45,973 nt of DNA from Flavobacteriales bacterium (GTDB lineage: Bacteria > Bacteroidota > Bacteroidia > Flavobacteriales_D > Parvicellaceae). The notes beneath the pieces were generated by a model. It saw only the letters and a list, made by a program, of their open reading frames with translations. It did no database searches and was not told the DNA's origin. Below, in pieces: positions 1 to 45,973 of the stretch (positions are counted from its first letter, which is position 1; the number at the start of each line of letters is the position of its first letter). Both the position numbers and the translations under genes were made by a program. The stretch covers positions 1 to 45,973 of the forward strand of contig JAGXIB010000001.1 in NCBI GenBank assembly GCA_024635865.1, written 5' to 3'.

Positions 1-2765
1 ACTTTATCGTCTGCAATCTCTTGAATTAAGATCCCTCCTTTAAGAATAACACTGTTTTCTGAGTTATTCGGCTGATTTCCATAGTAGCTTAACTTAACAT
101 CTTTTTCATCAATTAACAGCCCATACTTACTTTCTTTATCCACCCCTTGAAACTTAAATTTTCCTTTTTCATCTGTTCTAGTTACCTGAATGATTTCATT
201 TAATTCGTTCACCAATGAAACTTCAACATTAGAGGTTGCTAATAGTTCATTATGAATTATAGTTCCTGCAATTTGATGTGTAGAAATGTTCTTTTCAGTA
301 TCAATACCATCTTCAAAGTTTGTTAATCCAAATGTTTTCATTGACTCTTCTTTAATGTCAAACATAGCATTATCAAAAATTGCTTCTTTAGCTACTAGCT
401 GATCTTGATCATTAACATCATTAAAGTGAACTTTTTGAAACAGTTGATATATTTCGCATTGTTTAGGAATGGTAATGGTATCTCTAAAAGGTCGACTTAG
501 GTCCCAATCTGGATTAGTAATCTCTAAGAAGTAAGTATTTTCTGGAGGTAAAACCATTAAATATTTACCTGAGTTTTTATCTGACTGCCATTGACCAACC
601 TCTTGACCAGTAGCAGCATTAAATGCTTTAATCATGACAAATACGGGGTTATTAAATTCCCCTTGATAAGCTAAACCTCTAATTTCTGTATTTGCTATAT
701 TATCACAGTCACTAGGGAACTCATCTCCATGTTTAATCCATTTTGTCCCATCAGACACATAAATATCATCAGAAGCTTTATCATAATATATTGTTCCTTT
801 TTCTGCAATTTCTTTTGGAGGTCCCTTCGTTTCTAACCTACCTTCATCAACCATTTTCCAAGTTGCACCATCATGAACATACATGTCTCCATTTGAAGAA
901 TTTAAATAAATATCTCCAGATTTACCTACCGAAGTTGGTTCTCCTTCTGCTTCTGTTAGTCCACCTTTTTTATTTTGCCATCGTTTACCATCAAAAACAT
1001 AAGTGTTGCCTGTTCTAACATTAACAAACACAGACCCCTTGTCCGCTAGTTCATCAGGAATACCTCTACCAATCTTAACATTTCCTTTTTGTTGCTTCCA
1101 ATTTCCAAACTCATAAACATACGTCTTACCAGAATCTTTATCTACATAGATATCGCCTGTTCTACCTGGTTCTGTTGGCAACCCATTTCCATAGTCGATA
1201 CCTCCACCAAAATTTTTCCAATTATTATCTTCTTGTCTTGCAAAAACATCAGCATTATCAGTATTTATATAGATGTTTGCTGGTATAATAGGTGGTTCAA
1301 TTGGGATACCTGAACCTAAAGCAATACGTTGTCTGCTCCTTTCCCAAACCCCATCCTTGCTTGTGTAGATATCTCCTGTTGCTTTATCTAAATAATTAGC
1401 TTCATTATTTACTTTATAAGCTGGCTTACCAACACCAGCAAATAGCTGCATTTCGTTCGTAGCAGGAGTAGGATAAAACTTGTAAATATCAACGTCTCCA
1501 TACCCATTTGCTCTACTAGAAGAAAAATAACCTACATTGTCTACACTATCTTGAATATAGTAAATATCATCTCCTCCTGAGTTATAGTTTAGACCAATAT
1601 TTGTTGGCGTAGACCACACTCCATCTTCATCTTGAGTAGATTGAAAAATATCATAGCCTCCCACAGAATTATGTCCTTGAGAAGCAAAAAACAATACTTT
1701 ACCATCGTTTGACAAATAAGGTGCGTCTTCATTCAGCTCAGTATTTAAAGCAGCAATATTTATTGGCTCCGACCAACTACCATCTGCTTGCTGAAGCGCA
1801 TAATACAAATCTAGACCTCCTTTACCTCCATTTCTAGAACTAGAGAAGAACATTTTTTTACCATCTTTAGAAAGGAAAGCACTTGGTTCTCTCCCTGTTG
1901 AGTTTACCGTTTCTAACTCTACAGGCTCTCCATACTTCCCATCTTTTTTAGTTGAAACTAACACTCCATTGTTTTGGTATATATATAATTTTTCATCATT
2001 ATCAGAAAAACCGATTACACCGTCATGCTTTTTAGTATTAATTTTTGCAGAGAAAAAATGGTTAGCTGAATCAACATTTACTTTATCGACCCATTTTCTA
2101 TCTTTTTTAGTACTGATATATATATCTTCATACTTTTTATTGTCATTGTATAGCTTGTTTCCTGTGTTTTCTCTATCTCTTGTAGTAAATAACAGCGCAT
2201 CACTTTTAGAGTTTACAACTTGACCATATTCAGCATACCTAGAGTTAATATTACCCCCTATGTTTTCTGCTGTTACATTTTGGTTAGGTTTATTATCTTG
2301 CAAAGCAACTCCATTGTTACACTTCTCTATTAATTGATCGACCTCTAACAATATATATGTTCCCTCTCGATTCAACTTGGTATAGTCTTTAAAGGTGTTG
2401 TAGTTTTTAATTGCTTCAGAAAAGTTATTTAAATATTGATGCGTTTTCCCTAAATAAAGAAAAATTTCTGCTATTGTATCCTTTTTAGAATAGGCTAATG
2501 CACTTTTAAACAAATCTAGAGCTTTTTCTCTTTGATAATAAGAATTGTAGTGTGCTAGACCAGATTCAAAGTAATATAGAGACTCTTTACCATCTAACTT
2601 TATTAAGTTTGAATAAGCAAGTTTTGCGTTTTCATAGTTTCCTTGCGTCAACTCTTTTCTTGCTTTCTTAAGTATTTTTTTTTCTTCTGATGTTTGTGCT
2701 AATGTTATGTTAGTTAACAAAACAACAATTAAAAATAAAAAACTGTAGTTAGGTTTCAATCTCAT
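1..2765 (-). CDS. Partial TPR + PD40/WD40-like propeller protein (PorE/OmpA-family-like), C-terminus beyond the window edge
   Basis: The minus strand is open from ATG at 2765 to the window edge and is absent from the ORF track because no stop lies in the window. Translation begins MRLKPNYSFLFLIVVLLTNITLAQTSEEKKILKKARKELTQGNYENAKLAYSNLIKL (signal peptide, TPR-like), followed by PD40-like segments and a CarboxypepD_reg-like segment (IAGTIIHNELLATSNVEVSLVNE). Confidence 0.85.
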   Translation of the reverse strand, partial: MRLKPNYSFLFLIVVLLTNITLAQTSEEKKILKKARKELTQGNYENAKLAYSNLIKLDGKESLYYFESGLAHYNSYYQREKALDLFKSALAYSKKDTIAEIFLYLGKTHQYLNNFSEAIKNYNTFKDYTKLNREGTYILLEVDQLIEKCNNGVALQDNKPNQNVTAENIGGNINSRYAEYGQVVNSKSDALLFTTRDRENTGNKLYNDNKKYEDIYISTKKDRKWVDKVNVDSANHFFSAKINTKKHDGVIGFSDNDEKLYIYQNNGVLVSTKKDGKYGEPVELETVNSTGREPSAFLSKDGKKMFFSSSRNGGKGGLDLYYALQQADGSWSEPINIAALNTELNEDAPYLSNDGKVLFFASQGHNSVGGYDIFQSTQDEDGVWSTPTNIGLNYNSGGDDIYYIQDSVDNVGYFSSSRANGYGDVDIYKFYPTPATNEMQLFAGVGKPAYKVNNEANYLDKATGDIYTSKDGVWERSRQRIALGSGIPIEPPIIPANIYINTDNADVFARQEDNNWKNFGGGIDYGNGLPTEPGRTGDIYVDKDSGKTYVYEFGNWKQQKGNVKIGRGIPDELADKGSVFVNVRTGNTYVFDGKRWQNKKGGLTEAEGEPTSVGKSGDIYLNSSNGDMYVHDGATWKMVDEGRLETKGPPKEIAEKGTIYYDKASDDIYVSDGTKWIKHGDEFPSDCDNIANTEIRGLAYQGEFNNPVFVMIKAFNAATGQEVGQWQSDKNSGKYLMVLPPENTYFLEITNPDWDLSRPFRDTITIPKQCEIYQLFQKVHFNDVNDQDQLVAKEAIFDNAMFDIKEESMKTFGLTNFEDGIDTEKNISTHQIAGTIIHNELLATSNVEVSLVNELNEIIQVTRTDEKGKFKFQGVDKESKYGLLIDEKDVKLSYYGNQPNNSENSVILKGGILIQEIADDK
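720..1400 (-). repeat. Intragenic array of about 6 degenerate ~40-50 aa repeats (consensus roughly G.P.e.g..GdIYvD..tGd.YV.dG..Wk)
   Basis: Minus-strand translation: ..ATGDIYTSKDGVWERSRQRIALGSGIP..PANIYINTDNADVFARQEDNNWKNFGGG..GLPTEPGRTGDIYVDKDSGKTYVYEFGNWKQQKG..GIPDELADKGSVFVNVRTGNTYVFDGKRWQNKKG..GEPTSVGKSGDIYLNSSNGDMYVHDGATWKMVDEG..GPPKEIAEKGTIYYDKASDDIYVSDGTKWIKHGDE. Confidence 0.8.
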
Positions 2766-2774
2766 AATTAAATT

Positions 2775-5213
2775 TTAGAATGCCTTTATCAATATATACT
2801 GAAACTTGGCGTACTTTTCTGTTTTCTTAAAGTCCATAGAGTACTTAGGCCCTTGAACTACTGAATTTACAGACTGTAATTTGACTTTTGATAAGTCTAC
2901 ACCATTATTCTTTAATACTTTCAATAATACACTTTTTGCTTCTTCGCTTCTTTGTTTCGCTAGGATAGTATTGCTTCTAAATGTTTTTGTAGGCACAGTA
3001 GATGCACTTCCTTCTACTTCTACATTTGCAAAACCTCTTTTAGCTATTATACCGTTAACTCCTTGAACAAACTCCTTAAAACGTTGTTCTTCTGTTTCAA
3101 TCCCCTTTTCGTTATATCCATAAAACTTCTGGAAAGAAACTTTTTGAACGGTAACCTCTTTTACACATGGGATTTCTTCATTATAAACGCTTATTACAGC
3201 TCCATTTTCATCTAATTTTTTAATCGTTAATGAACCGCAAGCTGTTTTATCTTTTAAGTCTGCTTCAAAAACAGGTGCTTTTCCTTTAGGCATTACTTTA
3301 TCAGCAAAGAATCCGTTCTCATCTAACACTTCATAGAAAACAATATTATCTCCATCCATAAAGTTCACTCTTCCTTTTTTAGTATAAGGTTGATCGTTCA
3401 CAAATAACTGGTACTTAAACTTACTTTCAACCGCATTTTCATCAACCGCATTTTCATCAACTACATTTTGATCATCTGGAACGACATCATTCGCAGTTGT
3501 ATCAATAGGTTTTCCGATTTGATCCAATGCAACACCATCTAGTGTAATCACTTTATTAATCTCTTGATAACCTGAACCACAAGGCACTTGAATCTCTGTT
3601 TCATAGAACGTTTTATCATCTCTAGTGTACTCTACGAAATACTCATGACAAGGCTCTAAGTTAAATACATATGCTCCGTTTCTTTTATTTGGTTTATACT
3701 CTATAGGTTCTCCATTATTAGTTATGTCTGTCACCCAAATTACAATTCCATCTGGTATTTTACCATCTGCACCAGCGTCTATATAACCTTTAAGTATTGC
3801 AACTTGCGCTTGTTCTTCTCTTTTTAAATCTATTGTATAAATATCTTTTTCACCAACACCTCCATCTTTTGATGATGAAAAGTAACCTCTTTGTCCATCG
3901 GCAGTAGTTGTAAAGAAAATATCATCAGTTACAGAATTTAATGGATATCCAATATTAAATGGTGTTGACCAGTTGTCCCCTTCGATATTTAATGAGTAAA
4001 ATATATCAAAACCTCCCATACTCTTACTCCCGTTAGAACTGTAATATAATGTTTTACCATCTGGGTGAAAAAACGGTGCATCTTCGTCATATGGAGTGTT
4101 TATTGGTGCTCCAATATTAAGCGCTTTACTCCATTGTCCCGTTGGTAGTTTTACACTTCTGTAAATATCTCTACCTCCTAAACCTCCTGGTCTATCACTT
4201 ACAAAATATAATGTTCTACCATCAGCAGATATTGTAGCATGTGTTTCCCAGCTGTCAGTATTAATGTCAGCATGATCTTCTCCTACTCCCATTGAAACAG
4301 GTTCCGAGTATCCTTCTCCTTCTCTTTGAGATACATAAATATCTCCATTTCCAACTGATCCATTATAAATAAATAATTGTTGTCCATCACCTGAAACACT
4401 TATCGTAGCTTCATTCGTTTCTGGTCTTCTTTCTCTACTTATTTCCCCTAAAATTTCTGGCTCCATCCATTCCCCTGTTTTTAGGTCTTTGTAAGAAGCA
4501 TAAACATCTTCATACAGTTTTCCATCTTGCTCGCTAAAAATACCAGCATTTGAAGAATCTTTTCTTAACCTTCTTGAAGTAAAAAACATTGTGCTTTCAT
4601 CTAATGTTACAACAGGACTATATTCATCATAAGGAGAGTTAATGGCACTACTTGCATTACTGATGATAAAGTTTTTTGGATCACTAATCATTTTCTTAGC
4701 AAGGTTTGCTTGAGCAAGTCCTAACCTAGCATCTGGTTGTAGTGTATGCTTTTTATGTGCAGATGTTTGATAAACAGTATAAGCTTCTATCGCTTTTTCT
4801 ATCTCTTGATTTAAGTGGTAAGCTTTTCCTAAGTAATAATAAGTTTCTATTGGTGCATTTTTTTCCATAAAAGAAAAAGGGTCATATCTACTAGAAATGT
4901 CTTTTTCGGCTGCTTTTAGGTAAGGTAATGCTTTTGCCTCTTTATTGGTTACATTTAAATAGCTCAATCCTGCTTTATAGTTGACATTACCGTTTCCTTT
5001 TCCTTCTTCAATGATACTTACCCAAACTCGAGCAGCATACACATATAAGTTGTCAGCCATCAATCGATTACCCAAGTCAAATTTATCTTTAAAGCTGGTT
5101 GTTTTGAGAGACTCTTCAAACTTAGCAGGGTCAAAACCTTGTCCTAGGGCTGATGAGCTGTAGCTTAAAATAATAACTAATAATGTGAAGATGTTTAAAA
5201 TGTAAGTTTTCAT
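2775..5213 (-). CDS. TPR + PD40 propeller protein with OmpA-like C-terminal region (PorE-like)
   Basis: 812 aa ORF with signal peptide, TPR-like N-terminus and repeated PD40-type motifs (SPVVTLDESTMFFTSRR, HATISADGRTLYFVSDRPGGLGGRDIY, APFFHPDGKTLYYSSNG). The C-terminus (RSNTILAKQRSEEAKSVLLKVL) resembles an OmpA-like fold. Confidence 0.85.
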   Translation of the reverse strand: MKTYILNIFTLLVIILSYSSSALGQGFDPAKFEESLKTTSFKDKFDLGNRLMADNLYVYAARVWVSIIEEGKGNGNVNYKAGLSYLNVTNKEAKALPYLKAAEKDISSRYDPFSFMEKNAPIETYYYLGKAYHLNQEIEKAIEAYTVYQTSAHKKHTLQPDARLGLAQANLAKKMISDPKNFIISNASSAINSPYDEYSPVVTLDESTMFFTSRRLRKDSSNAGIFSEQDGKLYEDVYASYKDLKTGEWMEPEILGEISRERRPETNEATISVSGDGQQLFIYNGSVGNGDIYVSQREGEGYSEPVSMGVGEDHADINTDSWETHATISADGRTLYFVSDRPGGLGGRDIYRSVKLPTGQWSKALNIGAPINTPYDEDAPFFHPDGKTLYYSSNGSKSMGGFDIFYSLNIEGDNWSTPFNIGYPLNSVTDDIFFTTTADGQRGYFSSSKDGGVGEKDIYTIDLKREEQAQVAILKGYIDAGADGKIPDGIVIWVTDITNNGEPIEYKPNKRNGAYVFNLEPCHEYFVEYTRDDKTFYETEIQVPCGSGYQEINKVITLDGVALDQIGKPIDTTANDVVPDDQNVVDENAVDENAVESKFKYQLFVNDQPYTKKGRVNFMDGDNIVFYEVLDENGFFADKVMPKGKAPVFEADLKDKTACGSLTIKKLDENGAVISVYNEEIPCVKEVTVQKVSFQKFYGYNEKGIETEEQRFKEFVQGVNGIIAKRGFANVEVEGSASTVPTKTFRSNTILAKQRSEEAKSVLLKVLKNNGVDLSKVKLQSVNSVVQGPKYSMDFKKTEKYAKFQYILIKAF
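3427..3471. repeat. 15-bp in-frame tandem repeat, 3 units (third degenerate), encoding (V)DENA repeats
   Basis: Plus strand TCAACCGCATTTTCA TCAACCGCATTTTCA TCAACTACATTTTGA; protein DQNVVDENAVDENAVE. Confidence 0.85.
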
Positions 5214-5277
5214 TTTTTTTGTTTTAATCTTGTAAGTAATTTTTATTTAAATACTCAACAACACCTAATTTAAAGTT

Positions 5278-5307
5278 CAAAATTAAAGATAGATCTTGTG
5301 AATACAA
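5278..5307 (-). promoter_or_regulatory. Bacteroidota-type promoter upstream of the 2775..5213 gene
   Basis: Minus strand reads TTG-N19-TAATTTTG, matching the -33 TTG / -7 TAnnTTTG pattern, about 65 nt upstream of the ATG. Confidence 0.55.
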
Positions 5308-5410
5308 GAGGCTAGTTTTTCAATTGTTAACAGTAAATTGTTGTAAAACCTAACTTGATTAGGTTAAGAGTCTTTTGATACTGGGTGATTCGTCTATTTA
5401 TATAAATTAA

Positions 5411-5445
5411 AATAGCACCTATTTTTTGTAAAAATAGGTGCTATT
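5411..5445 (-). terminator. Rho-independent-type hairpin terminator downstream of the E2 gene
   Basis: Perfect 16-bp inverted repeat AATAGCACCTATTTTT / AAAAATAGGTGCTATT with a 3-nt loop, followed by a T-rich tract on the minus strand and located 7 nt past the stop. Confidence 0.85.
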
Positions 5446-5452
5446 AATGTTA

Positions 5453-6784
5453 TTATAATTCTCTATTAAGGTCAAATTGCTCTAGATACTCTGCAACTCT
5501 TTTAACAAAACTGCCTCCTAATGCTCCATCTACAACTCTATGATCGTAGGAGTGTGATAAAAACATCATGTGCCTTATGCCAAGCGTATCGCCATAAGGA
5601 GTCTCAATTACAGCAGGTTTTTTCCTTATCGCTCCTAAAGCTAAAATCGCACTTTGAGGTTGGTTAATAATTGGAGTTCCCATAACGTTTCCGAATGTTC
5701 CAACATTAGTTACTGTGTAGGTACCTCCTTGTATTTCGTCTGGTGTAAGCTTATTATTTCTAGCATTATTAGCTAAAGCATTAACTTTCTTGGCTAAACC
5801 TGTAAGGTTTAATTGGTCAGCACCATGAATAACAGGAACGATTAAGTTACCAGATGGTAAAGCTGTAGCCATTCCTAAATTAATTGCCTTTTTAACAATG
5901 ATCTTGTCTCCGTCTAACGATGAATTAACTAATGGAAAGTCCTTTAGAGCTTTAACAACAGCTTCCATAAATAGAGGTGTAAAAGTTAGCTTTTCTCCCT
6001 CTCTTTTTAAGAACTCGTCCTTCATTTTGTTTCTCCACATTACAATATTTGTAACATCGGCCTCTACAAAAGAGGTAACATGAGGAGCAGCATGAACAGA
6101 ATCTACCATATGAGTAGCGATAAGCTTTCTCATTCGATCCATTTCAATAATCTCATCATTAGGACCAACTTTAACTGGATACTTATTAGGTGCGGTAGCA
6201 GAAGCACTTTGAACTGGAGTACTTTTGGTAGTTACATTGTTTGAAGTTACAGGCTTAGAAATTGCTTTCACTGGAGTTTCAGAGCGGTTTTCAATAAAAC
6301 TAAAAATATCTCGTTTAGTTACCCTTCCTCCTTGTCCAGAGCCCTTAACAGCTTCTAGTTCTGACTGAGAAACTCCTTCTTTTTCTGCTATACTTCTAAC
6401 AAGTGGAGAATAGAACTGCCCATTACTTCCGTTCTTAGAAACAGATCCATTATTTGATAATGAAGTTAAAAGCTGTTCTTCTACTTCTACCTCTAATTCT
6501 TGCTTTGTTTCTGTTTGAGAAACAGAGACAACGGTCTCCTCTCCTTCAGCTCCAATGATAGCGAAAACCACTCCCACCTGAACAACATCTCCTTCGTTAT
6601 ATTTCTTTTCAACCAAAACTCCTGAAACTGGAGCGGGAACTTCTGAATCTACTTTATCTGTAGCTATTTCTACAATAGGCTCATCTTCTTCGATTGTATC
6701 TCCAACTTCTTTTAACCAAGTTGTAATTGTTGCTTCTGCAACACTTTCTCCCATTTTCGGGAGTAAAACATCAACGTTTGCCAT
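5453..6784 (-). CDS. Dihydrolipoamide acyltransferase (E2) of a 2-oxo acid dehydrogenase complex
   Basis: 443 aa. N-terminal lipoyl domain (EIATDKVDSEVPAPVSG), peripheral subunit-binding domain (SPLVRSIAEKEGVSQSELEAVKGSGQGGRVTKRDI) and catalytic motif SYDHRVVDGALGG. Confidence 0.93.
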   Translation of the reverse strand: MANVDVLLPKMGESVAEATITTWLKEVGDTIEEDEPIVEIATDKVDSEVPAPVSGVLVEKKYNEGDVVQVGVVFAIIGAEGEETVVSVSQTETKQELEVEVEEQLLTSLSNNGSVSKNGSNGQFYSPLVRSIAEKEGVSQSELEAVKGSGQGGRVTKRDIFSFIENRSETPVKAISKPVTSNNVTTKSTPVQSASATAPNKYPVKVGPNDEIIEMDRMRKLIATHMVDSVHAAPHVTSFVEADVTNIVMWRNKMKDEFLKREGEKLTFTPLFMEAVVKALKDFPLVNSSLDGDKIIVKKAINLGMATALPSGNLIVPVIHGADQLNLTGLAKKVNALANNARNNKLTPDEIQGGTYTVTNVGTFGNVMGTPIINQPQSAILALGAIRKKPAVIETPYGDTLGIRHMMFLSHSYDHRVVDGALGGSFVKRVAEYLEQFDLNREL

Positions 6785-6831
6785 TTTATCTTTATAGTTT
6801 ATAATACTTGTATTTTATCGAGCAATATCTA

Positions 6832-6863
6832 CAAAAATAAGTTATTTTTTTAACTTTTCACAA
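6832..6863 (-). promoter_or_regulatory. Bacteroidota-type promoter upstream of the E2 gene
   Basis: Minus strand TTG-N21-TATTTTTG, matching -33 / -7 TAnnTTTG. Confidence 0.5.
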
Positions 6864-6886
6864 CAAATGTGTTGACAAATAAAAAA

Positions 6887-6906
6887 GGAACTAGATATCT
6901 AACTCC
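6887..6906 (-). terminator. Hairpin terminator overlapping the GT2 stop codon
   Basis: Minus strand GGAGTTAGATATCTAGTTCC pairs with itself (two G-U wobbles in RNA) and is followed directly by TTTTTT; the TAG stop (6899-6901) lies inside the hairpin. Confidence 0.6.
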
Positions 6907-8827
6907 CTAAATATCTTATGTTTTTAAGCATTAATTTAAAGTCAAAGGTTACGCTATAATCTTTAGCATAGATCAAGTTTAATTTCTGAGTACTTTCAAC
7001 CGTTTGACTCTCATTAGAAACAAACAGCACTCCATCTTTAATCTTTGGCAACTTAAACTGCTGCATGTTCTTGTTAAAACCTACCCAAGTTTTCTGGCCT
7101 ACGAGTACTTTAAAACAGTTTAAAACGAATTCAAAAGGCCTTTTTTGAAAAAAAACTAACACAGGGGACAAAGAGATAAAGAGCAACGAAGAAAAGAAGT
7201 CAAACAATCTTTTATTTCTTCTATTTTTTGCTTTTGTAATGTTGTTTAAATCCAATAAGTAAATATCTCCAGAAGTATGTATCGAATTGCTTCCTATTAG
7301 AAATAAACTATCGGGTTGAGCAATTTTAAAATCGACATTATCTTCGATACTTACACTGGACATTTGATGAATAATTTCCTGAGCTGTTAGGTCTTTAGCG
7401 CAAAAAACAACCTCATTAATTTTATTAATATGAATAAAATCCTCTAACTGATTAATTGACCCGTCATATCCTTTTGAATTTGAACTGTCTGGAGAAATTG
7501 TCGCCAAATAAACAACACTAGATGTCTGCTCTAACAAATATTGAACTCTTTTTGCTTCTTTTTGACTGCCCACAACTGCAAATCTCTTTTTAACTCCTGA
7601 GCTCAAGTTGAACCCTTTTATTTTTAAGATGTGTAAAATCATCCTAATGAGCAGATATGAGCCTATCGTAGAAAATGTCCCTAAGATGATTATCAACCTG
7701 GAAAACTGAACAGACTTAGGCAGTAACCCATACACGACTAAGATTAACAAGGCACCGAAAACACCACCTCTAAGAATCTTAATTGTTTTTACTGGCTTGT
7801 CATAAACACCCAGCAAAAACATGGAGATAAACCACACTAAACTATAAACGGGTAAGGCTACCTTTAAAAGGCTAAAATCTAATTCTACTGGTTTTATTTT
7901 TTGATAATAAAAAGCTATAAGAAACAACAGACCTGTGGAAGTTGCATAATCTACTATAGGAATAGTAGTTTTATAAACAAACCTATTTATAAGAGCTATG
8001 GAAGCCCTAAGGTAAATGGCTAGTTTAATTAAAACAGAAAAAGTCTTCGCATTTTTAGCTGAAAAGTGTTTTTTAGCAAAGATGATCATTGCATTATAAA
8101 AGACAAAAACATAATTAACAGAACTCTTCTTTGTGCTTTCCCCCTTATAATGTATAATTTTAGTTTCTGGGTAATAATAATTTTTATAGCCTCCTAAAAC
8201 AATTCTATAAGACAAATCAATATCTTCTCCATACATAAAAAAGGCTTCGTCCAACAAACCTACTTCATCTAATGCTTTTTTACGCATCAACATAAAAGCT
8301 CCTGATAGTACATCAATTTCATTAATGTCTTCCCTATCTAGAAACCCCAAATGATACCTTCCAAACCTTTTAGATCTAGGAAACAAGGTCGATAAACCAA
8401 AAATTTTATAAAACGCAACACTAGGGGTTGGCAAACCCCTTTTAGATTCAGGAAGGAAAACACCTTTACCATCTATCATTTTTACACCCAAACCTCCTGC
8501 TTTAGGATGCTTGTCCATAAAATCACATACTTTAGAAAAAGTATCTTCTTCTACAACAGTATCTGGGTTAAGTAGCAAAACATATTCTCCTTTTGCCAAT
8601 CTAATCGCTTGATTATTTGCCTTAGAAAAGCCAACATTTTCTTTATTCTCTATAAGGAGCACTTCTGGAAACTTGTCTTTTACCATGGCTACAGAACCAT
8701 CAATAGAAATGTTATCCACTACAAAAACTTCAACACCAAGACCTACGGAAGCTTTTCTAACAGACAGCAAACACTGTTCTAAAAAATGTTCTACATTATA
8801 ATTAACTATGACAACCGTTAACTTCAT
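6899..8827 (-). CDS. Family 2 glycosyltransferase fused to a C-terminal membrane / polyprenyl glycosylphosphotransferase-like region
   Basis: 642 aa. GT2 motifs LTVVIVNYNVEHFLEQCLLSV, VFVVDNISIDGS, LLLNPDTVVEEDTF, DIDLSYRI; followed by multiple TM segments, a Rossmann-like KKRFAVVGSQKEAKRVQYLL and RRNKRLFDFFSSLLFISLSPVLVFF. Confidence 0.88.
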   Translation of the reverse strand: MKLTVVIVNYNVEHFLEQCLLSVRKASVGLGVEVFVVDNISIDGSVAMVKDKFPEVLLIENKENVGFSKANNQAIRLAKGEYVLLLNPDTVVEEDTFSKVCDFMDKHPKAGGLGVKMIDGKGVFLPESKRGLPTPSVAFYKIFGLSTLFPRSKRFGRYHLGFLDREDINEIDVLSGAFMLMRKKALDEVGLLDEAFFMYGEDIDLSYRIVLGGYKNYYYPETKIIHYKGESTKKSSVNYVFVFYNAMIIFAKKHFSAKNAKTFSVLIKLAIYLRASIALINRFVYKTTIPIVDYATSTGLLFLIAFYYQKIKPVELDFSLLKVALPVYSLVWFISMFLLGVYDKPVKTIKILRGGVFGALLILVVYGLLPKSVQFSRLIIILGTFSTIGSYLLIRMILHILKIKGFNLSSGVKKRFAVVGSQKEAKRVQYLLEQTSSVVYLATISPDSSNSKGYDGSINQLEDFIHINKINEVVFCAKDLTAQEIIHQMSSVSIEDNVDFKIAQPDSLFLIGSNSIHTSGDIYLLDLNNITKAKNRRNKRLFDFFSSLLFISLSPVLVFFQKRPFEFVLNCFKVLVGQKTWVGFNKNMQQFKLPKIKDGVLFVSNESQTVESTQKLNLIYAKDYSVTFDFKLMLKNIRYLGS

Positions 8828-9175
8828 TAAATTGTAAACGTATTAATATCGATTTAAATGCTTAGGCTTTACAAAAAAACGAATTATATTTAATATACTT
8901 TAAATTTAAAGTTCAATTATAAAAAATCATTTCCCAAACCAACAAATAAACTAGGCTTCGTATCTAATAATGACCTCAACTCTTGTTTAATAAACAGAAG
9001 CTATTTCTTTTATCTTAAAAAAATAAAGCTATGTTTTTTTTTTAAAGTCCAAGTAAATGAACATTTAGTTAAGTAGCATTGGAGACACTAGCAACTTAGG
9101 TCTTTTATAACTTACTCAAACCAATTGTATTAGTAGACAAATAACTAAGAGACTGTTATTATAAAAATTTCGTCC

Positions 9176-9349
9176 TCAAAAGAAAATATAACCCCATATT
9201 CCAAAAGTTAAGCCACCAAGACCTAAAAAACCAAAGAAAAAAGTTTGAAAGAAAGAGTGTCCTTGCTTTTTTTGATATGTTGCAGAGACTAATGCCAATA
9301 CAAAGGATAAAGACAACCCTATTAAAATAAAATAAGTTGGTGTTTGCAC
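9176..9349 (-). CDS. Small membrane protein, likely GTG start
   Basis: The track ORF starts at 9391, overlapping the upstream gene. A GTG at 9349, just after the upstream TAG, gives (M)QTPTYFILIGLSLSFVLALVSATYQKKQGHSFFQTFFFGFLGLGGLTFGIWGYIFF with two TM segments. Confidence 0.55.
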   Translation of the reverse strand: MQTPTYFILIGLSLSFVLALVSATYQKKQGHSFFQTFFFGFLGLGGLTFGIWGYIFF

Positions 9350-9353
9350 AAGA

Positions 9354-9581
9354 CTAGCTCCCCTTTTTAAACAGGTAATAAGCATTAACAAACAATATTG
9401 CTACGTTTGTAACAATAATAGGGATAGAGCCTAACATTAAACCATAGGCAACAAATAATGTACACCCTACAGAATTGACAATTCTAAGCACTTTTATATC
9501 CTTCATTAAAAAAGAGACTAAAACACCTAAGGAAGCTGCATACCCTACCCACTCTACTAGTGAGACTCCTAATATTTCCAT
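9354..9581 (-). CDS. Small YgjV-like inner membrane protein
   Basis: 75 aa, hydrophobic: MEILGVSLVEWVGYAASLGVLVSFLMKDIKVLRIVNSVGCTLFVAYGLMLGSIPIIVTNVAILFVNAYYLFKKGS. Confidence 0.7.
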   Translation of the reverse strand: MEILGVSLVEWVGYAASLGVLVSFLMKDIKVLRIVNSVGCTLFVAYGLMLGSIPIIVTNVAILFVNAYYLFKKGS

Positions 9582-9591
9582 TTTTTTTATT

Positions 9592-11346
9592 TTAAAAACT
9601 ATATGTTATTCCTCCTAGCAGGTTAAAACTATAGACGGGAAAGTTAGCCCACCTCTGGTATTTCTGTCCGAGTATATTGTTCAAATCTAAGAAAGCCGAT
9701 AAACGTTTATTGTAACGGTATTCTATCCCTAAGTTAGCATCGAAATAAGGTTTTAATTCTGTTATGTATTTCCCACCTGGAGTAGGCGAAACGTTTTCAA
9801 TAGGTTTTAAGCTATATGTTTTACGACTACCTACTAACCTTATGTTTGCTCTTGCTACAATCTTATCTGCTAAGTCATAGACTCCTAAAAGACTCACTTC
9901 ATAGTCGGGCATTTGCCAAGCATACTCTTCTGTTAACATCGAATAATTATAGTACTCCCCTTTTAAAAACAATTTGATTTTTTCTTGAAAATGATATCCG
10001 ACTTGAGCTGAAAGAGTTGTTTTATCTATTGAGTCATATTCTATATTAAACTTATTTTCATAACTGTACATCGTATCATTTACGAACATGGCAAAATTAT
10101 CTAACTTCTCGAACTGGGCTTTTAAATTAAATGAAATAGAGGAAGTAACAGAGCCCTTAAAACCTCCATATAAATTAATTCGCTGATTTGTATTTTTATA
10201 ACCTACTGTATTATTTAAATAAATAGTAGAAATACTTTCTAACACAAATGGATTCTCTCTTCTAAACGCATTGAATGTGTTTTGTTGCATCCCTCCAGTA
10301 ATCCCTGCATAAGGAACAAAAATATTGTTAAACAAACTGTAGCTTACACTTAAGTCTGGGTAAAAGAAAAAACGCGCTGCAGAAGTAATTTCAGAGTGAA
10401 TTCCTACTCCAACTTTAGCTAACAAATTGCCTCTTCTTGTTTTAATGAATGGATTTAGTTTAAACACTGTATTCCCATATTTTGTTTCAGATTCTGGAGA
10501 TAAAATAACATTAGAAACCGGACTAAATATTGGCTGCCTTAAATGATTAAGAACTAAACTAACGTCTGCCCCAACCTCCTCTTTTCCAAGATACTTGAAA
10601 ATATTAGACTTTATTCCCACATTATTTTCAGAAATACCAGTTAGTCCGTTTAAATGATAAAAATCTAAGTTGGTTGTATGGCTGATTTTAGAACTGTCTT
10701 TATGCATGCTTTTTAGCATTGCTGAATAACTTATTTCTTGATAAACTTGTTTTGTTGTATCTGAATTCGTCCTGTAGGATTCTGGAACTAAGGTATCTGA
10801 ATTAGAAAAACCATAATAGTGAAACTTGTTACGCTCATAATTCAAACGATTATCGAAGGTATACTTTCTGAAAAACTGCTTATAAAAAACACCTGCTTCG
10901 TTATCACTAAATAAATTAGTTCCTACTTTTTTTAAGTTTGTCAATGAACTATGATGTTTTAAGTTTACTCCCCAAGATTTTGTTTTAGAACGGTTAGAGT
11001 TATAATAGGCATCTAAAAAAGGCATCGTATAAGTTCCTAAACCAGTTTTTACATAACCATTATATAGTTTATCTAATGGCTCTTTGACTTTTAATTTGGC
11101 AGCCTTTATCGGCTTTGTTTCAAAGGTAACTTCATGATAAGTTGGCTCTATATAAAACTTTATTTCTGATAGTTCAATGACAGAATCATTTAGCTGTGGT
11201 GTTGTATTTACTTTTTCTGACCTTGTAATGGTCCTTTGATAATCATCGACTGCAATATGTACATTGCTCCCTCCTTGTCCAAAAGAAGTGAATGCAGTCA
11301 TTAAAATAGCTACAACAGAAACGATATGTGTTTTGAAATTTTTCAT
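9592..11346 (-). CDS. Outer-membrane beta-barrel protein (TonB-dependent-receptor-like barrel without an obvious plug)
   Basis: 584 aa. Signal peptide (..TAFTSFGQ), alternating amphipathic strands, RLSAFLDLNNILGQKYQRWANFPVYSFNLLGGITYSF C-terminus ending in aromatic Phe. Confidence 0.8.
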   Translation of the reverse strand: MKNFKTHIVSVVAILMTAFTSFGQGGSNVHIAVDDYQRTITRSEKVNTTPQLNDSVIELSEIKFYIEPTYHEVTFETKPIKAAKLKVKEPLDKLYNGYVKTGLGTYTMPFLDAYYNSNRSKTKSWGVNLKHHSSLTNLKKVGTNLFSDNEAGVFYKQFFRKYTFDNRLNYERNKFHYYGFSNSDTLVPESYRTNSDTTKQVYQEISYSAMLKSMHKDSSKISHTTNLDFYHLNGLTGISENNVGIKSNIFKYLGKEEVGADVSLVLNHLRQPIFSPVSNVILSPESETKYGNTVFKLNPFIKTRRGNLLAKVGVGIHSEITSAARFFFYPDLSVSYSLFNNIFVPYAGITGGMQQNTFNAFRRENPFVLESISTIYLNNTVGYKNTNQRINLYGGFKGSVTSSISFNLKAQFEKLDNFAMFVNDTMYSYENKFNIEYDSIDKTTLSAQVGYHFQEKIKLFLKGEYYNYSMLTEEYAWQMPDYEVSLLGVYDLADKIVARANIRLVGSRKTYSLKPIENVSPTPGGKYITELKPYFDANLGIEYRYNKRLSAFLDLNNILGQKYQRWANFPVYSFNLLGGITYSF

Positions 11347-11353
11347 CTTTCTC

Positions 11354-14300
11354 TTAATTGTTGTTATTTAATTCTATCATCTCAATCTCCCCAGAGCTTT
11401 TATCTTGACTTTTACTTTCTAAGACTTCAATGTAGTCTATTCGATCTTGGGCTCGTTGTTTTATCTCGACGTCATCTTTTCCTTCATAATTATCGATCAC
11501 ACTTTGCAAACTAGAACGAGCGTTATAATAATCCTCAAGAACTATAAAATTCTCACCAAGCAATAAAATAGCCTTTGCTATCCAATAATCATAACTTGGT
11601 TTCTGATTGACTAACTCTAAGATCTCATTCTCACAATCAGCGTTCTTCTCTTGTTCAAATAAAATTTCAGCAACAAAATACTTTGCCTCTGCACCTTTTA
11701 TGCTTTTTGTACTTTTATTACACTTACGCAGAACAACTATCGCTTCGTCATATGCTCTAGTTTCCCTTAAAGAAAGACCTATTATTCTTAACGCTTCTAT
11801 TTTTGTAACCTCTTCTAAGTTCGAAAGATTTAGAACTTTATCAGCATAAATAATCGAATTTGGATAGTCGTTTAACTTCCAGTTACACCACATTTGCTGT
11901 TTAATGGCTAAACTAATGTTATCTGTGCTGGCTGCCACTAATTCTAATTGATGATAATTTGTATTGGCAGTTACATAATCTCCATTGGCGTAACTAATTT
12001 GAGAACCATATTGTAATGCCTCTTCATAATGTTCGTTATTTGGTTTACTAATTACATAATTATAATGTTCCAATGCCTTTGCTTGGTCTGTTGTATAATA
12101 ACAAGTTGCTAAATAAAAGTGAGCGCTTATTTCATGAGCTCCATTTGGAACCTTACTTAAGTAGGTTTGACTTTCTTTCTCAATCAAGTTACAATCTCCT
12201 TTACTCCAGGCAATAAATACAGGTTCCCAAAGTGCAGAATCCAACTCTGATGACTCTACACTAATCCCTCTACGTTGTAACCAATCGTAATAACCTGGCA
12301 AATCATTTCGCCCAATGAAAACACTCTTCATTTGAGCAATTGCAGATTCGTTCTCTAATACCGCTGAAGGATACTCATCTAACACCCTCAACAAATACTC
12401 TTCAGCCTCTCCATAGTTCTTTTCACGAACATAAACCCCGCCTAAATTCACCATCATTTCAGGGACATATCTATTGTTTGGATAGTCTCTAATGAAGTTT
12501 TTATAGACAGAAATCGCCTTATCATTTTGCCCTTGTTGTTGGTAAGTTTGTGCCAGCTCCCTTAAAGAAAGCACTTGATAGGTAGAGTTTGGATATGCTT
12601 CGGTCAATGCTTTTAAGGTATTCGACTTACCAGAAACATCTCCTAATAACCCTTGTGATTTTGCTTTCTGAAAGTAGGCGTAAGCCATGTTTCCTTTTCC
12701 TAAGTTTATAGCATTTGTATAATTTTCTACCGCTAACTTATCATCTGGCAATAAATAATAGCAATCTGCTAACCTTAAGTAAGCATCTTCTAGCTTTACT
12801 TCTTCAACTCTATCTTTTAATTGAATAAAATTTCTGAATGCGGTTATACTTTTCTCTAAGTTTACTTTTCTATTTCCATTATCATTTATCTTATTTAATT
12901 CCGCTCCCTTAAATGGATTGGCCTTCATAAAATAAGCATAAGCAACACTATAATCTGCTTCTCTAAACACATTAGTTAAAGCTGCCCCAGGTTCCAACCT
13001 GAATTCTACAAATTTCTCTACAGCTTTATCATAATCTTCTTTTTTATAATAAGACTCTCCTGTCCAATACAAACTAGCTGCGTTAGTCTTCTTATCAAAT
13101 GGGTACTTCTCTACCTGTTTAAACTTAGCAATTGCTTCATCGTATTGATTATTATGAAATAATTCAATTCCTCTATTAAAAGCTATGTTTTGGTATGCTT
13201 GTTTAATACGATTATCTTTTTTCTTTATTTTATCAATAGACTGTAAAGCTTCATCGTAATTCTTAGTGGTCATATACCCTTTTATCAAAAATTCATACGC
13301 TTGATCTAACTGTTTAGAATTAGGATATTTGTTTATGTAGTCCTGAAATGCTTTTGTAGACTCCGTATAAGGACCGTCTATTTGATAAGCTAACTTTGCA
13401 TAATTAAAAAGTGCGCTTTCTTGAATTTCTGGATTAAAGTCTAATTTACTAGCCGCTTCAAAAGCGATACGTGCTTCTAAACGATTATCGAATTTCAGAA
13501 AACAATCCGCTAATTGATACATCGCAATTTGAGACAAAGTATCTCTTCTAGAAGAAACTCTTTTGTAATTATTTACAGCGTTCTGATAATCGTTAGTACT
13601 ATAATAACAGTAGGCTAATTGATAATTAGAAATACGTGTTGATTTTGCCCCTTTTTTGAACTCCACTAGGTAAGGAATCGCTTCAGCATATCTTTTCTCA
13701 AAATAATAGGCGTCACCAATCAGCTTTGCAAATTCAGCTCTCCTTTTATTACTAATGCTTTCAAAATACTTTGGAGCATAACTGATTAACTCTTCATATT
13801 TTTTTTGCTTATGATAAATTTGAGCAACATAATAAGGAACGATACTTTTAAACATTTCTGAATCCGAAATACTTTTAAAACCAATTAAAGCAGTTTGGTA
13901 GTTCTCTTCGGAGTATGCGATGTGACTATAATAATAAATTGCTGGTGTTTGATAACTGGTTGAAAGATCTTTTACTTCGGCGAAGTGAATTTTTGCTTCG
14001 TCAAAATTCTTTACATAAAAATAACTATACCCTAATTTAAAATCATACTCTATCTTTTCGTTATCAGACAAGTAAAAAGCATCAACTTGTTCAAAATATT
14101 CTATGACTGCTTTAAACTTTTTTAATCGGTATTTTTGACGACCCAACTGAAAGTAAACCTTCTGAGCATTTGAGTGATCTGGGTGTTCTACCGCAAAACG
14201 ACTTAATAAGTACTCAGCATCTTCATGAAACAATTCTAAAGCACAAACAGCATAATAGTATTCAGAGTTAACTTTTACTTCGTTCTGCTCTTCTTTTATT

Positions 14301-14518
14301 GTTGTAATTACTTCTAAAAACTTTTCTTGAGCTGCGCTAAACTTTTCTTTATCGAATAAATCCTGAGCTTCTCTATATACGACATAGTCGTCGGTATAGA
14401 TTTCAGTTTTTTGAGCAAAACCTGAAAAAAAGAAAGTTAGAAAGCACAAGAGGGCACCTAACTTAACTCTAACATTATTTGAAAACACCATATTTTTCTT
14501 GCCTGTTTGTATTATCAC
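11354..14518 (-). CDS. Large secreted tetratricopeptide repeat protein
   Basis: 1054 aa. Signal peptide after a likely internal start (MVFSNN...FFSGFAQ) and many TPR units (e.g. AEEYLLRVLDEYPSA, AISVYKNFIRDYPNNRYVPEMMVNLG). Stop is 7 nt from the start of the OM barrel gene. Confidence 0.9.
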   Translation of the reverse strand: MIIQTGKKNMVFSNNVRVKLGALLCFLTFFFSGFAQKTEIYTDDYVVYREAQDLFDKEKFSAAQEKFLEVITTIKEEQNEVKVNSEYYYAVCALELFHEDAEYLLSRFAVEHPDHSNAQKVYFQLGRQKYRLKKFKAVIEYFEQVDAFYLSDNEKIEYDFKLGYSYFYVKNFDEAKIHFAEVKDLSTSYQTPAIYYYSHIAYSEENYQTALIGFKSISDSEMFKSIVPYYVAQIYHKQKKYEELISYAPKYFESISNKRRAEFAKLIGDAYYFEKRYAEAIPYLVEFKKGAKSTRISNYQLAYCYYSTNDYQNAVNNYKRVSSRRDTLSQIAMYQLADCFLKFDNRLEARIAFEAASKLDFNPEIQESALFNYAKLAYQIDGPYTESTKAFQDYINKYPNSKQLDQAYEFLIKGYMTTKNYDEALQSIDKIKKKDNRIKQAYQNIAFNRGIELFHNNQYDEAIAKFKQVEKYPFDKKTNAASLYWTGESYYKKEDYDKAVEKFVEFRLEPGAALTNVFREADYSVAYAYFMKANPFKGAELNKINDNGNRKVNLEKSITAFRNFIQLKDRVEEVKLEDAYLRLADCYYLLPDDKLAVENYTNAINLGKGNMAYAYFQKAKSQGLLGDVSGKSNTLKALTEAYPNSTYQVLSLRELAQTYQQQGQNDKAISVYKNFIRDYPNNRYVPEMMVNLGGVYVREKNYGEAEEYLLRVLDEYPSAVLENESAIAQMKSVFIGRNDLPGYYDWLQRRGISVESSELDSALWEPVFIAWSKGDCNLIEKESQTYLSKVPNGAHEISAHFYLATCYYTTDQAKALEHYNYVISKPNNEHYEEALQYGSQISYANGDYVTANTNYHQLELVAASTDNISLAIKQQMWCNWKLNDYPNSIIYADKVLNLSNLEEVTKIEALRIIGLSLRETRAYDEAIVVLRKCNKSTKSIKGAEAKYFVAEILFEQEKNADCENEILELVNQKPSYDYWIAKAILLLGENFIVLEDYYNARSSLQSVIDNYEGKDDVEIKQRAQDRIDYIEVLESKSQDKSSGEIEMIELNNNN

Positions 14519-14552
14519 CTAGTATAGTTCAATAGAAACTATTCTAATTTAT

Positions 14553-14560
14553 CAAAGATA
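14553..14560 (-). promoter_or_regulatory. Putative -7 box (TATCTTTG) upstream of the TPR gene
   Basis: Minus strand TATCTTTG matches TAnnTTTG; no convincing -33 box. Confidence 0.35.
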
Positions 14561-14646
14561 GCAAGGTGGGTTGCGTTAAATAAGTAGAGTGGAATAAATT
14601 GTTAACGTGTAAGTGTTTATTTTATTGTTTTCACAGTTAATATCAT

Positions 14647-15456
14647 TTAGCTATTTTTTAACTTAAAGTTAATTGGAACGGTATAAACAACTCTAGCTGG
14701 CAGATTATGAAACTTAGCAGGCTTCCATTTTGAAAATGATTTTACAACTCTTTCTGCCTCATGATTTAACAATGAATGAATATAGTTTTCAGATTTAACT
14801 TCGTTGACTGTTCCGTCTTTTTCAACTATAAACTTAACGAGAACCCTCCCTTGAATATTATTATCAATTGCTTGCTTAGGATATATTACATTCTCAGAAA
14901 TAAATGTTGACAAACCTGACAGTCCTCCAGGATATTCTGGTAGTAATTCATATAAATAATCTCCTTTCAATTCCTCTCCATTTTCATTATAGAACGTATA
15001 TTTAGTCATTTCTCCCTTCATATAATCTTCCCTAGAAGCTACGATTCCGTTATCATGATACCAATAGGATTCTCCAAACAACTTATCTTTTTTAAATAAT
15101 TTTCTAGCGTAAACAGATGAGTCTTTCTGATACATTATATGCAACCCATTCTTCTTTCCTTTGACATAATGATACTCAGAATATCTAACTCCTTGTTTTG
15201 AATAATAATCAAATTGCCCATGCTTCTTTTTTAGTTTTTTATCTAAATAAAAACCACTCATTTGCAATACACCATCTTTATAAAAGTCTTTTACCCCCCA
15301 AAGTTTGCCTACTTTAAATACTTTTCTAAAATACTCGTAATTAATCTCACTTACTTCTTTCCATTCTGAATCAAGATAAACAATACTTGTATCCATTTGT
15401 GAATAACTAAAAACAACTACACACCATAGAACAATCAGTAATAAAAATTTTCTCAT
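14647..15456 (-). CDS. MORN/YwqK-like repeat protein with C-terminal TonB domain (energy transducer TonB)
   Basis: 269 aa. Signal peptide, YwqK-like repeats (KKNGLHIMYQKDSS, ESYWYHDNGIVASREDYMKGEM), TonB C-terminal motif YPKQAIDNNIQGRVLVKFIVEKDGTVNEVK. Confidence 0.85.
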   Translation of the reverse strand: MRKFLLLIVLWCVVVFSYSQMDTSIVYLDSEWKEVSEINYEYFRKVFKVGKLWGVKDFYKDGVLQMSGFYLDKKLKKKHGQFDYYSKQGVRYSEYHYVKGKKNGLHIMYQKDSSVYARKLFKKDKLFGESYWYHDNGIVASREDYMKGEMTKYTFYNENGEELKGDYLYELLPEYPGGLSGLSTFISENVIYPKQAIDNNIQGRVLVKFIVEKDGTVNEVKSENYIHSLLNHEAERVVKSFSKWKPAKFHNLPARVVYTVPINFKLKNS

Positions 15457-15475
15457 AATAATACCATTCTTTTAT

Positions 15476-17116
15476 CTACCCTCCAACCTCAATACTCTGC
15501 ATCAATACAGCACATAACCACGCTCCTCCTGTACCTACAGCATAACCCATAACAGCCAACAAAACCCCTACAGGTGCTAAAGAAGGACTAAAAGCAGAAG
15601 CCACAACTGGTGCAGAAGCTGCGCCACCAACATTAGCCTGACTACCTACTGCTACAAAGAAGAATGGAGCTTTAATTAACTTAGCGACTACCAGCATTAG
15701 TACTGCATGAATAGACATCCAGATAAAACCAATTAAAAACAATCCAGGGCTTTCTGCAATAGCGAAAATATCCATGTGGGTTCCTATTGTGGCAACTAGT
15801 ACATATAAAAACAAGCTTCCTATCTTTGAAGCTCCTGCTCCTTCAAAATTCCTTAGCTTAGTAAACGAGAAAATTACGCCTATTACAGTAGCTAAAACAA
15901 TTAACCAAAAGAACCCACTTGCAAGAGAGGACAATCCTATACTTGATAAAAACGCTTTACTTTCACTTAATAAGGGCGCTATAATGTCAGCTCCAAAATG
16001 AGCTAACCCTGTTCCTCCTATACCTATTGCTACAATAATCATTAAATCTGTAGTTGTTGGAATCTTAGCAATCTTTTTGGCTAAGGTTTCCATCTTCTCC
16101 TTCAGTTCATTTATTGCTGAAGCATCCGCATTTAACTTTTTATCGATTTTATCAGAAATTCCTGTTCCGTATAACAAAACTGCCATCCAAACATTAGCTA
16201 CAATAACATCGACTACAATCATTTTTGAGAAAATGTCATTAGGCGTTTCAAAAATTTCTTTCATGGCTGTTTGATTAGCTCCTCCTCCAATCCAACTTCC
16301 TGCAACAGTTGCCAACCCTCTCCATACCTCACTTGCATCTGCTCCTAGAACTTCTGGAGCAACAGAAGCAATAATTAGTAAAGCAATTGGACCTCCAATA
16401 ATAATTCCTACTGTACCAGTAAAGAACATAACCAACGCTCTCCACCCTTGCTTTGCTATTCCTTTTAAGTCTATACTTAAACACAACAGGACTAAACTTG
16501 CTGGCAATAAATAACGAGAAGCCACAAAATACAATTTGCTATACTCACCTGAAATAATGTTTAGGGTATTAAAAATTGCTGGAACAAAATAACACAGTAG
16601 CAAGGCTGGAACATACTTATAAAAACCTTTAAAACCAATTAAAGACTCTGAATAGAAGATGGCCCCTAAAATTAGAATTAATAGCCCAAGTACAACAGCA
16701 TCATTTTTTATTAAAGGGGCTTTCGCAATTAAATGCAACCCTATTTTAGCCTGATTTGTCTGCTTCCCACTCTTCAGTATCGTTATAGACACATCATGCT
16801 CTCCTTTTTTAATTCCTTTCAGTAAAAAAGGATGTAAAGTGTCAAACCTCAACGTATCTGAATTTAAAACAAACAAGACTTCATCATACTCTTTGTTTGT
16901 CAAAAAGTGGAAGTCAATTAAAAACACATTGGTTTCGTCTAAAAAGTAAGTTCCTCCTCCTTGTGAATTCGTCAACAAAGTAAAACCTTCCAATTCGTCA
17001 ACATCATTTTGATCAAGCGCCTCAATAGTTATCGTTTCTCCTATTCTCTGAATTGGACTATTGCCAAAAAGGGTAATAGAAGTAAATAAGGTAATTAAAA
17101 ATAAAAAGTTTTTCAT
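15476..17116 (-). CDS. DUF819 family membrane protein with N-terminal secreted extension
   Basis: 546 aa. Multi-TM domain with GGGANQTAMKEIF, GSQANVGGAASAPVVASAF and GYAVGTGGAWLCA; preceded by signal peptide MKNFLFLITLFTSITLFG and about 115 aa of non-membrane sequence. Confidence 0.85.
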   Translation of the reverse strand: MKNFLFLITLFTSITLFGNSPIQRIGETITIEALDQNDVDELEGFTLLTNSQGGGTYFLDETNVFLIDFHFLTNKEYDEVLFVLNSDTLRFDTLHPFLLKGIKKGEHDVSITILKSGKQTNQAKIGLHLIAKAPLIKNDAVVLGLLILILGAIFYSESLIGFKGFYKYVPALLLCYFVPAIFNTLNIISGEYSKLYFVASRYLLPASLVLLCLSIDLKGIAKQGWRALVMFFTGTVGIIIGGPIALLIIASVAPEVLGADASEVWRGLATVAGSWIGGGANQTAMKEIFETPNDIFSKMIVVDVIVANVWMAVLLYGTGISDKIDKKLNADASAINELKEKMETLAKKIAKIPTTTDLMIIVAIGIGGTGLAHFGADIIAPLLSESKAFLSSIGLSSLASGFFWLIVLATVIGVIFSFTKLRNFEGAGASKIGSLFLYVLVATIGTHMDIFAIAESPGLFLIGFIWMSIHAVLMLVVAKLIKAPFFFVAVGSQANVGGAASAPVVASAFSPSLAPVGVLLAVMGYAVGTGGAWLCAVLMQSIEVGG

Positions 17117-17157
17117 GTGCTATTAATTTTGGGGGTGTAAGTTACTAAGATTATATT

Positions 17158-18180
17158 TTACCATTCAACGATTACTTTCCCTTTAGATTTTCTGCTTTCT
17201 AATAAAGCATGTGCTTCTCCAATTTTATCGAACTTAAAAACACCTCCAACATAAGGCTTTAGCTTTCCTTCTTCTGTTAATTTAACTACCTCATCTAAAC
17301 AACGCTTAATTACTTGCGGTTTTTCGTCAGCAACATGCAACATATTGACTCCAATAATTGCTTGAGATTTCATTAACATTTGAAGTGGAGAAAAAAACCC
17401 TGACTTCCATGCTAAATCAAGCGTAGGAATAATTCCTTTCCCTTTTCCTGAACGTTCAGCAACTCCAAATAAAACTGAACGCCCTCCTTTTTGAAGTAAA
17501 CGATTGTCTTTTTTCAAGGTAGAACCTCCAACTGAGTTAAAAGCTACATCTAATTTATTTCCTCCTAAAATCTTTCTAATTTCTGTTTCATAATTAGACT
17601 TTGTGTAATTTATTGGATGATGAACTCCGTTTTCTTTTAAATATTCTAATTTTTCGTCACTACTGGTTAAACCAAAAATAGTACACCCTTTTAATGTTAA
17701 TAGCTGGGCTAAAGCTGTTCCTACCCCTCCAGCTGCGGCATGCATCAAAACATTGTCCCCTTCGAAAACAGAAACACATTCGTAAGCCATAAAATAAGCC
17801 GTACAATATTGCGTTGCTAATGCTAATGCTTCTCCAGCTGGCAAAGTTGATGCAATTTCGGAAACACCCGCTGCATTTGTCTTTGCGTATTGGGCATAAC
17901 CTCCAAAACGCGTCATTGAAACCACCCTCTTGCCCAGTAGATGTTTATTTGACTCCGCTCCTACTTTATCAATAACACCAACAACATCATACCCTAAAAT
18001 ACTAGGCAATGGTGGTGCATCCTGATACAATCCTTGGCGCGCCATTACATCTGCATAGTTTAGCCCAAATGCCTCTACTTTTATCAACACCTCGTCTTGT
18101 TCCAAAATCGGAACTTCCACTTCTCTTATTTCAAACGCTTTTTCTGACGCCCCATGTTTTACTAATACTGCTGCTTTCAT
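17158..18180 (-). CDS. Zinc-binding-dehydrogenase/quinone oxidoreductase family protein (MDR, VAT1-like)
   Basis: 340 aa. GLNYADVMARQGLY, VLMHAAAGGVGTALAQL, AHALLESRKSKGKVIVEW. Confidence 0.92.
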   Translation of the reverse strand: MKAAVLVKHGASEKAFEIREVEVPILEQDEVLIKVEAFGLNYADVMARQGLYQDAPPLPSILGYDVVGVIDKVGAESNKHLLGKRVVSMTRFGGYAQYAKTNAAGVSEIASTLPAGEALALATQYCTAYFMAYECVSVFEGDNVLMHAAAGGVGTALAQLLTLKGCTIFGLTSSDEKLEYLKENGVHHPINYTKSNYETEIRKILGGNKLDVAFNSVGGSTLKKDNRLLQKGGRSVLFGVAERSGKGKGIIPTLDLAWKSGFFSPLQMLMKSQAIIGVNMLHVADEKPQVIKRCLDEVVKLTEEGKLKPYVGGVFKFDKIGEAHALLESRKSKGKVIVEW

Positions 18181-18262
18181 CGTTTAATGTATTGTGACGT
18201 ACCTTGTATTAAGTACTTTATTTATTTTTTTAGTTTCTAGCTCTAGACTTCTATCTTTACAA

Positions 18263-18745
18263 CTAGAATCCAAGACCTTTATCACTTATCTGTTCTTTTT
18301 CAAACCATTCGTCTACTAAATGATTTCCTGTATCATAAGCCGCTTTTACTGCTAACTCATCACAAACTTCATTGTATTTATTGCCAGCATGGCCTTTTAC
18401 CCAAGTAAATGCGACTTGATTTTTTGGATATATTTTTAAGAACCGTTTCCATAGGTCGGAGTTCTTTTTTCCTTTAAACCCTTTTTTCACCCATCCAAAA
18501 ACCCATTTCTTTTCTACAGAATCAATGACATATTTAGAATCGGAATAAACACGGACATTATGCCCTCCTTCTTTTAAAGATTCTAACGCAACAATAACCG
18601 CAAGCAACTCCATCCTATTGTTAGTTGTCATTCGATAACCTTGGTTGAGCTCTTTATAAAACTTACCAGCCATTAATACAATTCCGTATCCTCCATTACC
18701 AGGATTACCCAATGCGGAACCGTCTGTATATACTGTTATATCCAT
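18263..18745 (-). CDS. rnhA: Ribonuclease HI
   Basis: 160 aa. MDITVYTDGSALGNPGNGGYG, TTNNRMELLAVIVALE, VYSDSKYVIDSV, TWVKGHAGNKYNEVCDELA. Confidence 0.96.
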   Translation of the reverse strand: MDITVYTDGSALGNPGNGGYGIVLMAGKFYKELNQGYRMTTNNRMELLAVIVALESLKEGGHNVRVYSDSKYVIDSVEKKWVFGWVKKGFKGKKNSDLWKRFLKIYPKNQVAFTWVKGHAGNKYNEVCDELAVKAAYDTGNHLVDEWFEKEQISDKGLGF

Positions 18746-18763
18746 AGTTAAATGTAAACTTGT

Positions 18764-19108
18764 TTACTTCCCAATTAAATCAATTACTTTTTCTATTGGT
18801 CTTCCGACTACCGCTTTATCTCCTTTTACTACAATTGGTCTTTCGATTAATTTTGGATACTGAATCATGGCCTCTACCCATTGCTCTTCTGATAATTCTT
18901 TTCCTTTGAAGTTTACCTTAAAATCCGCTTCACCTTTTCTAATCAACTCCTTTGCAGGAATATTTAATTTGACTAACAAGTCCTTTAACTCCTCTTTTTT
19001 TAATGGTGTTTTTAAATATTCGATCGTTTCGAAATTAAATCCTTTTTCGGTAAGCAAATTAAAACTGTCTCTACTTTTAGAGCATCTTGGGTTGTGGTAT
19101 ATTTTCAT
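18764..19108 (-). CDS. arsC: ArsC-family (glutaredoxin-type) reductase
   Basis: 114 aa. MKIYHNPRCSKSRDSFNLL...RPIVVKGDKAVVGRPIEKV. Confidence 0.92.
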   Translation of the reverse strand: MKIYHNPRCSKSRDSFNLLTEKGFNFETIEYLKTPLKKEELKDLLVKLNIPAKELIRKGEADFKVNFKGKELSEEQWVEAMIQYPKLIERPIVVKGDKAVVGRPIEKVIDLIGK

Positions 19109-19118
19109 AATGATTAAT

Positions 19119-20006
19119 TTAATACATTGATATTGTTACAATTAAAGAAACTAAAAAGCCTATTGATAAAATAAAGAAATAAACTAGGCTATTTATAGCA
19201 ACTTTATATATAGTAATTCCATAACTCCTATTATAAAACCTCTTGTAACTTACGATAGAATATATAAAAAGTAAAACAAAAACTAAAGGAATTACGACTA
19301 TTGATATTGAGAAAGCCCATGATATAAAGACTCCTATAGAAAACGTCAGAAAAAAGAAAGAGTTTATATGCAACGCATGCACAAAATGATCTACATAATA
19401 CATCTTATTTCTCCAAAAGGAAGCCATCAAAACTAACCCTAAAATAGGAAAAAGGAACAATAGTAAATTTGCTGACTTTTTTAAGGTCTCATTAAATATA
19501 TTTTTATTTCCACCTACAATATTTAAAACCCCTTTTTGCAACAAAATATTTAAAGCACTTTCTTTCGATTTTTCTTCCTCTAAATATTCATCAATACTAT
19601 TGTAATTCTTAAGAACTTCTACATATCGTTGCTCTGCCGAAAGTTCATCATTAAGCATTACACCATCATTAGGAATAAGAGGTGAAGTATTGTCTAGAAA
19701 CAAACTAAATGAAACGACATAAACTAAACTCAAAAAAAGAGCCAATCGAATTGGCCGAACATAATCCGTTATTTTACCCTCAGAGTAGAGCAAAGTTAAT
19801 TGCCCTGGGGAGAAACACAACAACTTTAAACTTCTCCAAATTTTAGAATCAAAAGTAAAATAGTCTCCCAAAAAATCATTAATAAGACTTTTTAAAGAAG
19901 CTTTCTTGTCATGGTTTTCTTGCCCACACTTTCTGCAAAAATTATCTTCTCTACTTAAAGCGTTATTACAATTAAAACAATATGATTTCTTACGTCTTTT
20001 CTTCAT
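19119..20006 (-). CDS. DUF3667-like membrane protein with N-terminal zinc ribbon
   Basis: 295 aa. CFNCNNALSREDNFCRKCGQEN followed by FTFDSKIWRSLKLLCFSPGQLTLLYSEGKITDYVRPIRLALFLS and TM segments. Confidence 0.85.
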   Translation of the reverse strand: MKKRRKKSYCFNCNNALSREDNFCRKCGQENHDKKASLKSLINDFLGDYFTFDSKIWRSLKLLCFSPGQLTLLYSEGKITDYVRPIRLALFLSLVYVVSFSLFLDNTSPLIPNDGVMLNDELSAEQRYVEVLKNYNSIDEYLEEEKSKESALNILLQKGVLNIVGGNKNIFNETLKKSANLLLFLFPILGLVLMASFWRNKMYYVDHFVHALHINSFFFLTFSIGVFISWAFSISIVVIPLVFVLLFIYSIVSYKRFYNRSYGITIYKVAINSLVYFFILSIGFLVSLIVTISMY

Positions 20007-20008
20007 TA

Positions 20009-21091
20009 TTAACCACCAAACTCCATTAAATAAGCTTTTAAAAAGGCATCTATATCTCCATTTAACACTGCTTCTGTATTACTCGTCTGATAATTTGTAC
20101 GGTGATCTTTTACTCTTCTGTCATCCAATACATAACTACGGATTTGAGAGCCCCATTCTATATTTTTCTTTTCAGACTCTATGGCATTACGCGCTTCTTG
20201 TTGTTTTCTTTGTTCTATCTCGAACAATTGAGACTTTAGCAACTGAAGCGCTTTTTCTTTATTCCCTAACTGAGATCGACTTTCTGTATTTTCGATAACA
20301 AGTCCAGAAGGCTTATGACGAACACGCACACCCGTTTCAACCTTATTTACATTCTGACCTCCTGCTCCTCCAGAACGGAAAGTTTCCCACTTAATATCAG
20401 CAGGATTAATTTTAATATCAATGGTATCATCTACTAAAGGATATACATAAGCCGACGCAAAAGAAGTATGTCGTTTAGCATTAGAATCAAATGGAGAAAC
20501 TCGAACTAAACGATGCACTCCGTTTTCCCCTTTTAAATAACCAAAAGCAAAGTCTCCTTCTATTTCTAGCGTTACTGTTTTTACTCCTGCTACATCACCA
20601 CCTTGATAGTTAATTTCTTTAACTTTCATACCGTTTTTCTCAGCCCACATAATATACATGCGCATCAACATTCCAGCCCAATCACAGCTTTCTGTTCCTC
20701 CTGCACCAGCAGTTAATTGTAAAACTGCATTTAGAGAGTCCTCTTCTGCACTTAACATGTTTTTAAACTCTAACTCTTCTACCAGAACCAATAAAGCATC
20801 ATAAGCTTCTTGAACTTCTTCTTCAGTCGCTTCTTCTTCTTTGCAAAAATCAAAAAGTACTTCTAAGTCGTCACAGTCATCTCGAACACTTTGGTAGGCT
20901 GAAACCCAGAACTTTTTATGTTTTAATTTCTTTAATAATGCTTCCGCTTCTTTTGGGTTATCCCAAAATTCAGGGTCTTGAGTCTTTAAATCTTCTTCCT
21001 CTATTTGCATTTTTTTAGCCTCTATTTCTAGATAACCATATAATGCATCTAGCCTTACAGCTATTTCCTTTAATTGATCTTGCGTAATCAT
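20009..21091 (-). CDS. prfB: Peptide chain release factor 2
   Basis: 360 aa. [54 protein letters not shown]. Confidence 0.96.
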
Positions 21092-21366
21092 TCTGTCCTA
21101 ATTCTTTTCCTTTAGCTTACTAAATTAATGGAATTCTAGACAAGTAAATCTATTATGACATAAAAATAATATTTAACAACTTTAAATCATGATAAAATTC
21201 AAACTATAACACATTGAAAAACAAGTATTTAAAAGCTTTTAATTAAAGTAATTCAAAATACATTGTGAATATCCTTTAAATGAAGCTATTGTGAACAGAG
21301 AAAAAAAGAAGAATCTTTGTATTATAGATAATTTCTAATCAACTAAAGTTATACTTTTATTAAGAT

Positions 21367-21960
21367 ATGAAGTACAATAATGAGATCATAGGGCTTTTTC
21401 CATTAAAGTTATTCTTGTTACACCAAGAAAGAACAACTTTACATATTCATGAGCCCAAGTACCTTCAATTAATCAATGAATGTGTTGAAAAAGAAGGGTT
21501 CTTTGGTATTCCGTTTCAATGTAACACAAAGTTACATGAATATGGTTGTGTAGTCAAGGTTGTAGAAATTAGCAAAAAGTATCAAGATGGTCAAATTGAC
21601 ATCATCATTGAATGTGTTCAGAATTTCAAACTAATGTCTTTTGAAGCACAAAAAGAAGATCGTTTATTCCCTAATGGGACAGTTAGCTTAATCAACAATC
21701 AATTAATTTCACCTAACGATGAACTAATTGAACTAGCCAATGACTACAATCACCTATTGTTTGAAACAGAAGTAACACAGTCTCCATACATAGACATTCA
21801 ACACATTATAAGTCTATTGAGTTTAGAGAATGAAGAAAAACTGAAGCTATTTAGATATAATCCTTTAAAAAAGATTCAATTTTTAATTCACAAGTTAAAA
21901 TATATGTCTATTCTAGTTCACCAAGAAAAGTTGGTAGAACATCAATATCACTTAAACTAA
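21367..21960 (+). CDS. Stand-alone Lon N-terminal (LON substrate-binding) domain protein
   Basis: 197 aa. LFPLKLFLLHQERTTLHIHEPKYLQLINEC...FGIPFQ...GCVVKVVEISKKYQDGQIDIIIECVQNFKL. Confidence 0.8.
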   Translation: MKYNNEIIGLFPLKLFLLHQERTTLHIHEPKYLQLINECVEKEGFFGIPFQCNTKLHEYGCVVKVVEISKKYQDGQIDIIIECVQNFKLMSFEAQKEDRLFPNGTVSLINNQLISPNDELIELANDYNHLLFETEVTQSPYIDIQHIISLLSLENEEKLKLFRYNPLKKIQFLIHKLKYMSILVHQEKLVEHQYHLN

Positions 21961-22006
21961 CAAGGCATCATTTTTGATGCTTTTGAAAGAAAATTAGAAT
22001 AGCGCT

Positions 22007-22897
22007 GTGAAACTAATTAAATTTATATTATTAATATTTCCTATCTGTATTCAGGCTCAATTGCTGGACAATAGTAAATGTGCTATTTTTTCAGACGAAC
22101 CTTTTTTTTATTCGGAGTTTATTAAGAAAAATGGTATCAGGGAAATTAAAGGTGTTATCTCAACAAAAGCAAGCTTGAAAGTTATTGAACAAAGAAACTT
22201 AGTAAATACTTATATTTTTAATCAGGCTGGACAATTAACTAAACAATACCGATCTTTTAATGGAGCAGACTCTAAGGACACAACAATTATAAGTTATTTT
22301 TATAATGAAGAAGGGAACATAACTGTACAAAGAACAAATGACAATTATGGTTTTTTCTCTAACAACTACGACTATGACCCAAGTAGTCATATAATTAGCA
22401 AAACCTATTGTAGAGACGAAAATACTTGTGAAAATAAAAATGATTTTTCCTTGGGAAAACAACACGTTATTGTAAAGGAAACTTTTAGCTATAATGAAAC
22501 AGACAGCTCATTAAGCAAGCATACCTATAACAGCCACGGTAAAAAGTATCAAACATTTACCTCTTTTTTTAATGAGCATTCTTTAATTTACAAAGAGGTA
22601 AAAAAATTAATTATTAATAAGAAAAAAAGTATTATTGAATATGACTATAACGACAAGGGATATATAAGCAAAAAAACAATTTACCCAGACTTTAACAAGC
22701 CAAAAAACACCTCTACTACCTACGACTACGATGAGCTTGGGAACATAGAATTCATAGATGAGTATCGCAATGATGAGCGAATTACACACAAAGAAATTAT
22801 CTATAATAAATCTACACTTTTGATGAAAGCTCTTTTAATACAAGATATCGAAACAAACTACATTAAAATAATAAAATATTCTTACAGTTATTGGTAA
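22007..22897 (+). CDS. Secreted protein with YD-like repeats (GTG start)
   Basis: 296 aa. Signal peptide KLIKFILLIFPICIQAQ; YDYDPSSHIISKTY, YDYNDKGYISKKTIY, YDYDELGNIEFIDEY resemble YD/RHS-type repeats. Confidence 0.7.
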   Translation: MKLIKFILLIFPICIQAQLLDNSKCAIFSDEPFFYSEFIKKNGIREIKGVISTKASLKVIEQRNLVNTYIFNQAGQLTKQYRSFNGADSKDTTIISYFYNEEGNITVQRTNDNYGFFSNNYDYDPSSHIISKTYCRDENTCENKNDFSLGKQHVIVKETFSYNETDSSLSKHTYNSHGKKYQTFTSFFNEHSLIYKEVKKLIINKKKSIIEYDYNDKGYISKKTIYPDFNKPKNTSTTYDYDELGNIEFIDEYRNDERITHKEIIYNKSTLLMKALLIQDIETNYIKIIKYSYSYW

Positions 22898-22953
22898 TTG
22901 ATTTTGTTAACAAATTAAGTATCCCAATGTTCTTTATTCTGTCTATTTTTCAA

Positions 22954-22961
22954 TATTTTTG
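22954..22961 (+). promoter_or_regulatory. Putative -7 box (TATTTTTG) upstream of ferritin
   Basis: TATTTTTG matches TAnnTTTG about 24 nt upstream of the ferritin ATG; -33 box unclear. Confidence 0.35.
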
Positions 22962-22984
22962 GGGGAATATAAAAATAATCTCTC

Positions 22985-23497
22985 ATGTTAAAAGACAAAA
23001 TACAGACCGCTTTAAATAAACAAATTGAACTAGAAGCTTCGTCTTCTCAATTTTATTTAGCCATGGCTTCATGGTCAGAAACTTTAGGCTTAACCGGAAC
23101 TTCAAACTTTTTATACAAGCATAGTGATGAGGAACGTTTCCACATGCTAAAACTAGTGCGATTTGTGAACGAACGTGGAGGAAAATCTTTAATCCCTCAA
23201 CTAAGTCAACCACCAAAGGAATTTGATTCTCTTTCTAATATTTTCGAATTATTATTAGAGCATGAATTAAATGTTACCGACAGCATAAATAACATTGTTG
23301 ATCTGTGCCTAAATGAAAAAGACTATACAACTTACAACTTCATGCAATGGTATGTTTCTGAACAAATGGAAGAAGAAGCCCTAGCTAGAACTATTTTAGA
23401 TAAGCTACACTTAATTGGAGAAGACAAAGGTGGCCTTTATATGTTCGATAGAGATTTAGAGACGATGGCACAGAGTTTGTCTAACGAGGGTAAATAA
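22985..23497 (+). CDS. ftnA: Non-heme ferritin
   Basis: 170 aa. LNKQIELEASSSQFYLAMASW, YKHSDEERFHMLKLVRFVNERGG, FMQWYVSEQMEEEALARTILDKL. Confidence 0.95.
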   Translation: MLKDKIQTALNKQIELEASSSQFYLAMASWSETLGLTGTSNFLYKHSDEERFHMLKLVRFVNERGGKSLIPQLSQPPKEFDSLSNIFELLLEHELNVTDSINNIVDLCLNEKDYTTYNFMQWYVSEQMEEEALARTILDKLHLIGEDKGGLYMFDRDLETMAQSLSNEGK

Positions 23498-23504
23498 AAC
23501 GGCT

Positions 23505-23861
23505 ATTATTTTAAGGAAATTAATTCTCATATTATCTCTGCTTTTCATTGGAGGAATTATCAATAGTTCCTACAGTCAATATCGCGACCCTACATCTAAG
23601 AAAAAAAAAGAAAAGAAAAGGTCTAAGAAAAGGTCTTTATTTAAGAAAAAACGAAAGAAATTAAAAGCTGGCGGAAACCCTTTTAGTAGTAGAAAACAAA
23701 AGTCACATAGAACTGATATAAACTTAAGTCCTTTTGCTACAAAGTCTAGAAAAAAACACCAAAGAAAAGTTAACAAACGAAAAAAGAAGCAACGGCAAAT
23801 TAGCGACAAAAAAAGAGCACAAAAAAAGGCAGTCAGAAAAACATTTGGAAAAAACAAATAG
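23505..23861 (+). CDS. Lys/Arg-rich putative secreted protein with no ATG/GTG/TTG start (ATT at 23505 or 23508 is the best in-frame candidate)
   Basis: Open frame to TAG at 23859-23861: ..IILRKLILILSLLFIGGIINSSYSQYRDPTSKKKKEKKRSKKRSLFKKKRKKLKAGGNPFSSRKQKSHRTDINLSPFATKSRKKHQRKVNKRKKKQRQISDKKRAQKKAVRKTFGKNK. Typical signal peptide ending YSQ. Not in the ORF track. Confidence 0.6.
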   Translation: MILRKLILILSLLFIGGIINSSYSQYRDPTSKKKKEKKRSKKRSLFKKKRKKLKAGGNPFSSRKQKSHRTDINLSPFATKSRKKHQRKVNKRKKKQRQISDKKRAQKKAVRKTFGKNK

Positions 23862-23965
23862 TTTCCTCTTCTTTATAAGCGGCATAGTTTTAGCAATATA
23901 AAAATCAGAACTAACTATTTTTTTGTATCTTGCATTACTTAATGCTAAAATTTTAAGCAGACTCA

Positions 23966-24490
23966 GTGAAATTAAGCTTAACCATATTTATTCTAATAGT
24001 ATTCAGTTTATCAACTGTTTATAGTCAAAGTGGTGCATCAAAAGCAAACAATAAAATTAAAGGAATTTATGTTTATCAATTTGCTAAGAATGTAGATTGG
24101 CCTCAAAAATATAAGTCTGGAGAGTTTAGCATTGGTATACTAGGAGACAAGTCGTTTTATGATCAATTAAAACAATCCTACACTGGAAAACTAATAGGTG
24201 GTCAAAAAATAGAAGTAATATTTTACAGCTCTACCTCTGAAGTTAAAAGTCCACACTTACTTTACATTTCTCCTTATGATAAGAAAATTGCAATTGAATT
24301 AGCAAAAAAACTAAAAAAAGACAAAACCTTGATTATAGGAGAAGAGAAAGGACTACTGGAAGACGGTATAATTATTAATTTTTTGTCAAGAGACAGTAAA
24401 CTAGCTTTTGAAATCAGTAAGTCAAATGCCCAAAAAAAAGAACTAATAATTAGTCAAACTTTAACACGCTTAGCAGTTGATGTTCTATAA
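23966..24490 (+). CDS. YfiR-like (DUF4154) periplasmic protein, GTG start
   Basis: 174 aa. Signal peptide (..STVYSQ), KGIYVYQFAKNVDWPQKYKSGEFSIGILGD...GGQKIEVIFYSS...HLLYIS...TLIIGEEKGLLEDGIIINFLSRDSKLAFEISKSNAQKKELIISQTLTRLA. Confidence 0.8.
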   Translation: MKLSLTIFILIVFSLSTVYSQSGASKANNKIKGIYVYQFAKNVDWPQKYKSGEFSIGILGDKSFYDQLKQSYTGKLIGGQKIEVIFYSSTSEVKSPHLLYISPYDKKIAIELAKKLKKDKTLIIGEEKGLLEDGIIINFLSRDSKLAFEISKSNAQKKELIISQTLTRLAVDVL

Positions 24491-24491
24491 A

Positions 24492-25418
24492 ATGATAGCA
24501 AAAATCTACATATCGTTTTTAATAACTGTTTTAGTCAGCTTCTATAGTTATGGCCAGGATTACAATAAATATTGTTTATACACTGACTATGCTGTAAAGG
24601 CTTATGAAAAGGGGAAATACGAGCAAGCTATTTCTTTGATGGACTCTGCTATTAACCAATGTAAAGAACAAAACAATGATGCTGCGAACTGGTATAATTT
24701 AGCTTTCTTTTATAAAGCCCTTTACAAACAAGACAGCAAACTTTCTACAAGAGAAAAAATGCTCTCGACCATATTACATGCCCAAAAGCTGGATGATAAA
24801 AATGAGCTAAACAGACAAATAACTTCCTATTTAAAAAGTATAGCTAACTATTATAAAAATGATGGAATAAAAATACTTGATGATACCTCTTCTAATTTTT
24901 CAGGAGCAATTGAAAAATATGAAAAATATAAATCAATAATTCGTTTAATTGATTCCTCAATAGATTTTAAAAATGAAGACATTATCTATTACAATAACCT
25001 TGCATACCGAAATAATATAAAATTTGAAAATGATAAAAAGAACTACATGAATCATGCAGACTCTGCAATTTTATATTATCAAAAATCTTTATTAGTTGAC
25101 TCTAATCAAGCACACATAAATGAGGACATTGGAAGGATCTATTTTAATCAAGCTGTTGACATTATAAACAACCTAGACCCTGAAGCAGATTTTGAAGTCG
25201 CGATGAATGCTGACCAAAAAAAGGCAGATTTAGCAATGAAAGGTCTTCCTTACTTTAAAAAAGCTTTCGAACTAGACCCTAGCAATAGCGAAATCATCTA
25301 TGCATTAGCAGGATGCTACGACATATTGAACTTTAAAGATGAAAGTGAATTTTATCTTAGCATGCTTAAGGAAAAAGACCCTCAATACATTAACAAACTT
25401 AATTCAGGAACTAATTAA
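24492..25418 (+). CDS. Secreted TPR protein
   Basis: The track ORF begins at 24477 but ATG 24492, directly after the YfiR stop, gives a clean signal peptide MIAKIYISFLITVLVSFYSYGQ; TPR-like helices (AYEKGKYEQAISLMDSAINQC; GLPYFKKAFELDPSNSEIIYALAGCYDIL). Confidence 0.8.
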   Translation: MIAKIYISFLITVLVSFYSYGQDYNKYCLYTDYAVKAYEKGKYEQAISLMDSAINQCKEQNNDAANWYNLAFFYKALYKQDSKLSTREKMLSTILHAQKLDDKNELNRQITSYLKSIANYYKNDGIKILDDTSSNFSGAIEKYEKYKSIIRLIDSSIDFKNEDIIYYNNLAYRNNIKFENDKKNYMNHADSAILYYQKSLLVDSNQAHINEDIGRIYFNQAVDIINNLDPEADFEVAMNADQKKADLAMKGLPYFKKAFELDPSNSEIIYALAGCYDILNFKDESEFYLSMLKEKDPQYINKLNSGTN

Positions 25419-27247
25419 TGAAGTTTACTGTAGGTAGGAAAATCGGTTTAGGGTTCTTGACCATAGGACTTTTCTTAATTGTTACTTTTGGAATTACGTT
25501 ATCAGTTTTAAACGGAGCTGAAAAAACACTTAAAACCAGCATTAATAATAACAAGGAGTATACAGAGGTAGGTCAACCAACTGTAGATGAGTTAATAGAT
25601 TTAAAATTCAACCTTAGTAATAGTCTAAAATACATTCAGCACATTACTTATCAAGAAACAAAATCTGACGCAATCGAAAGAACCAATCTTGATAAAATAT
25701 TAAACGAATCTATTCCAAAAAATTTAACTCATTTAAATCAATTACAAGTTGAATGGTCAAGTAAAAAAAATAAAAAAAATCGAGAGTTATTAAACAAGCT
25801 AACAAAACAAATACAGCAAACAACTTCAAAATACTACGAAAAAATAGGTAATGTTTTAAAAGGATTTGGATATTATGATGGCTTTGAGGTCTTTGAAGCT
25901 ACAACAAATTATGAATTAGAAATAGAGCCCAGTTTACAGTTAATAATTCAAGATGTTGAGCGTTTACTCTCTATAAAGAATGAAGATTTAGCTATTCAGA
26001 AAGAACAAGGTTCTGCTTCGTTTGAAGAAACTAACCACAAGTTCACTCTTTTGTTTTGGGGAATGTTAATAGCTGGATTACTATTGTTAATTGGAACAAT
26101 AATCATTGCAACTTTTACCGCACTCAGCATTACTAAACCTGTTCAAGAATTAAAAAAGTTTTTAATTTCTCTAGGAAAAGGAGTTATTCCTGAAGCACAC
26201 ATAAAGCCTAGTAATGATGAGATAGGAGAGATGGCAGTAGCCATGAATAAACTAGTAGACGGCTTAGAACAAACTACCACTTTTGCAAATGAAGTAGGAA
26301 AAAGTAACTTTAACTACCCGTATCAACCGTTAAGTGAACACGATACTTTAGGACATGCTTTATTAGTCATGAAAGACGAACTAGCAGAAAGTGAAAGAGT
26401 ACTAGAGCAAAAAGTTGTTGAGAGAACTCAAGAAGTTGTTAGGCAAAAAGAAGAAATAGAGCATCAAAGTGAAAAAATGGAGGAGCTCTATACTGACATT
26501 ACTGCTAGTATTCGTTATGCAAAACGATTACAAGACTCTATTTTACCTCAACAACAATATATAAAATCATTACTCCCTGAATCTTTTGTGTTATTTAAAC
26601 CTAAAGACATTGTAAGTGGTGATTTTTACTGGTTTCAAGACACTCCAACTAAAGTTTTATTTTCTGCTGTGGACTGCACTGGACATGGAGTTCCTGGAGC
26701 TTTCATGAGTTTAATTGGAGCAAATGCCTTGTCTAGAATAGTCGTTGAAAACGGAGTTGAAAAGCCTTCAATTATACTTGACGAATTAAACCGTTTATCT
26801 TCCTCTGCTCTTAATAAATCAACAGGAGGAAATGAAGTGCGAGACGGAATGGATGCAGCAATATGTTCTTTTGATAAATCCACGAATAAATTAGAATATG
26901 CTGGAGCAAACAACCCACTATATTTGATTAGAAATAATGAAATCATTCAAATAAAAGCTGATAAATTTGCCATCGCTAGTTTTAATCCTGATTCAGAAAA
27001 TTATACTAATCATGAAATACAAATAGAGAAAGGAGATGTTGTTTACCTTTTCTCAGATGGATATGCAGATCAGTTTGGAGGTGAACGCGGAAAGAAATTT
27101 ATGTATCGTAAATTTAGAGAACTCTTACTAGAGATAAAAGATAAGCCTATAATTGAGCAAAAAAGTATCTTAAACTCAACGATAGAGAACTGGCGAGGCA
27201 TTCACGAACAGGTGGATGACATCTTAATTATAGGCGTTAAGTTTTAA
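25418..27247 (+). CDS. Membrane sensor HAMP-SpoIIE (PP2C-type) serine phosphatase
   Basis: 609 aa. Two TM segments flank a ~185 aa extracytoplasmic domain; HAMP (TALSITKPVQELKKFLISLGKG..EIGEMAVAMNKL), coiled coil, then PP2C/SpoIIE motifs (FKPKDIVSGDFYWF, AVDCTGHGVPGAFMSLIG, DGMDAAICSFD, YAGANNPLYLI, VYLFSDGYADQFGG). Start overlaps the upstream stop (TAATG). Confidence 0.92.
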   Translation: MKFTVGRKIGLGFLTIGLFLIVTFGITLSVLNGAEKTLKTSINNNKEYTEVGQPTVDELIDLKFNLSNSLKYIQHITYQETKSDAIERTNLDKILNESIPKNLTHLNQLQVEWSSKKNKKNRELLNKLTKQIQQTTSKYYEKIGNVLKGFGYYDGFEVFEATTNYELEIEPSLQLIIQDVERLLSIKNEDLAIQKEQGSASFEETNHKFTLLFWGMLIAGLLLLIGTIIIATFTALSITKPVQELKKFLISLGKGVIPEAHIKPSNDEIGEMAVAMNKLVDGLEQTTTFANEVGKSNFNYPYQPLSEHDTLGHALLVMKDELAESERVLEQKVVERTQEVVRQKEEIEHQSEKMEELYTDITASIRYAKRLQDSILPQQQYIKSLLPESFVLFKPKDIVSGDFYWFQDTPTKVLFSAVDCTGHGVPGAFMSLIGANALSRIVVENGVEKPSIILDELNRLSSSALNKSTGGNEVRDGMDAAICSFDKSTNKLEYAGANNPLYLIRNNEIIQIKADKFAIASFNPDSENYTNHEIQIEKGDVVYLFSDGYADQFGGERGKKFMYRKFRELLLEIKDKPIIEQKSILNSTIENWRGIHEQVDDILIIGVKF

Positions 27248-27541
27248 TACTTTTAACAAAAACTCCTTTATATTCATTTCCCTCTGCGCTATCAATTGTA
27301 TTTAGTGTCAAAAACGTCATCCTTATTATAGTATAAAATCAGAATTTTAAACCGTAATAATTTGTGTTTATTTTTAAACCCTATACTACTTTAACTAAAC
27401 ATACGAAAAGTTGCGTCACTTTATCTTTAATAACGGTTTAACCACTTTAGGTGACGAAGATCAAAACATTACTGGGGTTTAAGAAAAAGTTATTGGTAAA
27501 AAAGCTTGTTAAGACAAAAAAAAATCGTCAACCTAAGAAAA

Positions 27542-30220
27542 CTACTCTCCTTGATTATCTCTAAACAAATGAAAGAATCCTTTTAATTCGACAGGGTCAA
27601 TTCCAGATAAGCGAATGGTATTCACTGTACAGACGTAATAATAAACACTACTAGGCACAGGCTCTCCAGAGTCTTGGTGTATGCCATCCCAATTGATGGC
27701 CGGGTCGGTTGTTTGATAGACTATTTGCCCCCATCGATTATAAATAGACAAATCTATACTCTCTATGTATTTGAAAGGAGTTAAAGGAGTGAAATACTCA
27801 TTCTTCCCATCATTATTAGGAGTGAAAACATTGGGTAAAAAATAAATGGGACAGTTATCAAAACAAACAACATTGCTAGAGTCACTTTCATTATTGTACA
27901 ATACAGAATCTAAGGCTGTAATAACATAGCAACCGGCTACAGAACCATTATTAGTGTGATAAAAAACGGTGTCCAACTCTGAATCTATTGTAGCTATCAA
28001 TTCCATAGAATCTCCTTCTACTGGCGTGTAGTATATATTGTATCGAGTTACATCATCAGCACAATCATTATTTGGGTTATTCCAAAACAACCTATTTTCT
28101 CCTATTTGGCAATCTCCTTCAATATTCAAAACAGGAGGGCATGGAGGCGTTTTATCAACAGGAGAGTCACAAACTTCTTGAGATAAATTTTCTATTGGAC
28201 TAATGATAGAAGGTGAAGAGTAGTAACCTATACTTTTAACGTAATAACAATAAGTTTGACCATTAACCAGACCAGTATCTGTATAAAACTGATTATTAGT
28301 TGTCCCTATTTGGGTATAAGCACCTCCGATATTAGTTCCTCTATAAACAACATAAGCTGTATCTATCCACGGAACATCCTCTGACCAATTTAACGTTATT
28401 TGGTTATCATTTGGCACTGTTGTTAAAAAAACGGAACCAGCTTTATTAGATGAGCCAACTAGGCTATCAGCTCCATTATTAGTATAAAAAAGTTCTACCC
28501 TATAAAAGTTAGGATTACTTACCGTGTTAACGTTCACATGTGTGAAAATTGTATCTGCATTAAACAGTAGCAACGATGAATTTGTTTGACCAATTAATGT
28601 TCCAATGTTATTAATAGAAGTTCCGTGATATACTTTATAAAAATATGGTCCTGGAAAAATCACAGTATCGAGTTCCGTTGGCTTAGACCAAATAATAGAG
28701 TCGACCCCAGTATTAATATCAGTATTATTGACTGTTACATGAGTCATGATGGGCACTTCTTTCTTTAACCTTGTGCACGCAGAATCAGAAGGACAGCTTT
28801 CTACTTGACCAGTGACATAAAATGCAGTGATTACATAGCAATAATCTATTCCTAGCGTTAGACTAGTGTTGTCAAAAAAAGTAGTATTGTTTACGCCAAA
28901 AACTTGTCCTACCTGAACAAAACCAACAGATTCTGGATCTGGGTTGTCGCAACAATCAGGCATTACAAAGTTGGGGTTAGTTGTTCTATAAATCCTATAG
29001 CCTTCTGCATTAGAACAAGTCGCAGGGTTCCAACTTACATTAACTCCATTTCCAAATGCAGCAGCATTAACCCCTGTTAATTTTGGAGGTATCACTCTTA
29101 TTATTGCTTGTTCGTAATCAGAAAATAAAGGATTCCCATTGTCTTGTGCAGCAAATAGAACTTGATAGGAACCAAATTTTATATGAGAACAATTAGTTGA
29201 CCAAGAAAAAGTTCCGTTTACTGGATTATTACCAAGAGTATTAAAACTTGCTGGACTAGAAGAAACAGAAAAAGGCTGTCCAGAAGCAGTTAAGTCAATT
29301 AAATCTCCATTGTTAGGATCTGTAGCATTAACATTAAATTGTATTGTCTCTCCTGCAATAACACATACAGGATCAACAGGAGTAATCACTGGTGGGTCAT
29401 TATTACAAAGATTTTGTACAGTTAGCTGAATATCTCGGTAAACATACCCCACCTGATAACCATTTCTCCACTCTGTAATTTTTAAGGTAAAATTAAACTC
29501 TCCTACTAAATGAGGACTATCCCAACACATTGTCCCTGTTGCAGGATCAACACTCATTGTACCACCACCACTATTTACCTGATTTGGAAATAAATAAACC
29601 GTTGGTGAAGGTAATGGCTCTGCATCGAGTCCTAAGGGCGCAACTAATTCATATGATAAACTATCACCATCAGGGTCAACTGCTTGAGGATTATAGCAAT
29701 ATTCTTTTCCAACACAAGCAATAGCTGGACAAGGACAATCATCAAAAACTAACGAGTTATTCGCCCCTCCCATCCCTAAAAAGGGATTAATAATCAACTT
29801 AGATTGGAGAGCAAAAACAACATTATCTGAAGTTCCCCCTCCGTTCGGATAAATATTTAAAATATTCGCATTCCGATTCGGGTCTTCAACTTCAATTAAA
29901 TAGCTGCCAGAAGTAACAAAAGTGTGTACTCCAATGTAAACATTTTTCTGATGGTCTGGAAAACCCTGAATAGAAGTTACAGGAATAACCCTTGGAATCG
30001 TATCTCCTTCCCCATCTCCATATCGAATAAAAAGCTCGGAACGATCTGCCTGAGCAGCAGCACTAATATCAGTACAAGTAGTAATAATAAAACGATAAGT
30101 TAAACCAGAAACGTGTTGATAGGTAATTTCGCCTCCTCGATTATGAGTAGCAAAAGAAATAAAAGGAATCAACCCCAGTAGAACTAATAAAATATTTCTA
30201 ATTGCTAATTTACGCATCAT
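27542..30220 (-). CDS. Large secreted protein with Fn3-like regions and a T9SS type B (gliding-motility-associated) C-terminal domain
   Basis: 892 aa. Signal peptide, Fn3-like repeats (GLVNGQTYCYYVKSIGYYSSPS), C-terminal FLPNVFTPNNDGKNEYFTPLTPFKYIESIDLSIYNRWGQIVYQT..NWDGIHQDSGEPVPSSVYYYVCTVN. Confidence 0.88.
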   Translation of the reverse strand: MMRKLAIRNILLVLLGLIPFISFATHNRGGEITYQHVSGLTYRFIITTCTDISAAAQADRSELFIRYGDGEGDTIPRVIPVTSIQGFPDHQKNVYIGVHTFVTSGSYLIEVEDPNRNANILNIYPNGGGTSDNVVFALQSKLIINPFLGMGGANNSLVFDDCPCPAIACVGKEYCYNPQAVDPDGDSLSYELVAPLGLDAEPLPSPTVYLFPNQVNSGGGTMSVDPATGTMCWDSPHLVGEFNFTLKITEWRNGYQVGYVYRDIQLTVQNLCNNDPPVITPVDPVCVIAGETIQFNVNATDPNNGDLIDLTASGQPFSVSSSPASFNTLGNNPVNGTFSWSTNCSHIKFGSYQVLFAAQDNGNPLFSDYEQAIIRVIPPKLTGVNAAAFGNGVNVSWNPATCSNAEGYRIYRTTNPNFVMPDCCDNPDPESVGFVQVGQVFGVNNTTFFDNTSLTLGIDYCYVITAFYVTGQVESCPSDSACTRLKKEVPIMTHVTVNNTDINTGVDSIIWSKPTELDTVIFPGPYFYKVYHGTSINNIGTLIGQTNSSLLLFNADTIFTHVNVNTVSNPNFYRVELFYTNNGADSLVGSSNKAGSVFLTTVPNDNQITLNWSEDVPWIDTAYVVYRGTNIGGAYTQIGTTNNQFYTDTGLVNGQTYCYYVKSIGYYSSPSIISPIENLSQEVCDSPVDKTPPCPPVLNIEGDCQIGENRLFWNNPNNDCADDVTRYNIYYTPVEGDSMELIATIDSELDTVFYHTNNGSVAGCYVITALDSVLYNNESDSSNVVCFDNCPIYFLPNVFTPNNDGKNEYFTPLTPFKYIESIDLSIYNRWGQIVYQTTDPAINWDGIHQDSGEPVPSSVYYYVCTVNTIRLSGIDPVELKGFFHLFRDNQGE

Positions 30221-30281
30221 ATCAACAACACTAAGTTAACCTATTAGTTGCTTAACTATAGGATAAACAGTTATAAATAAT

Positions 30282-30842
30282 TTAAACTTCTTCATATTTA
30301 CTAAGTTCAGTAATAAAATCAACGATTAACTTCTGTTTTGCTTTATCGCAGTCCCTACAGTTAGAAATTGCTGCATTTGCAACACTATTAATTGTAATAT
30401 CTGATGGTAATGTAGCTAATTTAAGCCCCCTACTTAGTAAAGTCATCCAGCCCTCTATATGATCAAACCCTTCATTATTAAGAAGACTTATCAACTCATT
30501 AGGAAAATGAATAAAAAATGAAAAAACTTTACTTTCAACATAAGTTGAGTCATTTACATACACATCATCTAAAATAAGATTTAAGGCTTTTAAATACCTA
30601 GGTCTCCATAAAGAATCAATGGACTCTATGCTATCTAAAACATCAAGTTTAATTTCAAAAGAAACACTATCTTCATTACCTTCAAGAATAAATAACGAAG
30701 CTTTTCTAGCATTCATAGCTCCTTGTTTTGTTTCATAATACACTGCTCCATCTATACTTGAGAGCAACACTTCTGGCTCTTCTTCAAACAAAGAACAGCT
30801 ATGAAGAATTAAAGTTACTAAGATTAAAAGCATCCTTTTCAT
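30282..30842 (-). CDS. Hypothetical lipoprotein
   Basis: The track ORF starts at 30875. Internal ATG at 30842 gives MKRMLLILVTLILHSC, a signal peptide with lipobox cysteine. Confidence 0.65.
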   Translation of the reverse strand: MKRMLLILVTLILHSCSLFEEEPEVLLSSIDGAVYYETKQGAMNARKASLFILEGNEDSVSFEIKLDVLDSIESIDSLWRPRYLKALNLILDDVYVNDSTYVESKVFSFFIHFPNELISLLNNEGFDHIEGWMTLLSRGLKLATLPSDITINSVANAAISNCRDCDKAKQKLIVDFITELSKYEEV

Positions 30843-30995
30843 ATTTTCATTCGTTTGTAAAGTATAATAGCACAATTAAAATTTTTCTTTTACTCAACTA
30901 AAAATTAAAACTTTATTTTTTTTAAATTAAGCTTAAATTTACTAAATTGTAGCGGTTTTAACTGTTAATTTATATTAAAAACTTATAGACTTACC

Positions 30996-31484
30996 ATGAA
31001 GTTATTATTACCTATTTTTATTGTTTTTACAAGTTTAGTTTCATTTTCTCAGTTAAAAGGAGAAACAGAAAAAACAATTACAACCGGGGAAACTTTGTAT
31101 TTAAAATATATAGACGCCTCTATCACACCTCCTGCTGGATATGTTTTTATGGAGGAGTTTTCTTCATTTTTAGATCAAAAAACACAAACCTCCATTAGTG
31201 TCGTAAAAGACGATAAAATGCCTTATCAAGCATTTATTGACAACATGCTAAAAAAAGACTATACCATTGGTAATGCTGAATTACTTTCGCATGATAAATT
31301 AGAAAAAGGATATTTATTTACTTTCCTATTTACAATTAATAATGCTCCAGTTGAAAGAATTGTTTATGTAACAGGAACTGAAGAGTTTTGTATTTGGGCA
31401 TCTGCTAACTACAGACAATCAGAAAAAGAAAAATACTTAAACATTCTAAAAGAAAGTCTGCTCTCTATTAAATATAAATTATGA
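30996..31484 (+). CDS. Small secreted hypothetical protein, first gene of the SprB-type adhesin operon
   Basis: 162 aa. Signal peptide MKLLLPIFIVFTSLVSFSQ; stop overlaps the start of the next gene (ATGA). Confidence 0.75.
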   Translation: MKLLLPIFIVFTSLVSFSQLKGETEKTITTGETLYLKYIDASITPPAGYVFMEEFSSFLDQKTQTSISVVKDDKMPYQAFIDNMLKKDYTIGNAELLSHDKLEKGYLFTFLFTINNAPVERIVYVTGTEEFCIWASANYRQSEKEKYLNILKESLLSIKYKL

Positions 31485-34400
31485 AAAAGCTTATCTCCTT
31501 GAGTTTTTTGCTTTTTTCATTTTTCTTAAGTGTTAAAGCTCAATTAACAACATCTAGTCAGCCTGCTAACTTCAGTACTGCTAACCAAGGAATGTTTGGA
31601 CCTAACAGTACTTTTAACCTTAATTTTGAGGTGCCTATTTTTAATGTCCCATGGAATCAAACATTTGCAGATAGTTCTATCAGTTCAACTTTTGTAGGGG
31701 ATTATGGTTTTGCTATCTCTGGAGGTACTAGTGGTCACTTTGGAGCTAAATTCTACTCTAGAAATTGGTCTACTGGAGACATAAGCGTAAACTATCCAGT
31801 AAATATAAATTTAAGATACCCTTCTAATAACACTTTTGAACGGGGAGAAACCATAACTATTAGATCAGATTATACCGTTGACCCTTCTGCTCAACTTAAC
31901 ACGACTTTTCCACAAGCTGGAAATATAGGTCTTGAACTTGACTTTAGTCTTCGATTTTATTTAACCCCAATTTTATGTTTTGTAAGCTGTGGACAAGTCG
32001 GTGCTTTTGATACAGGAAATCTTTCCACTACTTTAACTATTTTTGACATATCAGCCAATCAATTTACCTACGCTTGTGTTTCCCCATCTTTAACTTGCAC
32101 CCAAGCTTTATTACCTGCTACAATTAATGCTCCTTATGGTTTGTCTGGCACATTTGACTTGCCAGATGTTCAAACCACCTCTTCAATTGGGTCAGACCAA
32201 TGCTTATATGCCTCAGGAGAAGATCAATATGCAAGTGTTCAACTAGAGTTATTTAAACTAATTGGAGGCCTTAATATTCCATACATCAGTCCAGTTTTAA
32301 ACAATCTTTCTGGAGGTGGCTGTGCTAGAGCAATTGGATCAACTTACAACATCTGCTTTAACTACACGTTATTTACCGCTTTTTTTGAAATGAATGTTCT
32401 AAATAAACAGGACTTTTCATTTTGCCCAGAAGTTTATACTTCTCTAACCTTTCCAGTTCCTGTTCAATACACGATAACTGATCCTAATGCTGGAAATTCA
32501 GTTGTCGAAGGACCAGCTCAGAGTGACTCAATAACTTTCAAAGTAGGAAACAACATCAACTTTACCTACCCTTGTAATTATGAATACATGGATATTGATC
32601 CAATACACGACATCACTAACACAATTACGAACCATACATACGATGAGTTATCATTTAATTTTACAATGGAGGCTTTTGCGGTTTCTCTTCGTTTAGACGG
32701 TTTCGGACCAGGAGAGAACAATGAAGATTCTAATGCAGTAGATTCACAGACTTGGTCTTATGGACCTTTATTTCAAAATACGATTCCTTTAGGAACTCTT
32801 CCTGCTATGGAATGGTTTAATGATTCTTGGGAACTACCAGGGTTTGATAGTATTATAGGGACTACTTTTCGTCTTATACCTAACCAATACTTAGCAAATA
32901 CTGGGGCTACATCAAATGTGGATTGTAAAGGAGAAAACAATGGTTCGTTTACTGTTAATGTAACTAATGGTTCAGCACCATACACTTATAATTGGAGTGA
33001 CGGAACCTCTAATACCTCTTCAGCTACTTCTCAAACAAATAGTAATTTTGAAGCCGGAAACCAACATGTTGTAATTGAAGATGCTAATGGCTGTATGGCA
33101 TACGCTAGTTATAATATTACTGAACCTTATGAAACTGTTCAAGTTGGATCAAGTTCTATAAAAGGAGTGAGTTGTAATGGAAATAGTAATGGTCAAATAT
33201 CCATTGCTGTATTTGGAGGAACTGCTCCATACTCTTATAACTGGAGTTCAGGTTCAGGAAGCAATACCATTAACAATATTGGTGGAGGAAATCAAAGTGT
33301 AACAATTACTGACAGTAGAGGTTGTTCAATTACTGAGAACTTTGAAGTTCCTGAACCTTTGGAACTAACAGCCACTTTCGAAGTACAAGATGTTAACTGC
33401 TTTGGAGGATCTGACGGGATAGTTGAAATATTACCAGTTGGAGGAACCGCTCCTTATTCTTATAGTTGGTCTAATGGGGCGACAACAAAAATCACAAATG
33501 ATTGGAGTGCAGGAACTCATTCAGTAACAATCTCTGATATAAAAGGGTGTAGTAATTCTGTAAGCTTTACAGTTGGACAACCTAACTCAGCCATAAGTAC
33601 TACGGGGTCAATTTCTAATGTTAATTGTTTTAATGGGAGTGACGGATCCATAAGTGCATCAACCACAGGCGGAACTGCTCCATATTCCTATCAATGGGCT
33701 GATGGTAATTTTAATGCTAATGAAAGCTATTCCAGTCAAGCTAATAACTTATATGCTAATGACTGGAATGCAATAGTAACGGACGCTAACGGCTGTATCG
33801 AAACGACGGTATTTACAGTAACACAGCCAAACTCCGAATTATTAGTAGCTATTTCACCCTCTAATGTTTCTTGTAGAAATGGAAATGACGGATTAATAGA
33901 CCTCACTGTCACAGGAGGAACACCTAGTTACTCATATAACTGGAGCAATGGTCAGTCTTCTCAAGACGCTACCAACCTTATTGCAGGTTCTTATTCTTTG
34001 AATGTAACTGATGGAAATGGATGTAGTTTTGACTCCATCATAGAAATAACTCAACCTACCAACATTCTTGAAGCTAGAATAAAAAAGAAAAATGTAACTT
34101 GTTTTGGAGATGATAATGGAGAAGCAGAAATTATTCATACAGGAGGAAACTCTCCATACAACTACTCTTGGACAACAGGAGAAACTAGCTCATTAATAAA
34201 CCAATTAGACGGAGGTAATTATACTGGAACATTAACAGACGGTAACGGATGTATTATCAATCTCCCCTTTACAATTATTGAAGCACAAGGGCCTTTAACC
34301 ATAGCAGGAACTATAGCAAACATAGACTGTAAAGGAAATAACAATGGAGTTATAAATACAACCATTACGGGAGGAACACAACCCTACAAATATGAATGGC

Positions 34401-35968
34401 ACGATTTCTATTATGCTCATTTATACAACAACGCTCCTACTATCTCTAATCTAAGCCCTGACACCTATACTTTAGTTGTAACTGATACAAATGGATGTTC
34501 AACAGAAACTCCTTTTACCATTACAGAGCCAGTATTACCACTATCATTGACTGACACCTTAAAAAATGTTTCTTGCAGGTTTGGCTCTGATGCTTTTATA
34601 GCTCTTTCTACCTTCGGAGGTACGGCTCCATATTCTTTTAATTGGAGTAATGGGCAAACAACAGAAGATCTTAATGCTATCCCCGTGGGAGTTTATACAC
34701 TTACAATAACTGATTTTAATGGGTGTTCATTAACAAAAACATATACTATTACTCAACCAGAATCTATTTTGAGAATAATTGGCTTTGAACAACTAAATGT
34801 AAAGTGTAAAAATGGAGTCGATGGCTTTGCTAAAGTAGTCATTTATGGAGGAACCCCTGAATATGATTACTCTTGGTCGAATGGAGCAACAACTGACACT
34901 AATTATAACCTAATGGCTGGCAGCTATCAAGTGGTCATTACCGATAGTAACCAATGTTCTATTGACACTACGTTTACGATAACTGAACCAGACTTATTAT
35001 TAATTTCAAGTATTATTGATAGTGTTTCTTGTTATAGCTATTCTGATGGAAGAATTTCTTCAACAGTTGTAGGAGGAACAACTCCCTACAGAATTGCATT
35101 TGGAGATTCTACAGCTTCCATGTTGTCTACAGCAAACAGTTTGATTGCAGATAGTTTAATTGCTGGACAATATTATATTTCTGTTTTAGACACTAACGGA
35201 TGTCAATTTACTCAAGCGGTAGAAGTTTTCCAACCAGACACCTTAATTTGGCAAATCAACTCCTATCCTGTCTCTTGCTATAAAGGATCTGATGGAAATA
35301 GCAACCTTACAGTTACAGGAGGAACCTTACCCTACCAATATTTATGGTCAGACAGTAGCACAAATGAAGACTTAATTAATGGGCCTGCCGGAAATTATAT
35401 TGTAACTATTTCTGATAGAAACAATTGCACAGTAATTGGAACTTCGATTATTACTGAACCTGACTCTATTTCATTAACAAGTAAAATAAATGGAACAACC
35501 TGTATTGATAACAACGATGGTAGCATTGAAATATTTTTAAGAGGTGGTGTTGGGGACTATAGCTACTTATGGTCTAATGAAGAAATTACTCAAAACATTT
35601 ATAACTTAACTGGTGGAGAGTACTACCTTCAACTACAAGATCAAAATGGATGTACTCGAATCGACACCTTTTTTATCAACACTTCATCAATAGATTGTAT
35701 CGATCCTCCAAATGCTTTTACTCCAGATGGTGATGGCTATAATGACACTTGGGTACTTGAAAATATTCAAAACTATGAAGGAGCTACCATACAAATATTT
35801 AATAAATGGGGTACATTAATCTTTGAAAGCGACAATAATTATGAACCTTGGGATGGAACTTACCAAGGAAACATTTTACCTTCTGCTACCTATTACTATG
35901 TGATCGATTTAAATAAAGATTCACCTCCATATACTGGTCCACTTACTATAGTAAAGAAAAATAAATAA
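31481..35968 (+). CDS. SprB-repeat T9SS type B cell-surface adhesin
   Basis: 1495 aa. Signal peptide, about 470 aa unique N-terminal region, 12 SprB-type repeats (e.g. NVNCFGGSDGIVEILPVGGTAPYSYSWSNG), C-terminal PPNAFTPDGDGYNDTWVLENIQNYEGATIQIFNKWG..PWDGTYQGNILPSATYYYVIDL. Confidence 0.93.
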   Translation: MKKLISLSFLLFSFFLSVKAQLTTSSQPANFSTANQGMFGPNSTFNLNFEVPIFNVPWNQTFADSSISSTFVGDYGFAISGGTSGHFGAKFYSRNWSTGDISVNYPVNINLRYPSNNTFERGETITIRSDYTVDPSAQLNTTFPQAGNIGLELDFSLRFYLTPILCFVSCGQVGAFDTGNLSTTLTIFDISANQFTYACVSPSLTCTQALLPATINAPYGLSGTFDLPDVQTTSSIGSDQCLYASGEDQYASVQLELFKLIGGLNIPYISPVLNNLSGGGCARAIGSTYNICFNYTLFTAFFEMNVLNKQDFSFCPEVYTSLTFPVPVQYTITDPNAGNSVVEGPAQSDSITFKVGNNINFTYPCNYEYMDIDPIHDITNTITNHTYDELSFNFTMEAFAVSLRLDGFGPGENNEDSNAVDSQTWSYGPLFQNTIPLGTLPAMEWFNDSWELPGFDSIIGTTFRLIPNQYLANTGATSNVDCKGENNGSFTVNVTNGSAPYTYNWSDGTSNTSSATSQTNSNFEAGNQHVVIEDANGCMAYASYNITEPYETVQVGSSSIKGVSCNGNSNGQISIAVFGGTAPYSYNWSSGSGSNTINNIGGGNQSVTITDSRGCSITENFEVPEPLELTATFEVQDVNCFGGSDGIVEILPVGGTAPYSYSWSNGATTKITNDWSAGTHSVTISDIKGCSNSVSFTVGQPNSAISTTGSISNVNCFNGSDGSISASTTGGTAPYSYQWADGNFNANESYSSQANNLYANDWNAIVTDANGCIETTVFTVTQPNSELLVAISPSNVSCRNGNDGLIDLTVTGGTPSYSYNWSNGQSSQDATNLIAGSYSLNVTDGNGCSFDSIIEITQPTNILEARIKKKNVTCFGDDNGEAEIIHTGGNSPYNYSWTTGETSSLINQLDGGNYTGTLTDGNGCIINLPFTIIEAQGPLTIAGTIANIDCKGNNNGVINTTITGGTQPYKYEWHDFYYAHLYNNAPTISNLSPDTYTLVVTDTNGCSTETPFTITEPVLPLSLTDTLKNVSCRFGSDAFIALSTFGGTAPYSFNWSNGQTTEDLNAIPVGVYTLTITDFNGCSLTKTYTITQPESILRIIGFEQLNVKCKNGVDGFAKVVIYGGTPEYDYSWSNGATTDTNYNLMAGSYQVVITDSNQCSIDTTFTITEPDLLLISSIIDSVSCYSYSDGRISSTVVGGTTPYRIAFGDSTASMLSTANSLIADSLIAGQYYISVLDTNGCQFTQAVEVFQPDTLIWQINSYPVSCYKGSDGNSNLTVTGGTLPYQYLWSDSSTNEDLINGPAGNYIVTISDRNNCTVIGTSIITEPDSISLTSKINGTTCIDNNDGSIEIFLRGGVGDYSYLWSNEEITQNIYNLTGGEYYLQLQDQNGCTRIDTFFINTSSIDCIDPPNAFTPDGDGYNDTWVLENIQNYEGATIQIFNKWGTLIFESDNNYEPWDGTYQGNILPSATYYYVIDLNKDSPPYTGPLTIVKKNK
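32912..35690 (+). repeat. Array of 12 SprB-type protein repeats (~75-80 aa)
   Basis: Recurring C.g..DG.i...v.GGT.PYsY.WsnG...........G.Y.v.vtD.nGC. Confidence 0.9.
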
Positions 35969-38900
35969 TGAAGTTTTATTTACTAATCATATCATTTTTT
36001 GCATTAATATTCTATGGCTATTCGTGTCCAACTATTAATATTTCTAGTACAGATGTTAATTGCTATTTAGGAACTAGCGGATCGGCTTCTGCAACTATTA
36101 ACGGACCAGATGCTCCTTTTACCGCAACTTGGTCTACTGGGCAAAGCACTACAGTAGCTAACGGAGGTTCTACCTCAATTTCTAATTTACCAGCAGGAGT
36201 TTACACACTATATGTTGTAGATCAACTAGGGTGTACCTCTACTCATGTTGTCTCTGTCGAGGAACCTTCACCTGTAACTGGAGTAATTAGTAACACTTTT
36301 GATGTTAACTGTAATGGAGGATCTGATGGAAGTGTAGATTTGACTCCTTTAGGGGGAACTCCTTCTTATTCTTTTAACTGGAGTAGTGGTTCTGCAAGTG
36401 AAGACCCAAATAACCTTTCTGCTGGAAGCTACAGTGTAACAATAACGGATGCGAATGGCTGTACATCAAATTCAATCTCAGCATTAATTGGAGAACCAGC
36501 AACGCCCCTTACCTCAACTATAGTTGGCCTAGACGCTAAATGCTTTGGAGAAAATAGCGGAGGAGTTGACTTATCGCCATCTGGAGGAACTTCACCTTAT
36601 ACTTTTAGCTGGAACAATGGAGCCTCAAGCGAAGACCTTAACAACGTTACTGCTGGAAGCTATAGTGTAACAATCACAGATAATAACAACTGTACTACAT
36701 CAAATAACATATCATTATCAGAACCAACAGCAATCCAAACCACATTATCAAAAGTAGATGTCCTCTGTTTTGGAGGATCTGATGGAGACATTAACCTCTC
36801 TATAACGGGAGGAACCCCAACATATACTTTTAAATGGGCAAACTCAAGTTCAATACTTGTAGGGACATCAGAAGACTTGACAAACTATCCGTCTAGCACC
36901 TACTTTGTTACTGTAACTGATGCTAATGGTTGTGAACAGTTAGACAACATCACGATTAATGAACCTCCACAATTGACAACCTTTTTAATCCCTACTAACA
37001 TTAAGTGCTTTGGGGATAATACTGGAGCAGTTCAAAACAATGTGTCTGGAGGAACTCCACCTTACTCGTTCAACTGGAACAATGGTGCAAGCTCTCAAAA
37101 CTTAATTAACCAACCGGCTGGAAGTTATGGAGTAACAATTACAGATTCACATGGCTGCAGCGTTTCAGATAATGTTATTCTAACCCAACCTGACGCTCCT
37201 TTAGCTACTAGTTTTGCATTAACAAATGTTACTTGTTTTGGGTTTTCTGATGGCTTAATAGATTATAATGTTACAGGAGGAACAACTCCATATAACTTTG
37301 ATTGGAACAATGGTCAATTCATTACTGAAGATTTAGATTACATTCCTGCTGGATTATATAATGTACTAGTCACTGATGAGAACAACTGTACCATTACAAA
37401 CAGCATTACAATAACTGAACCTCCAGCTTTAGTTTCATCTACTGTAGCGACAAATGTTTTATGCTTTGCAGATACCAATGGAGCAATAGATTTAACAGTA
37501 AATGGAGGAACTTTACCCTATTTATATCAATGGGGAAATACCAGTTCAGTTTTAATTGATACAAATCAAGATTTAAACAATTATCCAGCAAACACTTATT
37601 ATGTTAAAATTATAGATAGCCTAGGATGTGTTTTATTTGATGAAGATTCAATTACTCAACCAGACGAATTAATATCAGATCTAATCCCTACAAATATTTT
37701 ATGTTTTGGAGACACAACAGGAGCAATAGCAACAACTATCACGGGAGGAGTCACCCCCTATGTTTTTGATTGGAACTATGGGCAATACACCACTGAAGAT
37801 TTAACAAACTTGCCTTATGGTGGTTACGGGTTAGTTTTAACAGACGCCAACGGTTGTCTTCTTACTGACTCTATTTATTTGGAACAACCAAACGAACCGT
37901 TATATGCCTTCTATGACATTATAGAGCCATCTTGTTTTGGTTATGATGATGGGCAAGTTTCTTACACCTTAGAAGGGGGAACTTTTCCTTATGATTACTT
38001 ATGGAGCAGAGGAGATACAGTATTAACACTTTTTGATGTTCTTTCAGATACACTTATTTGTACAACAACAGACGATCATAATTGTATCTTAATTGACACC
38101 GTTATTGTAGCTCAACCTGACCAATTAAAAATAGACGTATCAGTAACTGACGTTACTTGCTTTGAGTTATCAGATGGCATAATAGATATATCAGTCTCTG
38201 GAGGAACAATCGGTTATGATTATTCTTGGACAAACACTAGCTTTGAATTAAGTGTCAATACAGAAGATTTAATAAATTACCCTTCAGATGAATACATCGT
38301 TCAAGTAGTAGACTCTAATGCTTGTGAAGCTTTTAGCACAATCAATCTTCCTCAACCTCCATTATTAGAGGGAGAACTAGACATACAAGACATTACTTGT
38401 TATGGGAAAAATGACGGAAGAATTGAAGCTATAATAACTGGGGGAAATACCGGCGCCTATTTTTATCCTTGGAATAATGGAGATACAACTCAAATTATAG
38501 AAGAACTTCCGGCGGGAATATATGATGCTGTTGTTTATGATACGAAAGGTTGTGAAGTCTATGTTAGAGGTGTTGTAAAAGAACCTGAACCAATTGTAAT
38601 TAATTATGAATTGTTCCCACAAAGCTGTAGAGACCTCTCAGACGCTGCAATAGAAACAGAAACAATAGGTGGTAATGGAGGGTATACTTTTGAGTGGGAT
38701 TACGAACGCTTAACAGAACCTAACATTTATGAATTGTTCAGCGGAAGCTATACATTAACAGTAACTGACATGGTAAACTGTATCGAAGACACAACCATCA
38801 TCGTACCAGTAAATGAACAGCCTTGTATCATTCCTCCAACAGCATTTACTCCTGAAGGGGATGGCTATAACGATATTTGGTTTTTAGAGAACATAGAATT

Positions 38901-39084
38901 ATATCCTGAATGTGAAGTGTTAATATATAATAAGTGGGGTAGAATTATGTTTGAGTCTTCTGGCTATTCTTCTCCTTGGGACGGAACTTTTAACGGGAAG
39001 CCGTTACCAGCATCAACCTATTATTACTCCATAAAAATAAACGAAGATGCTATATACACAGGACCTATTACTATTGTAAGATAA
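35968..39084 (+). CDS. SprB-repeat T9SS type B cell-surface adhesin (second copy)
   Basis: 1038 aa. Signal peptide followed almost immediately by 12 SprB-type repeats, C-terminal [58 protein letters not shown]. Start overlaps the upstream stop (TAATG). Confidence 0.93.
   Translation: [1038 protein letters not shown]
36043..38780 (+). repeat. Array of 12 SprB-type protein repeats
   Basis: e.g. [62 protein letters not shown]. Confidence 0.9.
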
Positions 39085-39086
39085 TT

Positions 39087-40025
39087 ATGAAAACATTATA
39101 CATAATACTATTAATTCTGATTTGTTCTTTTGCTGTAAAAGGTCAGCAAATGGCTTTACAAAGTCAGTATATGTTTGATAAGTTCACTTTAAACCCTGCA
39201 TTTGCAGGAACTCAAAAAGGAGTCCCTATTCACATTGGAATGAGAAGGCAATGGTCAGCAATAACTGAAGCTCCAGCAACACAATACTTATCATCAAACT
39301 TTAATTTAGGAGGAGGGTTAGGAGCTGGCGTTACTTTTTTTAACGAAGCGACCGGACCAACAAGAAGAACTGGACTAGGTTTATCCGGTGCTTATCAATT
39401 TACTTTATTCAAGTCTGGAGAAAATCATCATCAGCTATCCTTAGGAGCGTCTGCTTTACTAAGTCAACATGTTTTAGATAAAAAGAAATTAGAGACCTAC
39501 CTGCCAGATGACCCAACAATTATAGCTGCTTACGAAAATCAATTACTACCAGATGCAACATTTGGAGTTTATTATCATAATGAAGATAAATACTTTGCAG
39601 CACTTTCCATAGCAAATCTTATTCAAACAAAAACAGACATCTTAAACATTGCAAACAATGTTCAAAATAACTTTGTAAGAAACTATTATTTAATGGCAGG
39701 TATAAATATTGATGCAAGTAGTTCTTTTACTATTCAGCCAACCGTTTTAGTTCAAGCGATTGAAGCCACTGCTATTCAGTTTGACATAAGCAGTCGTTTT
39801 ATCTATGAAAACAAATATTGGGTTGGAGCATCATATAGACATCAAGATGCTATTGTAGGAATGTTTGGTTTAAATTATTCGGGAATAGAATTTGGATACT
39901 CTTACGATGTAACAATTTCAAATATCAGAGCATATAGTAATGGATCTCATGAGCTGCATTTAACCTATCGTATCTCTCCAAAAAATGGAGTGAAGAGTTC
40001 AAAAAGAGGAGTTAGGTATTTCTAA
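39087..40025 (+). CDS. PorP/SprF family type IX secretion membrane protein
   Basis: 312 aa. QQMALQSQYMFDKFTLNPAFAGTQKGVPIHIGMRRQWSAITEAPATQYLS; starts 2 nt after the adhesin stop. Confidence 0.93.
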   Translation: MKTLYIILLILICSFAVKGQQMALQSQYMFDKFTLNPAFAGTQKGVPIHIGMRRQWSAITEAPATQYLSSNFNLGGGLGAGVTFFNEATGPTRRTGLGLSGAYQFTLFKSGENHHQLSLGASALLSQHVLDKKKLETYLPDDPTIIAAYENQLLPDATFGVYYHNEDKYFAALSIANLIQTKTDILNIANNVQNNFVRNYYLMAGINIDASSSFTIQPTVLVQAIEATAIQFDISSRFIYENKYWVGASYRHQDAIVGMFGLNYSGIEFGYSYDVTISNIRAYSNGSHELHLTYRISPKNGVKSSKRGVRYF

Positions 40026-40031
40026 ACGTAA

Positions 40032-40065
40032 AAACGGGAATACCTCCTGAAAGATATCCCCGTTT
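40032..40065. terminator. Hairpin between convergent genes, likely terminator on the minus strand (possibly bidirectional)
   Basis: AAACGGGAATA ... ATATCCCCGTTT inverted repeat; minus-strand stem is followed by a short T tract (CCCGTTTTTACG). Confidence 0.6.
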
Positions 40066-40096
40066 AAACTAACCAATAATTAACTAATATTAAAAC

Positions 40097-40759
40097 TTAC
40101 TTGGCAACTGTTGCTTCTACAGAAACAGTAATGTCATTGCTTATTATATAATCTGTTGAAAGACCTTCTGTACCTTCTTTATTATACTCATTCCCCCATT
40201 GCGTTCTGTCAAAAGTAAATTTTTGAGAAGCAATAGTTACTTCGTTCTCTGTAATAGTAATATTAGCATCGAAAGTAATACTTCTATCAACCCCTAAAAT
40301 TGTTAGGTTGCCAGTTACTTTGGAGTTATACTCTCCTTCAATTGGCTCGATTGATGTTAAAACAAAATTAGCTTTAGCAAAATTAGCAACATTAAAGAAA
40401 TCTTCATTACTTAAATGCCCTACTAACTTCCCATATTCTTCAGCTTCTTTTTCAAAGTCTGTAGTATGAATAGAAGTCATGTCTATTACAAAGTCAGCAT
40501 TTTCTAATTTACCATCAGTAACAGCTAATTTTGCATCAGAAATAGTAACTGTACCATGGTGTGCGCCAACACCTGCTAAGTGAGATCCCATCCATGTTAC
40601 TACACTTCCTTCTTTAACAGTTGCATACTCAACAGTTGTAGCTTTCGCTTCTTCATGTTTAACTTCTTTTGCTTCTTCTGATTCAATCTTATTCTCTGCA
40701 CCTCCACAAGAACTTAACAACGCTGCAAAAGCAAATCCTGTAATAATTATTTTTTTCAT
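40097..40759 (-). CDS. YceI family lipoprotein
   Basis: 220 aa. Lipobox ALLSSC; VTWMGSHLAGVGAHHGTVTISDAKLAVTDGKLENADFVIDMTSIHTTD..KLVGHLSNEDFFNVANFAKANFVLTSI. Confidence 0.92.
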   Translation of the reverse strand: MKKIIITGFAFAALLSSCGGAENKIESEEAKEVKHEEAKATTVEYATVKEGSVVTWMGSHLAGVGAHHGTVTISDAKLAVTDGKLENADFVIDMTSIHTTDFEKEAEEYGKLVGHLSNEDFFNVANFAKANFVLTSIEPIEGEYNSKVTGNLTILGVDRSITFDANITITENEVTIASQKFTFDRTQWGNEYNKEGTEGLSTDYIISNDITVSVEATVAK

Positions 40760-40779
40760 TTTTATAAGTTTATTTTGTG

Positions 40780-40787
40780 CAAATGTA
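40780..40787 (-). promoter_or_regulatory. Putative -7 box (TACATTTG) upstream of yceI
   Basis: Minus strand TACATTTG matches TAnnTTTG about 20 nt upstream of the ATG; -33 weak. Confidence 0.4.
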
Positions 40788-40860
40788 ATTATAAAAGCAT
40801 TTTAAAATCGTTAACATAGGTTAATTAATCTCAAAATTAATTGAACTTAAAGAACAAAAA

Positions 40861-40892
40861 AAGCGGGTTGCTCAACATCGAACAACCCGCTT
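40861..40892 (-). terminator. Rho-independent terminator of the pdhA-E2 operon
   Basis: Perfect stem AAGCGGGTTG / CAACCCGCTT followed on the minus strand by TTTTTTTGTTCTT, just downstream of the E2 stop. Confidence 0.9.
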
Positions 40893-40914
40893 AAATAATT
40901 GAAAATTAATTCTA

Positions 40915-42213
40915 TTATATATTCTGTTTTCCTAATAACAATACTGGATTCTGCATATAGTTTTTAAATGTATTTAGGAATGCTGAACCTACTGCTCCAT
41001 CTACGACTCTATGATCGCAACTTAATGTTACCTTCATCACATTTCCAGGAACTATTTCTCCGTTCTTAACGACTGGAACTTGACTAATTCCTCCAACAGC
41101 TAATATTGCCGCATCCGGAGAATTAATAATCGCTGTGAATTCATCTATTCCAAACATTCCTAAGTTAGAAATGGTAAAAGTATTTCCTTGCCAATCTTCT
41201 GGCTGTAATTTTTTAGATTTTGCTTTTTGTGCATAGTCTTTTACCTCTTCACCTATTTGTGTTAATGACTTTCCATCTGCAAAACGTACAACAGGAACTA
41301 ATAGACCTTCAGGTACTGCAACAGCAACACCTATATGAACATGCTCATTGGTTCTAATAAAATCTCCATGCCAAGCAGAGTTAACAGCCGGATGCTCTTT
41401 TAATGAAGTTGCAACAGCTTTTATTACCATATCATTGAAAGAGACCTTCTGAGGAGCGATCATAGAATTAATAGACTTTCTCGCTTCAATAGCGTTATCC
41501 ATATCAATAGATATCGTTAAATAAAAATGAGGTGCAGTGAATTTACTTTCTCCTAATCTTGATGCAATCACTTTTCTCATTTGAGAAACTGGTTCATCAC
41601 TAAAACTTTCAACACCAACAAACGAACTACCAGAACCATTATAATTATCGATATCTCGCTTAACAATGCGACCGCCCTCACCTGTTCCACTTATAAATGA
41701 AAGATTTAACCCTTTCTCTTCCGCCAATTTTTTTGCCAAGGGCGAAATTTTTAATCTCCCATCAGAAACTGAACTTGCTGGCGGGTAGTTAGCCGATGAA
41801 GTCTGCTGCTTAATTTGTTGCGTTGGCTTTGCTTTTGCTTCTTTTTTAGGAACAGTTGCTTTCTCCTCTTCTTCTTTTTCCTCTTCTTCTTTTGGCTCAA
41901 CATTTTCTTTATTCCCTGAATCCTCTTTAAAAGTTTCCTTTTCTAGGTCTTTTAATAAGTCAGAAATATCCTCGTCTTTTTCTCCAAGTATTGCTAAAAC
42001 AGAATCCACAGGAGCAGCATCGCCTTTCTCTACTCCTCTATGTAATAAAACTCCTTCTTCAAAAGCTTCAAATTCCATAGTAGCCTTATCTGTTTCTATC
42101 TCTGCTAATAGGTCTCCAGACTCAACACTATCTCCAATATTTTTATGCCACTCAGCAATAACACCTTCCGTCATGGTATCACTCAACTTAGGCATTCTTA
42201 CAATTTCAGCCAT
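40915..42213 (-). CDS. Pyruvate dehydrogenase complex dihydrolipoamide acetyltransferase (E2)
   Basis: 432 aa. MAEIVRMPKLSDTMTEGVIAEWHKNIGDSVESGDLLAEIETDKATMEFEAFEEG, KISPLAKKLAEEKGLNLSFISGTGEGGRIVKRDI, SCDHRVVDGAVGS. Confidence 0.95.
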   Translation of the reverse strand: MAEIVRMPKLSDTMTEGVIAEWHKNIGDSVESGDLLAEIETDKATMEFEAFEEGVLLHRGVEKGDAAPVDSVLAILGEKDEDISDLLKDLEKETFKEDSGNKENVEPKEEEEKEEEEKATVPKKEAKAKPTQQIKQQTSSANYPPASSVSDGRLKISPLAKKLAEEKGLNLSFISGTGEGGRIVKRDIDNYNGSGSSFVGVESFSDEPVSQMRKVIASRLGESKFTAPHFYLTISIDMDNAIEARKSINSMIAPQKVSFNDMVIKAVATSLKEHPAVNSAWHGDFIRTNEHVHIGVAVAVPEGLLVPVVRFADGKSLTQIGEEVKDYAQKAKSKKLQPEDWQGNTFTISNLGMFGIDEFTAIINSPDAAILAVGGISQVPVVKNGEIVPGNVMKVTLSCDHRVVDGAVGSAFLNTFKNYMQNPVLLLGKQNI

Positions 42214-42255
42214 TTTTATCTTTACTTTTAACTATGTGTGTAACTAAACTAACTC

Positions 42256-43296
42256 TTATTTGTATTCTTTTACAAATGGGTACTCTTCTAAATAAACATC
42301 TTCATACAATTCGTGTGCTTCAGGCTCAGGTGAATCTTCAGCAAATTTAACCGATTCAGCAACAGTTTCTTTCACCCTTTGTTGAATCACTTTAATATCA
42401 TTATCAGTTGCTAACTTATTTTTATTTATCGTATTTAAAACTTTAGAGATTGGATCATCGTTCTTATATTCTTCGACTTCATCTTTAGTTCTATACTTCT
42501 GAGGATCAGACATTGAATGTCCTTTATATCGGTAGGTTTTTATATCGAATAAAACAGGTCCCTTTCCAGTTCTAACATGTTTACAAGCATCAGCAATGGC
42601 CTCATGAACAGCTTCAACATCCATTCCATCTACTTCGAAAGATGGCATATTATAAGACAATCCCATTTTAGACATATCAGTAACATTAGTCGTTCTTTCT
42701 ACAGAAGTTCCCATTGCATAATTATTATTTTCAATAATAAAAACTACTGGCAACTTCCATAACATAGCCATATTAAATGTTTCATGTAAAATACCTTGTC
42801 TAGCAGCTCCATCTCCGAAAGAACAAAAAGTGACATTTTTAGTTCCCTTATATTTTTCTGCAAAAGCTATTCCAGCTCCCATTGCTATTTGAGCCCCAAC
42901 AATTCCATGCCCCCCCATCAGGTTTATTTCTTTATTGAACATATGCATTGACCCACCTTTACCTTTAGATAACCCTGTCTTCTTTCCATAAAGTTCTGCC
43001 ATCATGTACTTAGGGTGAACACCTAAAGCAATAGGATGTGCATGATCTCTGTAAGCAGTAATGTGCTTATCTCCTTTTTCACAAGCAGATGCAGTTCCAG
43101 CTACTAATCCTTCTTGACCAATATATAAGTGGCAAAACCCACCAAATTTTTGTTTTAAATAAAGATGACCAACCATCTCTTCTGTTTTCCTCATTAACAA
43201 CATATCTTCATACCATTTAAGATATTGTTCTTTAGAGTATTTAAGCCCTTTTTTAGTTGACTTAGAGTTTTTTGTGTTAGTTGTTTTAGTTGCCAT
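42256..43296 (-). CDS. pdhA: Pyruvate dehydrogenase E1 component subunit alpha
   Basis: LLMRKTEEMVGHLYLKQKFGGFCHLYIGQEG..GKGGSMHMFN..FCSFGDGAARQGILHETFNMAMLWKLPVVFIIENNNYAMGTS. Start set at MATKTTNTKN because the track start (43326) lies within the putative -7 box. Confidence 0.94.
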   Translation of the reverse strand: MATKTTNTKNSKSTKKGLKYSKEQYLKWYEDMLLMRKTEEMVGHLYLKQKFGGFCHLYIGQEGLVAGTASACEKGDKHITAYRDHAHPIALGVHPKYMMAELYGKKTGLSKGKGGSMHMFNKEINLMGGHGIVGAQIAMGAGIAFAEKYKGTKNVTFCSFGDGAARQGILHETFNMAMLWKLPVVFIIENNNYAMGTSVERTTNVTDMSKMGLSYNMPSFEVDGMDVEAVHEAIADACKHVRTGKGPVLFDIKTYRYKGHSMSDPQKYRTKDEVEEYKNDDPISKVLNTINKNKLATDNDIKVIQQRVKETVAESVKFAEDSPEPEAHELYEDVYLEEYPFVKEYK

Positions 43297-43323
43297 TGTG
43301 TGTTCTCTATTTAATATGCTATA

Positions 43324-43331
43324 CAAATATA
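43324..43331 (-). promoter_or_regulatory. Putative -7 box (TATATTTG) of pdhA
   Basis: Minus strand TATATTTG matches TAnnTTTG about 28 nt upstream of the MATK start codon. Confidence 0.45.
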
Positions 43332-43368
43332 TAATTAATCATATTTAATAACGATTAAATAAAGCAAA

Positions 43369-43400
43369 AAAAAGGATAAACAAGCTTGTTTATCCTTTTT
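43369..43400. terminator. Perfect 32-bp palindrome, likely bidirectional terminator-like hairpin
   Basis: AAAAAGGATAAACAAG|CTTGTTTATCCTTTTT with T-rich flank on both strands. Confidence 0.7.
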
Positions 43401-43687
43401 AATTTTAGTAACCGTATTGGGTAAAATGTCTAACAAAACATTGCAAGAAGATATTCAAGTTATTCTCGACCTGTTTTATCTATAAAAAATTAATATTATC
43501 GACTCCCTTTTGGCAATCTATTTTATTTCAAATAGCGATAAATAATGTCCAGACTTAAGAACACTTAACTGAGGGTTTCTTTGAGAGATTGCTCTGCAAA
43601 TAACACCCCCATTAGCCCCCAAATGATGTGCCTGATAATGAATCTAAAATAATTTTTCGTCTGCTCATAATTTATTGTTTTTTATGA

Positions 43688-43843
43688 TTAAATTGTTTTG
43701 TTTCCTTTTATTACTCTTAATATTACTGATATTACTGCAATAACTAGTAGAACATGAATAAATCCTCCTACATTGTATGCAATAAACCCTATTGCCCAAA
43801 AGATGACTAATATTACCGCAATAGTATAAAGTAAGTTTCCCAT
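43688..43843 (-). CDS. Lmo0937-like small membrane protein
   Basis: MGNLLYTIAVILVIFWAIGFIAYNVGGFIHVLLVIAVISVILRVIKGNKTI; the 5' extension in the ORF track is probably not translated. Confidence 0.75.
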   Translation of the reverse strand: MGNLLYTIAVILVIFWAIGFIAYNVGGFIHVLLVIAVISVILRVIKGNKTI

Positions 43844-43940
43844 ATTTTTTTTGTTTATCCTTTTTATTTTCTCAACTTTAAGTACCAATCAGATGCTCAC
43901 TAATGAGCATCTAAAAAGCTACCTAACTTAACCAATATAT

Positions 43941-44573
43941 TTAAAATCTAACCCCTATAGACGCTTGCATCCATTGGTTTTTGTAACGAGGTGTGGTTGA
44001 AGTACCATCACCATTATTTTCTTGTAAATCCCAATTAGCTCTAGCACCGAAAACAAAGTGTCCAAGGTTTATATCTATGCCAATAGAAGCCCCTAAGGTG
44101 TTTTTACGAATATTATCATTCTCAAACTCTTGTTCTATCGTAGTTACCGATGAAGCAAAAGAATCTTTTCTTGATAATAAGTAAGAAAATTGAGGGCCTG
44201 CCAGTATAGAGATAAATTCAGATGGTTTCAAGGCTAAATACAGAGGAATATCTAAATAACTTGTTGTTCTGGTGAAATCATAGTTTAATCCTAAAACCCT
44301 ACCGGTTGCCTTAAACCCTTTTTGAGAGTACAATACCTCTGGTTGTACCCCGAGGTATGTTCCAATTGGTATGGATAGAAAACCACCAATTGCCATTCCA
44401 TATTTTGCGTCTGCATCAAACTCTTCCCCTTTACTATCATATACATTGGCATAATTTAAGCCAATTCTTGCTCCAAGATGCATTGAATTCCTTGTATCTG
44501 TTTCGCTATCTTGTGCGAAAGCATTAAATGTTATCATTGTTAATGATATTGCTACTATGCTTAATTTTTTCAT
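43941..44573 (-). CDS. Outer-membrane beta-barrel (PorT-like) protein
   Basis: 210 aa. Signal peptide MKKLSIVAISLTMITFNAFAQ; HLGARIGLNYANVYD, GGFLSIPIGTYLGVQPEVLYSQKGFKATG, YLDIPLYLALKPSEFISILAGPQFSYLLSRK, ending SIGVRF. Confidence 0.85.
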   Translation of the reverse strand: MKKLSIVAISLTMITFNAFAQDSETDTRNSMHLGARIGLNYANVYDSKGEEFDADAKYGMAIGGFLSIPIGTYLGVQPEVLYSQKGFKATGRVLGLNYDFTRTTSYLDIPLYLALKPSEFISILAGPQFSYLLSRKDSFASSVTTIEQEFENDNIRKNTLGASIGIDINLGHFVFGARANWDLQENNGDGTSTTPRYKNQWMQASIGVRF

Positions 44574-44603
44574 TTCTTTATTTTTTTTAGAATTTTATAT
44601 TAA

Positions 44604-45068
44604 TTATTTAACATTGTTTTTTCCTAAATCTTTTAATGATTGTCCTATCTCATTCATATCATGATTAAACTCATCTTTGAAAGTTTGCCATTTGTCATTT
44701 CCATCGTCGTTATAATCTTTTATTTTTTCTTTCATTGCCTTATTTTTTTCTTCCAGGTCATTGATTGATTTTTCATATTCGATTTTAGCTTCTTTTTTCT
44801 TCTCTTTAGCGGATTCTTTTAAATCAGCAATTAATTTTTCGTTAGCTGTTATTTTCTCATCCGATTCTAATTTGAATTTATTATACTGTTCAGTATAATC
44901 TTCTTGAGCTTCGTCTAAATCTTGTTGAGCTTCATCTACATTTAGTTTAGCTTCATCTACATTTGTTTTTGAAGCTTCTACTTTTTCAGAAGAAGTTGAG
45001 CAGCTTGTTAATACTAAGCCAAAGATAAATGTTGCCGATGCTAGTGTCAAAATTGATTTTTTCATCAT
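44604..45068 (-). CDS. Coiled-coil lipoprotein
   Basis: 154 aa. Lipobox GLVLTSC; heptad-like NVDEAKLNVDEAQQDLDEAQEDY. Confidence 0.8.
   Translation of the reverse strand: MMKKSILTLASATFIFGLVLTSCSTSSEKVEASKTNVDEAKLNVDEAQQDLDEAQEDYTEQYNKFKLESDEKITANEKLIADLKESAKEKKKEAKIEYEKSINDLEEKNKAMKEKIKDYNDDGNDKWQTFKDEFNHDMNEIGQSLKDLGKNNVK
44908..44965 (-). repeat. 21-bp (7-codon) repeat, ~2.8 units, in the coiled-coil lipoprotein gene
   Basis: GCTTCGTCTAAATCTTGTTGA / GCTTCATCTACATTTAGTTTA / GCTTCATCTACATTTG. Confidence 0.75.
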
Positions 45069-45305
45069 TTGTTATTTTAGTTGTGAATTTGTTTTCACTT
45101 ATGTAAAGATGATGGATTATTACCCTTTTGTTATTATATAGTTCCCGAATTAAGTTATATAATTCACACGTTTGCAACTGTTTAGACATAAATGTGTCCA
45201 AACCATCAGCAGAAACACTACTTGGTATATCAAGACTATCCTAAAGAACTGGTAAAATGATGGACTCCGAAAAAAGAGAGCAAATAACTATAAAGGTTAA
45301 ATCTG

Positions 45306-45954
45306 CTAGAAACTAATAGCGGCTTCTACGTTTACACCTTCGAATTTTGACCCTGCAAATCTTCCAGTCCAAGCATCTCCCGTATATTGTTGATTTACGT
45401 ATTCAACTTTTGCCAAAATATTTTTTGAAATAAACCAGCCACCACCAACATTTAATCGGTTTATCGTTAGATTATTGCTGCTTTCCATGGGTTTACCATT
45501 TACGGTATTATACCTTCCTGCTACATAAAATTTTTCATCTGCACCAAAGCGATAAACTAGTTCGACTGCTAATTGGGTAAATGCTCCTTCTTTGTCTAAC
45601 ACAGGTTGGGTAAATTCTCTATTTCCAGATGCTAATTCGTATATACCAAAAAATTCAACTCCTTTAAATTTTATAAAAGGATTAATCTGAACTGCCATGA
45701 GTTTGCTAAAACGAGCATTGTATCTCCCGTCAAATGCTCCTCCTTGACTGTTGCCAAGTGAATCAGGTTTAGTTTGCAGTACATTGTAATACCTAGCACC
45801 TGATCGATCTCCTCCATATAGCCATGTTCCAGTCGTTATTCCCTGATTAGAGTAAACAGATCCAGTCAATCTTACTCTCAGGTCATTGTTCAATTGTTTA
45901 TCGAAACCTAGTTTACCATAAATCGAAGGTTGGTTGTCACTTTGAGCATTAACG
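45306..45954 (-). CDS. Partial outer-membrane porin-like beta-barrel protein (5' end missing)
   Basis: Minus-strand translation ..VNAQSDNQPSIYGKLGFDKQLNNDLRVRLTGSVYSNQG...NRLNVGGGWFISKNILAKVEYVNQQY...GVNVEAAISF. The N-terminal MCIRDS of the track ORF is adapter-derived. Confidence 0.75.
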
Positions 45955-45973
45955 CTGTCTCTTATACACATCT
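45955..45973. other. Nextera/Tn5 transposase adapter (mosaic end) contamination at the contig end
   Basis: Exact CTGTCTCTTATACACATCT, the reverse complement of AGATGTGTATAAGAGACAG. Confidence 0.98.

Follow-up and report, generated by a model that had tools for sequence, protein, structure and literature searches.

A YfiR-like protein, a secreted TPR protein and a HAMP-SpoIIE phosphatase encoded together in Bacteroidota: a candidate envelope-to-cytoplasm relay

Positions 23966-27247 of the window (the whole 45,973-nucleotide stretch of DNA analysed here, from an uncultured Bacteroidota bacterium) hold three same-strand genes for a YfiR-like secreted protein, a secreted TPR protein and a two-TM HAMP-SpoIIE/PP2C phosphatase, and sequence comparison across the order indicates that this trio is a co-inherited operon. 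We favour, with a probability of about 0.6, a reading in which the three genes make up one transmembrane relay, wherein a sensor gated by the YfiR-like and TPR proteins would act through a HAMP domain on a phosphatase serving a SiaC- or STAS-type switch. The trio's probable task is to pass a signal from the cell envelope to a cytoplasmic switch that works by protein dephosphorylation; envelope stress, proposed at first as that signal, is a guess.

YfiR represses YfiN via the periplasmic PAS/CHASE8 domain of the latter, and many YfiNR pairs occur without YfiB (PMC3375315). YfiR signalling has already been termed modular, with cyclases, histidine kinases and MCPs named as outputs, and a phosphatase output is not named in that text (Malone et al., 2012). 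YfiR together with SpoIIE was not found in the open-access literature, where a single paper names DUF4154, and the combination of a YfiR-like protein, a TPR protein and a phosphatase appears to be previously undescribed.

Gene Layout and Conservation

The co-directional arrangement given in the original prediction, with a 1-nt gap followed by a TAATG overlap of the TPR stop and the phosphatase ATG, is borne out by the ORF coordinates (Table 1). The predicted domains (DUF4154, TPR, HAMP and SpoIIE) were likewise recovered with Pfam, HAMP falling just under its cutoff, and hydropathy agrees with the secretion of the first two proteins and the membrane topology of the third. The TPR gene might begin earlier, at a TTG at 24477.

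Table 1. Features of the trio and its upstream neighbours (window coordinates; residues refer to the phosphatase).
Feature	Position	Strand	Basis or remark
Ferritin gene, upstream of the trio	22985..23497	+	PF00210, 9.9e-38
Candidate short secreted Lys-rich protein	23508..23861	+	ORF in relatives; 118 aa if ATT at 23508 is the start
YfiR-like protein (DUF4154) gene	23966..24490	+	GTG start, 174 aa
Secreted TPR protein gene	24492..25418	+	ATG start, 308 aa; 1 nt past YfiR-like stop
Transmembrane HAMP-SpoIIE (PP2C) phosphatase gene	25418..27247	+	609 aa
TM1, residues 4-34	25427..25519	+	Hydropathy; opens helix 5-78 of the AlphaFold model
Predicted extracytoplasmic four-helix-bundle sensor, residues about 35-206	25520..26035	+	AlphaFold, Foldseek
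TM2, residues 207-242	26036..26143	+	Hydropathy
HAMP domain, residues 233-285	26114..26272	+	Pfam, orthologue conservation
SpoIIE/PP2C phosphatase domain, residues 411-608	26648..27241	+	Pfam, motifs

The neighbourhood survey found the trio kept together in the order, in the same gene order and on the same strand throughout, and the arrangement is therefore not a product of chance. Co-inheritance counts, which are not phylogenetically independent, place DUF4154 in 159, the TPR protein in 135 and both in 133 of 355 genomes of the order (the two TPR-only genomes reflect contig ends or partial matches), and, for a set of 60 relatives, place the TPR protein at E<1e-80 in 41 genomes, all 41 with DUF4154, and in none of the 17 that lack DUF4154. 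Among the DUF4154 matches listed, the TPR gene lies directly downstream in 123 of 135, with a median gap of 19 nt between profile matches; the two junctions of the trio span -19 to +4 nt and -1 to +82 nt (39-40 loci). The TPR profile is specific to the trio, the receptor N-terminal profile tracks it, and 55 of the 56 YfiR-like proteins sampled from trios fall in one clade of the tree (support 99/95).

Fused and rearranged relatives extend this picture. Another genome of the order encodes a single-chain DUF4154-coil-TM-SpoIIE fusion, translationally coupled to a TPR-TM-SpoIIE gene, by which YfiR-like domains are tied independently to a SpoIIE output; the proposal that a YfiR-like protein here serves a phosphatase in place of a cyclase is thus supported by the fusion as well as by the trio. 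DUF4154-TM-histidine-kinase fusions were also found. Downstream of the gene for a sister YfiR-like protein (L177, support 91/70) comes one for a receptor that shares the four-helix-HAMP part and has a GAF-PAS output; the flanking genes scanned there are HtrA and HSP20, not TPR.

The original prediction did not mention two conserved neighbours: a ferritin gene upstream and a nucleotide cyclase gene that lies downstream in many relatives. Ferritin is present at 52 of the 68 DUF4154+TPR loci fetched, and is probably on a transcript separate from the trio, from which it is parted by a 468-base gap. Between the ferritin and YfiR-like genes of other genomes lies the same ORF as at 23508, with a '[SG]QYRD' motif and a Lys-rich tail; the window copy has no in-frame ATG, GTG or TTG start. 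The persistence of ferritin indicates that synteny can last here without an obvious functional link, and the trio might by the same token consist of co-transcribed or merely syntenic neighbours with unrelated functions, but this is very improbable, given that the genes are present or absent together, that stop and start codons overlap, that DUF4154 is found fused to SpoIIE and that the receptor N-terminus recurs next to the sister YfiR-like gene.

The Secreted Proteins

The first protein matches Pfam DUF4154 (PF13689) at 2.4e-30 (105.9 bits, cutoff 24.9), as strongly as E. coli YfiR (4.9e-31, 108.2 bits), and its assignment to that family in the original prediction accordingly stands; against the NCBIfam TOL_0243 YfiR-like model it reaches 92 bits, under the cutoff of 125. 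Its single N-terminal hydrophobic segment is a signal peptide of about residues 1-20 by hydropathy. When the YfiR-like alignment was searched as a profile against the PDB, nothing appeared at E<0.01, so it is Pfam and hhalign that connect the protein with solved YfiR. The YfiR docking residues F162/E163/L183 correspond to F148/E149/L169, and the hydrophobic docking positions V/I160, F162 and L183 are retained as L146, F148 (F or Y in 25/25 orthologues) and L169 (L in most). The protein has zero cysteines, both pairs that form the YfiR disulfides (Cys145-Cys152 and Cys71-Cys110) being lost; its 25 orthologues have 0-2 Cys each, with other residues at the Cys145 and Cys152 positions. Disulfide redox sensing as in YfiR/HmsC was rejected, the cysteines being absent.

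The TPR protein matches Pfam TPR_19 at 8.2e-8, and its one N-terminal hydrophobic segment is a signal peptide of about residues 1-21 with Q after the cleavage site and no lipobox. Its AlphaFold model is an all-helical TPR solenoid (mean pLDDT 92) whose PDB matches are TPR superhelices. The adaptor role first suggested for this protein is a guess.

The Phosphatase Receptor

The TM-extracytoplasmic domain-TM topology originally described for the third protein holds, and by hydropathy the intervening domain is about 172 aa long, not ~185. Foldseek matches of the predicted sensor comprise NarQ, Tar and other four-helix ligand-binding domains with weak E-values (best 7.5e-4, NarQ), and the likeness is therefore taken as one of fold type and not of homology. 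A CHASE8-type receptor was rejected: no CHASE8 match was obtained in the window receptor by a search that gives 1.3e-33 in E. coli YfiN, hhalign of the sensor against CHASE8 gave 0.8% probability, and the model is a four-helix bundle. The HAMP match (Pfam 1.1e-4 to 1.6e-4, 22.3 bits, just under the cutoff of 25) is placed correctly after TM2, and P241, D267, E268 and G270 are invariant in 25 orthologues. The catalytic domain (Pfam SpoIIE, 1e-19) carries the motifs SGDFYW, DCTGHGVPGAF, SDGYADQFGG and VDD; the conserved stretch starts upstream of the Pfam match, with SGD at 400-402, and D402, D419, D547, D551, D600 and D601 are invariant in 25 orthologues. The best NCBIfam model is SiaA (234 bits, residues 306-609, the equivalog cutoff of 700 bits not being reached), and the best PDB sequence match is 6k4e (3.2e-60), the SiaA PP2C domain (PMC7647112).

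These features bear directly on comparison with YfiBNR (TpbB/AwsXRO, Pseudomonas), E. coli YfiR-DgcN-YfiB and HmsCDE (Yersinia). YfiBNR/HmsCDE and the trio have in common a secreted DUF4154 protein encoded with a two-TM HAMP receptor, the docking residues and a three-gene operon (PMC3375315, PMC4655355), whereas the trio has a predicted four-helix bundle in place of the CHASE8/PAS sensor, a SpoIIE/PP2C phosphatase in place of GGDEF, an unrelated TPR protein in place of the OmpA-like lipoprotein YfiB of YfiBNR, and no counterpart of the YfiR cysteines. A plain copy of YfiBNR, in which the YfiR-like protein represses the receptor and the TPR protein sequesters the YfiR-like protein in YfiB's role, would suit the near-equal DUF4154 scores and the docking residues kept, yet it is decidedly improbable given that the partner surface (CHASE8/PAS, AAVVF motif) is absent, both cysteine pairs are lost and the TPR protein has neither kinship with YfiB nor a lipobox. 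Transfer of the YfiR-YfiN mechanism is thus not supported in the form first written: because the YfiN docking domain is absent and the YfiR stabilising disulfide is missing, the way in which YfiR works may not carry over to the trio, and any binding between the YfiR-like protein and this receptor must differ or go via the TPR protein.

A route through the TPR protein could even be the only one, with TPR as the receptor's direct partner and the YfiR-like protein presenting ligand to it or controlling its stability, never touching the receptor. Many SpoIIE proteins encoded in these genomes have a periplasmic TPR domain of their own (e.g., a 688-aa TPR-TM-SpoIIE protein), which makes TPR-to-SpoIIE coupling an established architecture, and the trio sensor lacks CHASE8; nevertheless, the DUF4154-TM-SpoIIE and DUF4154-TM-histidine-kinase fusions imply that YfiR-like domains can act without a separate TPR protein, and L177 pairs the four-helix receptor with a YfiR-like gene beside flanks in which the scanned genes are not TPR, which leaves this arrangement unlikely.

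Output and Candidate Substrates

As originally noted, no STAS or anti-sigma partner gene lies nearby; profile searches for STAS, SiaC and HATPase_c_2 gave no match on the window's contig. Elsewhere, the window genome has 7 SiaC genes (at least 4 beside SiaB-like kinase genes), two standalone STAS proteins matching anti-sigma antagonist models, one HATPase_c_2 anti-sigma-like protein and about 35 SpoIIE-domain genes, and a partner-switching output involving SiaC, SiaB and STAS proteins is plausible. SiaC is present in 130 of 135 trio genomes and also in 159 of 220 trio-less genomes of the order; its presence is therefore weak evidence for a substrate, and was rejected as proof of one. In the sampled half of a streamlined genome (G749), one other SpoIIE gene (GAF-SpoIIE), one STAS gene and no SiaC were found.

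SiaABCD of Pseudomonas aeruginosa is the closest likeness on the output side: SiaA is a two-TM HAMP-PP2C phosphatase and the nearest solved domain, SiaB and SiaC homologues occur in the window genome, and a nucleotide cyclase gene adjoins the phosphatase gene in some relatives. SiaA is not known to have secreted partners encoded alongside it. The trio operon differs in having neither SiaB nor SiaC, and the cyclase differs as well, SiaD being a GGDEF enzyme and gene 4 of the relatives encoding a class III adenylate-cyclase-like protein. This fourth gene follows the trio in 18 fetched loci (two families), mostly 2-22 nt away; it is missing from the operon at the window locus, in the genus of the window and in the majority of families sampled, and no cyclase gene was found within the roughly 0.3 Mb of the window genome searched, overlaps included. 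A bolder scheme, in which a four-helix-HAMP PP2C phosphatase is under the joint gating of the YfiR-like and TPR proteins and acts via a SiaC-type switch on a class III adenylate cyclase, would unite a YfiR-type input with a SiaABCD-type output, cAMP replacing c-di-GMP, and is put forward tentatively, the odds being against it.

RsbU/SpoIIE partner-switching phosphatases share the catalytic domain; the trio differs from them in its membrane sensor with secreted partners and in having no STAS or anti-sigma gene nearby. A stress switch of that type, with the phosphatase acting on a STAS anti-anti-sigma protein and freeing a sigma factor, would accord with the STAS and anti-sigma-like proteins of the window genome and with the STAS gene kept in G749. 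It is possible rather than likely, since the genome has 7 SiaC genes against 2 for STAS, with SiaB kinases beside at least 4 of the former, the nearest solved relative of the phosphatase is SiaA, and the next gene in relatives encodes a cyclase and not a sigma or anti-sigma factor.

Discussion

Under the relay reading favoured here, the YfiR-like protein would bind or gate the four-helix sensor in the periplasm, either together with the TPR protein or by way of it, and a ligand or envelope state would alter that binding, shifting the HAMP domain and coiled coil and so turning the phosphatase on or off; repression by the YfiR-like protein is a guess by analogy. The phosphatase may then dephosphorylate a switch protein of the SiaC or STAS type whose gene lies elsewhere, against a SiaB-type kinase, and in relatives with gene 4 the switch would probably also control the adenylate-cyclase-like enzyme, much as the diguanylate cyclase SiaD is under the control of SiaC. 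The reading is weakened in that the substrate genes lie outside the operon and about 35 SpoIIE-domain genes allow other pairings of phosphatase and substrate.

In other Bacteroidota, a YfiR-like gene accompanies a CHASE8 sensor histidine kinase gene, often behind a TonB-dependent receptor gene. Such loci resemble the trio in placing a DUF4154 gene beside, or fused to, a membrane signal transducer, and differ from it in their kinase output, CHASE8 sensor, upstream TonB receptor gene and lack of an intervening TPR gene; a histidine kinase output for YfiR-like proteins was noted earlier (PMC3375315).

If the relay reading is true, the outputs of the YfiR family would widen from cyclases, histidine kinases and MCPs to Ser/Thr phosphatases, together with another sensor fold, and the question would arise of what a YfiR-like protein binds where the docking domain known for YfiR is missing. 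One among the numerous SpoIIE phosphatases of Bacteroidota, of which the window genome gives 36 hits, would gain a defined set of extracytoplasmic partners, and the streamlined relatives, with their few SpoIIE genes, would provide a tractable system for finding its substrate.

Conservation of the trio

Three adjoining genes, encoding a YfiR-like (DUF4154) protein, a TPR protein and a HAMP-SpoIIE phosphatase (the receptor), form a trio that recurs throughout the order of the window bacterium. The original prediction had described these genes as joined by a 1-nt gap and a TAATG overlap, and an ORF check of the window recovered both the positions (see table) and the junctions; a domain search returned the expected families (DUF4154 at 2.4e-30, TPR, and HAMP-SpoIIE, respectively), while hydropathy supported signal peptides on the first two proteins and two TM segments in the third. 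DUF4154 was found in 43 of 60 relatives, and in nearly all stretches around these matches the three genes (DUF4154, TPR and HAMP/SpoIIE) kept their order and shared strand. A profile of the TPR protein matched strongly (E<1e-80) in 41 of the 60 genomes, all of which have DUF4154, and in none of the 17 relatives without it; the receptor N-terminal profile gave a similar pattern, except that genomes lacking DUF4154 yielded a few matches, which were partial or more distant. With completeness set at 80% or more, the order contributed 355 genomes, of which 159 encode DUF4154, 135 the TPR protein (E<=1e-25) and 133 both (Fisher p = 8.5e-68, a descriptive value that ignores shared ancestry). Directly downstream of a DUF4154 gene among the matches listed lie 123 of the 135 TPR genes; the other 12 belong mostly to lineages with a divergent DUF4154 outside those matches, and the fetched stretches of two such genomes (G700 and G735) contain the trio. 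Named records with the trio, among the matches listed, are MAGs of uncultured Flavobacteriales, Crocinitomicaceae, Salibacteraceae and 'Bacteroidetes'. In some genomes of family f9 (loci L310 and L311; matches in G686, G687 and G691), the operon contains a tandem duplication of the TPR gene.

Features and loci of the trio, its neighbours and related systems
Sequence	Coordinates	Strand	Feature
Window	22985-23497	+	Ferritin gene
Window	23508-23861		Short secreted Lys-rich ORF
Window	23966-24490	+	YfiR-like (DUF4154)
Window	24492-25418	+	TPR protein
Window	25418-27247	+	HAMP-SpoIIE phosphatase
Window	27542-30220		Type B sorting-domain protein (domain match)
Window	31481-35968		Type B sorting-domain protein (domain match)
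Window	35968-39084		Type B sorting-domain protein (domain match)
L109 (genome G045)	2926-4626		DUF4154-SpoIIE fusion
L112 (window genome, contig C118)	2868-6115		Locus of the 362-aa SiaB-kinase-like protein
L069, L070, L073, L075, L081, L088-L090, L092, L102-L106, L108, L201, L204, L304			Cyclase gene 3' of phosphatase
L066, L100, L162, L167-L168, L174-L176, L178, L182, L184-L188, L193-L195, L197			TonB-dependent receptor, DUF4154, kinase

Neighbouring genes

Families f1 and f8 include 18 fetched loci, from 17 different genomes, in which the phosphatase is followed by a gene for a class III nucleotide cyclase, mostly after 2-22 nt, with a 4-nt overlap in L204 and 53-197 nt in four loci. The cyclase is either a cyclase-HD protein of 514-520 aa or a protein of ~1,300 aa with an extracytoplasmic Reg_prop/Y_Y_Y propeller; in five more f8 loci a propeller gene begins 1-5 nt after the phosphatase, and the fetched stretch stops before the cyclase part. 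Where readable, the specificity positions are Lys and Asp, which we take to indicate adenylate cyclase. The window locus has no such gene. In two f9 genomes (L308 and L309), the phosphatase gene is followed, with a 9-nt gap or a 1-nt overlap, by a CLC chloride channel with CBS domains. Downstream of the window trio lie genes for large proteins that carry type B sorting domains of type IX secretion.

Upstream, a ferritin gene on the same strand as the trio is present in 52 of 68 fetched trio loci, and most loci of the order retain it, also where the remaining flanking genes differ; this association may reflect an iron or oxidative-stress connection, or may be plain synteny. None of five genomes checked of the window genus (window, L071, L077, L084 and L091) has an in-frame ATG, GTG or TTG start for the Lys-rich ORF that separates ferritin from the YfiR-like gene, and in these genomes the ORF likely starts at ATT or ATC near a common position; in other genera an ATG start is present.

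Candidate switch proteins

The trio member is the only DUF4154 gene in the window genome (3.1 Mb in 232 contigs; completeness 91%). In addition to 36 SpoIIE matches, this genome has seven SiaC proteins (at least four adjoining SiaB-family kinases), two standalone STAS proteins and a single HATPase_c_2 protein. SiaC occurs in 130 of the 135 trio genomes, which argues weakly for SiaC as the phosphatase substrate because it is also found in ~72% of the other genomes of the order. In the sampled half of the streamlined genome G749, one SpoIIE protein was found besides the trio. Elsewhere in the window genome, a gene whose 362-aa product combines SiaB-kinase-like and slr1658-like parts overlaps a SiaC gene and is convergent with a SpoIIE gene.

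The YfiR-like family

DUF4154 is rarer in the rest of the phylum (42 of 393 genomes), where it is usually 5' of, or fused to, a sensor histidine kinase, with a CHASE8 sensor in the examples scanned. Many such Bacteroidota loci outside the trio clade begin with a TonB-dependent receptor gene, and likely constitute a relay from outer membrane through periplasm to kinase. When 101 DUF4154 domains were placed in a tree, all but one of the 56 trio members (55) fell in a single clade (support 99/95), the exception being a long branch. Outside this clade, G045 encodes a single 566-aa protein that runs from a signal peptide through DUF4154, a coiled coil and a TM segment to SpoIIE, and its gene overlaps a preceding TPR-TM-SpoIIE gene. 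In the tree this fusion clusters with a DUF4154-TM-histidine-kinase fusion (98/88), which makes it a second, independent joining of DUF4154 and SpoIIE. The YfiR-like protein of L177 is sister to the trio clade (91/70), and the receptor encoded after it shares the four-helix-HAMP part of the trio receptor (hhalign E 2e-38) with a GAF-PAS cytoplasmic part; YfiR-like proteins of this branch thus accompany the sensor-HAMP half of the receptor also where its output is another one. HtrA-type protease and HSP20 genes lie upstream at L177.

Comparison with YfiR, YfiN and SiaA

The receptor sensor is modeled as a bundle of four helices that runs on into both TM segments (mean pLDDT 83.6), its nearest folds, at weak E-values, being NarQ, Tar and other chemoreceptor ligand-binding domains, whereas YfiN has a CHASE8 sensor; CHASE8 gave no match in the window receptor, although the same search scored E. 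coli YfiN at 1.3e-33, and the two profiles fail to align. The TPR protein is modeled as a TPR solenoid (mean pLDDT 92). Residues were mapped from the window YfiR-like protein through E. coli YfiR to P. aeruginosa YfiR, with conservation assessed in 25 orthologues. The hydrophobic docking residues that Malone et al. (PMC3375315) described for YfiR are common to the trio proteins: F162 corresponds to F148 (F or Y in 25/25) and L183 to L169 (mostly L), with E163 corresponding to E149 (mostly E). The cysteines of both YfiR pairs (PMC4655355), in contrast, are missing from the 25 orthologues. None of the conserved acidic motifs of SpoIIE is missing from the phosphatase, and they do not vary across 25 orthologues; its closest solved structure is SiaA-PP2C (6k4e). 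The parts, topology, co-inheritance and motifs of the trio are either direct observations or tool predictions.

Implications

Malone et al., 2012 (PMC3375315) already described the YfiR-YfiN core as modular: their text gives kinase, GGDEF-EAL, HPT and MCP outputs, all keeping the PAS/CHASE8 docking site, and makes no mention of a phosphatase output, a four-helix sensor or a TPR partner, nor does any of the three appear in the open-access papers found. Relative to the YfiR systems described there, as far as these sources extend, these three features appear to be new. The trio is preferably read as a relay from secreted proteins through a receptor to a phosphatase, for which we infer the binding, sign, signal and substrate: the secreted YfiR-like and TPR proteins would gate the four-helix receptor, HAMP would convey the change to the PP2C domain, and the phosphatase may then reset a SiaC- or STAS-type switch protein.
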